Positions 1 through 64,000 of a stretch of 64,000 bases of DNA are shown here, piece after piece. A program made the translations under genes and the position numbers. Positions within the stretch are counted from its first letter, which is position 1; every line of letters starts with the position of its first letter. Source of the stretch: Comamonas granuli NBRC 101663 (GTDB taxonomy: Bacteria > Pseudomonadota > Gammaproteobacteria > Burkholderiales > Burkholderiaceae_C); contig NZ_BBJX01000005.1 of assembly GCF_000739995.1 (NCBI RefSeq), positions 124,001 through 188,000 of the forward strand. Reading direction: 5' to 3'. A model generated the notes under the pieces. It searched no databases. It saw only the letters and a list, made by a program, of their open reading frames with translations, and was not told the DNA's origin.

Positions 1-630
1 CGCGACAACCGCATCTTCCCCTTCGCCTCGCTCGGCGCCGCCCCGCAGGACAAGAAGTACGGCGGCGAGCCCACCGAGCTGCGCATCGGCGACCGCAACA
101 CCATCCGCGAGTTCTGCACCTTCAACACTGGCACGGTGCAGGACAAGGGCGTGACCACGGTCGGCGACGACAACTGGATCATGGCCTACGTGCACATCGC
201 GCACGACTGCGTGGTGGGCCACCACACCACCATGGCCAACAACGCCACGCTGGCCGGGCATGTGGAGGTGGGCGACTGGTCCACCATCGGCGGCCTGTGC
301 GGTGTGCTGCAGCGCATGCGCATCGGCGCGCACACCATGGTGGGCTTCTCCAGCCACGTGGGCAAGGACGTACCGCCGTACATGGTGGTGGACGGCAATC
401 CGCTGGCCGTGCGCGGCGTCAATCTCGTGGGCCTGCGCCGGCGAGATTTCTCCGACCAGCGCATCAGCGCCATCCGCGAGATGCACAAGCTCCTCTACCG
501 CCAGGGCCTGACGCTGGAGCAGGCGCGCGCGGCCATCCAGCAATTGCCCGCCGCCTACCCCGAGGCGGCGCAGGACGTGGCCCTGATGGAAGCCTTCCTT
601 GCCAGCTCGGCTGCGGGCATCGCCCGCTGA
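1..630 (+). CDS. lpxA: UDP-N-acetylglucosamine acyltransferase LpxA (5' end outside window)
   Basis: First step of lipid A synthesis: transfers a 3-hydroxyacyl chain from acyl carrier protein to UDP-GlcNAc in the cytoplasm. The frame is open from base 1, so about 50 N-terminal residues are missing against the usual ~262; 209 residues are visible. The hexapeptide-repeat beta-helix is clear, including the segment HIAHDCVVG that carries the catalytic histidine and the following [14 protein letters not shown]. The C-terminal helical part follows. The stop is 11 bases before lpxB, so the two are co-transcribed. Identification is secure; only the 5' boundary is unknown. Confidence 0.97.
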
Positions 631-641
631 AAGACACAGGC

Positions 642-1808
642 ATGGCGGCATCTCCTCGCGTCGCGATGGTGGCGGGCGAGACCTCGGGCGATCTGCTCGC
701 GGGCCTGCTGCTCGATGGGCTGCAGGCCCTGTGGCCGGGCCTGGCCAGCCAGGGCATCGGCGGCCCGCAGATGCAGCAGCGCGGCTTCGAGGCCTGGTGG
801 CCCAGCGAGCGGCTTGCGGTGCACGGCTACAGCTTCGAGCTGCTGCGCCGCCTGGCCGAGATCATCGGCATCCGCAAGCGGCTGCGCGCGCGCCTGCTGC
901 AGGATCGGCCCGACGTCTTCATCGGCGTGGACGCGCCCGACTTCAACCTGGGCCTGGAGGCTGACCTGCGCGCCGCCGGCATCAAGACCGTGCATTTCGT
1001 CTGCCCGTCCATCTGGGCCTGGCGCGCCGAGCGCGTGGAGAAGATCCGCCGCGCCGCCGACCATGTGCTGTGCATCTTCCCGTTCGAGCCCGAGCTGCTG
1101 GCGCGCCACGGCATCGAGGCCACCTACGTGGGCCACCCGCTGGCGGCCGTGATCCCCCTGGAGCCCGACCGCCGCGCCGCCCGCGCCGCGCTAGGCCTGG
1201 ACGCGGGCGACGCCGTGCTGGCCGTGCTGCCGGGCAGCCGCTCGGCCGAGGTGCAGTACATTGCTCCCAAGTTTTTTGCCGCTGCAGCGCTCATCCAGCA
1301 AGCGCAACCAGCTATCAAAATCGTAGTGCCGGCCGTGCCTGCGCTGCGGGCGCGCGTCGAGCAGGCGGCGCAGGCCGCAGGCCTGGCGGGGCGGGTGCAG
1401 ATCGTCAGCGGCCAGTCGCACACCGTGCTGGCGGCCTGCGACGTGACGCTGATCGCCAGCGGCACGGCCACGCTGGAGGCCATGCTGTTCAAGCGGCCCA
1501 TGGTCATCGGCTACCACATGCACCCGCTGAGCTGGCGCCTCATGCGCCGCAAGCAATTGCAGCCCTGGGTGGGCCTGCCCAACATCCTGAGCGGCGCATT
1601 CGCCGTGCCCGAGCTGATCCAGGACGCCGCCACGCCGCAGGCCCTGGCCGCCGCCGTGCTCGACTGGTTCGACGCCCTGGGCCACGACCCCGCACGCATG
1701 GCCGCGCTGCACCACCGTTTCACTGCGCTGCACGAGAGCCTGCGGCGCGACACCCCGAGATTGGCCGCCGATGCGATCCAGAAAGTCCTTGCCGCACGTG
1801 CAGCCTGA
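642..1808 (+). CDS. lpxB: Lipid-A-disaccharide synthase LpxB
   Basis: Membrane-associated GT19 glycosyltransferase that joins UDP-2,3-diacylglucosamine and lipid X into the lipid A disaccharide. 388 residues, normal for the family. Visible motifs are [10 protein letters not shown] near the N-terminus, [27 protein letters not shown] and [10 protein letters not shown] in the C-terminal nucleotide-sugar domain. The ATG at 642 is chosen because homology begins there, although the frame is open further upstream. It follows lpxA by 11 bases, and its 3' end overlaps rnhB by 38 bases. Residues about 206-229 are encoded by a copy of the dispersed palindromic repeat, yet the protein still lines up with E. 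coli LpxB by eye without a length change. Confidence 0.96.
1258..1329 (-). repeat. Dispersed palindromic repeat inside lpxB
   Basis: Read on the minus strand this stretch contains GATAGCTGGTTGCGCTTG, then a second arm AGCGCTGCAGCGG and an A-rich tail. These are the same elements, in the same order, as the intergenic copy at 22759. It is translated as part of LpxB without a frame change. Confidence 0.75.
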
Positions 1809-2409
1809 GCAGGCCGCGCTCGACTGGCATGCCCCCCAGGGCCTGGTGGCCGGCGTGGACGAGGCCGGCCGCGGCCCCCTGGCGGGCCCGGTGGTGGCGG
1901 CGGCCGTGGTGCTCGACGAGCTGCAGCCCATCGCGGGCCTGGCCGATTCCAAGAAGCTCACCGCGCTGCGGCGCGCGCGGCTGTACGACGAGATCCGCGC
2001 CAAGGCCCTGTGCTGCAGCATTGCCGAGGCCAGCGTGGAGGAGATCGACCGCCTCAACATCCTGCAGGCCACGCTGCTGGCCATGCGCCGCGCGGTGCAG
2101 GGCCTGCGCCTGCGGCCGGCGCTGGTGCTGGTCGACGGCAACCGCCTGCCGGTGCTGGACGTGCCTGCCGAGGCCATCGTCCAGGGCGACGCGCGCGTGG
2201 CGGCGATCTCGGCGGCGTCCATCCTGGCCAAGGTGCACCGCGACCGCTGGTGCGCCCAGGTGCATGCGCAGTACCCGCAGTACGGCTTCGACGCGCACAA
2301 GGGCTACGGCACGGCGGCGCACCTGCAGGCCCTGCGCGCGCACGGCGCCTGCCCGCTGCACCGCCGCAGCTTCGCGCCCGTGGCCCAATGCCTGGAGGGC
2401 CAGCCGTGA
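1771..2409 (+). CDS. rnhB: Ribonuclease HII
   Basis: Cleaves the RNA strand of RNA-DNA hybrids and starts removal of misincorporated ribonucleotides. 212 residues. The signature [19 protein letters not shown] lies near residue 28 with the first catalytic Asp-Glu pair; LADSKKLT and the later VDG and [15 protein letters not shown] segments supply the rest of the active site. The ATG at 1771 overlaps the end of lpxB by 38 bases. In-frame TTG (1789) and GTG (1798) are possible shorter starts, because the conserved domain begins only at about residue 20. The stop overlaps the GTG start of the next gene, so translation is probably coupled. Confidence 0.95.
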
Positions 2410-3182
2410 GCGTGCCGCCCGTCACCGTGGTGCGTTCGCGCGACAACGCCTTGGCCAAGGACTTGCGCCGTCTGGCGCAGGACAGCACGGCCTACCGCAG
2501 GCAGGCCCGCGTGTGGCTGGAGGGCGACCACCTGTGCCGCGCCGCGCTGGCGCGCGGCCTGCGCCCGGCACTGGCGGTGTTTTCAGAGTCTTTTTGGCCT
2601 CTGGCGCCCGTGGAATGGGCGCAAGCAGCTACCAAAACGATAGTGCTGGCCGACGCCTTGTTTGCCGAGGTGAGCGCGCTGGAGTCCCCCGCCGCCATGG
2701 GCTACGTGCTGGAGCTGCCCGCGCCGGGGGCGCCCGACCCGCTCGCGCCCAGCGTGGTGCTCGACCGGGTGCAGGATGCGGGCAACGTCGGCTCCATCCT
2801 GCGCAGCGCGGCGGCCTTCGGCTTCACCCAGGTGCTGGCGCTCAAGGGCACGGCCGCACTGTGGTCGCCCAAGGTGCTGCGCGCGGGCATGGGCGCGCAT
2901 TTCGGCCTGCGCCTGGTCGAGGGCCTGGACGTGCCGGACCTGGACGCGCTGCAGGTGCCGCTGCTCGTGACCCATGTGCACGGCGGCGCCTCCCTGCACC
3001 GCGCCGCGCTGCCCTGGCCCTGCGCCTGGGTGCTGGGGCACGAGGGGCAGGGCGTCTGCGAGGCGCTGCTGGCGCGTGCGCACCAGCGCATCCGCATCGC
3101 CCAGCCCGGCGGGGAGGAGTCGCTCAACGTGGCCGCCGCCGCCGCCATCTGCCTGCACGCCAGCGCGGCCGCTCGCGCCTGA
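2406..3182 (+). CDS. TrmH/SpoU-family RNA 2'-O-methyltransferase
   Basis: S-adenosylmethionine-dependent methylation of a ribose 2'-OH in rRNA or tRNA. 258 residues. An N-terminal substrate-binding domain (about 1-95) is followed by the SPOUT knot domain with motif 1 [13 protein letters not shown], motif 2 LGHEGQGV and motif 3 [15 protein letters not shown]. The GTG start at 2406 overlaps the rnhB stop (GTGA). The substrate cannot be told from sequence: RlmB-like (23S G2251) is possible, but the N-terminal domain is divergent. About 24 residues near position 58-82 are encoded by a copy of the dispersed repeat, in the variable linker between the domains. It is the last gene of the lpxA-lpxB-rnhB run. 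Confidence 0.9.
2577..2650 (-). repeat. Dispersed palindromic repeat inside the SpoU-type methyltransferase gene
   Basis: The minus strand reads GGTAGCTGCTTGCGCCC, then GGGCGCCAGAGGCCAAAAAG. This is a close match to the family consensus (GATAGCTGCTTGCGCTT, spacer, AGCGCTAGAGGCCAAA). It is translated as part of the inter-domain linker with no frame disturbance. Confidence 0.8.
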
Positions 3183-3261
3183 GCGCTGGCGCCCGGCGCG
3201 GCGCAGAAACGGGGCACGGCCAGGGGTTGGGCGCGGGCCGTGTCAGCGCGCCGCAACCGTC

Positions 3262-3273
3262 TGCGGGTACAAT
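3262..3273 (+). promoter_or_regulatory. Probable carA promoter (extended -10)
   Basis: The 230-base gap before carA contains TACAAT at 3268-3273 preceded by GGG, about 140 bases ahead of the GTG start. No good -35 is seen at the right distance (the bases near 3245 are GC-rich), so this is at best an extended -10 promoter with a long leader. No other clear element was found in the gap. Confidence 0.4.
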
Positions 3274-3412
3274 CAAGGGCTTTCCTCGCAACAGCGTCGC
3301 CCGGCCGCAACCAAAGCAATAACCCATCCGAAAGCAGCCGACGCGCCACCCTGGCACCCTGCTGCCGGTGGCCGCACAGGCACCGGGCGACCGTAACCAA
3401 CCGGAGAACCCA

Positions 3413-4582
3413 GTGCTTTTGTCTCTACAGGGACGCTTCCCTCCCGCCATCCTGGCGCTCGCAGACGGCACGGTCTTTGTCGGCAGCTCGATCGGTGCCC
3501 CCGGCACCACCGTCGGTGAAGTGGTGTTCAACACCGCCATGACCGGCTACCAGGAAATCCTCACGGACCCCAGCTATTGCCAGCAATTGGTGACCTTCAC
3601 CTACCCGCACATCGGCAACTATGGCGTCAACCCCGAGGATGTCGAGTCCGGCAAGATCCAGGCCGCGGGCCTGATCATCAAGGACCTGCCGCTGATCGCC
3701 AGCAACTTCCGCAGCACCGAGACGCTGCCCGCCTACCTCGCGCGCGAGGGCACGGTGGCCATTGCCGACATCGACACGCGCCGCCTCACGCGCCTGCTGC
3801 GCAGCCAGGGCACGCAGAACGGCGCCATCGTCGCCCTCGCCGCGGGCGAGAGCGTGACGCAGGCGCACATCGACGCCGCGGTGGCTGCCGCCCAGGCCGC
3901 GCCCAGCATGGCGGGGCTGGACCTGGCCAAGGTGGTCAGCACCCCCCAGGCCTACGAGTGGACGCAGACCGAATGGCAGCTCGGCGCAGGCTTCGGCACG
4001 CTGCAGGAGCCGCGCTTTCACGTGGTGGCCTACGACTTCGGCGTGAAGAAGAACATCCTGCGCATGCTCTCCAGCCGCGGCTGCCGCGTGACGGTGGTGC
4101 CCGCCCAGACCAGCGCCGCCGAGGTGCTGGCCATGAACCCGGACGGGGTCTTCCTCTCCAACGGCCCGGGCGACCCCGAGCCTTGCGATTACGCCATTGC
4201 CGCCACGCGCACCCTCATCGACAGCGGCATTCCCCTGTTCGGCATCTGCCTGGGGCACCAGATCATGGCGCTGGCCTCGGGGGCGCGCACCTTCAAGATG
4301 GCGCACGGCCACCACGGCGCCAACCACCCCGTCAAGGACCTGGACTCGGGCCGCGTCTCCATCACCAGCCAGAACCACGGCTTCGCCGTCGATCTGGACT
4401 CGCTGCCCGCCTGCCTGCGGCCCACGCACGTGAGCCTGTTCGACGGCACGCTGCAGGGCCTGGTGCGCACCGACAAGCCGGCGTTCTGCTTCCAGGGCCA
4501 CCCCGAGGCGCTGCCCGGGCCGCACGACATCGGCTACCTGTTCGACCGCTTCACCCAGGCCATGCGCGTGGCCAAGGCCTGA
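3413..4582 (+). CDS. carA: Carbamoyl-phosphate synthase small (glutaminase) subunit
   Basis: Hydrolyses glutamine and channels ammonia to CarB for carbamoyl phosphate, the precursor of pyrimidines and arginine. 389 residues. The N-terminal CarA domain ([15 protein letters not shown]) is followed by a class I glutamine amidotransferase domain with nucleophile Cys in FGICLGHQ and the His-Glu pair in [14 protein letters not shown] start at 3413 is chosen because the usual N-terminus ([18 protein letters not shown]) begins there and GGAGAA lies 6 bases upstream; the open frame extends further 5' without homology. It is followed by a small conserved ORF and then carB. Confidence 0.97.
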
Positions 4583-4605
4583 ACCAGCGAGCAAGGTCCC
4601 AGGCC

Positions 4606-4998
4606 ATGAAACTCTTCAGCTTCCCCCAGGCGATGCTCGAGAAGGCGATCCACAAGCGCATGCTCACCCTGCCTGCGCCGCACCGCGAGTGGTTCGCCGA
4701 GCGCTGGCAGCAAAAGCCCTACAAGAAGGCCTTTCTGGAAAACAAGGCCATGCCGCTGGTCACCCTCGTGGCCAAGGGCAAGACCTGGGACGAAGCCACC
4801 TTCGCCGAGGCGCTGCAGGAGTGGAACGTCACGTTCCACCTTGCCGAGGTCGAGGTGCTGCGCCCCCTGGTGCAAGGCGATGGCCTGCTGCAACTGATGC
4901 AGAAGAACCTGCCTGCCGCGCGTGCGCAGGCCCTGCTGGACAAGCTCGATTCCCCCCGCCCTGGCGCGCTCCCCGCTGCCGCCGCCGCGACCGACTGA
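4606..4998 (+). CDS. Conserved hypothetical protein between carA and carB
   Basis: 130 residues, starting [21 protein letters not shown] do not recognise a named domain. The sequence is charged and probably soluble and helical, with no signal peptide or membrane segment; an Ala/Pro-rich tail ends the protein. It sits 23 bases after carA and 8 bases before carB in the same direction, so it must be transcribed with the carbamoyl-phosphate synthase genes. Codon use is typical of the host. A role linked to CarAB is only suggested by position. Confidence 0.8.
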
Positions 4999-5006
4999 AA
5001 CACACC

Positions 5007-8252
<3,246 letters not shown>

Positions 8253-8287
8253 GCGGCAATTCGCGGCATAATGGCGCCGATCTGAAG

Positions 8288-8320
8288 ACCGCCGCGCGGC
8301 AACGCGCGGCGGTTTCCCTT
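8288..8320 (+). terminator. Rho-independent terminator after carB
   Basis: A ten-base GC stem (CCGCCGCGCG at 8289-8298, pairing with 8303-8312) closes a GCAA tetraloop and is followed by TTTCCCTTTTG. It separates the car operon from greA. Confidence 0.8.
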
Positions 8321-8376
8321 TTGTTGGGGCCGCCTGCCTGCGGCGTGCCCGTTTGATGACCATGGAGACCGACTGT

Positions 8377-8853
8377 ATGGCCACCCTTCCCATCACCAAG
8401 CGCGGCGCCGAGAAGCTCAAGGCCGAGCTGCAGCGCCTCAAGACCGTGGACCGCCCGGCAGTGATCAACGCCATTGCCGAGGCGCGCGCGCAGGGCGACC
8501 TGAGCGAGAACGCCGAATACGACGCCGCCAAGGACCGCCAGGGCTTCATCGAGGGCCGCATCCAGGAGATCGAGGGCAAGCTCTCGGCGGCGCAGATCAT
8601 CGACCCCGCCGCCCTCGACGCCGGCGGCCGCGTGGTCTTCGGCGCCACCGTGGAGCTCGAGGACGAGGACACGGGCGACGCCGTGCGCTACCAGATCGTG
8701 GGCGAGGACGAGGCCGACCTCAAGCAGGGCCTGATCAACATCGGCAGTCCCATCGCGCGCGCCCTCATCGGCAAGGAGCAGGGCGACACCGCCGAGGTGC
8801 AGGCGCCCGGCGGCGTGCGCCGCTACGAGATCGTCGGCGTGCGCTATGTGTGA
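8377..8853 (+). CDS. greA: Transcription elongation factor GreA
   Basis: Binds in the RNA polymerase secondary channel and stimulates cleavage of the nascent RNA in backtracked complexes. 158 residues, exactly the usual length. The N-terminal coiled coil carries the conserved tip ([22 protein letters not shown]) with the acidic residues that complete the polymerase active site; the C-terminal FKBP-like domain follows. The ATG at 8377 ([14 protein letters not shown]) is preferred over in-frame starts at 8353, 8356 and 8362, since it matches the family start and GGAGA lies about 8 bases ahead. Confidence 0.97.
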
Positions 8854-8876
8854 GAGGCTGCCGGGGGGAGGGCGCC

Positions 8877-9299
8877 ATGCGTGAACGCCTTCCCGTGCTG
8901 GCCGCTGCGCTGTGGTGGGGCAGCCTGTCGGCCATCGGCTTTGTGGCGGTGCCGCTGCTGTTTGCGCACCTGCCCACGCCCGCGCTGGCCGGCCAGACCG
9001 CGGCGCGCCTGTTCGAGGCGCAGACTTACATTTCGATAGCGTGTTGCGCTTGCCTGCTCTTGCTTTCCAAGCGGAAACATGCTGAAACCGAAGAAAAATG
9101 GGCGCGAGAAGCTATGGTTTTCATAGTCCTCGGCCTGCTGCTGGCCCTGCTGGTGCAGTACGGCGTGGCGCCGCGCATCCTCGCGCGGCACAACCTCAAG
9201 CTCTGGCACGGCGCGGGTACTGCGATGTATGCGGCGCAGTGGCTGTGCGCCCTGGCCGTGCTGTGGCGCACCGCCAAGCCAGGGACAACACCCCCCTGA
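8877..9299 (+). CDS. DUF4149 membrane protein
   Basis: 140 residues with about four hydrophobic segments (roughly 5-30, 48-64, 78-98, 112-132), so an inner-membrane protein; no function is known for the family. The ATG at 8877 follows a strong GGGGGGAGGG ribosome-binding site, 23 bases after greA, suggesting co-transcription. The loop between the second and third membrane segments (SKRKHAETEEKWAREAM) is encoded by a double copy of the dispersed palindromic repeat and is unusually polar and charged. The gene ends in a convergent repeat region. Confidence 0.85.
   Translation: MRERLPVLAAALWWGSLSAIGFVAVPLLFAHLPTPALAGQTAARLFEAQTYISIACCACLLLLSKRKHAETEEKWAREAMVFIVLGLLLALLVQYGVAPRILARHNLKLWHGAGTAMYAAQWLCALAVLWRTAKPGTTPP
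9023..9126. repeat. Double copy of the dispersed repeat inside the DUF4149 gene
   Basis: One arm reads CGATAGCGTGTTGCGCTTG on the + strand; the opposing arm GCGCGAGAAGCTATGG lies near 9103 and is the inverse of the family start. The two arms flank an A-rich centre. The whole element is translated. Confidence 0.65.
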
Positions 9300-9400
9300 G
9301 CGGCTGCGCCGCTTCTCTCGCATCGCTTGCGCGCTGCGGGAAGGGGACGACGCCAGCGCGGCGCGGCGTCCCGCTCCAGCGGCCATGGCGCAGCGTATGA
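9291..9400. repeat. GC-rich dyad repeat between convergent genes
   Basis: Begins CCCCCCTGAGCGGCTGCGCC. It contains a short hairpin (CGGC-TGC-GCCG) and a longer dyad of GGGACGACGCC against GGCGCGGCGTCCC. This resembles a second family of intergenic repeats common in Comamonadaceae. It lies between the DUF4149 gene and a convergent glycosyltransferase gene, where it could act as a two-way terminator. Confidence 0.55.
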
Positions 9401-9415
9401 AGAACGGACAGGCTC

Positions 9416-10165
9416 TTATTCGTGCCAGTGCTCGGCCACCCAGGTGGCGGGCCGGATGAAGCGAAAGCGCCGATTGCGCCGGCCTGCCAGGGCGTCGGGC
9501 GGATTGCATTCGCCATGGAAGATCACCACGCGCGCGCCCGGGGGCACGAAGGGCGCCTTCCAGTAGTTGCTGGGCCAGCGCGGGATGCTGTGGTACTTGA
9601 AACTCGGGCACCAGTCCTTGGGCCAGTAGCGCAGCTTGCCCTGGCGGTGCAGAAAGTCCGACAGGTAGGCCTGCTCGTTGCGAAAGCGCTGGCGGATCTC
9701 GGCGAAATGGCCGCGGAAGTACTCCAGCACGTCCGGGTGCGCGCCGAGCTCGAAGCGGTACACCGAGGAGTTGCCCGTGATGCGCCAGGGGCGCTTGTAG
9801 TCGTGGATGATGAGGAACTCGCCCGGCTCGGTGAAGAACGGGTCCAGGCTGCCGGTGACGACCACGTCGACGTCCAGGAACAGGGCCGTACCGTGCAGGC
9901 CGTGCAGGTCAGCGCTGAAGGTGGCCAGCTTGTTCCAGCCGCGCTCGGGAATGCCCTCGGGCAGGTCCAGCGGCGGGATGGGCAGGCAGCGCACCTCGGG
10001 GCGGATGCCGTGGGCGTCGTCGGTGAGGCAGACGAACTGGAACTCGCCGCTCAGGTGGCGGCGCACCATGGCGTAGAGCCGGTTGACGTACTCGGGGCCG
10101 TACTTGGTGCCCCACTTCATGCACAGCACATGGCGCTGCGCCGCCTTGCCGGGGGTGTCCTGCAT
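9416..10165 (-). CDS. Putative glycosyltransferase (DXD-type)
   Basis: 249 residues, no signal peptide or membrane segment. The segment [17 protein letters not shown] contains a DVD metal/nucleotide-sugar motif typical of GT-A fold enzymes, preceded by FVCLTDD, a pattern seen in GT8-like and related uncharacterised glycosyltransferases. The C-terminal part is rich in Trp, Arg and Pro. The acceptor is unknown; involvement in surface polysaccharide or LPS is a guess. It lies 4 bases downstream of yhbY on the same strand, so both are probably one transcript. Confidence 0.7.
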
Positions 10166-10169
10166 GGCG

Positions 10170-10646
10170 TCAGCCGTCTTGGCGCTTCTTCACGGACACG
10201 GGCTTGCGCTTCTTGGCGCGCTTGACCTGGCCGCCGGGCGTGAGGCGCTGGTTGCCCAGCACGCGCAGGTACTTGACTTCGGGGCGCTGGCCGCCGCGCG
10301 GGCTGTTCTTGACCACTTTCACGGTCTTGGGGCCGGGCAGGCGGTCTTCGGCGGCGCTGCGCTGCTTGTCGGGCTGGGGGCGCCACAGCACCAGCAGCTT
10401 GCCGATGTGCTGCACGGGCGCGGCGTTCAATTCGGCGGCCAGTTGCTGGTAGATCAGTTCGCGCGCGGCGCGGTCGTCGCTGAAGACGCGGATCTTGATC
10501 AGGCCATGGGCGTTGAGGGCGGCGTCCACCTCCTTGCGCACGCCCTCGGTCAGGCCGTCGGCGCCGATGAGCACGACGGGATCGAGGTGGTGCGCCTCGG
10601 CGCGGTGGGCCCGGCGCTCGGCCGGGCTGAGTTCGATTTGGGGCAT
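10170..10646 (-). CDS. yhbY: YhbY-family RNA-binding protein
   Basis: 158 residues. The first ~95 are a CRS1/YhbY (CRM) domain with the family-typical run [18 protein letters not shown] and a GLIKIRV strand; proteins of this family associate with pre-50S ribosomes. The C-terminal ~60 residues are a Lys/Arg-rich, probably disordered tail, longer than in the 97-residue E. coli protein. It is divergent from rlmE with only 39 bases between the starts, the usual arrangement that links both to 50S assembly. Confidence 0.93.
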
Positions 10647-10685
10647 AGCGGCATATTATCCGCCGCCCGGCGACAATGGCGTGCT

Positions 10686-11357
10686 ATGAAAGCCAGGACG
10701 CAGAGCAAGAAAGTCAACAAGGCATGGCTGAGCGACCATGTCAACGACCCCTACGTGAAGCTCGCCCAGAAGGAGGGCTACCGCTCGCGCGCCGCCTACA
10801 AGCTGCAGGAGATCGATACGCTGTTCGACCTCATCCGCCCCGGCGCCACGGTGGTGGACCTGGGCTGCGCGCCCGGCGCGTGGTGCCAGTATGCGCGCCG
10901 CCGGCTCGCTCCCGAGGGCGCGGCCGCGGGGCAGCTCGGCGGCGCCATCATCGGGCTCGACCTGCTGCCCATGGAGCCCATCGAGGGCGTCAGCTTCCTG
11001 CAGGGAGATTTCCGCGACCCCGAGGTGCTTGCGCGCCTGGAGGCCGCGCTGGCCGGGCGGCCGGTGGACGTGGTCATCTCGGACATGGCGCCCAATCTGT
11101 CGGGCATTGCCGCCGCCGATGCCGCGCGCGCCGCCGACCTCGTGGAACTGGCCGTGGACTTCGCCTGCGCGCACCTGCGGCCCGGGGGGGCGCTGGTGGC
11201 CAAGGTCTTTCACGGCAGTGGGTACGACGCGCTCGTGCGCCTGTTCCGCAGCCGTTTCCAGCGCGTCAAGCCGGTCAAGCCCAAGGCCTCGCGTGACAAG
11301 TCGGCCGAAACTTATCTGGTGGGCATCGGTCCCATGCAGGATGGCGGCCCGCCTTGA
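10686..11357 (+). CDS. rlmE: 23S rRNA 2'-O-ribose U2552 methyltransferase RlmE (FtsJ)
   Basis: Methylates U2552 of 23S rRNA in late 50S assembly. 223 residues. The K-D-K-E catalytic tetrad is visible: Lys in [10 protein letters not shown] (K39), Asp in VVISDMAPN, Lys in [10 protein letters not shown] and Glu in [10 protein letters not shown]. The SAM site is [13 protein letters not shown]. The ATG at 10686 gives the normal N-terminus with a basic RNA-binding stretch. It precedes ftsH, as in many proteobacteria, with 137 bases between the two. Confidence 0.96.
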
Positions 11358-11423
11358 GGCGCCAGGCGTGCGAAAACCCGCGCTTTTTCCATGGGTGAGC
11401 CTTGCAAGTCAAGGGGTTATGGA

Positions 11424-11450
11424 TTGAAACGCCTAAAATCGCACCCATCT
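11424..11450 (+). promoter_or_regulatory. Sigma32 (heat-shock) type promoter of ftsH
   Basis: TTGAAA (11424-11429) and CCCATCT (11444-11450) are separated by 14 bases, close to the sigma32 consensus CTTGAAA-N13-15-CCCATnT. The ftsH start is 44 bases downstream of the -10. A TAAAAT at 11434 could serve sigma70, but no matching -35 is seen. Confidence 0.65.
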
Positions 11451-11494
11451 GGGTTCAGAAACCTTTTTCCGCCCCCTCTCGATCGGAGTCGCGC

Positions 11495-13414
<1,920 letters not shown>

Positions 13415-13436
13415 GATCAGGCCGAACCATTCTGCA

Positions 13437-13459
13437 ACGGGGCCCAGCGCCCCGTTTTT
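13437..13459 (+). terminator. Rho-independent terminator after ftsH
   Basis: A perfect seven-base stem (ACGGGGC with GCCCCGT), five-base loop and run of five T. It lies 22 bases after the ftsH stop and 20 before folP, so folP expression needs readthrough or its own promoter. Confidence 0.85.
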
Positions 13460-13478
13460 CGTACCCCGGGCCCTTTCC

Positions 13479-14327
13479 ATGCACTGGCAGACCTCCCGCT
13501 TTCGCCTCGACCTGTCGCGCCCGCTGGTGATGGGCATCGTCAACGTAACACCTGACTCGTTTTCCGACGGGGGGCGGCATGCCGACACCGCGGCGGCGCT
13601 GCGCCATGGCGAGCAATTGCTCAAGGACGGCGCCGACATCCTGGACATCGGCGGTGAATCCACCCGCCCGGGCAGTCCGCGCGTGCCACTGGAGGTGGAG
13701 CTGGCGCGGGTGCTGCCCGTCGTGCGCGCGGCCGTGTCCTGGGGGGTGCCCCTTTCGGTGGACACCTACAAGAGCGCCGTGATGCAGCAGGTGTTGGACC
13801 TGGGGGCCGACATCATCAACGACATCGCTGCCCTGCGCGAGCCCGGTGCCGCAGAAGCCGTGGCCGCTCACCCGGCCTGCGGCGTGTGCCTGATGCACAT
13901 GCACCGCGACCCGCAGACCATGCAGGTGCAGCCCATGGCGGGCGATGTGCTCCCTCCGGTGCTCTCGTTTTTGGAGCTGCGGGCGCAGGCTCTGCAAGCG
14001 CTGGGGGTCGATAAGGCACGTATCGTGCTCGACCCCGGAATAGGTTTTGGCAAGACCGTGGAGCAGAACTTCGCGCTGCTCGCGCGCCAGGGCGAGCTGC
14101 TCGCGGCGGGCTACCCGCTGCTGGCGGGCTGGTCGCGCAAGTCTGCGCTGGGCGCCGTGACCGGACTGGACGCACCGCAGCGCACCATCCCCAGCGTGGC
14201 CGCGGCCGTGCTGGCTGCGGAGCGCGGTGCGCATGTGTTGCGCGTGCACGATGTGCGCGAGACCGTGCAGGCCCTGAAGATCCTGGCGGCGGTGCAGGCC
14301 GCCGCACCCCGGCCCGGTCCGCCATAG
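13479..14327 (+). CDS. folP: Dihydropteroate synthase
   Basis: Condenses 4-aminobenzoate with dihydropterin pyrophosphate in folate synthesis; the sulfonamide target. 282 residues. Signatures are GIVNVTPDSFSDGG, DIGGESTRPGS, SVDTYK, IINDIAAL, LDPGIGFGK and the late GWSRKSALG. The ATG at 13479 starts directly after the ftsH terminator; no strong Shine-Dalgarno is seen. In related bacteria glmM follows directly; here a molybdoenzyme gene lies between. Confidence 0.96.
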   Translation: MHWQTSRFRLDLSRPLVMGIVNVTPDSFSDGGRHADTAAALRHGEQLLKDGADILDIGGESTRPGSPRVPLEVELARVLPVVRAAVSWGVPLSVDTYKSAVMQQVLDLGADIINDIAALREPGAAEAVAAHPACGVCLMHMHRDPQTMQVQPMAGDVLPPVLSFLELRAQALQALGVDKARIVLDPGIGFGKTVEQNFALLARQGELLAAGYPLLAGWSRKSALGAVTGLDAPQRTIPSVAAAVLAAERGAHVLRVHDVRETVQALKILAAVQAAAPRPGPP

Positions 14328-14377
14328 CGTACTAAATCGCTCATGTTTGCTTGCCGCCGGGCAAGGGGAGGAATAGC

Positions 14378-17110
14378 ATGGTTTACCCTTATTTGAAAAA
14401 GGTCTTTATCATGCTAATCACCCGGCGACACTGGATGGGAGCTGGCGTAGCAGGTGCCATGAGCGCCCTGGCAGCAGGCTTCGAACTTTCTCCGGTATTC
14501 AAGGCCTTTGCGGCAGAGCCGGATGCCGCAGCCGAACTCGCCGCGCTCAAGACCTTCAGCGGCAAGGTGCACCATGCCACGCACTATGGTCCGCTGATCG
14601 CCACGGTCGAGCGCGGAAAAATCGTCAAGGTCGAGGCGCAGGCCAGTGACAAGCGCCCCACGCCCATGCTGACGGAAGGGGTTCTGGACCGCACCTACGA
14701 CAAGACGCGCATCACCGGGCCCATGGTGCGCAAGTCCTACCTGGAGTGGGAGCAAAACGGCCGCAAGGGCAGCAACAAGCCCGAGCTGCGCGGCAAGGAC
14801 GAGTGGGTGCAGGTGAGCTGGGACACGGCCCTGGGCCTGACCGCCAAGGCCATTCTCGACACCATCGAAAAGTACGGCAACGAAGGCTGCTTCTCCAGCT
14901 CCTACGGCGGCTGGTCGCACGCGGGCATCTTCCGGCCCAACGTGCTGCAGGGGCGCTTCTTCAACCTGCTGGGCGGCTCCTCCATCACCACCGGCGACTA
15001 CTCGGCGGGCGCGGGCCAGCTCATCATGCCGATGGTGATCGGCGACATGGAGGTGTATTCCGCCCAGACGGCGTGGGAACAGTTGCGCGACAACACCGAG
15101 CTGGTGGTGTTCATTGGCTGCGACCCGGACAAGAACAACCGCATCGAGTACACGGTGTGCGACCACGAGATGTACGGCGGCTGGGACGCCATCAAGCAGG
15201 CGGGCTGTCAGTTCATGTCCATCAACCCGCAGGTGACCACCACGGACGAAAAGATGGGCTCGGAGTGGGTGCGCATCATCCCCAACACCGACACGGCGCT
15301 GTTCCTGGCCATGGGCTACCACCTCATCAGCCAGAACAAGCACAACCAAGCCTTCATCGACAAGTACACGGTGGGCTTCGACAAGTACCGCGCCTACCTG
15401 GAAGGCAAGGACGGCACGCCGCCCAAGACGCCCGAATGGGCGGCAAAAATCACCGGCATTCCCGCGGCCAAGATCCGCTCCATGGCCGAGCTGATGGCGT
15501 CCAAGCGCACGCAGTTGTGCGGCTCCTGGGCCATTCAGCGCGCGCACCACGGCGAGATGCCGTACTGGGCCATCGTCAACTTCGCCTGCATTCTGGGCAA
15601 CATCGGTCTGCCCGGGCAGGGTGTGGGCTTTAGCTGGCACTACGGCGGCGGCGGCATGCCGCAGTCGGGCGGCACCGCGCCCACGGGCCTGTCGCAGGGG
15701 CGCAACCCGGTCAAGAAGATCTGCCCGGCCTCGCGCATCAGCGAGATGCTGCTCAACCCCGGCAAGGAATTCACCTACAACGGCAGCAAGTACACCTATC
15801 CCAAGGTCAAGCTGATCTACAACGCCGGCAACAACGTCTTCTCGCACCAGCAGGATCTGAACGAATTCGCCCGTGCCCTGCGCACGGTGGACACGGTGAT
15901 CTGCCACGAGCCCTGGTGGAATGGCTCTGCGCGCTGGGCCGATATCGTGCTGGCCGCCACCACCACGGTGGAGCGCAACGATATTTCTTCGGCCGGCACC
16001 TACAGCATCGACAAGGTGTACGCGATGAAGCAGGTCATCGCGCCGCAGCACGATGCGCTGGACGATTTTGAAATCTTCCGCCGTCTGGCCGAGCTGTGCG
16101 GCATCGAGTACGCCTTCACCGAGGGCAAGACGCCAATGGACTACGTCAAGGCAGCCTACGAAGCGAGCTCGGCCGCCAAGGACACACCCTTCGAGAAGTT
16201 CTGGGCCGAGGGCATGGCGCGCATTCCGGTGCCGCCCGAGGCGCACAAGTGGGTACGCCATGGTGACTTCCGCGCCGATCCGGTGAAAAACCCGCTGCAC
16301 ACCAACAGCGGCAAGATCGAGATGTATTCCTCCACCATTGCGAAGATGAACATCCCCGACATGCCGCCCATGCCCCAATGGCAGGAACCCGGCGAGTACC
16401 TGGGCAATGCGCGCAAGGGCCAGGTGCATGTGGTCAGCCCGCACCCCTACTGGCGCCTGCACTCGCAGCTCAACAACTCCGAATCGCTGCGCAAGCGCTA
16501 TACCGTGCAGACGCGCGAGCCCTTGACCATCAGCGTCGAGGACGCCAGGGCCCATGGCATCAAGGATGGCGATCTGGTCGAGCTGCGCAACGAGCGCGGC
16601 GCGGTGGTGGTGGGTGCGCGCGTGTCCGACAAGATCATGCCCGGCGTGGTCAGCCTGTACGAAGGCGCCTGGCCGCAGCTCGACAGCAAGGGCCGCTGCA
16701 ACAACGGCCTGATCAACTTCCTGACCTCGAGCCGGCGCGCCAGTGGCCTGACGCAGGCCACCACGGCGAACACCTGCATCGCGTCGATGCGCAAATGCAC
16801 CGATGCCGACCCGGGCGGTACCAAGGCCTTCGAGCCGCCGAAGATCATCAAGAGCGATATCCGCTTCGACGAGAAGTTCTACGGCGCCGAGCGGGCACAA
16901 GTCCTGCGCGAGAAGGCCACGGCCTCGCTCTCGCCTGCCGAGCAGATCTTCTACCAGCGCTGCACGGTCTGCCACGGCCCGCGCGATCCTGGCCAGTTCA
17001 CCGAGAAACAGTGGCTGGGCATCACCCCCAGCATGTTCCAGCGTGCCGGCCTGACCGACGACGAGCAGAAGGTCGTGCTGGAATTCCTGCTCAAGAACGC
17101 CAAGCACTGA
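14378..17110 (+). CDS. Periplasmic TorA/TorZ-type molybdoenzyme with fused C-terminal cytochrome c domain
   Basis: DMSO-reductase-family enzyme (TMAO, DMSO or biotin/methionine sulfoxide reductase type) using bis-MGD molybdenum. 910 residues. A Tat signal (TRRHWMGAGVAGAM, residues about 15-28) is followed by a likely cleavage after AFAA. TTGDYSAGAGQ supplies the Mo ligand Ser209, which places it in the TorA/DorA/BisC branch; there is no N-terminal FeS cysteine motif. Residues about 830-910 add a small heme domain with CTVCH at 862-866, absent from E. coli TorA (848 residues). ATG 14378 is chosen for the strong AGGGGAGGA 5 bases upstream; ATG 14411 is an alternative. No torC, torD or regulator gene is nearby. 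Substrate unknown. Confidence 0.88.
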   Translation: MVYPYLKKVFIMLITRRHWMGAGVAGAMSALAAGFELSPVFKAFAAEPDAAAELAALKTFSGKVHHATHYGPLIATVERGKIVKVEAQASDKRPTPMLTEGVLDRTYDKTRITGPMVRKSYLEWEQNGRKGSNKPELRGKDEWVQVSWDTALGLTAKAILDTIEKYGNEGCFSSSYGGWSHAGIFRPNVLQGRFFNLLGGSSITTGDYSAGAGQLIMPMVIGDMEVYSAQTAWEQLRDNTELVVFIGCDPDKNNRIEYTVCDHEMYGGWDAIKQAGCQFMSINPQVTTTDEKMGSEWVRIIPNTDTALFLAMGYHLISQNKHNQAFIDKYTVGFDKYRAYLEGKDGTPPKTPEWAAKITGIPAAKIRSMAELMASKRTQLCGSWAIQRAHHGEMPYWAIVNFACILGNIGLPGQGVGFSWHYGGGGMPQSGGTAPTGLSQGRNPVKKICPASRISEMLLNPGKEFTYNGSKYTYPKVKLIYNAGNNVFSHQQDLNEFARALRTVDTVICHEPWWNGSARWADIVLAATTTVERNDISSAGTYSIDKVYAMKQVIAPQHDALDDFEIFRRLAELCGIEYAFTEGKTPMDYVKAAYEASSAAKDTPFEKFWAEGMARIPVPPEAHKWVRHGDFRADPVKNPLHTNSGKIEMYSSTIAKMNIPDMPPMPQWQEPGEYLGNARKGQVHVVSPHPYWRLHSQLNNSESLRKRYTVQTREPLTISVEDARAHGIKDGDLVELRNERGAVVVGARVSDKIMPGVVSLYEGAWPQLDSKGRCNNGLINFLTSSRRASGLTQATTANTCIASMRKCTDADPGGTKAFEPPKIIKSDIRFDEKFYGAERAQVLREKATASLSPAEQIFYQRCTVCHGPRDPGQFTEKQWLGITPSMFQRAGLTDDEQKVVLEFLLKNAKH

Positions 17111-17127
17111 GCGCCACGCCCTGACCG

Positions 17128-17155
17128 AAAAACCCCGCTCTGCGGGGTTTTTTTC
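17128..17155 (+). terminator. Rho-independent terminator after the molybdoenzyme gene
   Basis: AAAAACCCCGC pairs with GCGGGGTTTTT around a TCT loop, with a run of seven T. It isolates the molybdoenzyme gene from glmM. Confidence 0.9.
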
Positions 17156-17248
17156 GTGGTGCGCCCGGCGCAGTGCGCGCCGCCGGGCGCGGCGCCCGCC
17201 GCTGGTAGACTGCCGGGCTTGAGCATCCAGCGCGCAGCGCCACCCAGA

Positions 17249-18583
17249 ATGACACGCCAGTATTTCGGCACCGACGGCATCCGCGGCACCGTGGGCCAGC
17301 CCCCCATCACACCCGATTTCGTGCTGCGCCTGGGCCACGCCGTGGGCCGGGTGCTGCGCCGCAGCGAGGAGCGCCCCACGGTGCTCATCGGCAAGGACAC
17401 ACGCATCTCGGGCTACATGCTCGAATCGGCGCTGGAGTCGGGCCTGAACTCCGCCGGGGCCGACGTGGTGCTGCTCGGCCCCTTGCCCACGCCGGGGGTG
17501 GCCTACCTCACGCGCGCCCAGCGCGCCAGCCTGGGGGTGGTCATATCGGCCAGCCACAACCCGTATGCGGACAACGGCATCAAGTTCTTCAGCGCCACGG
17601 GCTGCAAGCTGCCCGATGCCTGGGAGCAGGCCGTGGAAGCCGCCCTGGGCGAGCCCCCGGTGTGGGCCGATTCCGCCGCCTTGGGCAAGGCGCGGCGCCT
17701 GGACGATGCCGCCGGGCGCTACATCGAATTTTGCAAAAGCACCTTCGCCAGCGACCTCACGCTCAAGGGCCTGCGCATCGTCGTCGATGCGGCGCACGGC
17801 GCGGCCTACCAGATCGCCCCCAAGGTCTTTCACGAGCTGGGCGCCGACGTGGTCGCCATCGGCTGCGCGCCCGACGGCTTCAACATCAACCACGAGGTCG
17901 GGGCCACCCACCCCGATGCACTGGTGCGCGCCGTGCGCGCCAACCATGCGGACTACGGCATTGCCCTGGACGGCGACGCCGACCGCCTGCAAATGGTCGA
18001 CGCCAGCGGCCGCCTGTACAACGGCGACGAGCTCTTGTACCTGCTGGTGCGCGAGCGCATGGGGCGTGACGAGGTCGTGCCCGGCGTGGTCGGCACGCAG
18101 ATGACCAATATGGCCGTGGAGCTGGCCCTGCGTGCGCGCGGCGTCCAGCTCGTGCGCGCCAAGGTGGGCGACCGCTATGTGCTCGAAGAGCTGCAGCGCC
18201 ATGGCTGGCTGCTGGGCGGCGAGGGTTCGGGCCATTTGCTCGCGCTGGACAAACACACCACGGGCGACGGCCTGATCAGCGCGCTGCAGGTGCTGCAAAG
18301 CTGCGTGCGCAGCCAGCGAGGCATGGCCCAGCTCCTCGAAGGCGTGGAGCTGTTCCCGCAGGTGCTGGTCAACGTGCGCCTGCGGGCAGGGCAGGACTGG
18401 CGCGCCAATGTGCGCCTGGCGCAGGAGACCGCGGCCGTCGAGGCGCAGTTGGGCGATGCGGGCCGCGTGCTCATCCGCGCCAGCGGCACCGAGCCGCTCT
18501 TGCGCGTGATGGTCGAGGCGCGCGACCTGGCCCAGGCCAGCGCCAGCGCCGAGCACCTGGCGCGCGTGGCACGCGAGGGCTGA
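17249..18583 (+). CDS. glmM: Phosphoglucosamine mutase
   Basis: Converts glucosamine-6-phosphate to glucosamine-1-phosphate for UDP-GlcNAc, feeding peptidoglycan and LPS. 444 residues. Active-site serine loop [13 protein letters not shown], metal loop DGDADRLQM, sugar loop GEGSGH and phosphate-binding [12 protein letters not shown] are all present. The ATG at 17249 gives the canonical N-terminus [11 protein letters not shown]. It ends 12 bases from the convergent eamA gene. Confidence 0.97.
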
Positions 18584-18595
18584 GCGCCCACAGGC

Positions 18596-19492
18596 TCAGG
18601 AGGAGGCCGCAGCCAGCCGCTGGCGCAGGCGCGGCCACAGCAGGTTCAGCGCCAGGCCGCCGATCACCAGGCCCGCGGCCAGCAGCTTCCAGCCGGGCAG
18701 CGGCTCGTGCAGCCACAGGGCCGAGCTGCCCATGCCGAACACCGGGATCAGCAGCGCCATGGGCGTGATGGTGGCGGCCGGGTAGCGCACCAGCAGCCAG
18801 CCCCAGGCGGCGTAACCGAACAGGCTGTTGCCCACGGCCTGCCAGGCCACGGCGGCCCAGGCGCTGGCGTCGGCGTGCAGCAGCGCGTGGCGCACGGGGC
18901 CCCAGCCCTCCTGCCACAGCGTGAGCAGCAGCAGCGGCGGCACGGCAAACAGGCTCGACCACACCACATAGGCCAGCATGTTCACGCGCCCGGCCTGACG
19001 CGACACCATATTGCCCCCGGCCCACGACAGCGCGGCCAGCAGGATGAGCGCCAGCCCGCCCGGGGTGGCGCTGCCGTCGGTGTGAAAAACAATGACGCCA
19101 ATGCCCGCCGCCGCCAGCGCCAGCGACACCCCCTGCACCGGCAGGGCGCGTTCGCCCGAGAGCCACATGGCCAGCCCGATGGTGAAGAACACCTGCGTCT
19201 GCACCACCAGCGACGCCAGGCCCGGGGAGATCAGCCCGTTCATGGCCACGTACATCAGCCCGAACTGCCCCACGCCGATAAACAGGCCGTAGGCCGCCAG
19301 ATTGCGCCAGCGCACCGCCGGCCGGGGAATCAGAAATATGGCCGGCAGCGTCACCGCCACAAAGCGCAGCGTGGCGAACAGCAAGGGCGGCATCTGCCCC
19401 AGCCCCAGCTTGATGACCACGAAGTTGCTGCCCCATACAGCCACCACCGCCAGGCCCAGCAGGAAGTGGCGCAGCGACAGGGTGGTGGGCAT
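18596..19492 (-). CDS. eamA: EamA-type (DMT superfamily) inner-membrane exporter
   Basis: 298 residues with ten predicted membrane helices in two EamA repeats. It resembles E. coli EamA/YdeD along its length by eye (VVAVWGSNFVVIKLGL and FATLRFVAVTLPAIF near the N-terminus, SPGLASLVVQTQVFFTIGLA in the first repeat), a protein that exports O-acetylserine and cysteine. The substrate here is inferred only from that resemblance. Convergent with glmM; not clearly in an operon with padR, which lies 69 bases downstream-facing to its start. Confidence 0.85.
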   Translation of the reverse strand: MPTTLSLRHFLLGLAVVAVWGSNFVVIKLGLGQMPPLLFATLRFVAVTLPAIFLIPRPAVRWRNLAAYGLFIGVGQFGLMYVAMNGLISPGLASLVVQTQVFFTIGLAMWLSGERALPVQGVSLALAAAGIGVIVFHTDGSATPGGLALILLAALSWAGGNMVSRQAGRVNMLAYVVWSSLFAVPPLLLLTLWQEGWGPVRHALLHADASAWAAVAWQAVGNSLFGYAAWGWLLVRYPAATITPMALLIPVFGMGSSALWLHEPLPGWKLLAAGLVIGGLALNLLWPRLRQRLAAASS

Positions 19493-19561
19493 GGTGTGCG
19501 GGAGGGGTGCACACGCGGGGCAGGGCGCGTGCTGCGGGGCAAAAGCGCGAGTGTAACGGGC

Positions 19562-20125
19562 CTAGGCCCGGTGCGGTGCGCCCAGGGGCGCGGGGCTTTG
19601 CAGCAGGGCCAGCATCTCGCGCCCCCAGGTGATCTCGCCCTCTTCGTAGAGGATGCCCTTCTTCAGGATCATGTGCTGTATGGCCTGGGCGCGCGTGAGC
19701 GGCCGGCCGGGGGCGAAGTCGTGCGCCTCGATGTGGCGGTAGTGCGCGAGCTGCTGCATGTGCAGGGACAGGTGGCGTTGCAGTTCGGGCGCCAGGTCCA
19801 CTTCGTCCAGTACCGCATCGGCGCGCAGCTTGACGGTGAAGGCGTCGCGCAAGTCCATGGGCGGCGTGGGCTCGGCCGCCCAGCGCGCCAGCTCCCGGCG
19901 GCCTGCGGGCAGCACGCGGTAGTGCTTTTTGCGCGTCTTGCCGGCGTCGGGCGGCACGAAGCCCTCGATCCAGCCCGCGGCCTCCATGCGCGCCAGCTCG
20001 CGGTAGATCTGCTGGTGCGTGGCGTGCCAGAAATAGCCGATGGACTTGTCGAAGCGCCTCGCCAGGTCGTAGCCCGAGGTGGTTTTTTCCAGCAGCGAGG
20101 TCAGGACGGCGTGCGGCAGCGACAT
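19562..20125 (-). CDS. PadR-family transcriptional regulator
   Basis: 187 residues: N-terminal winged helix (AVLTSLLEKTTSGYDLARRF, then HATHQQIYRELARMEAAGWI) and the C-terminal Vir_act_alpha helical domain used for dimerisation. The ATG at 20125 is used because the conserved PadR domain starts with LPHAVLTSLLE; the frame is open further upstream only by chance across the operator region. It is divergent from the fadH-isomerase operon with two near-palindromic sites in between, so it very likely controls that operon and itself. The ligand may be an acyl-CoA or unsaturated acid, which is inference. Confidence 0.92.
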   Translation of the reverse strand: MSLPHAVLTSLLEKTTSGYDLARRFDKSIGYFWHATHQQIYRELARMEAAGWIEGFVPPDAGKTRKKHYRVLPAGRRELARWAAEPTPPMDLRDAFTVKLRADAVLDEVDLAPELQRHLSLHMQQLAHYRHIEAHDFAPGRPLTRAQAIQHMILKKGILYEEGEITWGREMLALLQSPAPLGAPHRA

Positions 20126-20156
20126 GGCGCGCAGTCTATAGCGGGTATTCCATGAC

Positions 20157-22758
<2,602 letters not shown>

Positions 22759-22760
<2 letters not shown>

Positions 22761-22830
22761 AAATACTATTGATTTGATAGCTGTTGGCGCTTATCCAGAA
22801 AGCGCTGCGGCCCAAAAACACTTGAAATTG
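22759..22830 (+). repeat. Dispersed palindromic repeat between fadH and the isomerase gene
   Basis: Reads GATAGCTGTTGGCGCTTATC, then AAGCGCTGCGGCC and an A-rich tail ending in CTTGAAATTGGAG. The tail's TTGGAG is the ribosome-binding site of the next gene. Confidence 0.85.
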
Positions 22831-22839
22831 GAGTTGCCC

Positions 22840-23655
22840 ATGCCGACCTTTGAAACCCTGAGCGTCACGCTGCAGGACCACATCGCCACCGTGCGCCTGA
22901 ACCGGCCGGAAAAGGCCAATGCCATGAATACCGCCATGTGGCAGGAGATCCGCCAGGCCTTCGACTGGGTGGACGCCACCCCCGAGGCCCGCGTGGCCGT
23001 GCTGCAGGCCGAGGGCAAGTACTTCACGGCTGGCATCGACCTGCAGATGATGATGGGATTGGGCGCCCATGTGGCCGACGACTGCGAAGGCCGCATGCGC
23101 GAGAAGCTGCGCCGCCTCATCCTCGACCTGCAGGACACCCTCACCAGCCTGGAGCGCTGCCGCAAGCCCGTGCTCGCCGCCATCCACGGCGGCTGCATCG
23201 GCGGCGGCATCGACCTCATCACCTGCGCCGACATGCGCTACGCGAGCAGCGACGCGAGCTTCACCATCAAGGAGATCGACATCGGCATGGTGGCCGACGT
23301 GGGCACGCTGCAGCGCCTGCCCAAGCTCATTGGCCAGGGCATCACGCGCGAGCTGGCGTACACCGGCCGCGTCTTCGGCGCCGAGGAGGCGCAGCAGATC
23401 GGCCTGGTCAACCGCGTGTTCCCCACGCGCGAGGCGCTCTACGCCGGGGTGCAGGAGATTGCCGCCAGCATCGCCGCCAAGTCGCCGCTGTCCATCCGCG
23501 GCACCAAGGAAATGCTCAACTACGCGCGCGACCACAGCGTGGCCGACAGCCTGAACTACATCGCCACCTGGAACGCCGCCATGCTGCAGAGCCAAGACCT
23601 CATGCAGGCCATGACGGCCCACATGGCGAAAAAGACGCCGAGCTTCAAGGACTGA
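22840..23655 (+). CDS. Delta(3,5)-delta(2,4)-dienoyl-CoA isomerase (crotonase family)
   Basis: Moves conjugated double bases of 3,5-dienoyl-CoA to 2,4-dienoyl-CoA, the substrate of FadH. 271 residues. The three acidic residues that define mitochondrial ECH1 (Asp176, Glu196, Asp204 in rat) are at Asp125, Glu145 and Asp153 with identical 20- and 8-residue spacing, in GGGIDLITCADMRY and FTIKEIDIGMVADVGTLQRL. The oxyanion-hole segment GGCIGGG is present. The ATG at 22840 is chosen by homology and a TTGGAG site 6 bases upstream; the upstream in-frame extension is translated repeat. The 3' end overlaps the convergent argP-like gene by 11 bases. Confidence 0.9.
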   Translation: MPTFETLSVTLQDHIATVRLNRPEKANAMNTAMWQEIRQAFDWVDATPEARVAVLQAEGKYFTAGIDLQMMMGLGAHVADDCEGRMREKLRRLILDLQDTLTSLERCRKPVLAAIHGGCIGGGIDLITCADMRYASSDASFTIKEIDIGMVADVGTLQRLPKLIGQGITRELAYTGRVFGAEEAQQIGLVNRVFPTREALYAGVQEIAASIAAKSPLSIRGTKEMLNYARDHSVADSLNYIATWNAAMLQSQDLMQAMTAHMAKKTPSFKD

Positions 23656-24547
23656 CCAGCGCTGCACGCGCCGCCTGCTGCACGCACTGGCCCAGGCGCT
23701 CCAGCGCGGGCAGGGGCAGGGTGGCCCACTGCCAGTACAGGGGCACGTCCAGCGGGCGGCCCGGCAGCAGCTCCACCAGCCGGCCGCTCTGCAGGTGCCC
23801 CTGCACCAGGTGCCAGGGGTTCATGCCCCAGCCGATGCCGGCCAGGCAGGCATCGACAAAGGCCTGGGTCGAGGGCAGGCGGTGCGCCGCCAGCGGCACC
23901 TCCTTGCGCACGGCGCGGCGCACCCAGCGCTGCTGCAGGCGGTCGTTGCGGTCGAACACCAGGCTCGGGGCCTGCGCCAGCGCGGCGGGGCTCACGCCCT
24001 GCGCAAACCAGCGCTGCACATACGCGGGCGAGGCCGTGGCCAGGTAGCGCAGCCCGCCCAGCTTGCGGCTGCGGCAGCCCTGGATGGGCTGCGCCAGCGA
24101 GGTCACGGCGCCCAGCACATGGCCGCGGCGCAGCCAGTCGCCGGTGTGGTCCTGGTCGTCCACGGCCACGTCCACCAGCGTGTGGTCCTCGGCGCTGAAG
24201 GCGTCGAGCGCGGTGATGAACCAGGTGGCCAGGCTGTCGGCGTTGATCGCAATGCGCACCGTGGAGCGCACCAGGCCCGCCTCCTGCCCGCCCACCCAGG
24301 GCAGGTCGCGGCGCAGCTCGTCCTCCAGCAGCGCCACCGTCTGCGCATGGCGGCACAGGCGCGCGCCCAGCTCGGTGGGCTCGCAGGGCTGGCCGCGCAC
24401 CACCAGCACCGCGCCCGCGCGGTCCTCCAGCAGGCGGATGCGCTGCGACACCGCCGAGGGCGTGACGTGCAGCACGCGCGCGGCGCGCTCGAAGCTGCCC
24501 TCGCGTGCCACGACGGCCAGGGTGGTGAGCAGGGTGGGGTCGAGCAT
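23645..24547 (-). CDS. LysR-family regulator of the ArgP/LysG group
   Basis: 300 residues. N-terminal winged helix (LLTTLAVVAREGSFERAARVLHVTPSAVSQRIRLLE) and a LysR substrate-binding domain. ArgP/LysG proteins sense lysine and arginine and activate the divergent exporter gene argO/lysE. Here the next gene, divergent and 77 bases away, is exactly such an exporter, so function follows from context and family. The ATG at 24547 fits the family start. Confidence 0.9.
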   Translation of the reverse strand: MLDPTLLTTLAVVAREGSFERAARVLHVTPSAVSQRIRLLEDRAGAVLVVRGQPCEPTELGARLCRHAQTVALLEDELRRDLPWVGGQEAGLVRSTVRIAINADSLATWFITALDAFSAEDHTLVDVAVDDQDHTGDWLRRGHVLGAVTSLAQPIQGCRSRKLGGLRYLATASPAYVQRWFAQGVSPAALAQAPSLVFDRNDRLQQRWVRRAVRKEVPLAAHRLPSTQAFVDACLAGIGWGMNPWHLVQGHLQSGRLVELLPGRPLDVPLYWQWATLPLPALERLGQCVQQAARAALVSP

Positions 24548-24624
24548 GGCAGCTTGAGAAATGCTTCACCCAGATTAGCAGAATTTGCTGGCAGGGCGCC
24601 GTGGGCCTGCCCATACTGCGCGCC

Positions 24625-25269
24625 ATGCTCCCTCCCGCCGTTCCCGACGCCGCTGCGGCCGCCCCCGTCTTCGCCGCGGGCCTGGGCCTGACGCTGTCGC
24701 TCATTGCCGCCATTGGCGCGCAGAACACCTACGTGCTGCGCCAGGGTCTGCGCCGCGAGCATGTGGCGCTGGTGGTGGCCGTGTGCGTGCTGCTCGATGG
24801 CGCACTCATGGCGCTGGGCATCAGCGGCCTGGCGGCCTTTCTCGTCCGCAGCCCGGCCTTGCTGCGCGCCGTGGGCCTGCTCGGGGCGGCGGCCCTGGCC
24901 TGGTACGCCTGGCAGGCCCTGGGCCGCGCGCTGCAGCCCCAGGCCCTGCAGGCGCAGGCGCAAGGCGCGCGGCAGGCTCCGCGCCGCGTGCTGGCGCAGG
25001 TGCTGGGCATCAGCCTGCTCAACCCCCATGTGTACCTGGACACGGTGCTGCTGGTCGGCTCCCTGGGGGCGCAGCAGCCGGCGGGCCTGCAGGGCGTGTT
25101 CTGGCTGGGGGCGACCAGCGCCAGCGCGCTGTGGTTTGTGGGCCTGGGTTTTGGCGCGCGCTGGCTCGCCCCGGTGTTTGCGCGGCCGCAGGCCTGGCGC
25201 GTGCTGGACCTGGGTGTCGCCGCACTGATGGCCTACCTCGCCTGGGGCCTGGCGGCGCCGCTGCTGTGA
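24625..25269 (+). CDS. argO: LysE/ArgO-family amino acid exporter
   Basis: Exports arginine and/or lysine across the inner membrane. 214 residues with about six membrane helices; the family signature AAIGAQNTYVLRQGLRREH lies near residue 30 and LLNPHVYLDTVLLVGS in the second half. The ATG at 24625 is preferred; the GTG at 24601 would overlap likely promoter sequence (CATACT at 24612). No clear ribosome-binding site precedes 24625, so the message may be nearly leaderless. Divergent from the ArgP-like regulator. Confidence 0.9.
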   Translation: MLPPAVPDAAAAAPVFAAGLGLTLSLIAAIGAQNTYVLRQGLRREHVALVVAVCVLLDGALMALGISGLAAFLVRSPALLRAVGLLGAAALAWYAWQALGRALQPQALQAQAQGARQAPRRVLAQVLGISLLNPHVYLDTVLLVGSLGAQQPAGLQGVFWLGATSASALWFVGLGFGARWLAPVFARPQAWRVLDLGVAALMAYLAWGLAAPLL

Positions 25270-25343
25270 AGCCGGCCAGGCCCGAGTCACCGGCGGGACA
25301 GTGCGCCTTGCCCCGCAGCGCGCAGGCGCGCTAAGGTGCCCGC

Positions 25344-26024
25344 ATGAGCGATACCCCCCGCCCCGAACACCTGCAGCCCACGGCGTGCATCGACAGCGGC
25401 CACAGCGCCGTGCAGGCCTTTGCGCGCCAGCACGCCCAGGGCCAGGACGAGCGCGCGCGCGCCGTGGCCCTGTACCTGGCCGTGCGCGACGGCCTGCGTT
25501 ACGACCCCTACCGCATCGACCTGACGGAGCACGGCATGCGCGCCAGCACCGCGCTGGCCCAGGGCCATGGCTGGTGCGTGCCCAAGGCCGTGCTGCTGGC
25601 GGCGGCCTGCCGAGCGGCGGGCCTGCCGGCGCGGCTGGGCTTTGCCGACGTGCGCAACCACCTGAGCACGGAGCGCATGCGCCAGACCATGCAGACCGAT
25701 GTGTTCATCTGGCACGGCTATACCGACATCTGGATCGATGGGCGCTGGGTCAAGGCCACGCCGGCCTTCAACATCGAGCTGTGCGAGCGCTTCGGCCTCT
25801 TGCCGCTGGAGTTCGACGGCCTGAGCGATTCCCTCTACCACCCCTACGACCGCGCAGGCCAGCGCCACATGGAATACCTGCACCAGCGCGGCGCGCACGA
25901 CGACCTGCCGCTTGCCGCCATCGTGCAGGACTTTGCCCGCGTCTACGGCCCGGGCATGATGGACCCGGCCGCCTGGCAGGGGGCGAGCTTCCAGGCCGAC
26001 GTGCAGCAGGAGACCGGTGCATGA
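25344..26024 (+). CDS. Transglutaminase-like (cysteine peptidase fold) protein
   Basis: 226 residues, no signal peptide. The domain has the nucleophile in GHGWCVPKAVLLAAACRAAG (Cys78) and the His in WHGYTDIWIDGRWVKATPAF (His124). The position of the third catalytic acid, normally VDP, reads ATP, a variant for which the in vivo reaction is unknown. Members act as cysteine proteases or amidases in the cytoplasm. Its stop overlaps the start of a thioesterase gene (ATGA), implying coupled translation and a shared task. Confidence 0.85.
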   Translation: MSDTPRPEHLQPTACIDSGHSAVQAFARQHAQGQDERARAVALYLAVRDGLRYDPYRIDLTEHGMRASTALAQGHGWCVPKAVLLAAACRAAGLPARLGFADVRNHLSTERMRQTMQTDVFIWHGYTDIWIDGRWVKATPAFNIELCERFGLLPLEFDGLSDSLYHPYDRAGQRHMEYLHQRGAHDDLPLAAIVQDFARVYGPGMMDPAAWQGASFQADVQQETGA

Positions 26025-26485
26025 CGACCGCCCCTACGCCGCCCGCCATTCCCCCGGGCTTTGCGCCCTTTCCCGCCGGGGGGCCGTACATGGACATCAA
26101 CGGCCCGCTGTACCTGCGGCGCCAGGGGAGCGACGTGCGCTTTGGCCTGCGCGTGCAGCAGCGCCACGTCAACCCCATGGGCAACCTGCACGGCGGCATG
26201 ATGGCCAGCTTTTGCGACATGCTGCTGCCCCTGTCGGTGCACTACCAGAGCGCGGCCCTGGAAAACCGCTTCCTGCCCACCATCAGCCTGCAGATCGACT
26301 ACCTGGCGCCCGCCCCGCTGGGCTGCTGGCTCGAAGGCACGGCCCAGCTCCTGCGCGCCACGCGCTCCATGGTGTTTGCCCAGGGCCTGGTCACCGCCGA
26401 CGGCGTGCCCTGCGCGCGTGCCAGCGGCGTGTTCAAGATCGGGCCGCAGCACGCGCCGGACCTGGCCGGGAGCGCGGCGGTCTGA
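26021..26485 (+). CDS. PaaI-type hotdog acyl-CoA thioesterase
   Basis: 154 residues with a single hotdog domain: HVNPMGNLHGGMMASFCDMLL on the central helix, containing the HGG and the acidic residue used in PaaI-type catalysis, and LQIDYLAPAPLGCWLEG on the following strand. Hydrolyses an acyl- or aryl-CoA thioester in the cytosol; the substrate is unknown. The ATG at 26021 overlaps the transglutaminase stop by four bases. Confidence 0.88.
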   Translation: MTTAPTPPAIPPGFAPFPAGGPYMDINGPLYLRRQGSDVRFGLRVQQRHVNPMGNLHGGMMASFCDMLLPLSVHYQSAALENRFLPTISLQIDYLAPAPLGCWLEGTAQLLRATRSMVFAQGLVTADGVPCARASGVFKIGPQHAPDLAGSAAV

Positions 26486-26766
26486 AGTCCAGGGGCCGCA
26501 GCCCTTGCAGCGTGACCCCATCGCCGCCACAGGTGGTGCAGATCGATGACGAAGCTTTGCACGGTGGCCCGTTCGCTGGTGGTGGTGCCGCTCCAGCGCT
26601 GGATGACGGCGAGGGCGTTGGGGCTCAAGCCCCGCGCTGGGCGTGCTGGCGCAGACAGGCGGCCAAGGCGTCTTCGGCCAGATCGCCTTCGGCGGCGCTG
26701 AGCATGGTGAGCGTGGTGTCGGCCAGGTTGAACGGGCGGGCCAAGGCCTCCCTGGGCAGCCTGTGC
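26486..26766 (-). other. Gap with possible frameshifted short ORF, unrecognised
   Basis: No intact gene is evident. On the minus strand, after yjfB, two open frames overlap by four bases at 26625-26628: the first contains LARPFNLADTTLTMLSAAEG, the second SPNALAVIQRWSGTTTSERA. Together they look like one coding segment of about 100 residues broken by a one-base shift, but I cannot name a family. It could equally be non-coding. Confidence 0.3.
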
Positions 26767-26982
26767 TCAGGCGTAGGTATTGAGCTGCGTCCCCAGCGTA
26801 CCGGAGGTGGCGAGCTGAGGCTGGGGCAGGGACTGCGCCATGGCACCCAGCATGGCAGCAGCGGTGGTTTCTTGCATGTCCAGTGCCTTTTTCAGCACGG
26901 CGATGTTGACGGCGTCCGAGTTCCTGGCGCTGGCCATGTGGGTGGCAGTCTGGATGATGGCGTTGGAGAGGGCGACGTCCAT
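26767..26982 (-). CDS. YjfB-family small protein (putative motility protein)
   Basis: 71 residues: MDVALSNAIIQTATHMASAR, then AVNIAVLKKALDMQETTAAA. This fits the YjfB family of ~60-residue proteins, sometimes annotated as putative motility proteins because of flagellar co-occurrence; the molecular role is unknown. Predicted to be one or two helices. It stands alone 71 bases from yigZ on the same strand and no flagellar gene is near. Confidence 0.75.
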   Translation of the reverse strand: MDVALSNAIIQTATHMASARNSDAVNIAVLKKALDMQETTAAAMLGAMAQSLPQPQLATSGTLGTQLNTYA

Positions 26983-27053
26983 GGCAATGGTTTTCGGGCA
27001 GGCAATGCCTGAGTATCGGCGCTTGCGGCCGATTCTGTAGCGTTTGGGCTCGG

Positions 27054-27653
27054 TTATTGGACGTTCGGGGCGTCTTGCCAGCCTACGCGGCCCTGGCCGA
27101 TGTCGTTGATGCGCTGCACAAAAGCGTGGGCCTGGGCTTGTGGCAGGCGCAGTTGCAGGGCGACGAGGCTGCCGTGCTGGACCTGGAGCAGTACGGCATG
27201 GGCGGCGTCGATCTCGCGCCGCAGCAGGCCTTCGAGGGAGTAGGGCACCTGGCAGTGCAGCGTGGCCATGCGCTGCAGCGGCACTTTCTGCGCCGTGAGC
27301 AGGGCCTGGGCCACGCTGTCGGTGTAGGCGCGCACCAGGCCGCCCGCCCCCAGCTTGACGCCGCCGAAGTAGCGCACCACGGTGGCCAGCACGCCTTCGA
27401 GGTCCTGGTGGCGCAGCACGTCGAGCATGGGGCGCCCGGCCGTGCCGCCGGGCTCGCCGTCGTCCACGGCGGCGGACTGGCCGCCCGCCAGCAGCGCCCA
27501 GCAGATGTGGGCGGCGCCGGGGTGCTCCTTCCAGAGTGCGTCCACATGGGCCTGGGCGCTGGCGCGGTCCGCCATGGGCTGCACGCAGCCGATGAAGCGG
27601 CTTTTCTTGATGATGAGTTCGCTGTGCGCGGGGGCAGCAAGGGTGTCGGGCAT
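27054..27653 (-). CDS. YigZ/IMPACT-family protein
   Basis: 199 residues. The N-terminal UPF0029 domain carries the hallmark DDGEPGGTAGRPMLDVL followed by VVRYFGGVKLGAGGLVRAYTD; the C-terminal ferredoxin-like DUF1949-type domain follows. Eukaryotic IMPACT regulates GCN2; bacterial YigZ is soluble and of unproven function. It is the last gene in the leftward series that starts at 33914, separated from the phospholipase-like gene by 59 bases. Confidence 0.9.
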   Translation of the reverse strand: MPDTLAAPAHSELIIKKSRFIGCVQPMADRASAQAHVDALWKEHPGAAHICWALLAGGQSAAVDDGEPGGTAGRPMLDVLRHQDLEGVLATVVRYFGGVKLGAGGLVRAYTDSVAQALLTAQKVPLQRMATLHCQVPYSLEGLLRREIDAAHAVLLQVQHGSLVALQLRLPQAQAHAFVQRINDIGQGRVGWQDAPNVQ

Positions 27654-27712
27654 GGGGCCGCTAGCTTACTACCCCTGCCCGGATGGATGCCGGGTGCGGC
27701 CGGGCCCGGTGC

Positions 27713-29065
27713 TCAGCGCGGGGCGGCGCCCTGCACGATGGCCCGCACCAGGTTGCGGCTGTGCGCGCCGAAGTGGCGCATCAGGGTGGCGATGCTGCCT
27801 TCCAGCGCGGCCTGGGCCTGGGGGCCCTGGCGCGCGACTTCGGCCATGAGGTCGATGCCGCCGGCGTGCACGCCGAAGTCAAAGCCCGGGTCGTCCACGT
27901 AGCCCTTGGGCACGGTGGCCACCATTTGCGCGGTCACGGCCTCGCCCAGGCCGTGCGCTTCGCGGGACACGGTGTCGCGCAGGCTGGCGTCGGTCCAGGG
28001 GCCGTAGTGCGCGTCGGTGCTGGTGTCGCGCAGGGCCTGCTCCAGGGGGCTGGCCCGGCGCGTGCGGGCGTTGGCCTGGATCATCTGGCTTTCGTAGCGC
28101 TCGAGCACGAAGTGGCGGTTGGACAGCAGCACGATCATGTCGTTCTTGCCCCCGGGCAGGCCCATGAGCGCGAGCAACTGGATGGCTATGAGCCGCGCCG
28201 GCGAGTAGCCCGGTGCCAGGCTGGCGTGGTAGGGCTGCGTCAGGTCCTGCACGTAGTGCAGCGCCAGCCCCGCAAAGCGCCAGCCCCAGTAGGGGTGGCC
28301 GCTCTGGAAGGCCAGCTCCGACAGGCCCTGGTACTGGTGCAGGCGCAGAAGCGGGTAGGTGCGCTTGAGAAAGCCCGCCGCGGCGTAGATCAGCGGCGAC
28401 TCGTGGTGGTAGGCCATGTGGAAGGGCGCCTGCGTCGCGAAGTCCAGGCTGGGGTTGCCGAAGGGGATCTTGCCGAAGCCGTATTGCGGCCCCCAGGTGG
28501 AGGGGCTGTCTTCCCAGAGGTTGAGGTCCATGCCGTAGTCGGGCTCGTCACTGGCCGATGCGAGCACGGCCAGCGGCGCCACGCGCTCGCCGGGCTGCAG
28601 GCGCACGAAGCGGTGCTTCTCGCCGTCCTTCTCGCGCAGGGGCAGGGCGTTGACCTCGTCGTGCGCCATGGGCGCGCCCTGCGGCGCGGGGCCCCAGGGG
28701 TCGGGCTGCACGTAGAGCGCCAGGCGGCTCTCGGGCGAGACGCGCAGCGCCATCAAAAAGGCCTTGCGCAGCGCCTGCGGGCCCTGGCTGGCCACGGCCG
28801 GGTCGAAGCGCAGCGCCGCGGGCAGGGGCGGGTAGTGCGCGATGTGCTGCTGCGCCCAGGCGTCCTGCGCGGCCAGCAACTGGGCAATGGGCTGGGCCTG
28901 GGCGGCCAGAAAGGCTTCCAGCGGCTCGGCGGGCACGGCCGGGGCCTGGGCCACCTCGGGCAGCACCTCGAAGGCGCGGTAGGCCGCCAGCGCATGGTTG
29001 CTCCAGGCCCATGCGGGGGCGGCGGTGGTCAGGGCCAGCGTGGCGGCAAGCAAAAGGCGTTTCAT
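27713..29065 (-). CDS. Secreted zinc-dependent phospholipase C / P1-nuclease-fold protein
   Basis: 450 residues. A Sec signal peptide (MKRLLLAATLALTTAAPAWA) ends so that the mature protein begins with Trp, then SNHALA. In the phospholipase C / S1-P1 nuclease fold the N-terminal Trp and a nearby His bind zinc. Further candidate ligands are in HMAYHHESPLIYAAAG and LALHYVQDLTQPYHASL, an H-x3-D-x5-H pattern typical of the family. It is probably periplasmic or exported and acts on phospholipids or nucleic acids. It starts 14 bases after the FGGY kinase gene, so it belongs to the lipid/glycerol operon upstream, which favours a phospholipid substrate. Confidence 0.75.
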   Translation of the reverse strand: MKRLLLAATLALTTAAPAWAWSNHALAAYRAFEVLPEVAQAPAVPAEPLEAFLAAQAQPIAQLLAAQDAWAQQHIAHYPPLPAALRFDPAVASQGPQALRKAFLMALRVSPESRLALYVQPDPWGPAPQGAPMAHDEVNALPLREKDGEKHRFVRLQPGERVAPLAVLASASDEPDYGMDLNLWEDSPSTWGPQYGFGKIPFGNPSLDFATQAPFHMAYHHESPLIYAAAGFLKRTYPLLRLHQYQGLSELAFQSGHPYWGWRFAGLALHYVQDLTQPYHASLAPGYSPARLIAIQLLALMGLPGGKNDMIVLLSNRHFVLERYESQMIQANARTRRASPLEQALRDTSTDAHYGPWTDASLRDTVSREAHGLGEAVTAQMVATVPKGYVDDPGFDFGVHAGGIDLMAEVARQGPQAQAALEGSIATLMRHFGAHSRNLVRAIVQGAAPR

Positions 29066-29079
29066 GGGCGTGTGCGGGT

Positions 29080-30642
29080 TCAGTCCGTGGAAGGGTAGCC
29101 GGTGATGGCGCGGATGTCGCGGTACAGCGGCTGCAGGCGATCGTACATGCGGCAGTACACGCGCCGGTAGAGCTGCTCGTAGGTGTGCGCATGCGCGGGC
29201 TCGGGCAGGAACACCTGGCCGGTGCGCGCCATGGCGCGCACGGCGCTGGCAAAGTCGGGGTGCAGCCCCAGGCCCACGCTGGCGATGATGGCCGCGCCCA
29301 GGCCGCTGGTTTCGTACAGGTGCGGGCGCTCGCAGGGCAGGTTGAAGATGTTGGCGGTGATCTGCATGGCCGCGTCGCTCTGCGAGCCGCCGCCTGACAC
29401 GCGCACGCGCTCGATGCGCGCGCCGCCGCGCTTTTCGATGCGCTCCTTGGCCTCGCGCAGCGCGTAGGCCAGGCCTTCGAGAATGGCGCGGTACAGGTGG
29501 GCGCGGGTGTGCACGTCGCCAAAACCAATCACGGCACCCTTGGCTTCGGGGCCGGGCACCTTGATGCCGGGGTTCCAGAAGGGCTGCAGCATCAGGCCCT
29601 GCGCGCCGGGGGGCACAGCGTTGACCAACTCGTCGAACAGGCTTTCGGGCGGCACGCCGCGCTCCTCGGCCAGGCGCTGCTCATGCTGGCCGAACTGCTC
29701 CTTGAACCAGCTCACCATCCAGAAGCCGCGCGTGATCTGCACCTCGGTGTTGTAGTGGCCCGGCACCGCCGCCTGGTAGGGCGGGATGAAGGGCGTGGCC
29801 TCCAGGTAGCGCGGCGTGGTGGTGTTGATGGTGGCGGCGGTGCCGTAGGACAGGCAGGCGATCTCGGGCGTGAGGCAGCCCGCGCCGATCACCTCGCAGG
29901 CCTTGTCGGCAGCGCCCGCCACGATGGGCAGCCCGGCGGGGATACCGGTGTCCTGCGCGGCCTGGGGCGTGATGGCGCCAATCACCGTGCCCGCAGCCAC
30001 CAGCTCGGGCAGCATGGACGGGCGCACGGGCAGGGCGTGCCACTTCCAGTCGTGCGGCGGCGCCCAGTGGCCTTTTTTGTAGTCGAACGGCACATAGCCG
30101 ACCTGCGAGGCCACCGAATCGACCATGCGCCCCGCCAGGCGCCAGTGCAGGTAGCCCGAGAGCAGCAGGAACTTGTCGGTGCGCGCCCACAGATCGGGCT
30201 GGTGCTGGGCGATCCAGTTGGCCTCGGCCTCGCGCTGGAAGTGGCGCACCGTGTCGCGCATGCCGATGGCGGCAAATGCCGCCTCCCACCACCAGGGCAG
30301 GCGCGGAGCCTGATCGGCGCGGCGCTGATCCAGCCAGATCATGGAGGGGCGCAGCGGCCGCCCGTCAGCGTCCAGCGACACCGTGGTGCCGCGCTGCGTG
30401 GTGACGACCACGCCCGCAATCGATTCCTTGGGCACCGAGGAGCTGGCCCACAGGCGCTGGCAGGCCTGGCACAGGGTCTGCCAGAAGGCCTCGGGGTCGT
30501 TCTCCATCCAGCCGGGTTGGGGGGACTGGTAGGTGGTGATGGGCACCTGCGCTTTGTCCACCAGGTTGCCGTGCAGATCGAACAGCAGGGCCCGCACGCT
30601 CTGGGTGCCGTTGTCGATGGTCAGCAGGTAGGGCTTGGTCAT
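29080..30642 (-). CDS. FGGY-family carbohydrate (glycerol-type) kinase
   Basis: 520 residues with the two FGGY domains: N-terminal TIDNGTQSVRALLFDLHGN and VVVTTQRGTTVSLDADG, C-terminal GFGDVHTRAHLYRAILEGLAY and VSGGGSQSDAAMQI (ATP site). It phosphorylates a sugar or polyol; the location next to a GlpD homologue suggests glycerol or a glycerol ether, but it is diverged from classical GlpK. Preceded by a copy of the dispersed repeat, which separates it from glpD by 60 bases. Confidence 0.88.
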   Translation of the reverse strand: MTKPYLLTIDNGTQSVRALLFDLHGNLVDKAQVPITTYQSPQPGWMENDPEAFWQTLCQACQRLWASSSVPKESIAGVVVTTQRGTTVSLDADGRPLRPSMIWLDQRRADQAPRLPWWWEAAFAAIGMRDTVRHFQREAEANWIAQHQPDLWARTDKFLLLSGYLHWRLAGRMVDSVASQVGYVPFDYKKGHWAPPHDWKWHALPVRPSMLPELVAAGTVIGAITPQAAQDTGIPAGLPIVAGAADKACEVIGAGCLTPEIACLSYGTAATINTTTPRYLEATPFIPPYQAAVPGHYNTEVQITRGFWMVSWFKEQFGQHEQRLAEERGVPPESLFDELVNAVPPGAQGLMLQPFWNPGIKVPGPEAKGAVIGFGDVHTRAHLYRAILEGLAYALREAKERIEKRGGARIERVRVSGGGSQSDAAMQITANIFNLPCERPHLYETSGLGAAIIASVGLGLHPDFASAVRAMARTGQVFLPEPAHAHTYEQLYRRVYCRMYDRLQPLYRDIRAITGYPSTD

Positions 30643-30659
30643 GGGGTCTCCTGGGGTCG

Positions 30660-30722
30660 GACGCTATTGTTTTGATAGCTTTTTGCGCAATATGGATAAG
30701 CGCTAGAGGCCAATTCTGTTTA
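30660..30722 (+). repeat. Dispersed palindromic repeat between glpD and the FGGY kinase gene
   Basis: Reads TTTTGATAGCTTTTTGCGCA, then AAGCGCTAGAGGCCAATTCT. A near-complete copy of the family. It overlaps the last codons of the GlpD-like gene (stop at 30703). Confidence 0.88.
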
Positions 30723-32310
30723 AATCTGGTAACTGGTAGTGGGTAGTGACCAGTGCGCGGTAGCGACCGATTTCCGTGTCCCAGCGCGCATCGCTCCATC
30801 CCAGGTGGGGCGCGCAGAGCTGGCGAATGCGCTCCAGCAGCGCCAGCGCGCCCTGCGGCAGCAGAATGCCCAGCCGCGTGCGGCGCAGCAGCAGGTCGTC
30901 CAGGTGCTCCACCGCTTCGTGGCGGGCGGCCAGGGGCAGCTCGATCCACAGCGTCTGCGTGCCGGGAATGCACTCCAGGTCTTGCGCGCGGGCATCCGCG
31001 CACAGATCGGCGGCCAGGCTGCCGTAGCGCGCCTGCAGGCGCTGGCGCACGGCGGGGCTCCAAAGGGGAGGCAAGGGCGGGGCGGGGGTGAACAGCGGCG
31101 CGTCGCTGCGCGCAAAGGGCTTGCCCACATGTGGCGCGGCCAGGGTCAGCGCGTCTTGCGCCATGGGGCGGAAGGTGGTGAGCTTGCCGCCGGTCAGGGT
31201 GATGAGGCCCGCTTCATCGCGCACCACATGGTCGCGCGTGGCCTTGGAGGCATCTTTCTGACCATCGTCGAGCACCGGGCGTACACCGGCGTAGCAGGCG
31301 CTGATGTCCGCCGGTGCGAGGCGCGCGCCGGGGAACTGGTCGTTCACGGCGTCCAGCAGATAGCCCACCTCGGCCGGGTTGATGCGTGCCTCGGCGTCCA
31401 GCGGCTCGCGGTGGTCCAGGTCGGTGGTGCCGATGAGCGTGGCGCCTTCCCAGGGGTAGAGGAACACTGGCCGCCCGTCGTGCGGGTGCATGAAGCTGAT
31501 GCTTTGCGCCACCGGCAGGCGCCAGAAGGGCACGACCAGGTGGCTGCCGCGCAGCGGGCGCAGCAGGGGCGGGGCGCCCGTGCCGCTGCGCAGCCGGTCG
31601 GCCCAGGCGCCGGTGGCATTGACCACGCAGCGTGCGCGCACGCTGTAGCGCTGCCCGTCCAGGGCGTCTTGCAGCTCCAAGCCTGCCACACGGCCTTGTT
31701 CGATCGTCAGCCCCTGGGCCGCCAGGTAGTTGAGTGTGGTGGCGCCCAGCCGCCGTGCCTCCTGCAGCACGCGCAGCACCAGGCGGGCGTCGTCGGTCTT
31801 GGCGTCCTGGAAGACGAGCGCGCCGCGCAGGCCAGGGGGCGCCAGGCCGGGCGCCAGCATCTGCGTGGCGGCCAGGTCGGCGTGGAAGTGGCCGCCCCGC
31901 GAGCGGCGGTTTCCGGCCATCAGGTCGTACACCACCAGGCCGGTCTGCATGAGCCAGCGGCTGGGCTTGCGGCCCGCGCAGTCCGCAAACAGAAAGCTCT
32001 GCGGCTCCACCAGGCCGGGTGCCTCGCGCAGCAGGCGATTGCGTTCGCGCACCGAATGCAGGGTGGTCTTGAGGTCGCCTTCCTTTAGGTAGCGCAGCCC
32101 GCCGTGTACCAGTTTGGACGAGCGGCTGGACGTGCCCCAGGCAAAGTCGCGCTGCTCCACCAGCAGTACGCGCCAGCCCTGCGCGGCGGCCTGCTGTGCC
32201 ACGCCCGCGCCGGTGATGCCGCCGCCGATGACGACCAGATCCCACTCCCGCCCGGAAAGCCCTGCCAGCGCCTGGGCGCGTGGCGGGAAGGCGCCGTTCA
32301 GTCCCTCCAT
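30703..32310 (-). CDS. FAD-dependent glycerol-3-phosphate dehydrogenase (GlpD family)
   Basis: Oxidises glycerol-3-phosphate to dihydroxyacetone phosphate and passes electrons to quinone at the inner membrane. 535 residues. N-terminal FAD site LVVIGGGITGAGVAQQAAAQ, then RSSKLVHGGLRYL (DAO domain signature), TTDLDHREPL, and the C-terminal GlpD helical domain after LTGGKLTTFRPMAQDAL. The ATG at 32310 gives MEGLNGAFPPR and overlaps the upstream AGPS-like gene by 13 bases; the longer frame has no homology. Symbol withheld since a separate classical glpD may exist elsewhere. Confidence 0.9.
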   Translation of the reverse strand: MEGLNGAFPPRAQALAGLSGREWDLVVIGGGITGAGVAQQAAAQGWRVLLVEQRDFAWGTSSRSSKLVHGGLRYLKEGDLKTTLHSVRERNRLLREAPGLVEPQSFLFADCAGRKPSRWLMQTGLVVYDLMAGNRRSRGGHFHADLAATQMLAPGLAPPGLRGALVFQDAKTDDARLVLRVLQEARRLGATTLNYLAAQGLTIEQGRVAGLELQDALDGQRYSVRARCVVNATGAWADRLRSGTGAPPLLRPLRGSHLVVPFWRLPVAQSISFMHPHDGRPVFLYPWEGATLIGTTDLDHREPLDAEARINPAEVGYLLDAVNDQFPGARLAPADISACYAGVRPVLDDGQKDASKATRDHVVRDEAGLITLTGGKLTTFRPMAQDALTLAAPHVGKPFARSDAPLFTPAPPLPPLWSPAVRQRLQARYGSLAADLCADARAQDLECIPGTQTLWIELPLAARHEAVEHLDDLLLRRTRLGILLPQGALALLERIRQLCAPHLGWSDARWDTEIGRYRALVTTHYQLPDLNRIGL

Positions 32311-33914
32311 GGCCCGCCATCCTGCAAGAGCTTGCCAGGGTTCATGATGCCGTGCGGGTCGAACTGGCGGCACAGCCCGGCCAGCGTTGCCATGCCCAGC
32401 GGGCCTTTCTCCTGCGCCAGGTGCGTGGCGTGGTCGCGCCCCACGCCGTGCTGGTGGCTCACGGTGCCGCCGTGCGCGGCAATCTGCGCGGCCACGGCTG
32501 TTTTGAGCGCGCGCCAGCGTTCAAAGTTGGGCGCAAAGCCGCCGGGTGCGGTGGGCCACACGTACTGCGCATAGATGCTGCTGCCCTGCGGGTACACATG
32601 CGACAGGTGGGTGAAGGCGTGCACCGGGGTGCCGAAGGGCACGAAGGCGTCGCGCGCGGCCTGTTCCATGGCCAGCATCAGCGGCTTGACCTGGGGCCAA
32701 TCAACGGCGGTTTCGATGGTGTCCACGCTGTAGCCCAGGTCCCACAGGGTGTTGCGCAGGTAGGGGCCACGGAAGCGGTTGGCCGCCCATTTGCTGCCCA
32801 GGGCCGGGCCGATGTACACCGCGCCATGCCGCGCCAGCAGCTTGCGCGCGGCGCGCAGCGCGTGGCGTGCGGTGGCGGGGTCGGCGGTCACGCCCAGGGT
32901 CAGCAGGCATTTGCCCTGGCCGCAGCCGCGCCAGCCCAGGTAACGCTCCAGCAGGGCGATCTGGCGCTCATGGCCCGCCAGGCGCAGGTTGGTTTCGGTT
33001 TCGGTGCCGTTGGACAGGCGCAGCATGGACAGCGGCAGGCGCTGCTGCACCAGCGCGCGCACGGCGGCCTCGGCGGCGTCCCAGTCGGGCAGGAAGAGGG
33101 CGTGAAAGCTCTCGTGCCCCGGCAGGGGCGACACGCGCACGGCGGCTTCGGTCAGCACGCCCAAGCGCCCTTCGGAGCCGAGTACGATCTCGCGCAGGTC
33201 GGGCCCGGCGCTGGCGGCGGGCAGGGTGGGCAGGGCGAGCGTGCCCACTGGCGTCTCCATGCGGCCGCCGGCAAAAAGCTGTTCGATGCGCCCGTAGCGC
33301 AGCGACTGCTGGCCGCTGGAGCGCGTGACCACCCAGCCGCCCACGGTGGAGTATTCGAACGACTGCGGGAAATGCCCCAGCGTATAGCCTTGCGCGCGCA
33401 GTTGCGACTCCACCAGCGGTCCTGGCGTGCCCGCGCCGAAGGTGGCGAGCTGGCTGGTCTTGTCCAGGTGCAACAGGCGGTTCATGCGGCCCAGGTGCAG
33501 GGAGAGGATGGGCCGATCGCCCGCCGGGCAGTCCAGGTGGCCCGACACGCTGGTGCCGCCCGCGAAGGGAATCACCACCCAGCGCTGTGCATGCGCCAGG
33601 TCCAGCAGGGTGCGCACCTGCTCGCCCGACTCCGGGAAAGCCACGCCATCGGGCACCGGCGGCAGGTGGCCCAGGCGCTTGCGGATCCAGTCGGCATAGC
33701 TCTCGCCCCAAGCCACGGGGAGACGGGCCTCGGGGCTGCGGTCGATCAGCGGGTGCTCGGGCAGGCGCGAGGGCGGGATGCGCGCCAGCAGGTCTTCGCG
33801 TCGTGCGTCCTGCCCGGGGTGGCCCGGGCCGAGCCGCTCGGCCAGCATGGCGCGGGCGCCTTCGCCCAGGTTCATCGCGGTGGCGTCGTCGCCCCAGCCG
33901 TTCCAGCGTCGCAT
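32298..33914 (-). CDS. FAD-binding oxidase related to alkyl-dihydroxyacetone-phosphate synthase (AGPS)
   Basis: 538 residues. The N-terminus MRRWNGWGDD is typical of this group. The PCMH FAD domain has VIPFAGGTSVSGHLDC and GPLVESQLRAQGYTLGHFPQ; the C-terminal part carries SHQHGVGRDH, matching the histidine cluster of AGPS, and ends FDPHGIMNPGKLL. AGPS swaps an acyl for an alkyl chain on DHAP to make ether lipids. Whether this homologue makes or breaks ether lipids is unknown. It is the first gene of the leftward operon with glpD, kinase and phospholipase-like genes. ATG 33914 is taken by homology. Confidence 0.85.
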   Translation of the reverse strand: MRRWNGWGDDATAMNLGEGARAMLAERLGPGHPGQDARREDLLARIPPSRLPEHPLIDRSPEARLPVAWGESYADWIRKRLGHLPPVPDGVAFPESGEQVRTLLDLAHAQRWVVIPFAGGTSVSGHLDCPAGDRPILSLHLGRMNRLLHLDKTSQLATFGAGTPGPLVESQLRAQGYTLGHFPQSFEYSTVGGWVVTRSSGQQSLRYGRIEQLFAGGRMETPVGTLALPTLPAASAGPDLREIVLGSEGRLGVLTEAAVRVSPLPGHESFHALFLPDWDAAEAAVRALVQQRLPLSMLRLSNGTETETNLRLAGHERQIALLERYLGWRGCGQGKCLLTLGVTADPATARHALRAARKLLARHGAVYIGPALGSKWAANRFRGPYLRNTLWDLGYSVDTIETAVDWPQVKPLMLAMEQAARDAFVPFGTPVHAFTHLSHVYPQGSSIYAQYVWPTAPGGFAPNFERWRALKTAVAAQIAAHGGTVSHQHGVGRDHATHLAQEKGPLGMATLAGLCRQFDPHGIMNPGKLLQDGGPWRD

Positions 33915-33973
33915 GACATACTCCCAACAATGGGCGCTACTGTAGGGATGGGGCGCCCGACTGCCATTCCGCA

Positions 33974-35014
33974 ATGCCGCCAACCGATTGTTCCATCACG
34001 CCAAACATGCCCGCGCCCCGGGTCGTGGCGCCCTATGCGCGCACGCTGTGGGACGCCGCGCGCACTGAGGGCGTGCCCGCCGCCGCCCTGGCGCAGGCCC
34101 TGGGCCAGCACGCGCCGGGCGAGGACGACATGCCCGTCGCCACCTACCTCGCCCTGCTGCAGCAGGCGCTGGCGCATGCCGGGCCGGGATTTGGCTGGCG
34201 CTTGGGGCAAAGTGTCAAGCCCACCACCTACGGCGTCAACGGCATCCTGCTGCTGGCCTGCCCCACGCTGGGCGAGGCGCTGGCGCAGGTGCTGCGGTTC
34301 GAGTCGCTGGTGCACGACCTGGGGCGCTCGTCCTTCGCGCGCCAGGGCGACACCGTGGAGTACGCCTGGGCCAACCACTGGCCCGACCACCCGGCGGCGG
34401 CTGCGCTGGCCGAGTCGGTGTTCGCGGGCATCCAGACCTGCGCGCAGTGGCTGGTGGGCCAGCCCATCCACGGTTTTGTGCTGGAGTTTGCCCACACACG
34501 CGACGAGGCCACGGCCCAGGCCATCGCCCAGGCCAGCGGCGCGCAGCTGCGCTGGGGCGGTGCGGCGCACCGCACCGTCTTTCCCGCCGCGCTGCTGGAC
34601 CTGCCCATTCCCCAGGCCAACAAGGCCCTGCTGCCGCTGCTGCAAAACCATGCCGACGAACTGCTGCAGGCGCGCCACCCGCGCGACACCGGCATCGTGG
34701 CCCAGGTGCGCCAGCGCATCTCGGCCCGGCTGGGGCAGGGTGCCGTCAAGCTGGCCGACGTGGCCGATGACCTGCACCTGTCCACCCGCACCCTGCAGCG
34801 CCGCCTGATGGATGCCGGCGTGGCCTACCAGGCCCTGCTGGACGCCACGCGCCATGAGCTGGCCTGCCATTACCTGGCCCATTCGGACATGCCCATCACC
34901 GAGGTCGGCTACCTGCTGGGCTATCAGGAGCCCTCGGCGTTCCACCACGCCTTCAAGCAGTGGCAGGGGCAGGGGCCGGGGCAGTACCGCGGCCGGGCGC
35001 GGCGGTCGGGCTGA
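33974..35014 (+). CDS. AraC-family transcriptional regulator
   Basis: 346 residues: N-terminal arabinose-binding-type (PF12625-like) domain (about 20-200) and C-terminal HTH_18 domain with LADVADDLHLSTRTLQRRLM and ITEVGYLLGYQEPSAFHHAF. This architecture is common near lipid and aromatic catabolic genes. It is divergent from the AGPS-like gene with only 59 bases between the starts, so it probably controls the glycerolipid operon. No clear operator pair could be picked out in so short a gap. Confidence 0.9.
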   Translation: MPPTDCSITPNMPAPRVVAPYARTLWDAARTEGVPAAALAQALGQHAPGEDDMPVATYLALLQQALAHAGPGFGWRLGQSVKPTTYGVNGILLLACPTLGEALAQVLRFESLVHDLGRSSFARQGDTVEYAWANHWPDHPAAAALAESVFAGIQTCAQWLVGQPIHGFVLEFAHTRDEATAQAIAQASGAQLRWGGAAHRTVFPAALLDLPIPQANKALLPLLQNHADELLQARHPRDTGIVAQVRQRISARLGQGAVKLADVADDLHLSTRTLQRRLMDAGVAYQALLDATRHELACHYLAHSDMPITEVGYLLGYQEPSAFHHAFKQWQGQGPGQYRGRARRSG

Positions 35015-35023
35015 GGCGCGCCA

Positions 35024-35128
35024 TGTGACGTCCGTCACGTCCGGGAGCATCGGGTGGCTGGCGCGGGCGCCTGGAAGCCTGGAGATGTGCGTCCTGTCAC
35101 ATGCCGGTTGGCCTTGCTTTCCTACACT
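35024..35128 (+). promoter_or_regulatory. Two CRP-like sites and a promoter before a small ORF
   Basis: TGTGA-N6-TCACG (35024-35039) and TGTGC-N6-TCACA (35086-35101) fit the CRP consensus TGTGA-N6-TCACA. TACACT (35123-35128) is a plausible -10 without a -35. If transcription starts about 7 bases later (~35135), the second site is centred at -41.5, the class II activation position; the first lies 62 bases further upstream. Confidence 0.55.
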
Positions 35129-35190
35129 GGACTCCAGCCAGGCACATACGCCGTCGTTCAAGCCCCACTCTGCACTGGAGGACTGTCACC

Positions 35191-35391
35191 ATGTTTGCAA
35201 GCCATCTTGTCATGCCGTTCCAGGAGCCACTGACCAGCCACGTGTGGGGCCGGTTCATGGGGCGCACCCTACCGGCAGGCCCGCCGGGCAGCGCCCCGGC
35301 CGCAGGCGGTGTCGCCGAGGCCGCGCCCGCGCGGCTGGCGGACGAGGAGCCGGATCTGGCGCAGCGCGTGCGGGAACTGGGCGAGTGGTGA
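35191..35391 (+). CDS. Small protein of unknown function behind CRP-like sites
   Basis: 66 residues, MFASHLVMPFQEPLTSHVWG at the start, then an Ala/Pro/Gly-rich middle and an acidic end (DEEPDLAQRVRELGEW). No family recognised; no membrane segment. The ATG at 35191 has GGAGG with a 9-base spacer, and a well-placed promoter region lies upstream, which argues that it is a real gene. It stops 52 bases before the convergent DUF502 gene. Confidence 0.6.
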   Translation: MFASHLVMPFQEPLTSHVWGRFMGRTLPAGPPGSAPAAGGVAEAAPARLADEEPDLAQRVRELGEW

Positions 35392-35443
35392 GTCTGCGCC
35401 CCGTGCTGGGGCAGCGCAGGCCGGCCCTGCGGGCGCCAGGGGT

Positions 35444-36040
35444 TCAGGTCTTTGGCGGCTTGCCGGAGGCCATGAAGGCGATCAGCGCCATGCGCATGGC
35501 TTCTTCGACGGACATGTCCACCGGCACCGTCCAACTGCGGGGCACAAACACGGTGTACCCGCCGATCATGTAGCCCATGGGCAGATAGACGGCCACCTGG
35601 TCGTCCAGAGCGCCCAGGCCCCGGGGCAGGCCCTTCATGCTCTGGCGTGTGACCAGGCCGATGATGCCCAGCTCGTGGCCTGGCATCTTGAGCAGCACGA
35701 CCTGTTGCGCGTCGTGCTCGTGGGGCGCGAAATAGTCGGCAAAGTTCTTGAGCGACGAGTAAATGCTTTTGACCACCGGCAGGTTGGTGAAAGGCAGCTC
35801 CACCCAGGACAGCAGGCGCGAGCTGATCGGCAGCGACACCAGCACGCCCAGCGCCAGGATCAGCATCGCGCCCAGGGCGATGCCCAGACCGGGCAGGTAG
35901 AACTCCCCGACGATGGGGCGGATCAGGGCCATGGCCAGGCCTTCGATCCAGGTGACGAAGAGAATCAGCACATAGACCGTGAGGGCAATGGGCAGGAAAG
36001 CGATCAGGCCACGGAAGAAGTACTGGGAGATGCGTTTCAT
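35444..36040 (-). CDS. DUF502 inner-membrane protein
   Basis: 198 residues. Two hydrophobic segments at the N-terminal half (about 10-33 and 48-72) and the conserved core PVVKSIYSSLKNFADYF and LPMGYMIGGYTVFVPR identify the DUF502 family, of unknown function. The ATG at 36040 gives MKRISQYFFRGLIAFLPIAL, the usual start; the longer frame upstream has no homology. No operon partner. Confidence 0.9.
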   Translation of the reverse strand: MKRISQYFFRGLIAFLPIALTVYVLILFVTWIEGLAMALIRPIVGEFYLPGLGIALGAMLILALGVLVSLPISSRLLSWVELPFTNLPVVKSIYSSLKNFADYFAPHEHDAQQVVLLKMPGHELGIIGLVTRQSMKGLPRGLGALDDQVAVYLPMGYMIGGYTVFVPRSWTVPVDMSVEEAMRMALIAFMASGKPPKT

Positions 36041-36209
36041 GGTGGTTCGGGCGCCGCTGCGGGGGGGTGGATTCCAGCATAGCAGTGGCGCAGGGCCAAT
36101 AGGGCCGCCATCCCTGCCCGCATGGCCGCCCACCGGCTTTCGCAGGAGCCGTTCTCCAGGCTGATACGGTCCGTGATGGGATAGCGGGCACCGCGCAGCG
36201 TTGTGGGGC

Positions 36210-36357
36210 TTATTCCGCCATGCCCTTGCCCGATGCCACGAACGCGATCAGGGCCGTGCGCAGCGCCGGCTTGTGGTGGGGGCTGATGGACAGGTGCGAG
36301 CTCAACCCGAAGACCGGGCCGACGCCGCGGACGAAGTCCTGAGCGGCGGAGGTCGTC
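36210..36357 (-). pseudogene. Possible C-terminal gene fragment, unrecognised
   Basis: In the 532-base gap between DUF502 and the ScfR-type regulator, a minus-strand frame ending in TAA at 36210-36212 encodes about 48 residues that look coding (AAQDFVRGVGPVFGLSSHLS, then ALRTALIAFVASGKGMAE). It is cut on the upstream side by a copy of the dispersed repeat. The pattern is vaguely like the C-terminus of family 3 solute-binding proteins, but I cannot assign it. The rest of the gap (36041-36209, 36416-36572) shows no gene. Confidence 0.3.
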
Positions 36358-36415
36358 AAAAAAGATAGCTGCTTGCGCTTATTCTGAAAGGGATTCAGGT
36401 ATTTTTGTGTTTGAA
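36356..36415 (+). repeat. Dispersed palindromic repeat near the ScfR-type regulator
   Basis: Reads GATAGCTGCTTGCGCTTATT with A-rich flank before and a degenerate second half. It borders the gene fragment at 36210-36357. Confidence 0.75.
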
Positions 36416-36572
36416 AGCCTTGTGTGGCAAGCGGCGGCGACTATCGTTCTCGAACCATGCTGGCCGGTGTCGGCGCGATGAATGGCTCTGGCATGGCTCC
36501 ATCGGCTGTGGTGCGCCGTCCCAGTGTGGCGCGAAAGAAATAGCCGCATGGCGGTGGACCCATGCAGCCTTG

Positions 36573-37991
36573 TCAGGAAGCAGATCCATAGGGAGTGAAC
36601 TGGCTGCGGTTTTCGTCCACGGCGAGAGAGCGCCCCACGTAAGGAAATGCGCGCTGAGGGCAGTTTTCGCGCTCGCAGACCTTGCAGCCCATGCCGATGG
36701 GGGTGGCCGCCTCCGGGTCCTGCAGGTCCAGCCCCTGGGCATAGACCAGGCGCTGCGCGTGGCGAATGTCGCAGCCCAGGCCGATGGAGAAGTTCTTGCC
36801 CGGTGCGCCGTAGCCGCGCTGGCCGCCCGAGACGGTGCGTGCAATCCACAGGTAGCGCCGCCCGTCTGGCATGGAGGCGATCTGGCGCAACACGCGCTCG
36901 GGCTGGCTGAATGCCTCATACACGTTCCACAGCGGGCAGGTGCCGCCGGTGCGGCTGAAGTGGAAGTGCGTGGCCGACTGGCGCTTGCTGATGTTGCCCG
37001 CCCGGTCCACGCGCACCAGAAAGAACGGCACTCCCGGTGCGTCGGTACGTTGCAGCGTGGAGAGGCGATGGCAGACGGTTTCAAAGCCTACGCCAAAGCG
37101 CTGTTGCAGCAGCTCGATGTCGTAGCGCAGCGACTCGGCGGCGGCAAGAAAAGCGCCATAGGGCAGCAGCAGCGCCCCGGCGTAGTAGTTTGCCAGCCCG
37201 ACGCGAGCGAGTTTGCGCGCGGGCTCGCCGGCCTGCGCCAGGAAGGGTTCGTCCAGGCAGCGCAGGAAGGTTTCTTCCTGCTCCAGCAGCGCCAGTTGCG
37301 TGGCCAGCTCAAAGGCTTGCTGGGCGGGCGTCAAGCCGTCGGCCAGCATCAAGGTGCGCGTGCCGGGGTCGAAGCGGCGTTTGCTGCCCCCTGCCGCGTC
37401 GCCGCTTTGCACGCTTACACCGTGGCTGGTGTGCAGGCGCTGCACCAGCCAGGGTGCCAGGGCACCGCTGGCCAGGCGGGGGGCTTGCGCGGCCAGGGCT
37501 TCGGCGGCGCGGTCTACGCTGTCCACATAGTTCCTGTGTGCGAAGAAGAAGTCGCGCACCACCTCGTAAGGCATGGCTGGGGCCAGCGCGGCCTGGCTGC
37601 GCCCGTCTCCCAGGCGCAGCGCCAGGGTTTCGATGCGCTCCTGGGCCTGCTGGCGTTGCTGCTGGAGCGCCACGATGGCCTGGCCCAGCGCAGGCATTTG
37701 CGTTACCACCTGCTGCAGTTCGGGCAGGGGTACGGGGGTGGGGGCGTCGGCCAGAGCCTCGCGCAGGGCAGCCAGCAGGCGCGCCTCCTCGTCTTCGGAG
37801 AACTGCTGGATGTCCACTCCCAGCACGCGGTGCAGCTTGAGCAGCACCTGCACGGTCAGCGGGCGCTGGTTCTGCTCGATCTGATTGAGGTAGCTGGGGG
37901 AGATTTCCAGCGCTTGCGCCAGCGCCGTCTGCGACAGGCCGCGCTCGGCGCGCAGGCTGCGCAATTTGACGCCCATGAAGATCTTTTTCAT
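36573..37991 (-). CDS. Short-chain fatty acyl-CoA regulator (ScfR/RamB family)
   Basis: 472 residues: N-terminal Xre-type HTH (LRSLRAERGLSQTALAQALE, then SPSYLNQIEQNQRPLTV), a central IrrE-like domain, and the C-terminal domain with GCKVCERENCPQRAFP, a cysteine cluster typical of the family. Relatives (RamB, PccR) control propionyl-CoA or acetate use. Its place ahead of the methylcitrate genes, and shared TTYGC-WAAA-TTNGC sites upstream of itself and of that operon, support control of propionate metabolism. The two loci are now separated by the decayed nrd region. Confidence 0.9.
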   Translation of the reverse strand: MKKIFMGVKLRSLRAERGLSQTALAQALEISPSYLNQIEQNQRPLTVQVLLKLHRVLGVDIQQFSEDEEARLLAALREALADAPTPVPLPELQQVVTQMPALGQAIVALQQQRQQAQERIETLALRLGDGRSQAALAPAMPYEVVRDFFFAHRNYVDSVDRAAEALAAQAPRLASGALAPWLVQRLHTSHGVSVQSGDAAGGSKRRFDPGTRTLMLADGLTPAQQAFELATQLALLEQEETFLRCLDEPFLAQAGEPARKLARVGLANYYAGALLLPYGAFLAAAESLRYDIELLQQRFGVGFETVCHRLSTLQRTDAPGVPFFLVRVDRAGNISKRQSATHFHFSRTGGTCPLWNVYEAFSQPERVLRQIASMPDGRRYLWIARTVSGGQRGYGAPGKNFSIGLGCDIRHAQRLVYAQGLDLQDPEAATPIGMGCKVCERENCPQRAFPYVGRSLAVDENRSQFTPYGSAS

Positions 37992-38104
37992 TTTTAGATC
38001 AAATTGGCCTGAAGGCTTTGTGTGGCAACCGCGGAGAGCTATCGAAAGAGAAGCAAGAGAAAGAACGGCGGCGCTTTCGGGCGGCAGACTTCAAAATGCA
38101 TTTT

Positions 38105-38176
38105 ATTTGCAAAATTGGCAAGCCCAGCGGTTGCTTTCCCGTCTTTGTATTGATCGAAGAAAGCGAATTTTGCGAA
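38105..38176. promoter_or_regulatory. Candidate ScfR operators upstream of the regulator gene
   Basis: ATTTGCAAAATTGGCAAG (38105-38122, + strand) and TTCGCAAAATTCGCTT (minus strand, 38176-38161) share the pattern TTYGC-WAAA-TTNGC. RamB-type proteins are known to bind TTTGCAAA-like sequences. The same pattern recurs before the thioesterase-prpC operon. Confidence 0.55.
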
Positions 38177-38322
38177 ATTATCAGGTTCGCCGCAGTCCCG
38201 GCGGCCACCGCCAACTGCATGGGCCGCCTTGCGCACGTCAGCGAGGGGGGGGTAGGGGGCGCGCTCTGAACCCAGACGCTGCGCAGTCCTCTCCATGCAT
38301 TTGATCCACAGCTCCCAAAAAA

Positions 38323-38370
38323 ACACCATAGGTAGTGATTCGATGATGGGCGAAACACTATATAGTCGGC
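38323..38370 (+). promoter_or_regulatory. Pair of NrdR boxes with overlapping -10
   Basis: Box 1 ACACCATAGGTAGTGA (38323-38338) and box 2 ACACTATATAGTCGGC (38355-38370) each match 12 of 16 positions of the NrdR consensus and are 32 bases apart start to start, the normal spacing. TATAGT in box 2 is a plausible -10, so bound NrdR would block transcription into the riboswitch that follows. Confidence 0.65.
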
Positions 38371-38567
38371 ATGTCGGTAGTTGCTCCATGATCCGGAGTG
38401 ACTTGAAAAGGGAATCTGGTGCAAGTCCGGAACTGCCCCGCAGCGGTAAGCGGAAACGAAATGTCTCAATGGCACTGGGTCTTCAAGGCCTGGGAAGCGG
38501 GGCAAAGTAGGTGTGCCCGAGTCAATCAGGTACGTGTCCGCACAGTCCGAAGACCTGCCGACACACC
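38369..38567 (+). ncRNA. Cobalamin (B12) riboswitch
   Basis: The conserved core is clear: GGTGCAAGTCCGGAACTGCC, CCCGCAGCGGTAAGCGG, CACTGGG, CCTGGGAAG and the 3' B12-box end AGTCCGAAGACCTGCC. P1 is formed by GGCATGTCGGTAG (38369-38381) and CTGCCGACACACC (38555-38567). It reads to the right, directly after the NrdR boxes, as expected for a B12-repressed class I ribonucleotide reductase operon. No intact gene follows; downstream is antisense to the nrdB fragment. Confidence 0.9.
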
Positions 38568-38689
38568 TGGCAGCCGCTGGTTCGTCTTGTGACGAGATGA
38601 CGCAGCGCCGCAGGTGCGGGTGCATGCTTTCGCGGGAGAGCGCGCTGCCAGTCCGGAACGGTCCGGTGATGTGCAGTTGCCGCGCGAGT

Positions 38690-39435
38690 TCACGCTCGGT
38701 TGCGAGCTCGTTCTGCAGTACGGCGCGATCGAGCTCGACGTGGATTTCAAGCTCGTCCTGTGCAATTTTCTGGATCGCTTTGCCAATGGGCTGGAACAGG
38801 CCCGTGTCGCAAATGGCAAAGGTAATGGCAAAGCTCGCCATGAACTGGATGCGTTCCATGCACAGTAGCGCCACGATGGTCATGAACACCGCGTTGTAGG
38901 TGGCTTGGTCATTGGGTAACTGGCCGATCGCGTATTTGTGCGAGGCCTCGTAGCCGACGGCAAAGGCGCGCGCCACTTCGCTCAGGCGGTCGTGTGCTTC
39001 CTGAACACGCAGGATCTCATCCAGGATGACACTGGGGTCGTCGAACGAATTGCGCACGATCTCGGAGTAGGTGGCGGCGTGCACCACCTCGTTGTCGGAG
39101 ATGCGTTGCCAAGCGGCCCAAAGCTCGCTGGACGTGATGAAGGGCGCGAGCACCGGGGCGATGGCGCGCGAAGCCACCGAGTCGGCCTCCCACTGCCAGG
39201 CCAGGGTCTTGATCATCATGTCGTAGGTGGCACGTGAGCAGGACTTGAACTCGGCATTGCAGGAGGAGTAGTCGAACTCGTTCTCGTCCCAGTCGAGCGA
39301 TTTCTGCGCCTTGTACAGCTTCCAGATCTCGGGGTAGTGGCGATTGACGGTATCGAACAGCCCGGGGCGCTGGCCCAGCAGCAGCGAGGGCTTTTGGTAG
39401 TCGGTCTTGTCGTAGTTGAAGACGGTATCGGTCAT
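38690..39435 (-). pseudogene. nrdB: 3'-truncated class I ribonucleotide reductase beta subunit
   Basis: Starts normally at ATG 39435 (TDTVFNYDKTDYQKPSLLLG) and keeps about 248 residues of ~350-376, including the metal-site helices: LAWQWEADSVAS, NEVVHAATYSEIV (Glu-x2-His-x3-Tyr, the radical tyrosine spacing), LLCMERIQFM and AQDELEIHVEL. Homology stops near 38690 after NELATERE. The C-terminal part, including the tail that docks on NrdA, is gone. The frame stays open to 37999, through the antisense of the riboswitch and NrdR boxes, giving a chimeric 478-residue ORF whose second half resembles nothing. Orientation is opposite to the riboswitch. Start is 19 bases after the nrdA fragment. Confidence 0.8.
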
Positions 39436-39454
39436 GGTCGTAATCGGTTGGGGA

Positions 39455-39861
39455 TCAGAGGGTGCAGGCTTCGCAATCGCTGTCGGTCGTATCGGCACTG
39501 ACTGCCGCTTTGGCCGCGGGCATGGCCACGGCCGCCAGATCGGCCACCGCCTTCATGCCGTTGGAGGTCTTCTGGTTCATGTAGTACTTGGACTTCAGGC
39601 CCAGCTTGACGCGGTAGAGGTAGTCCTCGATCAGCTCGGTGGTGGCGATGGAGGCGTCACCGATCACCCGGCGGTAGAAGTCCGCCGAGATTCCTTGGTC
39701 GGTCCACTTCTGCACGATGGCATAGAGCTCGGTCATGTCGCGTGCAGGAATATCCCAGGCCGACTGGTACTGCCCGGCCAGCGTGTCGCTGTCGGGAGCG
39801 GCCCAGTAGTTCACGCGCTGGTTGTCGGTCTTGATGAGCGTGAGCTCGCGCACCGGGTACG
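39455..39861 (-). pseudogene. nrdA: 5'-truncated class I ribonucleotide reductase alpha subunit (C-terminal fragment)
   Basis: About 135 residues matching only the C-terminus of class Ia NrdA: PARDMTELYAIVQKWTDQGI, then the YYMN segment and the redox-active tail DCEACTL that reduces the active site. More than 80% of the protein, with all catalytic cysteines of the barrel, is missing. Homology begins near 39861 (VRELTLIKTD); the frame continues a little upstream to 39943 with unrelated sequence. It is followed by the nrdB fragment on the same strand, so this is an operon remnant cut at both outer ends. Confidence 0.8.
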
Positions 39862-39987
39862 GCAGCCTATGTGGGTGACTATGAGGCATTACGCCAGATG
39901 CTGAGGACCAGCACTGCACGTGCTTAAGTGGCGGCGTATTCAAGATGGACGCTGAAGCTTGTCTTCACACAGGGTCTTCCTGAAAAA

Positions 39988-40081
39988 ATTCGCTAAATTT
40001 GCAAGACAAGGGGGTTTCGCTTTACAGGATTTCGCCTTTTTAACCCTGTTCCTGAGGTGATTTTCTGCGTAAATTGCGAAG
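39988..40081 (+). promoter_or_regulatory. Candidate ScfR operators before the thioesterase-prpC operon
   Basis: ATTCGCTAAATTTGCAAG (39988-40005) and TCTGCGTAAATTGCGAAG (40064-40081) match the sites found upstream of the ScfR-type regulator; their starts are 76 bases apart. The second ends one base before the ATG of the thioesterase gene, so binding would block initiation. Two TTTCGC direct repeats lie between them. Confidence 0.6.
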
Positions 40082-40082
40082 C

Positions 40083-40481
40083 ATGACAACACCCCATGGA
40101 ACCGCAGAAACGCGCGAACTGGTGCTGCCGGCGCAGGCCAACCACCACGGCACCCTGTTTGCTGGGCAGGGCCTGCAACTGATGGCCCAGGCCGCCTTTC
40201 TGGCCGCGCGCGGCCTGGCGCAGCGCGAGGTGGTGATGGCCGGCGTGACGGGCGTGGACTTCCTCGCACCTGTGCCGGTCGGCAGCCAGCTCACCTTGCG
40301 CAGCTGGGTCAGCCGCGTGGGCCGCAGCTCCATGACCGTGTGCGTGACCGGGCTGGCCGACCAGCCAGGCATTGCGTCCGAAGAGGTGTTGAAAGGGGTG
40401 TTCGAGATGGTGGCGGTGGATGCCGCCCGCCGTCCCGTCGCCATCGCATGTTCTTATCGCAACCAGGAGACCCTCACATGA
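40083..40481 (+). CDS. Hotdog-fold acyl-CoA thioesterase at the head of the prp operon
   Basis: 132 residues. Single hotdog domain of the YciA/ACOT type: [20 protein letters not shown], then [20 protein letters not shown]. It would hydrolyse short acyl-CoA, perhaps propionyl-CoA when the pathway is overloaded, which is inference from position. The ATG at 40083 is preferred over the TTG at 40074. Its stop overlaps the prpC start (ATGA), so translation is coupled to that of methylcitrate synthase. Confidence 0.82.
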
Positions 40482-41641
40482 GCATCCCCACCGCCGAGAC
40501 CGCGGCAGCACCCAAGGTGAAGAAGTCCGTCGCCCTCTCAGGCGTCACGGCTGGCAATACCGCCCTGTGCACCGTGGGCCGCACGGGCAATGACCTGCAC
40601 TACCGCGGCTACGACATCCTCGACATCGCCGAGGTGTGCGAGTTCGAGGAGATTGCCCACCTGCTGGTGCACGGCAAGCTGCCCACACGCGCCGAACTCA
40701 AGGCCTACAAGGCCAAGCTGCGCGCCCTGCGCGGCCTGCCTGGCAGCGTGAAAGCAGCGCTGGAGCAACTGCCCGCCGCCAGCCACCCGATGGACGTGAT
40801 GCGCACCGGCGTTTCGGCCCTGGGCTGCGCGCTGCCCGAGAAGGACGACCACAACCTGCCGGGCGCGCGCGACATTGCCGACCGCCTGATGGCCAGCCTG
40901 GGCAGCATGCTGCTGTACTGGTACCACTTCAGCAATTCGGGCCGCCGCATCGAGGTGGAGACGGAGGACGACTCCATTGGCGGCCACTTTTTGCACCTGC
41001 TGCATGGCGAAAAGCCGCCCGCGCACTGGGTGCGCGCCATGCACACCTCGCTCAACCTGTACGCCGAGCACGAATTCAACGCCAGCACCTTCACCGCCCG
41101 CGTCATCGCAGGCACGGGCAGCGACATGTATTCGAGCATCTCGGGCGCGATTGGCGCGCTGCGCGGCCCCAAGCATGGCGGCGCCAACGAAGTGGCCTTT
41201 GAAATCCAAAAGCGCTACGACAGCCCAGCCGAAGCCGAGGCCGACATCCGCCGCCGCGTGGAGGCCAAGGAGGTGGTGATTGGCTTTGGCCACCCGGTGT
41301 ACACCGTGAGCGACCCGCGCAACGTCATCATCAAGGGCGTGGCCAAGCGCCTGTCCGACGAGGCAGGCAGCACCAAGATGTACGACATTGCCGAGCGGCT
41401 GGAGCAGGTGATGTGGGAGGTGAAAAACATGTTCCCCAACCTCGACTGGTTCAGCGCCGTGAGCTACCACATGATGCAGGTGCCCACCGCCATGTTCACG
41501 CCGCTGTTCGTCATCGCCCGCACCAGCGGCTGGGCGGCGCACGTCATCGAGCAGCGCGTGGACAACAAAATCATCCGCCCCAGCGCCAACTACACCGGCC
41601 CGCAAGACCAGCAGTTCGTGCCGATCGAAGAGCGCCGTTGA
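40478..41641 (+). CDS. prpC: 2-methylcitrate synthase
   Basis: Condenses propionyl-CoA with oxaloacetate, first step of the methylcitrate cycle. 387 residues, the short PrpC form of citrate synthase. Catalytic segments are GPKHGGANE and [13 protein letters not shown] (the two histidines) and the following [17 protein letters not shown]. The N-terminal signature [14 protein letters not shown] is typical of PrpC. ATG 40478 has AGGAGA 8 bases upstream and overlaps the thioesterase stop. Confidence 0.95.
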
Positions 41642-41642
41642 A

Positions 41643-41742
41643 GCAAAAACCATAGCTGCTAGCGCTTGATCAGCAGGATTTTCAGCCTGTTTTGGTGCTG
41701 AAAGTACCGCCAATCAAGCGCAAGCAGCTCATAAAAAAAGAG
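41643..41742. repeat. Double dispersed repeat between prpC and acnD
   Basis: A forward arm CATAGCTGCTAGCGCTTGAT and an opposing arm ATCAAGCGCAAGCAGCTCAT flank a 55-base centre with short inverted pieces. The 117-base gap consists almost wholly of this element, which could fold into a long hairpin between the two genes. Confidence 0.85.
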
Positions 41743-41758
41743 CAAGCCTGCCCGCCCC

Positions 41759-44386
<2,628 letters not shown>

Positions 44387-44394
44387 GCCCTTGC

Positions 44395-44422
44395 TAGACA
44401 AGCGCAAGCAGCTATCAAAATG
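44395..44422 (-). repeat. Partial dispersed repeat overlapping the prpF start
   Basis: ACAAGCGCAAGCAGCTATCA is the inverse of the family start. It fills the gap between acnD and prpF and its last bases are the ATG of prpF. Confidence 0.8.
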
Positions 44423-45604
44423 GATATGACCCAGCACCTTCCCCAAATACGCATTCCCGCCACCTACATGCGTGGCGGCACCAGCAAGGGCGTGTTCTTC
44501 CGCCTGCAAGACTTGCCCGAAGCCGCGCAGCAGCCTGGCCCGGCGCGCGACAAGCTGCTGCAGCGCGTCATCGGCAGCCCCGACCCCTACGGCGCGCACA
44601 TTGACGGCATGGGCGGCGCCACGTCCAGCACCAGCAAGTGCGTCATCCTCTCGAAAAGCACGCGGCCCGGGCACGATGTCGATTACCTCTACGGCCAGGT
44701 GTCCATCGACCAGGACTTTGTCGACTGGAGCGGCAACTGCGGCAACCTCTCCACCGCCGCCGGGGCTTTTGCCATTCACGCGGGTTTGGTGGATGCCAGC
44801 CGCATCCCCGCCAACGGCACCTGCGCCGTGCGCATCTGGCAGGCCAACATCGGCAAAACCATCATTGCCCACGTGCCGGTGACAGGCGGGCAGGTACAGG
44901 AAACCGGCGACTTCGCGCTGGATGGCGTGACCTTTGCGGCCGCGGAAATCGTGCTGGAGTTCATGGATCCGTCAGACGATGGCGAGGAGGGCGGTGCCAT
45001 GTTCCCGACCGGCAACCTGGTCGATACGCTGGAGGTGCCTGGCGTGGGCAGCTTGCCGGCCACGCTGATCAACGCGGGCATTCCCACCGTGTTCATCAAC
45101 GCGGCCGATCTTGGCTACCAGGGCACGGAGCTGCGCGAGGACATCAACGGCGACGCAGCGCAGCTGGCGCGCTTTGAGCAAATCCGCGTTGCCGGCGCGC
45201 TGCGCATGGGCCTGATCCAAACGCCCGAGCAAGCCGTGCAGCGCCAGCACACGCCCAAAATCGCTTTCGTCAGCCCGCCCAAGGACTACACCGCGTCCAG
45301 CGGCAAGGCCATCGCGGCGGCAGAGGTGGACTTGCTGGTGCGCGCCCTGTCCATGGGCAAGCTGCACCACGCCATGATGGGCACCTGCGCCGTGGCCATT
45401 GGCACGGCAGCGGCCATTCCTGGCACGCTGGTCAGCCAGGCCGCTGGGGGCGCACGCCCGGTGGTGCGCTTTGGCCACCCCTCGGGCCTGCTGCGCGTGG
45501 GCGCCGAGGCACGGCAGGTCAACGGCCAGTGGACGGTGACCAAGGCCGTGATGAGCCGCAGCGCCCGCATTCTGATGGAAGGCTGGGTGCGCGTGCCAGG
45601 CTAA
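44420..45604 (+). CDS. prpF: 2-methylaconitate cis-trans isomerase PrpF
   Basis: Isomerises the trans-2-methylaconitate made by AcnD. 394 residues, diaminopimelate-epimerase-like two-domain fold. N-terminal YMRGGTSKGVFF, WSGNCGNLSTAAGAFAIHAG in domain 1 and ALSMGKLHHAMMGTCAVA in domain 2 match the family. Start is ATG 44420 (or 44426); no Shine-Dalgarno is visible because the region is a repeat copy. Third gene of the prp cluster. Confidence 0.95.
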   Translation: MDMTQHLPQIRIPATYMRGGTSKGVFFRLQDLPEAAQQPGPARDKLLQRVIGSPDPYGAHIDGMGGATSSTSKCVILSKSTRPGHDVDYLYGQVSIDQDFVDWSGNCGNLSTAAGAFAIHAGLVDASRIPANGTCAVRIWQANIGKTIIAHVPVTGGQVQETGDFALDGVTFAAAEIVLEFMDPSDDGEEGGAMFPTGNLVDTLEVPGVGSLPATLINAGIPTVFINAADLGYQGTELREDINGDAAQLARFEQIRVAGALRMGLIQTPEQAVQRQHTPKIAFVSPPKDYTASSGKAIAAAEVDLLVRALSMGKLHHAMMGTCAVAIGTAAAIPGTLVSQAAGGARPVVRFGHPSGLLRVGAEARQVNGQWTVTKAVMSRSARILMEGWVRVPG

Positions 45605-45627
45605 GGCGCACGGCTGCCTGCCCCATC

Positions 45628-45690
45628 AAAACTCCTTATTTCATAGCTTCTTGCGCTTGCCAGGCAAGGGCCAGAGGCACTTTTGACCTA
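45628..45690 (+). repeat. Dispersed palindromic repeat after prpF
   Basis: Reads TTTCATAGCTTCTTGCGCTT, then CAAGGGCCAGAGGCACTTTT. It lies in the 96-base gap before the lyase gene. Confidence 0.85.
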
Positions 45691-45700
45691 TTTTTTTCAC

Positions 45701-46561
45701 ATGTCCACACGCCAACAACTCAAACAACTCGTCGAGGCCCGCAACGGCCTGCTCGTGCCCGGTGCCTTCAACGCGCTCTCGGCCAAAGTGGTGGCCGACC
45801 TGGGCTTTCAGGCCATTTACGTCACCGGCGCGGGCGTGACCAATATGTGGTTTGGCATGCCCGACCAGGGCTTTATGGGCCTGCACGAGATCGCCGAGCA
45901 CACCGCGCGCATCCGCGATGCGGTGGAGGTGCCGCTGATCGTGGACGCCGACACCGGCTTTGGCAACGCGCTCAACGTCATCCACACCGTGCGCACGCTG
46001 GAGCGCGCCGGGGCCGACTGCATCCAGCTCGAAGACCAGGTGGCGCCCAAGCGCTGCGGGCATTTCAACGGCAAAGAGGTCATCAGCACCGCAGAAGCCG
46101 TGGACAAGATCAAGGCCGCTGTGGACGCGCGGCGCGACGGTGATTTGCTCATCATGGCGCGCACCGACGCGGCAGCCACCCACGGCTTCGAGGCCGCCGT
46201 GGAGCGCGCGCAGCGGTTTGCCGAGGCGGGCGCGGACATTTTGTTCGTCGAGGCCGTGACGCAAGCTGAAGAGGTGCGCGCGCTACCCCAGCGCCTGGCG
46301 CCCCCGCAGCTCATGAACATGGTGATTGGCGGCAAAACGCCGCTCTTCAACGCCGACCAACTGGGCGCGCTGGGCTACGGCATCGTGTTGTACGCCAACG
46401 CCGCGCTGCAGGGCGCAGTGATGGGCATGCAAAAAACGCTGACCACGCTGCGTGACGCCAAGGAGGTGCGCGAAGACAGCGGCCTGGTGACGCCGTTTGC
46501 CGAGCGCCAGCGCCTGGTGGGCAAGCCCGCCTGGGATGCGCTGGAGCAGCGCTACACCTGA
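45701..46561 (+). CDS. Isocitrate lyase / PEP-mutase superfamily lyase in the prpB position
   Basis: 286 residues. Catalytic loop KRCGHFNGKE, metal site DADTGFGNALNV and RTDAAATHGFEAAVERA identify the superfamily. By context it should cleave 2-methylisocitrate to pyruvate and succinate. However, it differs clearly from E. coli PrpB (for example VTGAGVTNMWFGMPDQGF at the N-terminus) and looks closer to the dimethylmalate lyase / oxaloacetate decarboxylase branch. So the activity is inferred, and a second prpB elsewhere is possible. ATG 45701 is chosen by homology. Confidence 0.85.
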   Translation: MSTRQQLKQLVEARNGLLVPGAFNALSAKVVADLGFQAIYVTGAGVTNMWFGMPDQGFMGLHEIAEHTARIRDAVEVPLIVDADTGFGNALNVIHTVRTLERAGADCIQLEDQVAPKRCGHFNGKEVISTAEAVDKIKAAVDARRDGDLLIMARTDAAATHGFEAAVERAQRFAEAGADILFVEAVTQAEEVRALPQRLAPPQLMNMVIGGKTPLFNADQLGALGYGIVLYANAALQGAVMGMQKTLTTLRDAKEVREDSGLVTPFAERQRLVGKPAWDALEQRYT

Positions 46562-46622
46562 TCGGCGTTGCAAACCCTGCAGAAAGGGCGCGGGGCCAGC
46601 CCGTGCGCTGAACGGCGCTGCG

Positions 46623-47513
46623 TCAGGCAGGCAAGGGCTGGCGGGCCTGCGCGATAAAGGCCTGCAGGTAGTCGGTGGCCCGGTCCGCCTCGCGCACGCC
46701 CAGGTAGATGTGCTTGGCAATACCACGCGGCCCCAGCCGCACGGGCACCACATCCATTTTGCTGGTGTACTCCTGCACCAGCCAGCGCGGCAGTGCGGCC
46801 ACGCCCCGGCCGCTGGCCACCATCTGTACCATGATGTCCGTGGTTTCGATGGTTTTGTGGCGCTTGGGCAGCACGCCGGCGGGCAGCAGAAACTGGGTGT
46901 AGATGTCCAGCCGATCCGTGGCCACCGGGTAGGTGATGAGCACCTCTTGCGCCAACTGGCGGGGATGGACGCAGGGCGCACCCGCCAGCGCGTGGCCGCG
47001 CGCCACCACCAGCACCTGCTCGTAATCGAACACCGGTTCAAAGTGCAGGCCCGGCTTGAATACCGGGTCGGGGGTGACCAGCAGGTCGATCTCGTAGCCG
47101 TACAAGGCGCCCATGCCGCCGAACTGGAATTTCTGTTTCACGTCCACGTCCACGTCGGGCCAGGCAGCGAGGTAGGGCGACACCACCTTGAGCAGCCATC
47201 GGTAGCACGGGTGGCACTCCATGCCGATGCGCAGGCTGCCACGCTCACCCTGGGCGAACTGGCGCAGGCGCTCCTCGGCCAGGTCGAGCTGCGGCAGCAC
47301 GCGGCCGGCCACCGCCAAAAGGTACTGGCCCGCCTGCGTCAGGCGCAGGCTGCGGCCCTCGCGCAGCCAGATGGCCGTGCCCAACTGCTGCTCCAGCTTC
47401 TTCATGCTGTGGCTCAGGGCCGACTGGGTCACGCACAGCTTGTCGGCAGCCGCCGTGAGCGAGCCTTGCTTCTCGACCTCCTGCAGCACGGCGAGATGGA
47501 TGCGTTCCAGCAT
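46623..47513 (-). CDS. metR: LysR-family activator MetR
   Basis: 296 residues. HTH LTAAADKLCVTQSALSHSMKKLE and a sensor domain very like E. coli MetR (RIGMECHPCYRWL, VFDYEQVLVVARGHALAG, MVASGRGVAALPRWLV). MetR senses homocysteine and activates metE and metH. It is divergent from metE with 121 bases between the starts, the classic arrangement, and is intact although its metE target is truncated. Convergent with the prp lyase gene. Confidence 0.92.
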   Translation of the reverse strand: MLERIHLAVLQEVEKQGSLTAAADKLCVTQSALSHSMKKLEQQLGTAIWLREGRSLRLTQAGQYLLAVAGRVLPQLDLAEERLRQFAQGERGSLRIGMECHPCYRWLLKVVSPYLAAWPDVDVDVKQKFQFGGMGALYGYEIDLLVTPDPVFKPGLHFEPVFDYEQVLVVARGHALAGAPCVHPRQLAQEVLITYPVATDRLDIYTQFLLPAGVLPKRHKTIETTDIMVQMVASGRGVAALPRWLVQEYTSKMDVVPVRLGPRGIAKHIYLGVREADRATDYLQAFIAQARQPLPA

Positions 47514-47540
47514 GACGTATGAATAAAAGTAATTGGTTGT

Positions 47541-47563
47541 TGAAATAAGACCATTTTACTTCA
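47541..47563. promoter_or_regulatory. Candidate MetR operator between metR and metE
   Basis: TGAAATAA and TTACTTCA form a dyad (7 of 8 pairs) with a 7-base spacer. It contains TGAA and TTCA half sites as in MetR boxes, though the spacing differs from the E. coli TGAA-N5-TTCA. Confidence 0.4.
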
Positions 47564-47634
47564 TCGAAAGCAGTGCCTACCATGCGCCCGATTCCTTCGT
47601 TTCCCTCCCATTCACTGCTTTGCTCAACACCGAC

Positions 47635-49023
47635 ATGACGACAATCCATAACCTCGGCTTTCCCCGCATCGGCGCCCGCCGCGAACTGAAGTTCGCGCTG
47701 GAGTCCTACTGGAAGGGCGCCTCCTCGCGCGATGAACTCACGGCCCTGGGCGCCCAATTGCGCCAGCGGCACTGGCAGGACCAGGCGGGCCTGGACCTCG
47801 TGCCCGTCGGCGACTTTTCGTTCTACGACCAGGTGCTGGACATGAGCTTCCTGCTCGGCAACCTGCCCGAGCGTGTGCATGGCTTTCACGGCGACATGCT
47901 GGACAACTACTTCCGCGTGGCGCGCGGCCGCTCGGCCCAGGGCCCCGAGAACCGCAGCGCCTGCTGCGGCGGCGTGGCGGCGGGCGAGATGACCAAATGG
48001 TTCGACACCAACTACCACTACATCGTCCCCGAGTTCAACGCCGCCACCCCGTTCAAGCTCGACGCCACACGCCTGCTGGCGCAACTGGCCGAGGCCCAGG
48101 CCCAGGGGGTGAAGGCCAAGCCGGTCATCATCGGCCCGGTCACTTACCTCGCCATCGGCAAGGCCAAGGACGGCTCGAACAAGCTGGCGCTGCTGGAGCG
48201 CCTGTTGCCGGTCTATGCCGAACTGCTCGATACCCTGGCCGCGCAGGGCGTGGAGTGGGTGCAGATCGACGAACCCATCCTGGTGACGGAGCTGGATGCC
48301 GATTGGCAGCACGCCTTCAACACCGCCTACCACCACCTCAAGGCGGTCAAGATCAAGATCTTGCTGGCGACCTATTTCGGCCCGTTGCAAGAGAACGCCT
48401 ACCTGGCTGCCAACCTGCCGGTGGCAGGCCTGCATGTGGATGCCATCAACGACCGCGACGGCGTACAGCCGCTGATCAACCTGCTGCCCACGCACAAGGT
48501 GCTGTCGCTGGGCGTCATCAATGGCCGCAATATCTGGAAGACCGACCTCACGGCGGTGCTCGACTGGATCGAGCCGCTGGCCCAGCGCCTGGGCGAGCGC
48601 CTGTGGATCGCGCCCTCGTGCTCGCTGCTGCACGTGCCGGTGGACCTGGACAGCGAGCAGAAGCTCGACCCCGAGGTCAAGTCCTGGCTTGCTTTCGCGC
48701 TGCAAAAGCTGGGCGAACTGCGCGTGCTCGGCAAGGCGCTGCGCGACGGGCGCGACGCGGTACAGGCCGAGCTGGCGGCCAACGCCGCCGCGCTGGCCGC
48801 GCGCCGCGCCTCGCCGCGCGTGCACAACCCGGCGGTGCAGGCGGCGGTGGCACGCATCGGTGCCGGCCTGGGCCAGCGCGAGAGCACCCATGCCCAGCGC
48901 GCGGCCCAGCAAGCGGCGCACCTGAAGCTGCCGGCCTATCCGACCACGACCATCGGCTCCTTCCCGCAGACGGCGGAAATCCGCCACGCACGCAGCGAGT
49001 TCAAGGCCGGTCGCCTCGACTAG
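47635..49023 (+). pseudogene. metE: 3'-truncated cobalamin-independent methionine synthase
   Basis: Starts normally ([20 protein letters not shown]) and keeps the whole N-terminal domain, about 430 residues, then stops at TAG 49021 just after [20 protein letters not shown], where the catalytic C-terminal barrel begins. Full MetE is about 755 residues; the zinc ligands His641, Cys643 and Cys726 (E. coli numbering) and the homocysteine site are missing. No frame downstream encodes them, so this is a deletion rather than a frameshift; ygiQ starts 80 bases later. The product cannot make methionine. Methionine synthesis must depend on MetH (B12) or another copy. Confidence 0.88.
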
Positions 49024-49103
49024 CCCCCTTTAACTACATGTGATTGGGCTGCCCACGTAAAATCCTGCACCCCCAGATTGGCCCGCCTGATGGCCGCACC
49101 CCC

Positions 49104-51488
<2,385 letters not shown>

Positions 51489-51495
51489 GCGCGCT

Positions 51496-51520
51496 GCCCC
51501 GGGCAGCCGCGGCCCGGGGC
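51496..51520 (+). other. GC hairpin after ygiQ
   Basis: GCCCCGGGC pairs with GCCCGGGGC around a seven-base loop, but there is no T run, so it may be a Rho-dependent or weak terminator. The remaining gap to prkA (to 51711) must hold the prkA promoter, which I cannot place; no convincing sigma54 element was found. Confidence 0.5.
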
Positions 51521-51711
51521 GCCGGAGGCCTGGGCATGCAGGGTGCGGTGCCGGGCAGTGCGATCCGGGCAACAGCAGCGCGGCAGCGCAGGTATGCACC
51601 CTGTTCAAAGCCCCCTGGCAGTGCTACAACGGCCACAGCCGGTCGCAAAATGTTCTGCAACTTTGCGGCACTGCCGGTGTCCACTCGACAGTGCCGTCAC
51701 AGGAGGGCCTT

Positions 51712-53634
51712 ATGGATGCCATCAGCAATTTCGCTGCCCGCTACGCGCATGGCCGCGAAGAGGACATGTCCATCGACGAGTACCTCGCCGAATGCAAGCG
51801 CAACCCCATGGCCTACGCCACAGCCGCGCAGCGCATGCTTCTGGCCATTGGCGAGCCCGAGATGGTGGACACGCGCGACGACCCGCAGCTCTCGCGCCTC
51901 TTCGCCAACAAGGTGATACGGCGCTACCCCACCTTTGCCGAGTTCTATGGCATGGAAGACGCCATCGAGCAGGTGGTGAGCTTCTTCCGCCATGCCGCGC
52001 AGGGGCTGGAGGAGCGCAAGCAGGTGCTGTACCTGCTGGGCCCCGTGGGCGGCGGCAAGAGCTCCATTGCCGAGCGGCTCAAGTACCTGATGCAGAAGGT
52101 GCCGTTCTATGCGCTCAAGGGCTCGCCGGTCAATGAATCGCCCCTGGGCCTGTTCGACCCCATGGAGGACGGCCCCATCCTCGAAGAGCAGTTCGGCATC
52201 CCGCGGCGCTACCTGCAGCGCGTGCTCTCGCCCTGGGCCGTCAAGCGGCTGGAGGAGTATGGCGGCGACATCCGCCGGTTCCGCGTGGTCAAGCGCTTTC
52301 CCAGCATCCTGCGGCAGGTGGCCATCGCCAAGACCGAGCCCGGCGACGAGAACAACCAGGACATCTCCAGCCTGGTGGGCAAGGTCGATATCCGCAAGCT
52401 CGAGAACTTTGCCCAGGACGATACCGACGCCTACAGCTACAGCGGCGGCCTGTGCCTGGCCAACCAGGGCCTGCTCGAATTTGTGGAGATGTTCAAGGCC
52501 CCCATCAAGGTGCTGCACCCGCTGCTCACGGCCACGCAGGAGGGCAATTACAAGGGCACGGAGGGCTTTGGCGCCATCCCGTTCGACGGCATCGTGCTGG
52601 CGCACAGCAACGAGAGCGAGTGGAAGGCCTTTCGCAACAACAAGAACAACGAGGCCTTCCTCGACCGCATCTACATCGTCAAGGTGCCCTACTGCCTGCG
52701 CGTGAGCGAGGAGGTCCGGATTTACGAAAAGCTGATCCGCGAATCCTCCCTGGCCCAGGCGGTCTGCGCGCCGGGCACGCTCAAGATGATGGCGCAGTTC
52801 GCCATCCTCACGCGCCTGAAGGAGCCCGAGAACTCCAGCATCTACAGCAAGATGCAGGTCTACGACGGCATGAGCCTCAAGGACACCGACCCGCGCGCCA
52901 AGAGCTACCAGGAGTACCGCGACTATGCCGGGGTGGACGAGGGCATGAGCGGCGTCTCCACACGCTTTGCGTTCAAGATTCTCTCCAAGGTATTCAACTA
53001 CGACAGCACCGAGGTCGCGGCCAACCCCGTGCACCTCATGTACGTGCTGGAGCAGCAGATCGAGCGCGAGCAGTTCCCCGCCGAGCTGGAGACCAAGTAC
53101 ACCGGCTTCATCAAGGAATACCTCTCGCCGCGCTATGCCGAGTTCATCGGCAAGGAGATCCAGACCGCCTACCTGGAGAGCTACAGCGAGTACGGGCAGA
53201 ACATCTTCGACCGCTACGTGACGTATGCGGACTACTGGATCCAGGACAGCGAGTACCGCGATACCGACACCGGCGAGGTGTTCGACAGGAATGCGCTCAA
53301 CGCCGAGCTGGAGAAGATCGAGAAACCCGCGGGCATCGCCAACCCCAAGGACTTCCGCAACGAGATCGTCAACTTCGTGCTGCGCGCCCGCGCCAACAAC
53401 CAGGGCCGCAACCCGGCCTGGACGAGCTACGAGAAGCTGCGCCTGGTGATCGAGAAGAAGATGTTCTCCAACACCGAGGAGCTGCTGCCCGTCATCAGCT
53501 TCAACGCCAAGGCCAGCGCCGAGGACGCGCGCAAGCATGAGGACTTCGTCACGCGCATGGTGGCCAAGGGCTACACGGCCAAGCAGGTGCGCCTGCTGTG
53601 CGAGTGGTACTTGCGCGTGCGCAAGAGCAGCTAG
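51712..53634 (+). CDS. prkA: PrkA (YeaG) serine protein kinase / AAA protein
   Basis: 640 residues. N-terminal AAA-type PrkA domain with Walker A LLGPVGGGKSSIAERLKYLM, and a C-terminal kinase-like domain. E. coli YeaG acts in sustained nitrogen starvation and other stationary-phase stresses. ATG 51712 has AGGAGG 5 bases upstream, which decides the start. First gene of the conserved prkA-yeaH-spoVR operon. Confidence 0.95.
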   Translation: MDAISNFAARYAHGREEDMSIDEYLAECKRNPMAYATAAQRMLLAIGEPEMVDTRDDPQLSRLFANKVIRRYPTFAEFYGMEDAIEQVVSFFRHAAQGLEERKQVLYLLGPVGGGKSSIAERLKYLMQKVPFYALKGSPVNESPLGLFDPMEDGPILEEQFGIPRRYLQRVLSPWAVKRLEEYGGDIRRFRVVKRFPSILRQVAIAKTEPGDENNQDISSLVGKVDIRKLENFAQDDTDAYSYSGGLCLANQGLLEFVEMFKAPIKVLHPLLTATQEGNYKGTEGFGAIPFDGIVLAHSNESEWKAFRNNKNNEAFLDRIYIVKVPYCLRVSEEVRIYEKLIRESSLAQAVCAPGTLKMMAQFAILTRLKEPENSSIYSKMQVYDGMSLKDTDPRAKSYQEYRDYAGVDEGMSGVSTRFAFKILSKVFNYDSTEVAANPVHLMYVLEQQIEREQFPAELETKYTGFIKEYLSPRYAEFIGKEIQTAYLESYSEYGQNIFDRYVTYADYWIQDSEYRDTDTGEVFDRNALNAELEKIEKPAGIANPKDFRNEIVNFVLRARANNQGRNPAWTSYEKLRLVIEKKMFSNTEELLPVISFNAKASAEDARKHEDFVTRMVAKGYTAKQVRLLCEWYLRVRKSS

Positions 53635-53660
53635 GGCGCCGTGCTCCCCAGGGAGGGCAG

Positions 53661-54929
53661 ATGGCAGTGCAGATCATCGACCGCAGGCTCGCCGGCAGGA
53701 ACAAGTCGGTGGGCAACCGCGAGCGCTTCATCCGCCGCTACAAGCAGCAGATCGCCGAGAGCGTGCGCCGCGCCGTCGCGCAGCGCGACATCCGGAACAT
53801 CGAGCAGGCCGAGAGCATCTCCATCCCGCAAAAAAGCATCCGTGAGCCGGTGTTCCGCCACGGGCCCGGCGGCATCCGCGACACCGTGCACCCGGGCAAT
53901 GCCGACTATGTGCGCGGCGACCGCATCGCGCGCCCGCCGGAGGGTGGCAGCGGCCAGGGCGGGCAGGCCAGCGACGGCGGGGAGGGGGAGGATGACTTCA
54001 CCTTCACCCTCACCAAGGAGGAGTTCATGCAGCTCTTCTTTGAAGACCTGGCCCTGCCGCACCTGCTGCGCACGCACATCGGCGACAACCCGCAGTGGAA
54101 GTCGCGCCGCGCTGGCTACAGCCAGGACGGTACGCCGCACAACCTGGCCGTGCTGCGCACCATGCGCGGCGCCCTGGGGCGGCGCATCGCGCTGACCAAG
54201 GCCGACCAGCGCGAATCGCAGGCGCTGCAGGCCCAGCTCGAGGCCCTGCGCGCCGCGGGCGATGGCGCCAGCGAAGCCGCCGCCGGGCTGGAGCGCCAGA
54301 TCGACGCCCTGAGGCAGCGCATGGGCCGCGTGCCCTTCCTCGACCCCATCGACCTGCGTTTTCGTGCGCGCACCCAGGTGCCCGTGCCCAACAGCCAGGC
54401 GGTGATGTTCTGCGTCATGGACGTCTCGGGCTCCATGGACCAGGCGCGCAAGGACCTGGCCAAGCGCTTCTTCATCCTGCTGTACCTGTTCCTCACGCGG
54501 CACTACGAGACGATCGACATCGTCTTCATCCGCCACCATACCCAGGCGGCCGAGGTGAGCGAGGACGAGTTCTTCCACTCCACCGAGAGCGGCGGAACCG
54601 TGGTCAGCAGCGCGCTGGCGCTGCTGGGCGACATCGTGCGCGCGCGCTACCCGGCGCAGGACTGGAACATCTACGTCGCCCAGGCCAGCGACGGCGACAA
54701 CTTCAGCAACGACAGCGGCAACTGCCGTGACCTGCTGGCCGACCGGATCCTGCCGCTGGTGCGCTACTTTGCCTACGTGCAGGTGGCCGAGGAAGAGCAG
54801 AACCTCTGGGAGGAATACAGCCAGTTGCTGCCCCTGTACCCGCACTTTGCCATGCGCAAGGTGGCCCAGCCGGGCGACATCTACCCGGTCTTTCGCGAAC
54901 TCTTCAAGAAAGAGGGGGTGCAGGTATGA
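53661..54929 (+). CDS. yeaH: YeaH/DUF444 family protein (VWA-like)
   Basis: 422 residues. A von Willebrand A-type MIDAS motif is visible in FCVMDVSGSMDQARKDLAKR; the N-terminal half is basic and has a Gly/Asp/Glu-rich linker (near 95-110). It is a partner of the PrkA kinase in E. coli and many bacteria. ATG 53661 is preceded by GGGAGG; it starts 26 bases after prkA, and its stop overlaps the spoVR start (ATGA). Confidence 0.95.
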   Translation: MAVQIIDRRLAGRNKSVGNRERFIRRYKQQIAESVRRAVAQRDIRNIEQAESISIPQKSIREPVFRHGPGGIRDTVHPGNADYVRGDRIARPPEGGSGQGGQASDGGEGEDDFTFTLTKEEFMQLFFEDLALPHLLRTHIGDNPQWKSRRAGYSQDGTPHNLAVLRTMRGALGRRIALTKADQRESQALQAQLEALRAAGDGASEAAAGLERQIDALRQRMGRVPFLDPIDLRFRARTQVPVPNSQAVMFCVMDVSGSMDQARKDLAKRFFILLYLFLTRHYETIDIVFIRHHTQAAEVSEDEFFHSTESGGTVVSSALALLGDIVRARYPAQDWNIYVAQASDGDNFSNDSGNCRDLLADRILPLVRYFAYVQVAEEEQNLWEEYSQLLPLYPHFAMRKVAQPGDIYPVFRELFKKEGVQV

Positions 54930-56551
54930 GCATGGTGCACTACCCGGTGCTCGAGCGCCGCGTGGGCGACAACCCCTGGAAGGCAGCCAGCACGGGCGAA
55001 CGCCGCCAGCGCAGCGTGCCGCGCGAGCCCCTGCCCGCGGGCGCGCGCCCCGCACAGCCCCTGCCGGACCCGAGCGACTGGAGCTTCGAGCTCATCGAGC
55101 GCTACCACGCGGCCATTGCCGCCACCGCCGAGCGCTTTGGCCTCGATACCTACCCCAACCAGCTCGAGATCATCACCGCCGAGCAGATGATGGACGCCTA
55201 CGCCAGCGTGGGCATGCCGGTGAACTACCGGCACTGGAGCTACGGCAAGGCCTTCCTCGCCACCGAGCGGCGCTACCGGCGCGGGCACATGGGGCTGGCC
55301 TACGAGATCGTCATCAACTCCGACCCCTGCATCAGCTACCTGATGGAGGAGAACACCACCGCCATGCAGGCGCTGGTGATCGCCCACGCCGCTTACGGGC
55401 ACAACAGCTTCTTCAAGGGCAACTACCTGTTCCGCATGTGGACGGATGCCTCGTCCATCATCGATTACCTGGTCTACGCGCGCGACTTCGTCGCCCAGTG
55501 CGAGCAGCGCCACGGCATGGATGCGGTGGAGCAGGTGCTCGACTCCTGCCATGCGCTGGCCAGCTTCGGCGTGGACCGCTACCGCCGCCCGGTGCGCAAG
55601 ACGCTGGCGCGCGAACGCCTGGAGCGCGAGCAGCGCGAGCACTACGCCCAGCAGCAGGTCAACGAGCTGTGGCGCACGCTGCCCGCGCGCCCGGGCAAGG
55701 ACGCCCCCGCCCAGGCGGCCGAGCGCTTTCCCCGGGAGCCGCAGGAGAACCTGCTCTACTTCATCGAAAAGCATGCCCCGCTGCTCGAGCCCTGGCAGCG
55801 CGAGATCGTGCGCATCGTGCGCAAGATTGCGCAGTACTTCTACCCCCAGCGCCAGACGCAGGTCATGAACGAAGGCTGGGCCACCTTCTGGCACTACACC
55901 TTGCTGGGCACGCTGTACGACGAGGGCTGGCTGACCGATGGCGTCATGCTCGAATGGCTGGGCTCGCACACCAACGTGATCTACCAGCCTCCCGTCGGCC
56001 ATCGCGCCTACAGCGGCATCAACCCGTACGCGCTGGGCTTTGCCATGTACCGCGACCTGCAGCGCATCTGCCAGCACCCCACCGAGGAGGACCGGCGCTG
56101 GTTCCCCGACATCGCAGGCGCACCGTGGCTCCCCACGCTGGACCACGCCATGCGCAACTTCAAGGACGAGAGCTTCGTCGGCCAGTTCCTGAGCCCGCGG
56201 CTCATGCGCGACATGCGCCTGTTTTCCGTGCACGACGACGCCAGCGCCAAGGAGCTGGTGGTCAGCGCCATCCACGACGAGGAAGGCTACCGCAGCCTGC
56301 GGCAACTGCTCTCGCAGCAATACGACCTGGGCACGCGCGAGCCCAACATCCAGGTCTGGAGCGTCAACCTGCGCGGGGATCGCAGCCTCACGCTGCGCCA
56401 CACCCCCTACCAGGGCCGCCCCCTGGCCGAAGACACGCGCGAAGTGCTCAGGCACGCCGCCCGGCTGTGGGGCTTTGGCGTGCAGATCGAGAGCGTGGAC
56501 GGCGAGGGCCGCCCGGTGCAGTTGTACGCAGTGCCTGCGCCGCCGGGCTGA
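54926..56551 (+). CDS. SpoVR family protein (YcgB-like)
   Basis: 541 residues. Matches the SpoVR family along its length: DWSFELIERYHAAIAATAER, EIVINSDPCISYLMEENT and MNEGWATFWHYTLLGTLYDE. In Bacillus SpoVR affects the spore cortex; in non-sporing bacteria it goes with PrkA and YeaH in stress response. Coupled by ATGA overlap to yeaH. Convergent with the crotonase gene, 41 bases apart. Confidence 0.94.
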   Translation: MSMVHYPVLERRVGDNPWKAASTGERRQRSVPREPLPAGARPAQPLPDPSDWSFELIERYHAAIAATAERFGLDTYPNQLEIITAEQMMDAYASVGMPVNYRHWSYGKAFLATERRYRRGHMGLAYEIVINSDPCISYLMEENTTAMQALVIAHAAYGHNSFFKGNYLFRMWTDASSIIDYLVYARDFVAQCEQRHGMDAVEQVLDSCHALASFGVDRYRRPVRKTLARERLEREQREHYAQQQVNELWRTLPARPGKDAPAQAAERFPREPQENLLYFIEKHAPLLEPWQREIVRIVRKIAQYFYPQRQTQVMNEGWATFWHYTLLGTLYDEGWLTDGVMLEWLGSHTNVIYQPPVGHRAYSGINPYALGFAMYRDLQRICQHPTEEDRRWFPDIAGAPWLPTLDHAMRNFKDESFVGQFLSPRLMRDMRLFSVHDDASAKELVVSAIHDEEGYRSLRQLLSQQYDLGTREPNIQVWSVNLRGDRSLTLRHTPYQGRPLAEDTREVLRHAARLWGFGVQIESVDGEGRPVQLYAVPAPPG

Positions 56552-56592
56552 GCGGCGCCGGTGCGCTCGCGCAGGGCGCGCTCATCCGCGGC

Positions 56593-57369
56593 TCAGGACG
56601 CCGCCTGTCCGTGCCGGCCCGCGCCCTGGGCAAAGCGCGCTGCGCCCGCCGCACCTTCCGCTGCCACCATGGGCACGCCCTGGCGGCCTTCCATGCGCAA
56701 GGCCTCGTGCAGCGGCAAATCCCACTGCGCATAGCATGCACTGCGGTCGGCCAGCATGCACTGCTGCGGAAAGGCGGCAATCTGCTGCGCCAGCTCCAGC
56801 GCCGCCGCCTGCGCGCCGCCCGGGGGCACGACGCGGTTGACCAGCCCCATGGCCAGCGCCTCATCGGCGGCCACCGCACGGCCCGTGAGGATCAGGTCCA
56901 GCGCCCGGCCCATGCCCACGATGCGCGGCAGGCGCACCGTGCCGCCGTCGATCAGCGGCACGCCCCAGCGCCGGCAGAACACGCCCAGCGTCGCATCGGC
57001 ATCGGCCACGCGCAGGTCGGCCAGCAGCGCCAGCTCCAGCCCGCCGGCGACGGCGTAGCCATTGATGGCCGCCACCACCGGCTTGGACAGCGCCATGCGC
57101 GTGGGCCCCATGGGGCCGCTGCCGCCGCCCTCGGGGTCGAACTCGTTGCGCAGCTCTGGGTCCCCCACGGCCGCCAGGTCGGCGCCCGCGCAAAAATGCC
57201 CACCCGCGCCCTGCAGCACCGCCACGCGCAGCCCCGCGTCGGCCTCGAAGCGCTCAAAAGCCGCCCGCAGCGCCTCGGCCATGGGGCGGTGCACGGCGTT
57301 GCGCTTGGCCGGGCGGTTGAGGGTGATCAGGCACACCGGGCCATCGGTGGCGAACAAGACGTCGGACAT
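56593..57369 (-). CDS. Enoyl-CoA hydratase/isomerase (crotonase) family protein
   Basis: 258 residues. Oxyanion-hole segments GGHFCAGADLAAVGD and INGYAVAGGLELALLADLRV are present, with GVPLIDGGTVRLPRIVGMGR after. The catalytic Glu position of classical hydratases is not obvious (the segment reads FCRRWGVPLIDGG), so the reaction is uncertain. ATG 57369 has AGGAGGAACC just upstream. It is the last host gene before the integrated element; the sequence switch occurs about 60 bases upstream of its start. Confidence 0.88.
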   Translation of the reverse strand: MSDVLFATDGPVCLITLNRPAKRNAVHRPMAEALRAAFERFEADAGLRVAVLQGAGGHFCAGADLAAVGDPELRNEFDPEGGGSGPMGPTRMALSKPVVAAINGYAVAGGLELALLADLRVADADATLGVFCRRWGVPLIDGGTVRLPRIVGMGRALDLILTGRAVAADEALAMGLVNRVVPPGGAQAAALELAQQIAAFPQQCMLADRSACYAQWDLPLHEALRMEGRQGVPMVAAEGAAGAARFAQGAGRHGQAAS

Positions 57370-57429
57370 GGTTCCTCCTGGGGGCTGCATCAGAAGCCAT
57401 GGTACTGCCGCACAGGCGCGATCATCCGC

Positions 57430-58674
57430 AGGGCACCCGTAGCCGAAGCCCTGCGCCAGCGTGACGCCGCCGCCCGGCTGGTGCTGGTGCCTGATGTGGG
57501 CAAGGAAGAAAGCGCCGCAGAGATTGCCCAGGCCGTAGGGGCTGCCGTTGCCTACATGCCCCAGGGCGAGGCGCAGAACTTCGACGCGAACGACCTTGCC
57601 CAGCGTGACGGGTTTGATGTGCTGGCCTGCACGCTGGAAGCTGCGACAGAGCCCCCGAAGCCCGCGCCCCGCTACAAGCTGCTGGGAGCCGATGAACTGC
57701 GCGACCTGCCCCCGCTGGCGTGGCGTGTGCGTGGCGTGCTGCCTGCCGTGGGGCTTGCTGCGCTGTATGGCCCGAGCGCATCCGGTAAATCGTTCCTGGC
57801 CTTCGACATGGCCGCCGCCATTGCTGAGGGGCAACGCTGGTTTGATTGCCGGGTGGAAGCTGCGCCCGTGGTTTACGCCGCGTTGGAAGGCGAAGCCGGG
57901 TTCAAGCTGCGCGCCCAGGCATGGGAAGTAAGCCGGGGCCGTGCGCTGCCTGATGGCCTGCGCATGATGCTGCAACCGTTCAAGCTGACCGATGGGCAGG
58001 ACGTGCTAGACCTGGCCGCCGTGGTGCCTGCTGGCGCTGTGGTGGTGCTGGACACGCTGAACCGTTCCGCACCGACCGCAGACGAAAACAGTTCACGCGA
58101 CATGGGCGAGATTCTGGAAGCTGCCAAGACTCTGCAAACCCTGACCCGTGGGCTGGTGCTGCTGGTTCACCACACGGGCAAGAATGCCGCCGCTGGCCTG
58201 CGTGGGCACAGTTCGCTATTCGCTGCGATGGATGCCGCAATCGAGGTTTCACGCGAAGGCGACCGCCGGGAATGGAAGGTTGCGAAAAGCAAGGACGGGC
58301 AGGACGGAACCGCACACCCGTTCAAGCTGCAAGTGGAAACGCTGGGCGTGGAGGAAACCGGCGAGGCCATTACATCGTGCGTGGTGCTGCGCGACACCGC
58401 CGCCCAGGATGTGCGCGCCGTGAAGCTGCCCCAGGGTGGCAATCAAAAGATTGTGCTCACCGCCCTGCGCACCATGTTCAAGGACGGCACTACGGGCAAA
58501 GCCGGAGCGCCTGCACTGGCGAAGTGTGTGGAGCTTGAAGCCGCCGTGACGTTTGCCGCATCCGCGCTGCTGGTAGCTCCCGACCGCAAGGCAGAGCGCG
58601 CCAGAGAGGCAATCACGGGGCTCGTGGCGCGTGGTGTGCTGGGCTGCAATGAGGGGTGGATATGGCAAGCCTGA
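57430..58674 (+). pseudogene. 5'-truncated phage-type primase-helicase (Toprim remnant plus RepA-like ATPase)
   Basis: The reading frame has no start codon of its own after the host junction near 57425. The first ~65 residues look like the end of a Toprim domain (PVAEALRQRDAAARLVLVPD, then NFDANDLAQRDGFDVL). They are followed by a RecA-like RepA ATPase with Walker A LYGPSASGKSFLAFDM, Walker B AVVVLDTLNRSAP and GLVLLVHHTGKNAAAGLRGH. Such proteins replicate phage satellites and plasmids. The primase half has been lost at the left junction, which also removed any integrase. It ends just before a GC-rich dyad and the VRR-NUC gene. Confidence 0.8.
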
Positions 58675-58775
58675 CGCCCCGAAATTCCCCGTTTTCCCCG
58701 TTTTCGGGGATTCCCAGGCCCGAAATTCCCCGCCCCCCCTTTAAGGGGGGAGGTTTTCGGGGGACTTTTTCCGGT
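58675..58775 (+). repeat. GC-rich repeats and dyads between the RepA-like gene and VRR-NUC
   Basis: CCGAAATTCCCCG occurs twice (near 58679 and 58720), with CCCCGTTTTCGGGG-type hairpins between, and a perfect inverted repeat CCCCCCTTTAAGGGGGG near 58734. The spacing of direct repeats next to a replication gene could mark an origin; this is inference. Confidence 0.5.
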
Positions 58776-58789
58776 GGGGAGGTTTTGCG

Positions 58790-59155
58790 ATGACTGCTGA
58801 CCTTTTCGGACTGGAACAACAGACACCCCGAACCAACAGCCGCCCCGAAGCTGCCGCCCTGGTGGAAGTCTTGAAGGCACTGAGAACGCATCCCGCCGTG
58901 GCATGGGCCGAGCGCATGAACACCGGAGCCGCAAAGGTGGGCAACCGCTTTATCCGTTTCGGCTGGCCGGGCTGCCCTGACGTGCTGGGGCAATTGAAGG
59001 ATGGCCGCTTTTTGGGTGTGGAAGTGAAAGCCCAGGCCGGACGCCTGCGCCCAGAGCAAGCCCTATTCCTGGCGCGCATCCGTGCCGCTGGTGGCGTGGC
59101 CTTTGTGGCGCGTGACCTGCGCGATGTGCGCGAGCAACTGAAAGAAAACAAATGA
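58790..59155 (+). CDS. VRR-NUC domain nuclease (phage-type)
   Basis: 121 residues. The PD-(D/E)xK-type core is visible: RFGWPGCPDVLGQLKDGRFL, then GVEVKAQAGRLRPEQ, with the acidic residue and Glu-x-Lys of the active site. VRR-NUC proteins in phages are often Holliday-junction or replication-linked nucleases. It starts at ATG 58790 after GGGGAGG and its stop overlaps the next small ORF (ATGA). Confidence 0.88.
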   Translation: MTADLFGLEQQTPRTNSRPEAAALVEVLKALRTHPAVAWAERMNTGAAKVGNRFIRFGWPGCPDVLGQLKDGRFLGVEVKAQAGRLRPEQALFLARIRAAGGVAFVARDLRDVREQLKENK

Positions 59156-59286
59156 CGTTCGCCTTACTCCACCTTGCCGGGCAGCTACGGCACAAACACA
59201 CCCGCCGCAGGTTTGTCGAAAAGACCTTGCACCGCTGGGGCATGAGCCGCCGCCAATCCCAAAAAATCTCCCGTCACATCCCATGA
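59152..59286 (+). CDS. Small basic protein of the integrated element
   Basis: 44 residues, MTFALLHLAGQLRHKHTRRR at the start. Very basic with an RRQSQKISRHIP end; could bind nucleic acid. The ATG at 59152 overlaps the VRR-NUC stop by four bases and its own stop overlaps the next start in the same way, so it is most likely translated by coupling. No family recognised. Confidence 0.55.
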   Translation: MTFALLHLAGQLRHKHTRRRFVEKTLHRWGMSRRQSQKISRHIP

Positions 59287-59447
59287 AGAAAGACCAGACC
59301 ATGACCATCGAAGAAGCAATTTTCCAAATCCAGCGACTGACCGAAATTTCCGAGGCAGAAACCGCCCGCATGGCGCTACTGGTCAAAGAAGTGGCGAGGC
59401 TTAACGACCGGCTAGACCGCCTGCGCGAACTGGTGAAAAACCTTTAA
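59283..59447 (+). CDS. Small coiled-coil protein of the integrated element
   Basis: 54 residues; after MKKDQTMTIEEAIFQIQRLT the sequence has heptad-like hydrophobic spacing and ends RLNDRLDRLRELVKNL, so a short coiled coil is likely. Third in the chain of ATGA-coupled genes after VRR-NUC. Function unknown. Confidence 0.6.
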   Translation: MKKDQTMTIEEAIFQIQRLTEISEAETARMALLVKEVARLNDRLDRLRELVKNL

Positions 59448-59655
59448 ACGCTGGCGCTTTTTTTCCTATGTGCTACACTCGCGCCCAATGCCGCGATGCA
59501 AAAAACATCCGGCAGGCGCCGAGTGATTTTCTCGGGCTGGACAACAGAGTGATTCTGACCCTGCCAGCGAAAAGACACCCAATTGCTGACACCTGCGTGA
59601 TGCTTGCGATGCGATGGATTTAGGCGACTTCCATCCAACATTGAAAGGCATCATC
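59448..59655 (+). other. Gap before the capsid gene
   Basis: No gene. TACACT at 59474-59479 could be a -10 for capsid expression but lacks a good -35. The rest has several short dyads and no clear ribosome-binding site until AAAGG near 59645. Base composition is lower in GC than the host genes. Confidence 0.35.
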
Positions 59656-60726
59656 ATGTCCATCGTTCAAGAAGTTCAAGAGGGCATCAAGGCCCTGCAA
59701 GACAAACTCAGCGCAGAAATCAAAGCCGCCAAGGCAGAGCAAGATGCAAAGATTGACGCGGCACTGACCGACCTAGCGCAAGGCGGCGTCACCATGAAGT
59801 CCATGCCCGGCGGCACTGCTGACAATCTCGGGGCGCAGGTGGCGACGCAGTTCGAGGCCAACCGCGAACTGTTCGGCAAAACCAAATCCCTGCGCCTGGA
59901 AATCAAAGCCGCTGCCGACCCTGTGACCACCACATCGGGCCGCAGCATCATCGCGGGCGGCGTGGGTGCCATTCAAGGCGGCATCATGGGCCTGCAAAAC
60001 GCAATCCCGTCGCGCCGCGTGGCAAGCACTTCCGTTGTTGAGTATTCGCGGTTTACCGGCACGCAAGGCGCGGCAGCGGTTCAAGCTGGCGAAGGCGCTG
60101 CGAAGGCTGCAATCCGTCCTGACCACAGCCTCATCACGCAATCCGCTCTGACGGTTGCGGGCTATTGCAAGATGAGCAAACAAGCCCTGGCCGATTCCGA
60201 AGAACTCAAACGCGCCGTGGATATCACGCTGATGCGCTCTGTCTCGGCCGGCGTTGACGCGATGCTCTGGGGCGGCAACGTCGCCCCGGCATGGACGGGC
60301 CTGGCCACGCTGGCGACGGCGTTCAGCAGCAGCACCTACACCGCCTTGCCCGATGCGATTAGCGCGGGCGTGGCTGACATGCAAAGCGATGGTTTTGTGC
60401 CTGATGTTGTCTGCATGTCGCCTACGTCCTGGCTGGCTATCTGCACCGCGAAGGGCACTGCAAACGACCACTATCTATCCGGCTCCTACTTGGGCAGCAT
60501 CGAGCCGAGCCTGCGCGGTTTGCGTGTGGTGCTGTCTCCCAGCGTGACCGCCGGTTCTGCGCTGCTCATGGATAGCGCACACAGCGAACTTATCGTGAGC
60601 GATGGTTTCAGCATCGAGGTCGGCTACGTGAATGATGACTTCACGAAAAACCTTGTGACCATTCTGGGCGAGGTGCGCGTGATTCCTATCTTCCGCACCG
60701 CCGGTTCCATGCTGGTCGTGAGCTAA
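59656..60726 (+). CDS. HK97-fold major capsid protein
   Basis: 356 residues. Residues about 1-45 form a Lys/Glu/Ala-rich coiled coil (VQEGIKALQDKLSAEIKAAK), the scaffold-like delta domain of HK97 capsids; the shell domain follows with RRVASTSVVEYSRFTG, the spine-helix region SEELKRAVDITLMRSVSAGV and the C-terminal IEVGYVNDDFTKNLVTILGE. It is expected to form the head. No portal, protease or large terminase gene is present in the window, so it stands alone in a damaged element. Confidence 0.88.
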   Translation: MSIVQEVQEGIKALQDKLSAEIKAAKAEQDAKIDAALTDLAQGGVTMKSMPGGTADNLGAQVATQFEANRELFGKTKSLRLEIKAAADPVTTTSGRSIIAGGVGAIQGGIMGLQNAIPSRRVASTSVVEYSRFTGTQGAAAVQAGEGAAKAAIRPDHSLITQSALTVAGYCKMSKQALADSEELKRAVDITLMRSVSAGVDAMLWGGNVAPAWTGLATLATAFSSSTYTALPDAISAGVADMQSDGFVPDVVCMSPTSWLAICTAKGTANDHYLSGSYLGSIEPSLRGLRVVLSPSVTAGSALLMDSAHSELIVSDGFSIEVGYVNDDFTKNLVTILGEVRVIPIFRTAGSMLVVS

Positions 60727-60932
60727 GCGACAAAGAATTGCGGGGGTTAGTTTCACCCCTGGAAAGTGGCCCGTCGAGCCATCGCAATAAATCGACCGTC
60801 GGCAGCACTTTTTGCGGGGTGCGTGGCCGACACCTTCACACCCCAAGGGGCCATTCCAGAACGGGGTGCGACCCCACTGGAAACCGGCAAGCTCCCGCTG
60901 CGTTGCTAACCCTGTAGTTTCAAGGAGCCGCT
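60727..60932 (+). other. Gap between capsid and small terminase genes
   Basis: No ORF with coding character. Contains short dyads (for example GGGGTGCG near 60816 with CGACCCC near 60869) and ends with AAGGAG, the ribosome-binding site of the next gene. Confidence 0.35.
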
Positions 60933-61361
60933 ATGGCCCGAAAATCCGCCGCCGCACTGGCAACCCCGAGCATTTTCAGCACGAAGCGCCCGCCGCCGCC
61001 CGATGGCCTGCCCCCAGGTGCTGCTGCGCTGTGGGTTTCAATCTGCGCCGGGCTTGATGCGAACTACTTTTCGACCGGCGACATGGTGCTGCTCGAGGCG
61101 CTGGTGATGGCAGACCACCAAAAGAGGCTTTGCGATGCGATGGTGCTGCGTGACGGGCCTATCACCGGCGATGGCGCAATCAACCCAGCCGCCAAGCTAT
61201 CGAACCAGTACGCTGCCACGCTGGCCGCGCTATCGGGCAAGCTGCGATTGTGCAAAAGCGCCACGACGCGACCAGAAAGCGCCGGGCTGCGCAAGGCTCT
61301 GCACTCCGGGCCGAAGCCGTGGGAATCTAGCCCCGAGATGGCGGAGTATTTCAATGACTGA
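60933..61361 (+). CDS. P27-family phage terminase small subunit
   Basis: 142 residues. P27-type helical arrangement: PPGAAALWVSICAGLDANYF, then AALSGKLRLCKSATTRPESA near the C-terminus. It would recognise DNA for packaging with a large terminase, which is absent here. ATG 60933 has AAGGAG 5 bases upstream. Its end overlaps the next small ORF by 8 bases. Confidence 0.75.
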   Translation: MARKSAAALATPSIFSTKRPPPPDGLPPGAAALWVSICAGLDANYFSTGDMVLLEALVMADHQKRLCDAMVLRDGPITGDGAINPAAKLSNQYAATLAALSGKLRLCKSATTRPESAGLRKALHSGPKPWESSPEMAEYFND

Positions 61362-61506
61362 AACCCAATACGAAGCCATCATGCAAGCCCTGGCCCGGCT
61401 GGTGCAAGAGAGCGCGCAACTCAAAGGGTTGATGCTTGATGTGGTGGGCGACGTTGCCGACTTGCAAGCCCGCATCGAGGCCGTGAACATGCGGTTTGAT
61501 GAGTAG
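61354..61506 (+). CDS. Small helical protein of the integrated element
   Basis: 50 residues: MTETQYEAIMQALARLVQES, then VADLQARIEAVNMRFDE. Predicted amphipathic helices. Overlaps the P27 terminase gene by eight bases, so translation may be coupled. No family recognised. Confidence 0.55.
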   Translation: MTETQYEAIMQALARLVQESAQLKGLMLDVVGDVADLQARIEAVNMRFDE

Positions 61507-61614
61507 GGGATGGGGCGGTGTCAAAGCCCTGGCAGCCTGAGCGCAAGACACCGCACGTACTCGCATGTGGACTTTAAATTCCCCCTTTTGAAATCAATCA
61601 AGTTTCAGCAAATC

Positions 61615-61815
61615 ATGGCAGGACATGGAGGCCGCAGGAAAGGCGCTGGAAGGCCCGCAGGCAGTCGCAACAAGCCGCGCCTGATAGATGACCTGCCTGA
61701 CACTGCCGACCCGCTGCAATGGCTTTTGGCAGCAATGAACCATGAAGCCCTGCCGCTGCGCCTGCGGGTGAATGCTGCGAAAGCCCTGATGCCGTTCATG
61801 CACCCGCCGGGCTGA
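61615..61815 (+). CDS. Truncated terminase-small-like DNA-binding protein
   Basis: 66 residues. The N-terminus GHGGRRKGAGRPAGSRNKPR is the AT-hook-like stretch common at the start of phage small terminases and related DNA-binding proteins; LRLRVNAAKALMPFMHP follows. Family members usually continue beyond MPFMH for several dozen residues, so the protein looks cut short at its 3' end. It is followed by a terminator. Confidence 0.6.
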   Translation: MAGHGGRRKGAGRPAGSRNKPRLIDDLPDTADPLQWLLAAMNHEALPLRLRVNAAKALMPFMHPPG

Positions 61816-61820
61816 CAGAC

Positions 61821-61857
61821 AAGCCCCAACCGAAGCCCCCGCCGTGGGGCTTTTTTG
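61821..61857 (+). terminator. Rho-independent terminator at the right end of the element
   Basis: AAGCCCCA pairs with TGGGGCTT across a 16-base loop that contains a second GC-rich piece; a run of six T follows. Confidence 0.75.
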
Positions 61858-61888
61858 TTGGCTGCCGCAGGCGCTGCATTCGGGCAAC

Positions 61889-61908
61889 TTGCCTACAGAT
61901 TGCCTACA
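61889..61908 (+). repeat. Tandem TTGCCTACA repeats at the element boundary
   Basis: TTGCCTACA occurs twice with an 11-base period, one DNA turn, 60 bases from the tRNA gene. Could be recombination arm sites of a lost integrase; no second copy of the tRNA end was found at the left junction. Confidence 0.4.
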
Positions 61909-61918
61909 AGCCCACAAT

Positions 61919-61959
61919 GGAAAAAGGGTTCACTACTATTTTCATAGCAATGAACCCTT
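61919..61959 (-). terminator. Terminator of tRNA-Thr (minus strand)
   Basis: AAGGGTTCA (61924-61932) pairs with TGAACCCTT (61951-61959), and on the minus strand the stem is followed by a T run (the AAAAA at 61919-61925 of the + strand). Confidence 0.8.
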
Positions 61960-61967
61960 GTCCATAT

Positions 61968-62043
61968 TGGTGCCGGAGAGATGAATCGAACACCCGACCT
62001 TCTCATTACGAATGAGCTGCTCTACCGACTGAGCTACACCGGC
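61968..62043 (-). tRNA. tRNA-Thr (anticodon CGT), CCA encoded
   Basis: 76 bases with all four arms. D arm GCTC/GAGC, anticodon loop TTCGTAA with CGT at 34-36, T loop TTCGATT, and an encoded CCA end. The acceptor pairs GCCGGTG with CTCCGGC with one U-U mismatch (6-67), and the T stem has two G-U pairs. It starts 12 bases after the fbp stop on the same strand. Confidence 0.93.
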
Positions 62044-62055
62044 CTAAGCCTCACA

Positions 62056-63063
62056 TTATATACCATTATGGTAGCTTGTCACCCGCTCGACCTCATTTTT
62101 TGAGCCCAGGATGACGCTCACGCGCTCGTGCAGCTGCGTGGGCTGGATGTCCAGGATACGCTGCTTGCCGTTGGTGGCGGCGCCGCCGGCCTGTTCGACC
62201 AGCCAGCCCATGGGGTTGGCCTCGTACAGCAGGCGCAGCTTGCCGGGCTTGTGGGGTTCGCGCTTGTCCCACGGATACATGAAGATGCCGCCACGCGTCA
62301 TGATGCGGTGCACGTCCGACACCATGCTGGCGATCCAGCGCATGTTGAAGTCCTTGCCGCGCGGGCCTTCCTTGCCCTGCAGGCATTCGTCGATGTAGCG
62401 CTTGACCGGCTCGTCCCAGTGGCGCATGTTGCTCATGTTGATGGCGAATTCCTTGGTGTCCTCGGGAATGCGCACGTTCTCCTGGATGAGCACGAAGGAG
62501 CCCTGCTCGCGGTCGAGCGTGAACATGGCCACGCCGTCGCCCACGGTGAGCACCAGTGTGGTCTGCGGGCCGTAGACGCAGTAGCCGGCGGCCACCTGGC
62601 GCTTGCCCGGTTGCAGGAAGTCGCCCTCGTCCACGCCGCGGTCGCCATCAGGCATGCGCAGCACGCTGAAGATGGTGCCGATGCTCACGTTCACGTCGAT
62701 GTTCGACGAGCCGTCCAGCGGATCGAACAGGAGCAGGTATTCGCCCTTGGGGTAGCGGTTGGGCACGATGTAGATGCCGTCCATCTCCTCGCTGGCCATG
62801 GCCGCCAGGTGGCCGCCCCACTCGTTGGCTTCGATCAGCACTTCGTTGGCGATGATGTCGAGCTTTTTCTGCACTTCACCCTGGACGTTCTCGCTGCCGG
62901 CCGTGCCCAGCACGCCGCCCAGGGCGCCCTTGTTGACGGCCTGGCTGATGCTCTTGCAGGCGCGCGCCACGACTTCGAGCAGCAGGCGCAGTTCCGAGGG
63001 GATGTGGCCATGCACGCGCTGCTGTTCGACGAGAAAGCGCGTCAGGCTGATGCGTTTGGACAT
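62056..63063 (-). CDS. fbp: Fructose-1,6-bisphosphatase class I
   Basis: Gluconeogenic hydrolysis of fructose-1,6-bisphosphate to fructose-6-phosphate. 335 residues. The metal site is in [20 protein letters not shown], with ASEEMDGIY before and the sugar-phosphate region [20 protein letters not shown] after. ATG 63063 is the family start. Transcribed in the same direction as pepN (12 bases upstream) and tRNA-Thr, probably one transcription unit with pepN. Confidence 0.97.
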
Positions 63064-63075
63064 GGATGGGGCTCC

Positions 63076-64000
63076 TTATACGTTGGCCAGTGCGCGTGTG
63101 ACGACCTCGCGCACGTCGTTGGAGAGGTCGGGCCGGGCGGCGACGCGCGCGATCGCCTCGCGCGCGGCCGTGCGCCAGGGTTCGGCGAGCTTGCTCCAGC
63201 GGTCGAGCGCGCGCGCCAGGCGTGCGGCCACCTGGGGGTTGATGGCGTCGAGTTCCATGACGCGCTCGCTCCAGAACACATAGCCCGCGGCGTCCTGGCG
63301 GTGGAAGGCGCCGGGGTTGGCGTTGCAGTAGCTGAAGATGAGGCTGCGCGCCCGGTTGGGGTTCTTGAGCGAAAACTGCGGGTGCTGCATGAGCTGGCGC
63401 ACCAGGGGCAGCACATTGCCGCCGCGGTCGGGGCTGCCGGCCTGCAGCGCGAACCATTTGTCGATGACCAGCGCATCGTCCTTGAACAACTGGTGAAAGC
63501 GTGCCAGGGCGGGCTGGGCCAGCGCGTGGCCGCTGGCGACCAGGGCCGACAGGGCGTTGAAGCGGTCGGTCATGTTGCCCGCGTCCTTGAAGCGCTGGTA
63601 GGCCTTGCCGGGCCAGACGGTGTCGCCGCTCGCGCGCGCGGCCAGGCACAGCATGGCCAGGGCCAGGCCGGCGAGGGCGCGGCGGCCGGCCGAGGCGGCG
63701 TCGGGGCGGTAGGCGCCCGTGTGCTGGTGTTGCTCCCAGGCCCAGGCCCAGTCGGCCTGCAGGGCGGCGGCCAGCTCCTGGCGCATGGCTTCGCGCACGG
63801 CGTGCACGCGCTGCGGGTCCACCACGTCGAGCTGCTCGGCGATGTAGGTCTCCGAGGGCAGGGTGAGCACGAGCTCCTTGAAGGCCGCGTCCAGGCCGGG
63901 ATGGCGCAGCACGCTGCGCATGGCCTCGATGTAGCTGGCAGGCAGGATTTTGGAGTCAATTTGGCCTTCAGCGCCCGTGGACAGTGCGCTGTCAGCTATC
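63076..64000 (-). CDS. pepN: Aminopeptidase N, C-terminal part (5' end outside window)
   Basis: M1 zinc aminopeptidase; the visible 308 residues are the helical C-terminal domain of the E. coli type (LTLPSETYIAEQLDVVDPQR, NMTDRFNALSALVASGHAL, SLKNPNRARSLIFSYCNANP, NPQVAARLARALDRW). The frame is open to the window edge, so the catalytic domain lies outside. The first visible ~20 residues (IADSALSTGAEGQIDSK) are encoded by a copy of the dispersed repeat. Confidence 0.93.
   Translation of the reverse strand, partial: IADSALSTGAEGQIDSKILPASYIEAMRSVLRHPGLDAAFKELVLTLPSETYIAEQLDVVDPQRVHAVREAMRQELAAALQADWAWAWEQHQHTGAYRPDAASAGRRALAGLALAMLCLAARASGDTVWPGKAYQRFKDAGNMTDRFNALSALVASGHALAQPALARFHQLFKDDALVIDKWFALQAGSPDRGGNVLPLVRQLMQHPQFSLKNPNRARSLIFSYCNANPGAFHRQDAAGYVFWSERVMELDAINPQVAARLARALDRWSKLAEPWRTAAREAIARVAARPDLSNDVREVVTRALANV
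63948..64000 (-). repeat. Dispersed palindromic repeat inside pepN (runs off window)
   Basis: The minus strand reads GATAGCTGACAGCGCACTGT, then GGGCGCTGAAGGCCAAATTG, both arms of the family. In frame with PepN. Confidence 0.75.

Follow-up and report, generated by a model that had tools for sequence, protein, structure and literature searches.

Why a ribonucleotide reductase (RNR) control region should face fragments of nrdA and nrdB that run toward it is the question raised by a locus in Comamonas granuli NBRC 101663. Within the 64-kb stretch of DNA analyzed here (the window), tandem NrdR boxes and a cobalamin riboswitch read rightward, and the gene fragments behind them read leftward. A preliminary description explained the arrangement as a single nrdAB operon that had been inverted and mostly deleted. 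The locus was compared with the rest of the genome, with related genomes, and with intact operons of the same kind.

Anatomy of the remnant

The left neighbor of the remnant is a gene on the minus strand for a RamB-like XRE regulator (36573 to 37991; 578 bits against NF038139, below the cut-off of 700). Scanning with an NrdR matrix built from 32 sites of relatives, the window's own sites being kept out, placed the two best loci of the 64 kb at 38323 to 38338 (box 1, plus strand, 17.1 bits, the top site) and 38355 to 38370 (box 2, plus strand, 9.6 bits). Together they score 26.6 bits, versus 8.7 bits for the next-best pair in the window. NrdR box pairs are spaced by about three helical turns, and these start 32 bp apart, the two-box spacing of an NrdR-regulated RNR promoter; the correctly spaced pair of the preliminary description is confirmed.

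The aptamer follows on the plus strand at 38358 to 38576, its model start overlapping box 2, and matches RF00174 over model positions 1 to 189 of 189 (104.8 bits against a gathering threshold of 31.5, E = 3.5e-25). The native leader continues past the aptamer to approximately 38690 (38577 to 38690), a portion the preliminary description did not recognize, and stops short of the GGCCCTGCGCGNGGGAGCAGG hairpin and nrdA start found in relatives; reversed nrdB comes next. The riboswitch had been called complete, which holds for the aptamer but not for the last conserved hairpin or the start of nrdA, and no expression platform leads into a downstream gene. With both gone, nrdA could not be the output of whatever B12 response remains, but a short B12-responsive RNA from the remnant leader is conceivable.

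Box 2 carries one change at a position invariant in 13 relatives, and across the whole leader 1 of the 103 positions invariant in those relatives is altered, versus 0 to 4 when each relative is left out in turn. Relative-rate chi-square values were at most 2.8. Decay of the leader was rejected on this lack of excess change. A leader changing no faster than those of relatives fits a recent death and fits continued use as well.

Both gene fragments lie on the minus strand, as the preliminary description had it. The nrdB fragment starts with an ATG at 39435 and is homologous through codon 248 at approximately 38692, while the nrdA fragment comprises the last 134 codons and the stop (39859 to 39455). 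Thus 248 of about 366 nrdB codons and 134 of about 830 nrdA codons are retained, both reversed, and an intact class Ia operon is not present at this site. Matches of the fragments to RNR families fall short of the full-length cut-offs, as expected of partial genes, and neither fragment contains an internal stop or frameshift.

Directly after the reversed nrdA, and overlapping the right join by about 4 bases, is a feature missed previously, namely the final 23 or so codons of grx, a gene for an NrdH-like glutaredoxin (39856 to 39927, plus strand). A profile of 16 such genes, whose tails in relatives were also compared, detected it with E = 3.2e-5; of 1304 six-frame peptides, it alone passed the inclusion threshold. 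Since this tail lies downstream in the orientation of the leader, both outer ends of one operon survive facing the same way. They imply the order NrdR boxes, B12 riboswitch, nrdA, nrdB, and grx, between ramB and thioesterase/prpC. No pair of inverted repeats of at least 14 nt was found within 38200 to 40150, and a phase-variable invertible segment was rejected because its ends lack such repeats.

To the right lies the prp promoter region (39980 to 40082, plus strand), which matches the ramB-prpC spacer of relatives and contains repeats of the TTTGCAAA/TTGCG type that we take to be RamB sites. It is followed on the plus strand by genes for a thioesterase (40083 to 40481; NF007970, 42.5 bits, below the cut-off of 162), the 2-methylcitrate synthase PrpC (40478 to 41641; NF009006, 722 bits, above cut-off), and the 2-methylisocitrate dehydratase AcnD (41759 to 44386; TIGR02333, 1707 bits, above cut-off).

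The intact operon in relatives and its surroundings

Searching genome contigs for the nrdB piece yielded 40 loci, 27 of them with an NrdB piece at least 80% identical, in Comamonas, Rhodanobacter, Thermomonas, and Halopseudomonas, among others. This scatter of the class Ia RNR operon over such genera points to horizontal spread, as judged from the matches themselves rather than against a species tree. The tabulation of riboswitches and NrdJ covered 37 loci, L025, L032, and L049 being omitted because the start of nrdA is cut off. NrdR-box-like sites (at most 5 mismatches in 16) lie upstream of nrdA in 36 of the 37, and 14 carry a riboswitch as called by motif, with Rfam confirmation confined to the window, G021 (L037), and G023 (L024). 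Every one of the 14 riboswitches reads into nrdA and then nrdB on one strand, which, together with the grx tail in the orientation of the leader, upholds the earlier proposal that the control region in the window belonged to an nrdAB operon. Next after nrdB is grx in 12 of the 14 (weakly in L055, at 33%); a search of these relatives gave no grx match in L054 and L059.

The leaders of 11 relatives were aligned from the 3' end of the aptamer. In the predicted fold, one stem would borrow part of the closing helix of the aptamer, and further hairpins would lead up to a final one that is nearly invariant; 13 of the 39 pairs show one double change or more. Leaders ranging from Comamonadaceae to Xanthomonadales (L024 to L062, e.g., L033:7430-7640) have about 200 nt beyond the aptamer in common, in which some stems covary and the GGCCCTGCGCGNGGGAGCAGG hairpin is nearly invariant. 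An Rfam scan of the leaders of five loci at E up to 1 returned no family except the aptamer. At L027:900-1330, in Comamonadaceae bacterium CD01, the aptamer before an otherwise intact nrdAB operon is apparently interrupted by an insertion, its core motifs being about 300 nt apart versus about 120 to 140 elsewhere.

NrdJ scored above cut-off in 33 of the 41 genomes searched. It accompanies 14 of 14 riboswitch-bearing relatives versus 17 of 23 without a riboswitch (one-sided Fisher p = 0.043, uncorrected for kinship). NrdJ and the accessory nrdAB share a contig, approximately 2 to 16 kb apart, in G021 (C9), G064 (C28, L029), G088 (C12, L054), and G091 (C79, L057). The nrdJ genes of G064, G069, G074, G076, and G078 show a match split at profile position 281/282 within a single open frame of 1172 to 1360 codons, which suggests an intein.

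Examination of the genome containing the window bore out the expectation that a class II enzyme exists alongside, as required of a B12-repressed backup RNR: a B12-dependent NrdJ is encoded on contig C28 (above the TIGR02504 cut-off), and a separate, intact class Ia NrdAB is encoded on C19 (over the PRK07207 and PRK07209 cut-offs). A second copy of the present kind of nrdAB was rejected, as none was found by DNA and PF02867 detected only the C19 and C28 enzymes and the window fragment. The two other B12 riboswitches of the genome precede cobT and, in the second case, a gene for a BtuB-like receptor (below cut-off) and cobB.

The insert is absent from the same-genus genomes examined. In nine of them ramB faces prpC (the thioesterase gene in G004) over 151 to 265 bp between alignment ends, with no nrd sequence; these are nine of the 11 in which ramB matched strongly, the other two being G011 and G019. 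In the window, the remnant occupies this spacer, with the prp promoter region retained at its right end. In L029, an intact nrd operon sits beside thioesterase and ramB genes. In G023, an intact nrd operon is found directly after prpC-acnD-prpF and a prpB-like gene. Riboswitch-bearing nrd operons therefore border methylcitrate genes or ramB in three genomes (L084 of G023 at 5065-4763, L029 at 3490-9728, and the window at 38323-39927), two of them from the same genus and one a Pseudomonadota MAG, with the operon at three different positions. The proximity is possibly a cluster of B12-independent backups, or chance.

Separate ancestry of the leader and the reversed piece

The intact operon of Acidovorax sp. 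SCN 68-22 (G021, L037) and the reversed 1.17-kb piece share 98.8% identity, with 14 differences in 1172 bases (98.8% for the nrdB fragment and 99.0% for the nrdA fragment). Between the leaders of the window and of SCN 68-22, identity reaches just 73% in the best local match and 61% across the aligned leader. Around nrdJ, the two genomes share stretches of 69 to 85% identity, the two longest at 84.5 to 84.7%, and on the other side stretches of 75 to 86%. Ten of the 12 coding differences from SCN 68-22 are synonymous (8 of 8 in nrdB; two synonymous and two nonsynonymous in nrdA), indicating that the piece derives from a gene that was working until recently. G023 is likewise 98% identical to the final 81 bases of the nrdA piece, although it is 85% identical to that piece as a whole, so that short stretches can look recent.

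Trees of the two parts conflict. The nrd piece of the window groups with that of SCN 68-22 (support 100/100), and the leader groups with those of L029, L024, L031, and L048 (support 100/99). Forcing the nrd tree to the group of the leader gave an AU p of 3e-63; forcing the leader tree to unite the window with SCN 68-22 was modestly rejected (AU p = 0.026, 371 columns). Because its aptamer appears interrupted, L027 was omitted from the two trees and from the count of invariant sites, and was kept in the pairwise identity table. Regressing leader identity on gene identity across 91 pairs (r = -0.12) was uninformative because the genes of every other pair are at most 89% identical, and the trees were used instead.

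The window and SCN 68-22 diverge immediately beyond the joins, at which their agreement is a few bases. In SCN 68-22 the operon sits in an 8-kb block, and the matching site in the window genome lacks this block, with a 32-bp gap between the matches. By these comparisons, two operon lineages are spliced at this locus, and the foreign piece is recent. A phage source of the piece was rejected (best phage NrdB, 62%), as was a plasmid source (best plasmid match, 39%). An NrdB 60 to 62% identical to the accessory bacterial NrdB piece is encoded by large Pseudomonas phages, Phabio among them.

Neither join was found in any of 398 other genomes of the family, which were sampled evenly and may not include a rarer relative; the evidence for the event therefore comes from a single draft assembly. 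A right-join query (39780 to 39990) matched 13 of the 398, none across the join except for two weak 32-base matches that ran 7 bases past it. A leader query (38310 to 38700) matched five, with only G023 matching over a long stretch (76%). This leader query, which served for the left join, extended only about 10 bases beyond it.

Origin of the patchwork and its significance

We consider it likely that the locus is a dead, patched pseudo-operon, that is, a gutted class Ia RNR operon holding a reversed piece of another lineage. An operon of tandem NrdR boxes, B12 riboswitch leader, nrdA, nrdB, and grx would have arrived between ramB and thioesterase/prpC. By analogy with known systems it would have encoded a backup enzyme, repressed by NrdR when dNTPs abound and by the riboswitch when there is B12 for NrdJ to work with. 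Its redundancy beside the intact class Ia NrdAB and NrdJ would have led to its loss and made that loss harmless. Approximately 3.5 to 4 kb, a size estimated from relatives, would have disappeared, comprising the end of the leader, nrdA, nrdB, and most of grx. The gap now contains, in reverse, the 1.17-kb piece, from the same kind of operon in a different lineage and nearly identical to that of SCN 68-22; illegitimate joining at short matches, following uptake of foreign DNA, probably brought it in. No Ku gene was found in the window genome (5 of 26 genus genomes have one), which removes Ku end joining as a route. The comparisons establish the anatomy, the mixed origin, the intact operon of relatives, and the lack of the insert in the same-genus genomes covered. 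We infer the order of these events, their route, and the loss of function, as well as the lineage of the lost native nrdAB, for which the leader and the 23-codon grx tail are the guides.

An assembly or library chimera, in which DNA of an SCN 68-22-like neighbor has been joined into a locus that is truly otherwise and perhaps holds an intact native operon, would account for a piece 98.8% identical to another organism when the stretches around nrdJ reach only 69 to 86%, for joins seen in no other genome searched, and for their occurrence in a 34-contig draft. Assemblers, however, need an overlap far exceeding the few bases on which window and donor agree at the joins, contamination is estimated at 0.15%, and with 14 differing sites in 1172 the piece is not a copy of the SCN 68-22 assembly. 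We regard a chimera as unlikely, and a real chromosomal history as clearly the more probable of the two. The reading of the preliminary description, in which the original operon was simply inverted and mostly deleted, would need leader and genes to share one history and the leader merely to evolve fast; it draws on the leader and nrd genes forming one operon in the 14 riboswitch relatives. It is largely refuted, and we give it very little credence: rate cannot explain a 61 to 73% leader at 98.8% genes when the leader evolves no faster than those of relatives, the leader and gene trees conflict, and inverted repeats are lacking.

There is also a small chance that the remnant has been co-opted, with the NrdR/riboswitch promoter driving a B12-responsive transcript, either as free RNA or through thioesterase-prpC-acnD, the B12-independent propionate route. 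The boxes and aptamer are well preserved, the leader is on the same strand as prpC-acnD, terminator-like sites are not above chance (2 found versus 2.6 expected), the genome also encodes the B12-dependent methylmalonyl-CoA mutase, and operons of this type also adjoin prp genes or ramB in G023 and L029. Against this, such a transcript would have to cross about 1.4 kb of untranslated antisense RNA, of the kind that invites Rho, the prp promoter region is intact immediately before the thioesterase gene, and the last hairpin of the leader is missing. That the stranded leader yields a B12-responsive transcript reaching or acting on the adjacent methylcitrate genes seems highly improbable; if true, such promoter capture would link two B12-free backup pathways.

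For a dead, patched pseudo-operon, the ancestral regulation has precedents. The class Ia nrdABS of Streptomyces coelicolor is under a B12 riboswitch (Borovok et al. 2006, as cited in PMC4991794) and, like the window operon, occurs alongside NrdJ with the cobalamin riboswitch in its leader; as nrdABS is described there, the window operon differs in its tandem NrdR boxes and glutaredoxin-like gene, in its proteobacterial host, and in being a gutted copy. In delta-proteobacteria with NrdJ, B12 elements precede nrdDG (PMC545781), likewise a B12-independent RNR predicted to be B12-repressed where NrdJ exists, although class III rather than class Ia. NrdR boxes are paired before RNR genes in Pseudomonas aeruginosa (PMC4409342), as are the two before the window operon, but in the window they precede a riboswitch and no intact gene stands behind. 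The regulatory RNAs of eut loci contain riboswitches (Mellin 2014, DebRoy 2014, as cited in PMC4991794), so a B12 aptamer need not control a gene in cis, there or in the window leader, the latter being known from sequence alone. With the Streptomyces and nrdDG cases published, the logic of a B12-controlled backup RNR is already known, and what is specific to the window is the gutted, two-lineage patchwork; title searches of the literature gave, among the matches listed, none on this operon in these bacteria.

The locus would represent a redundant backup enzyme under cofactor control, captured not long after it was lost, whose regulatory RNA has outlasted the genes. It suggests, too, that DNA of foreign origin but from the same gene family can be inserted in reverse orientation. 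Should transcription of the leader persist, the locus would be a natural experiment on the behavior of an orphan riboswitch.
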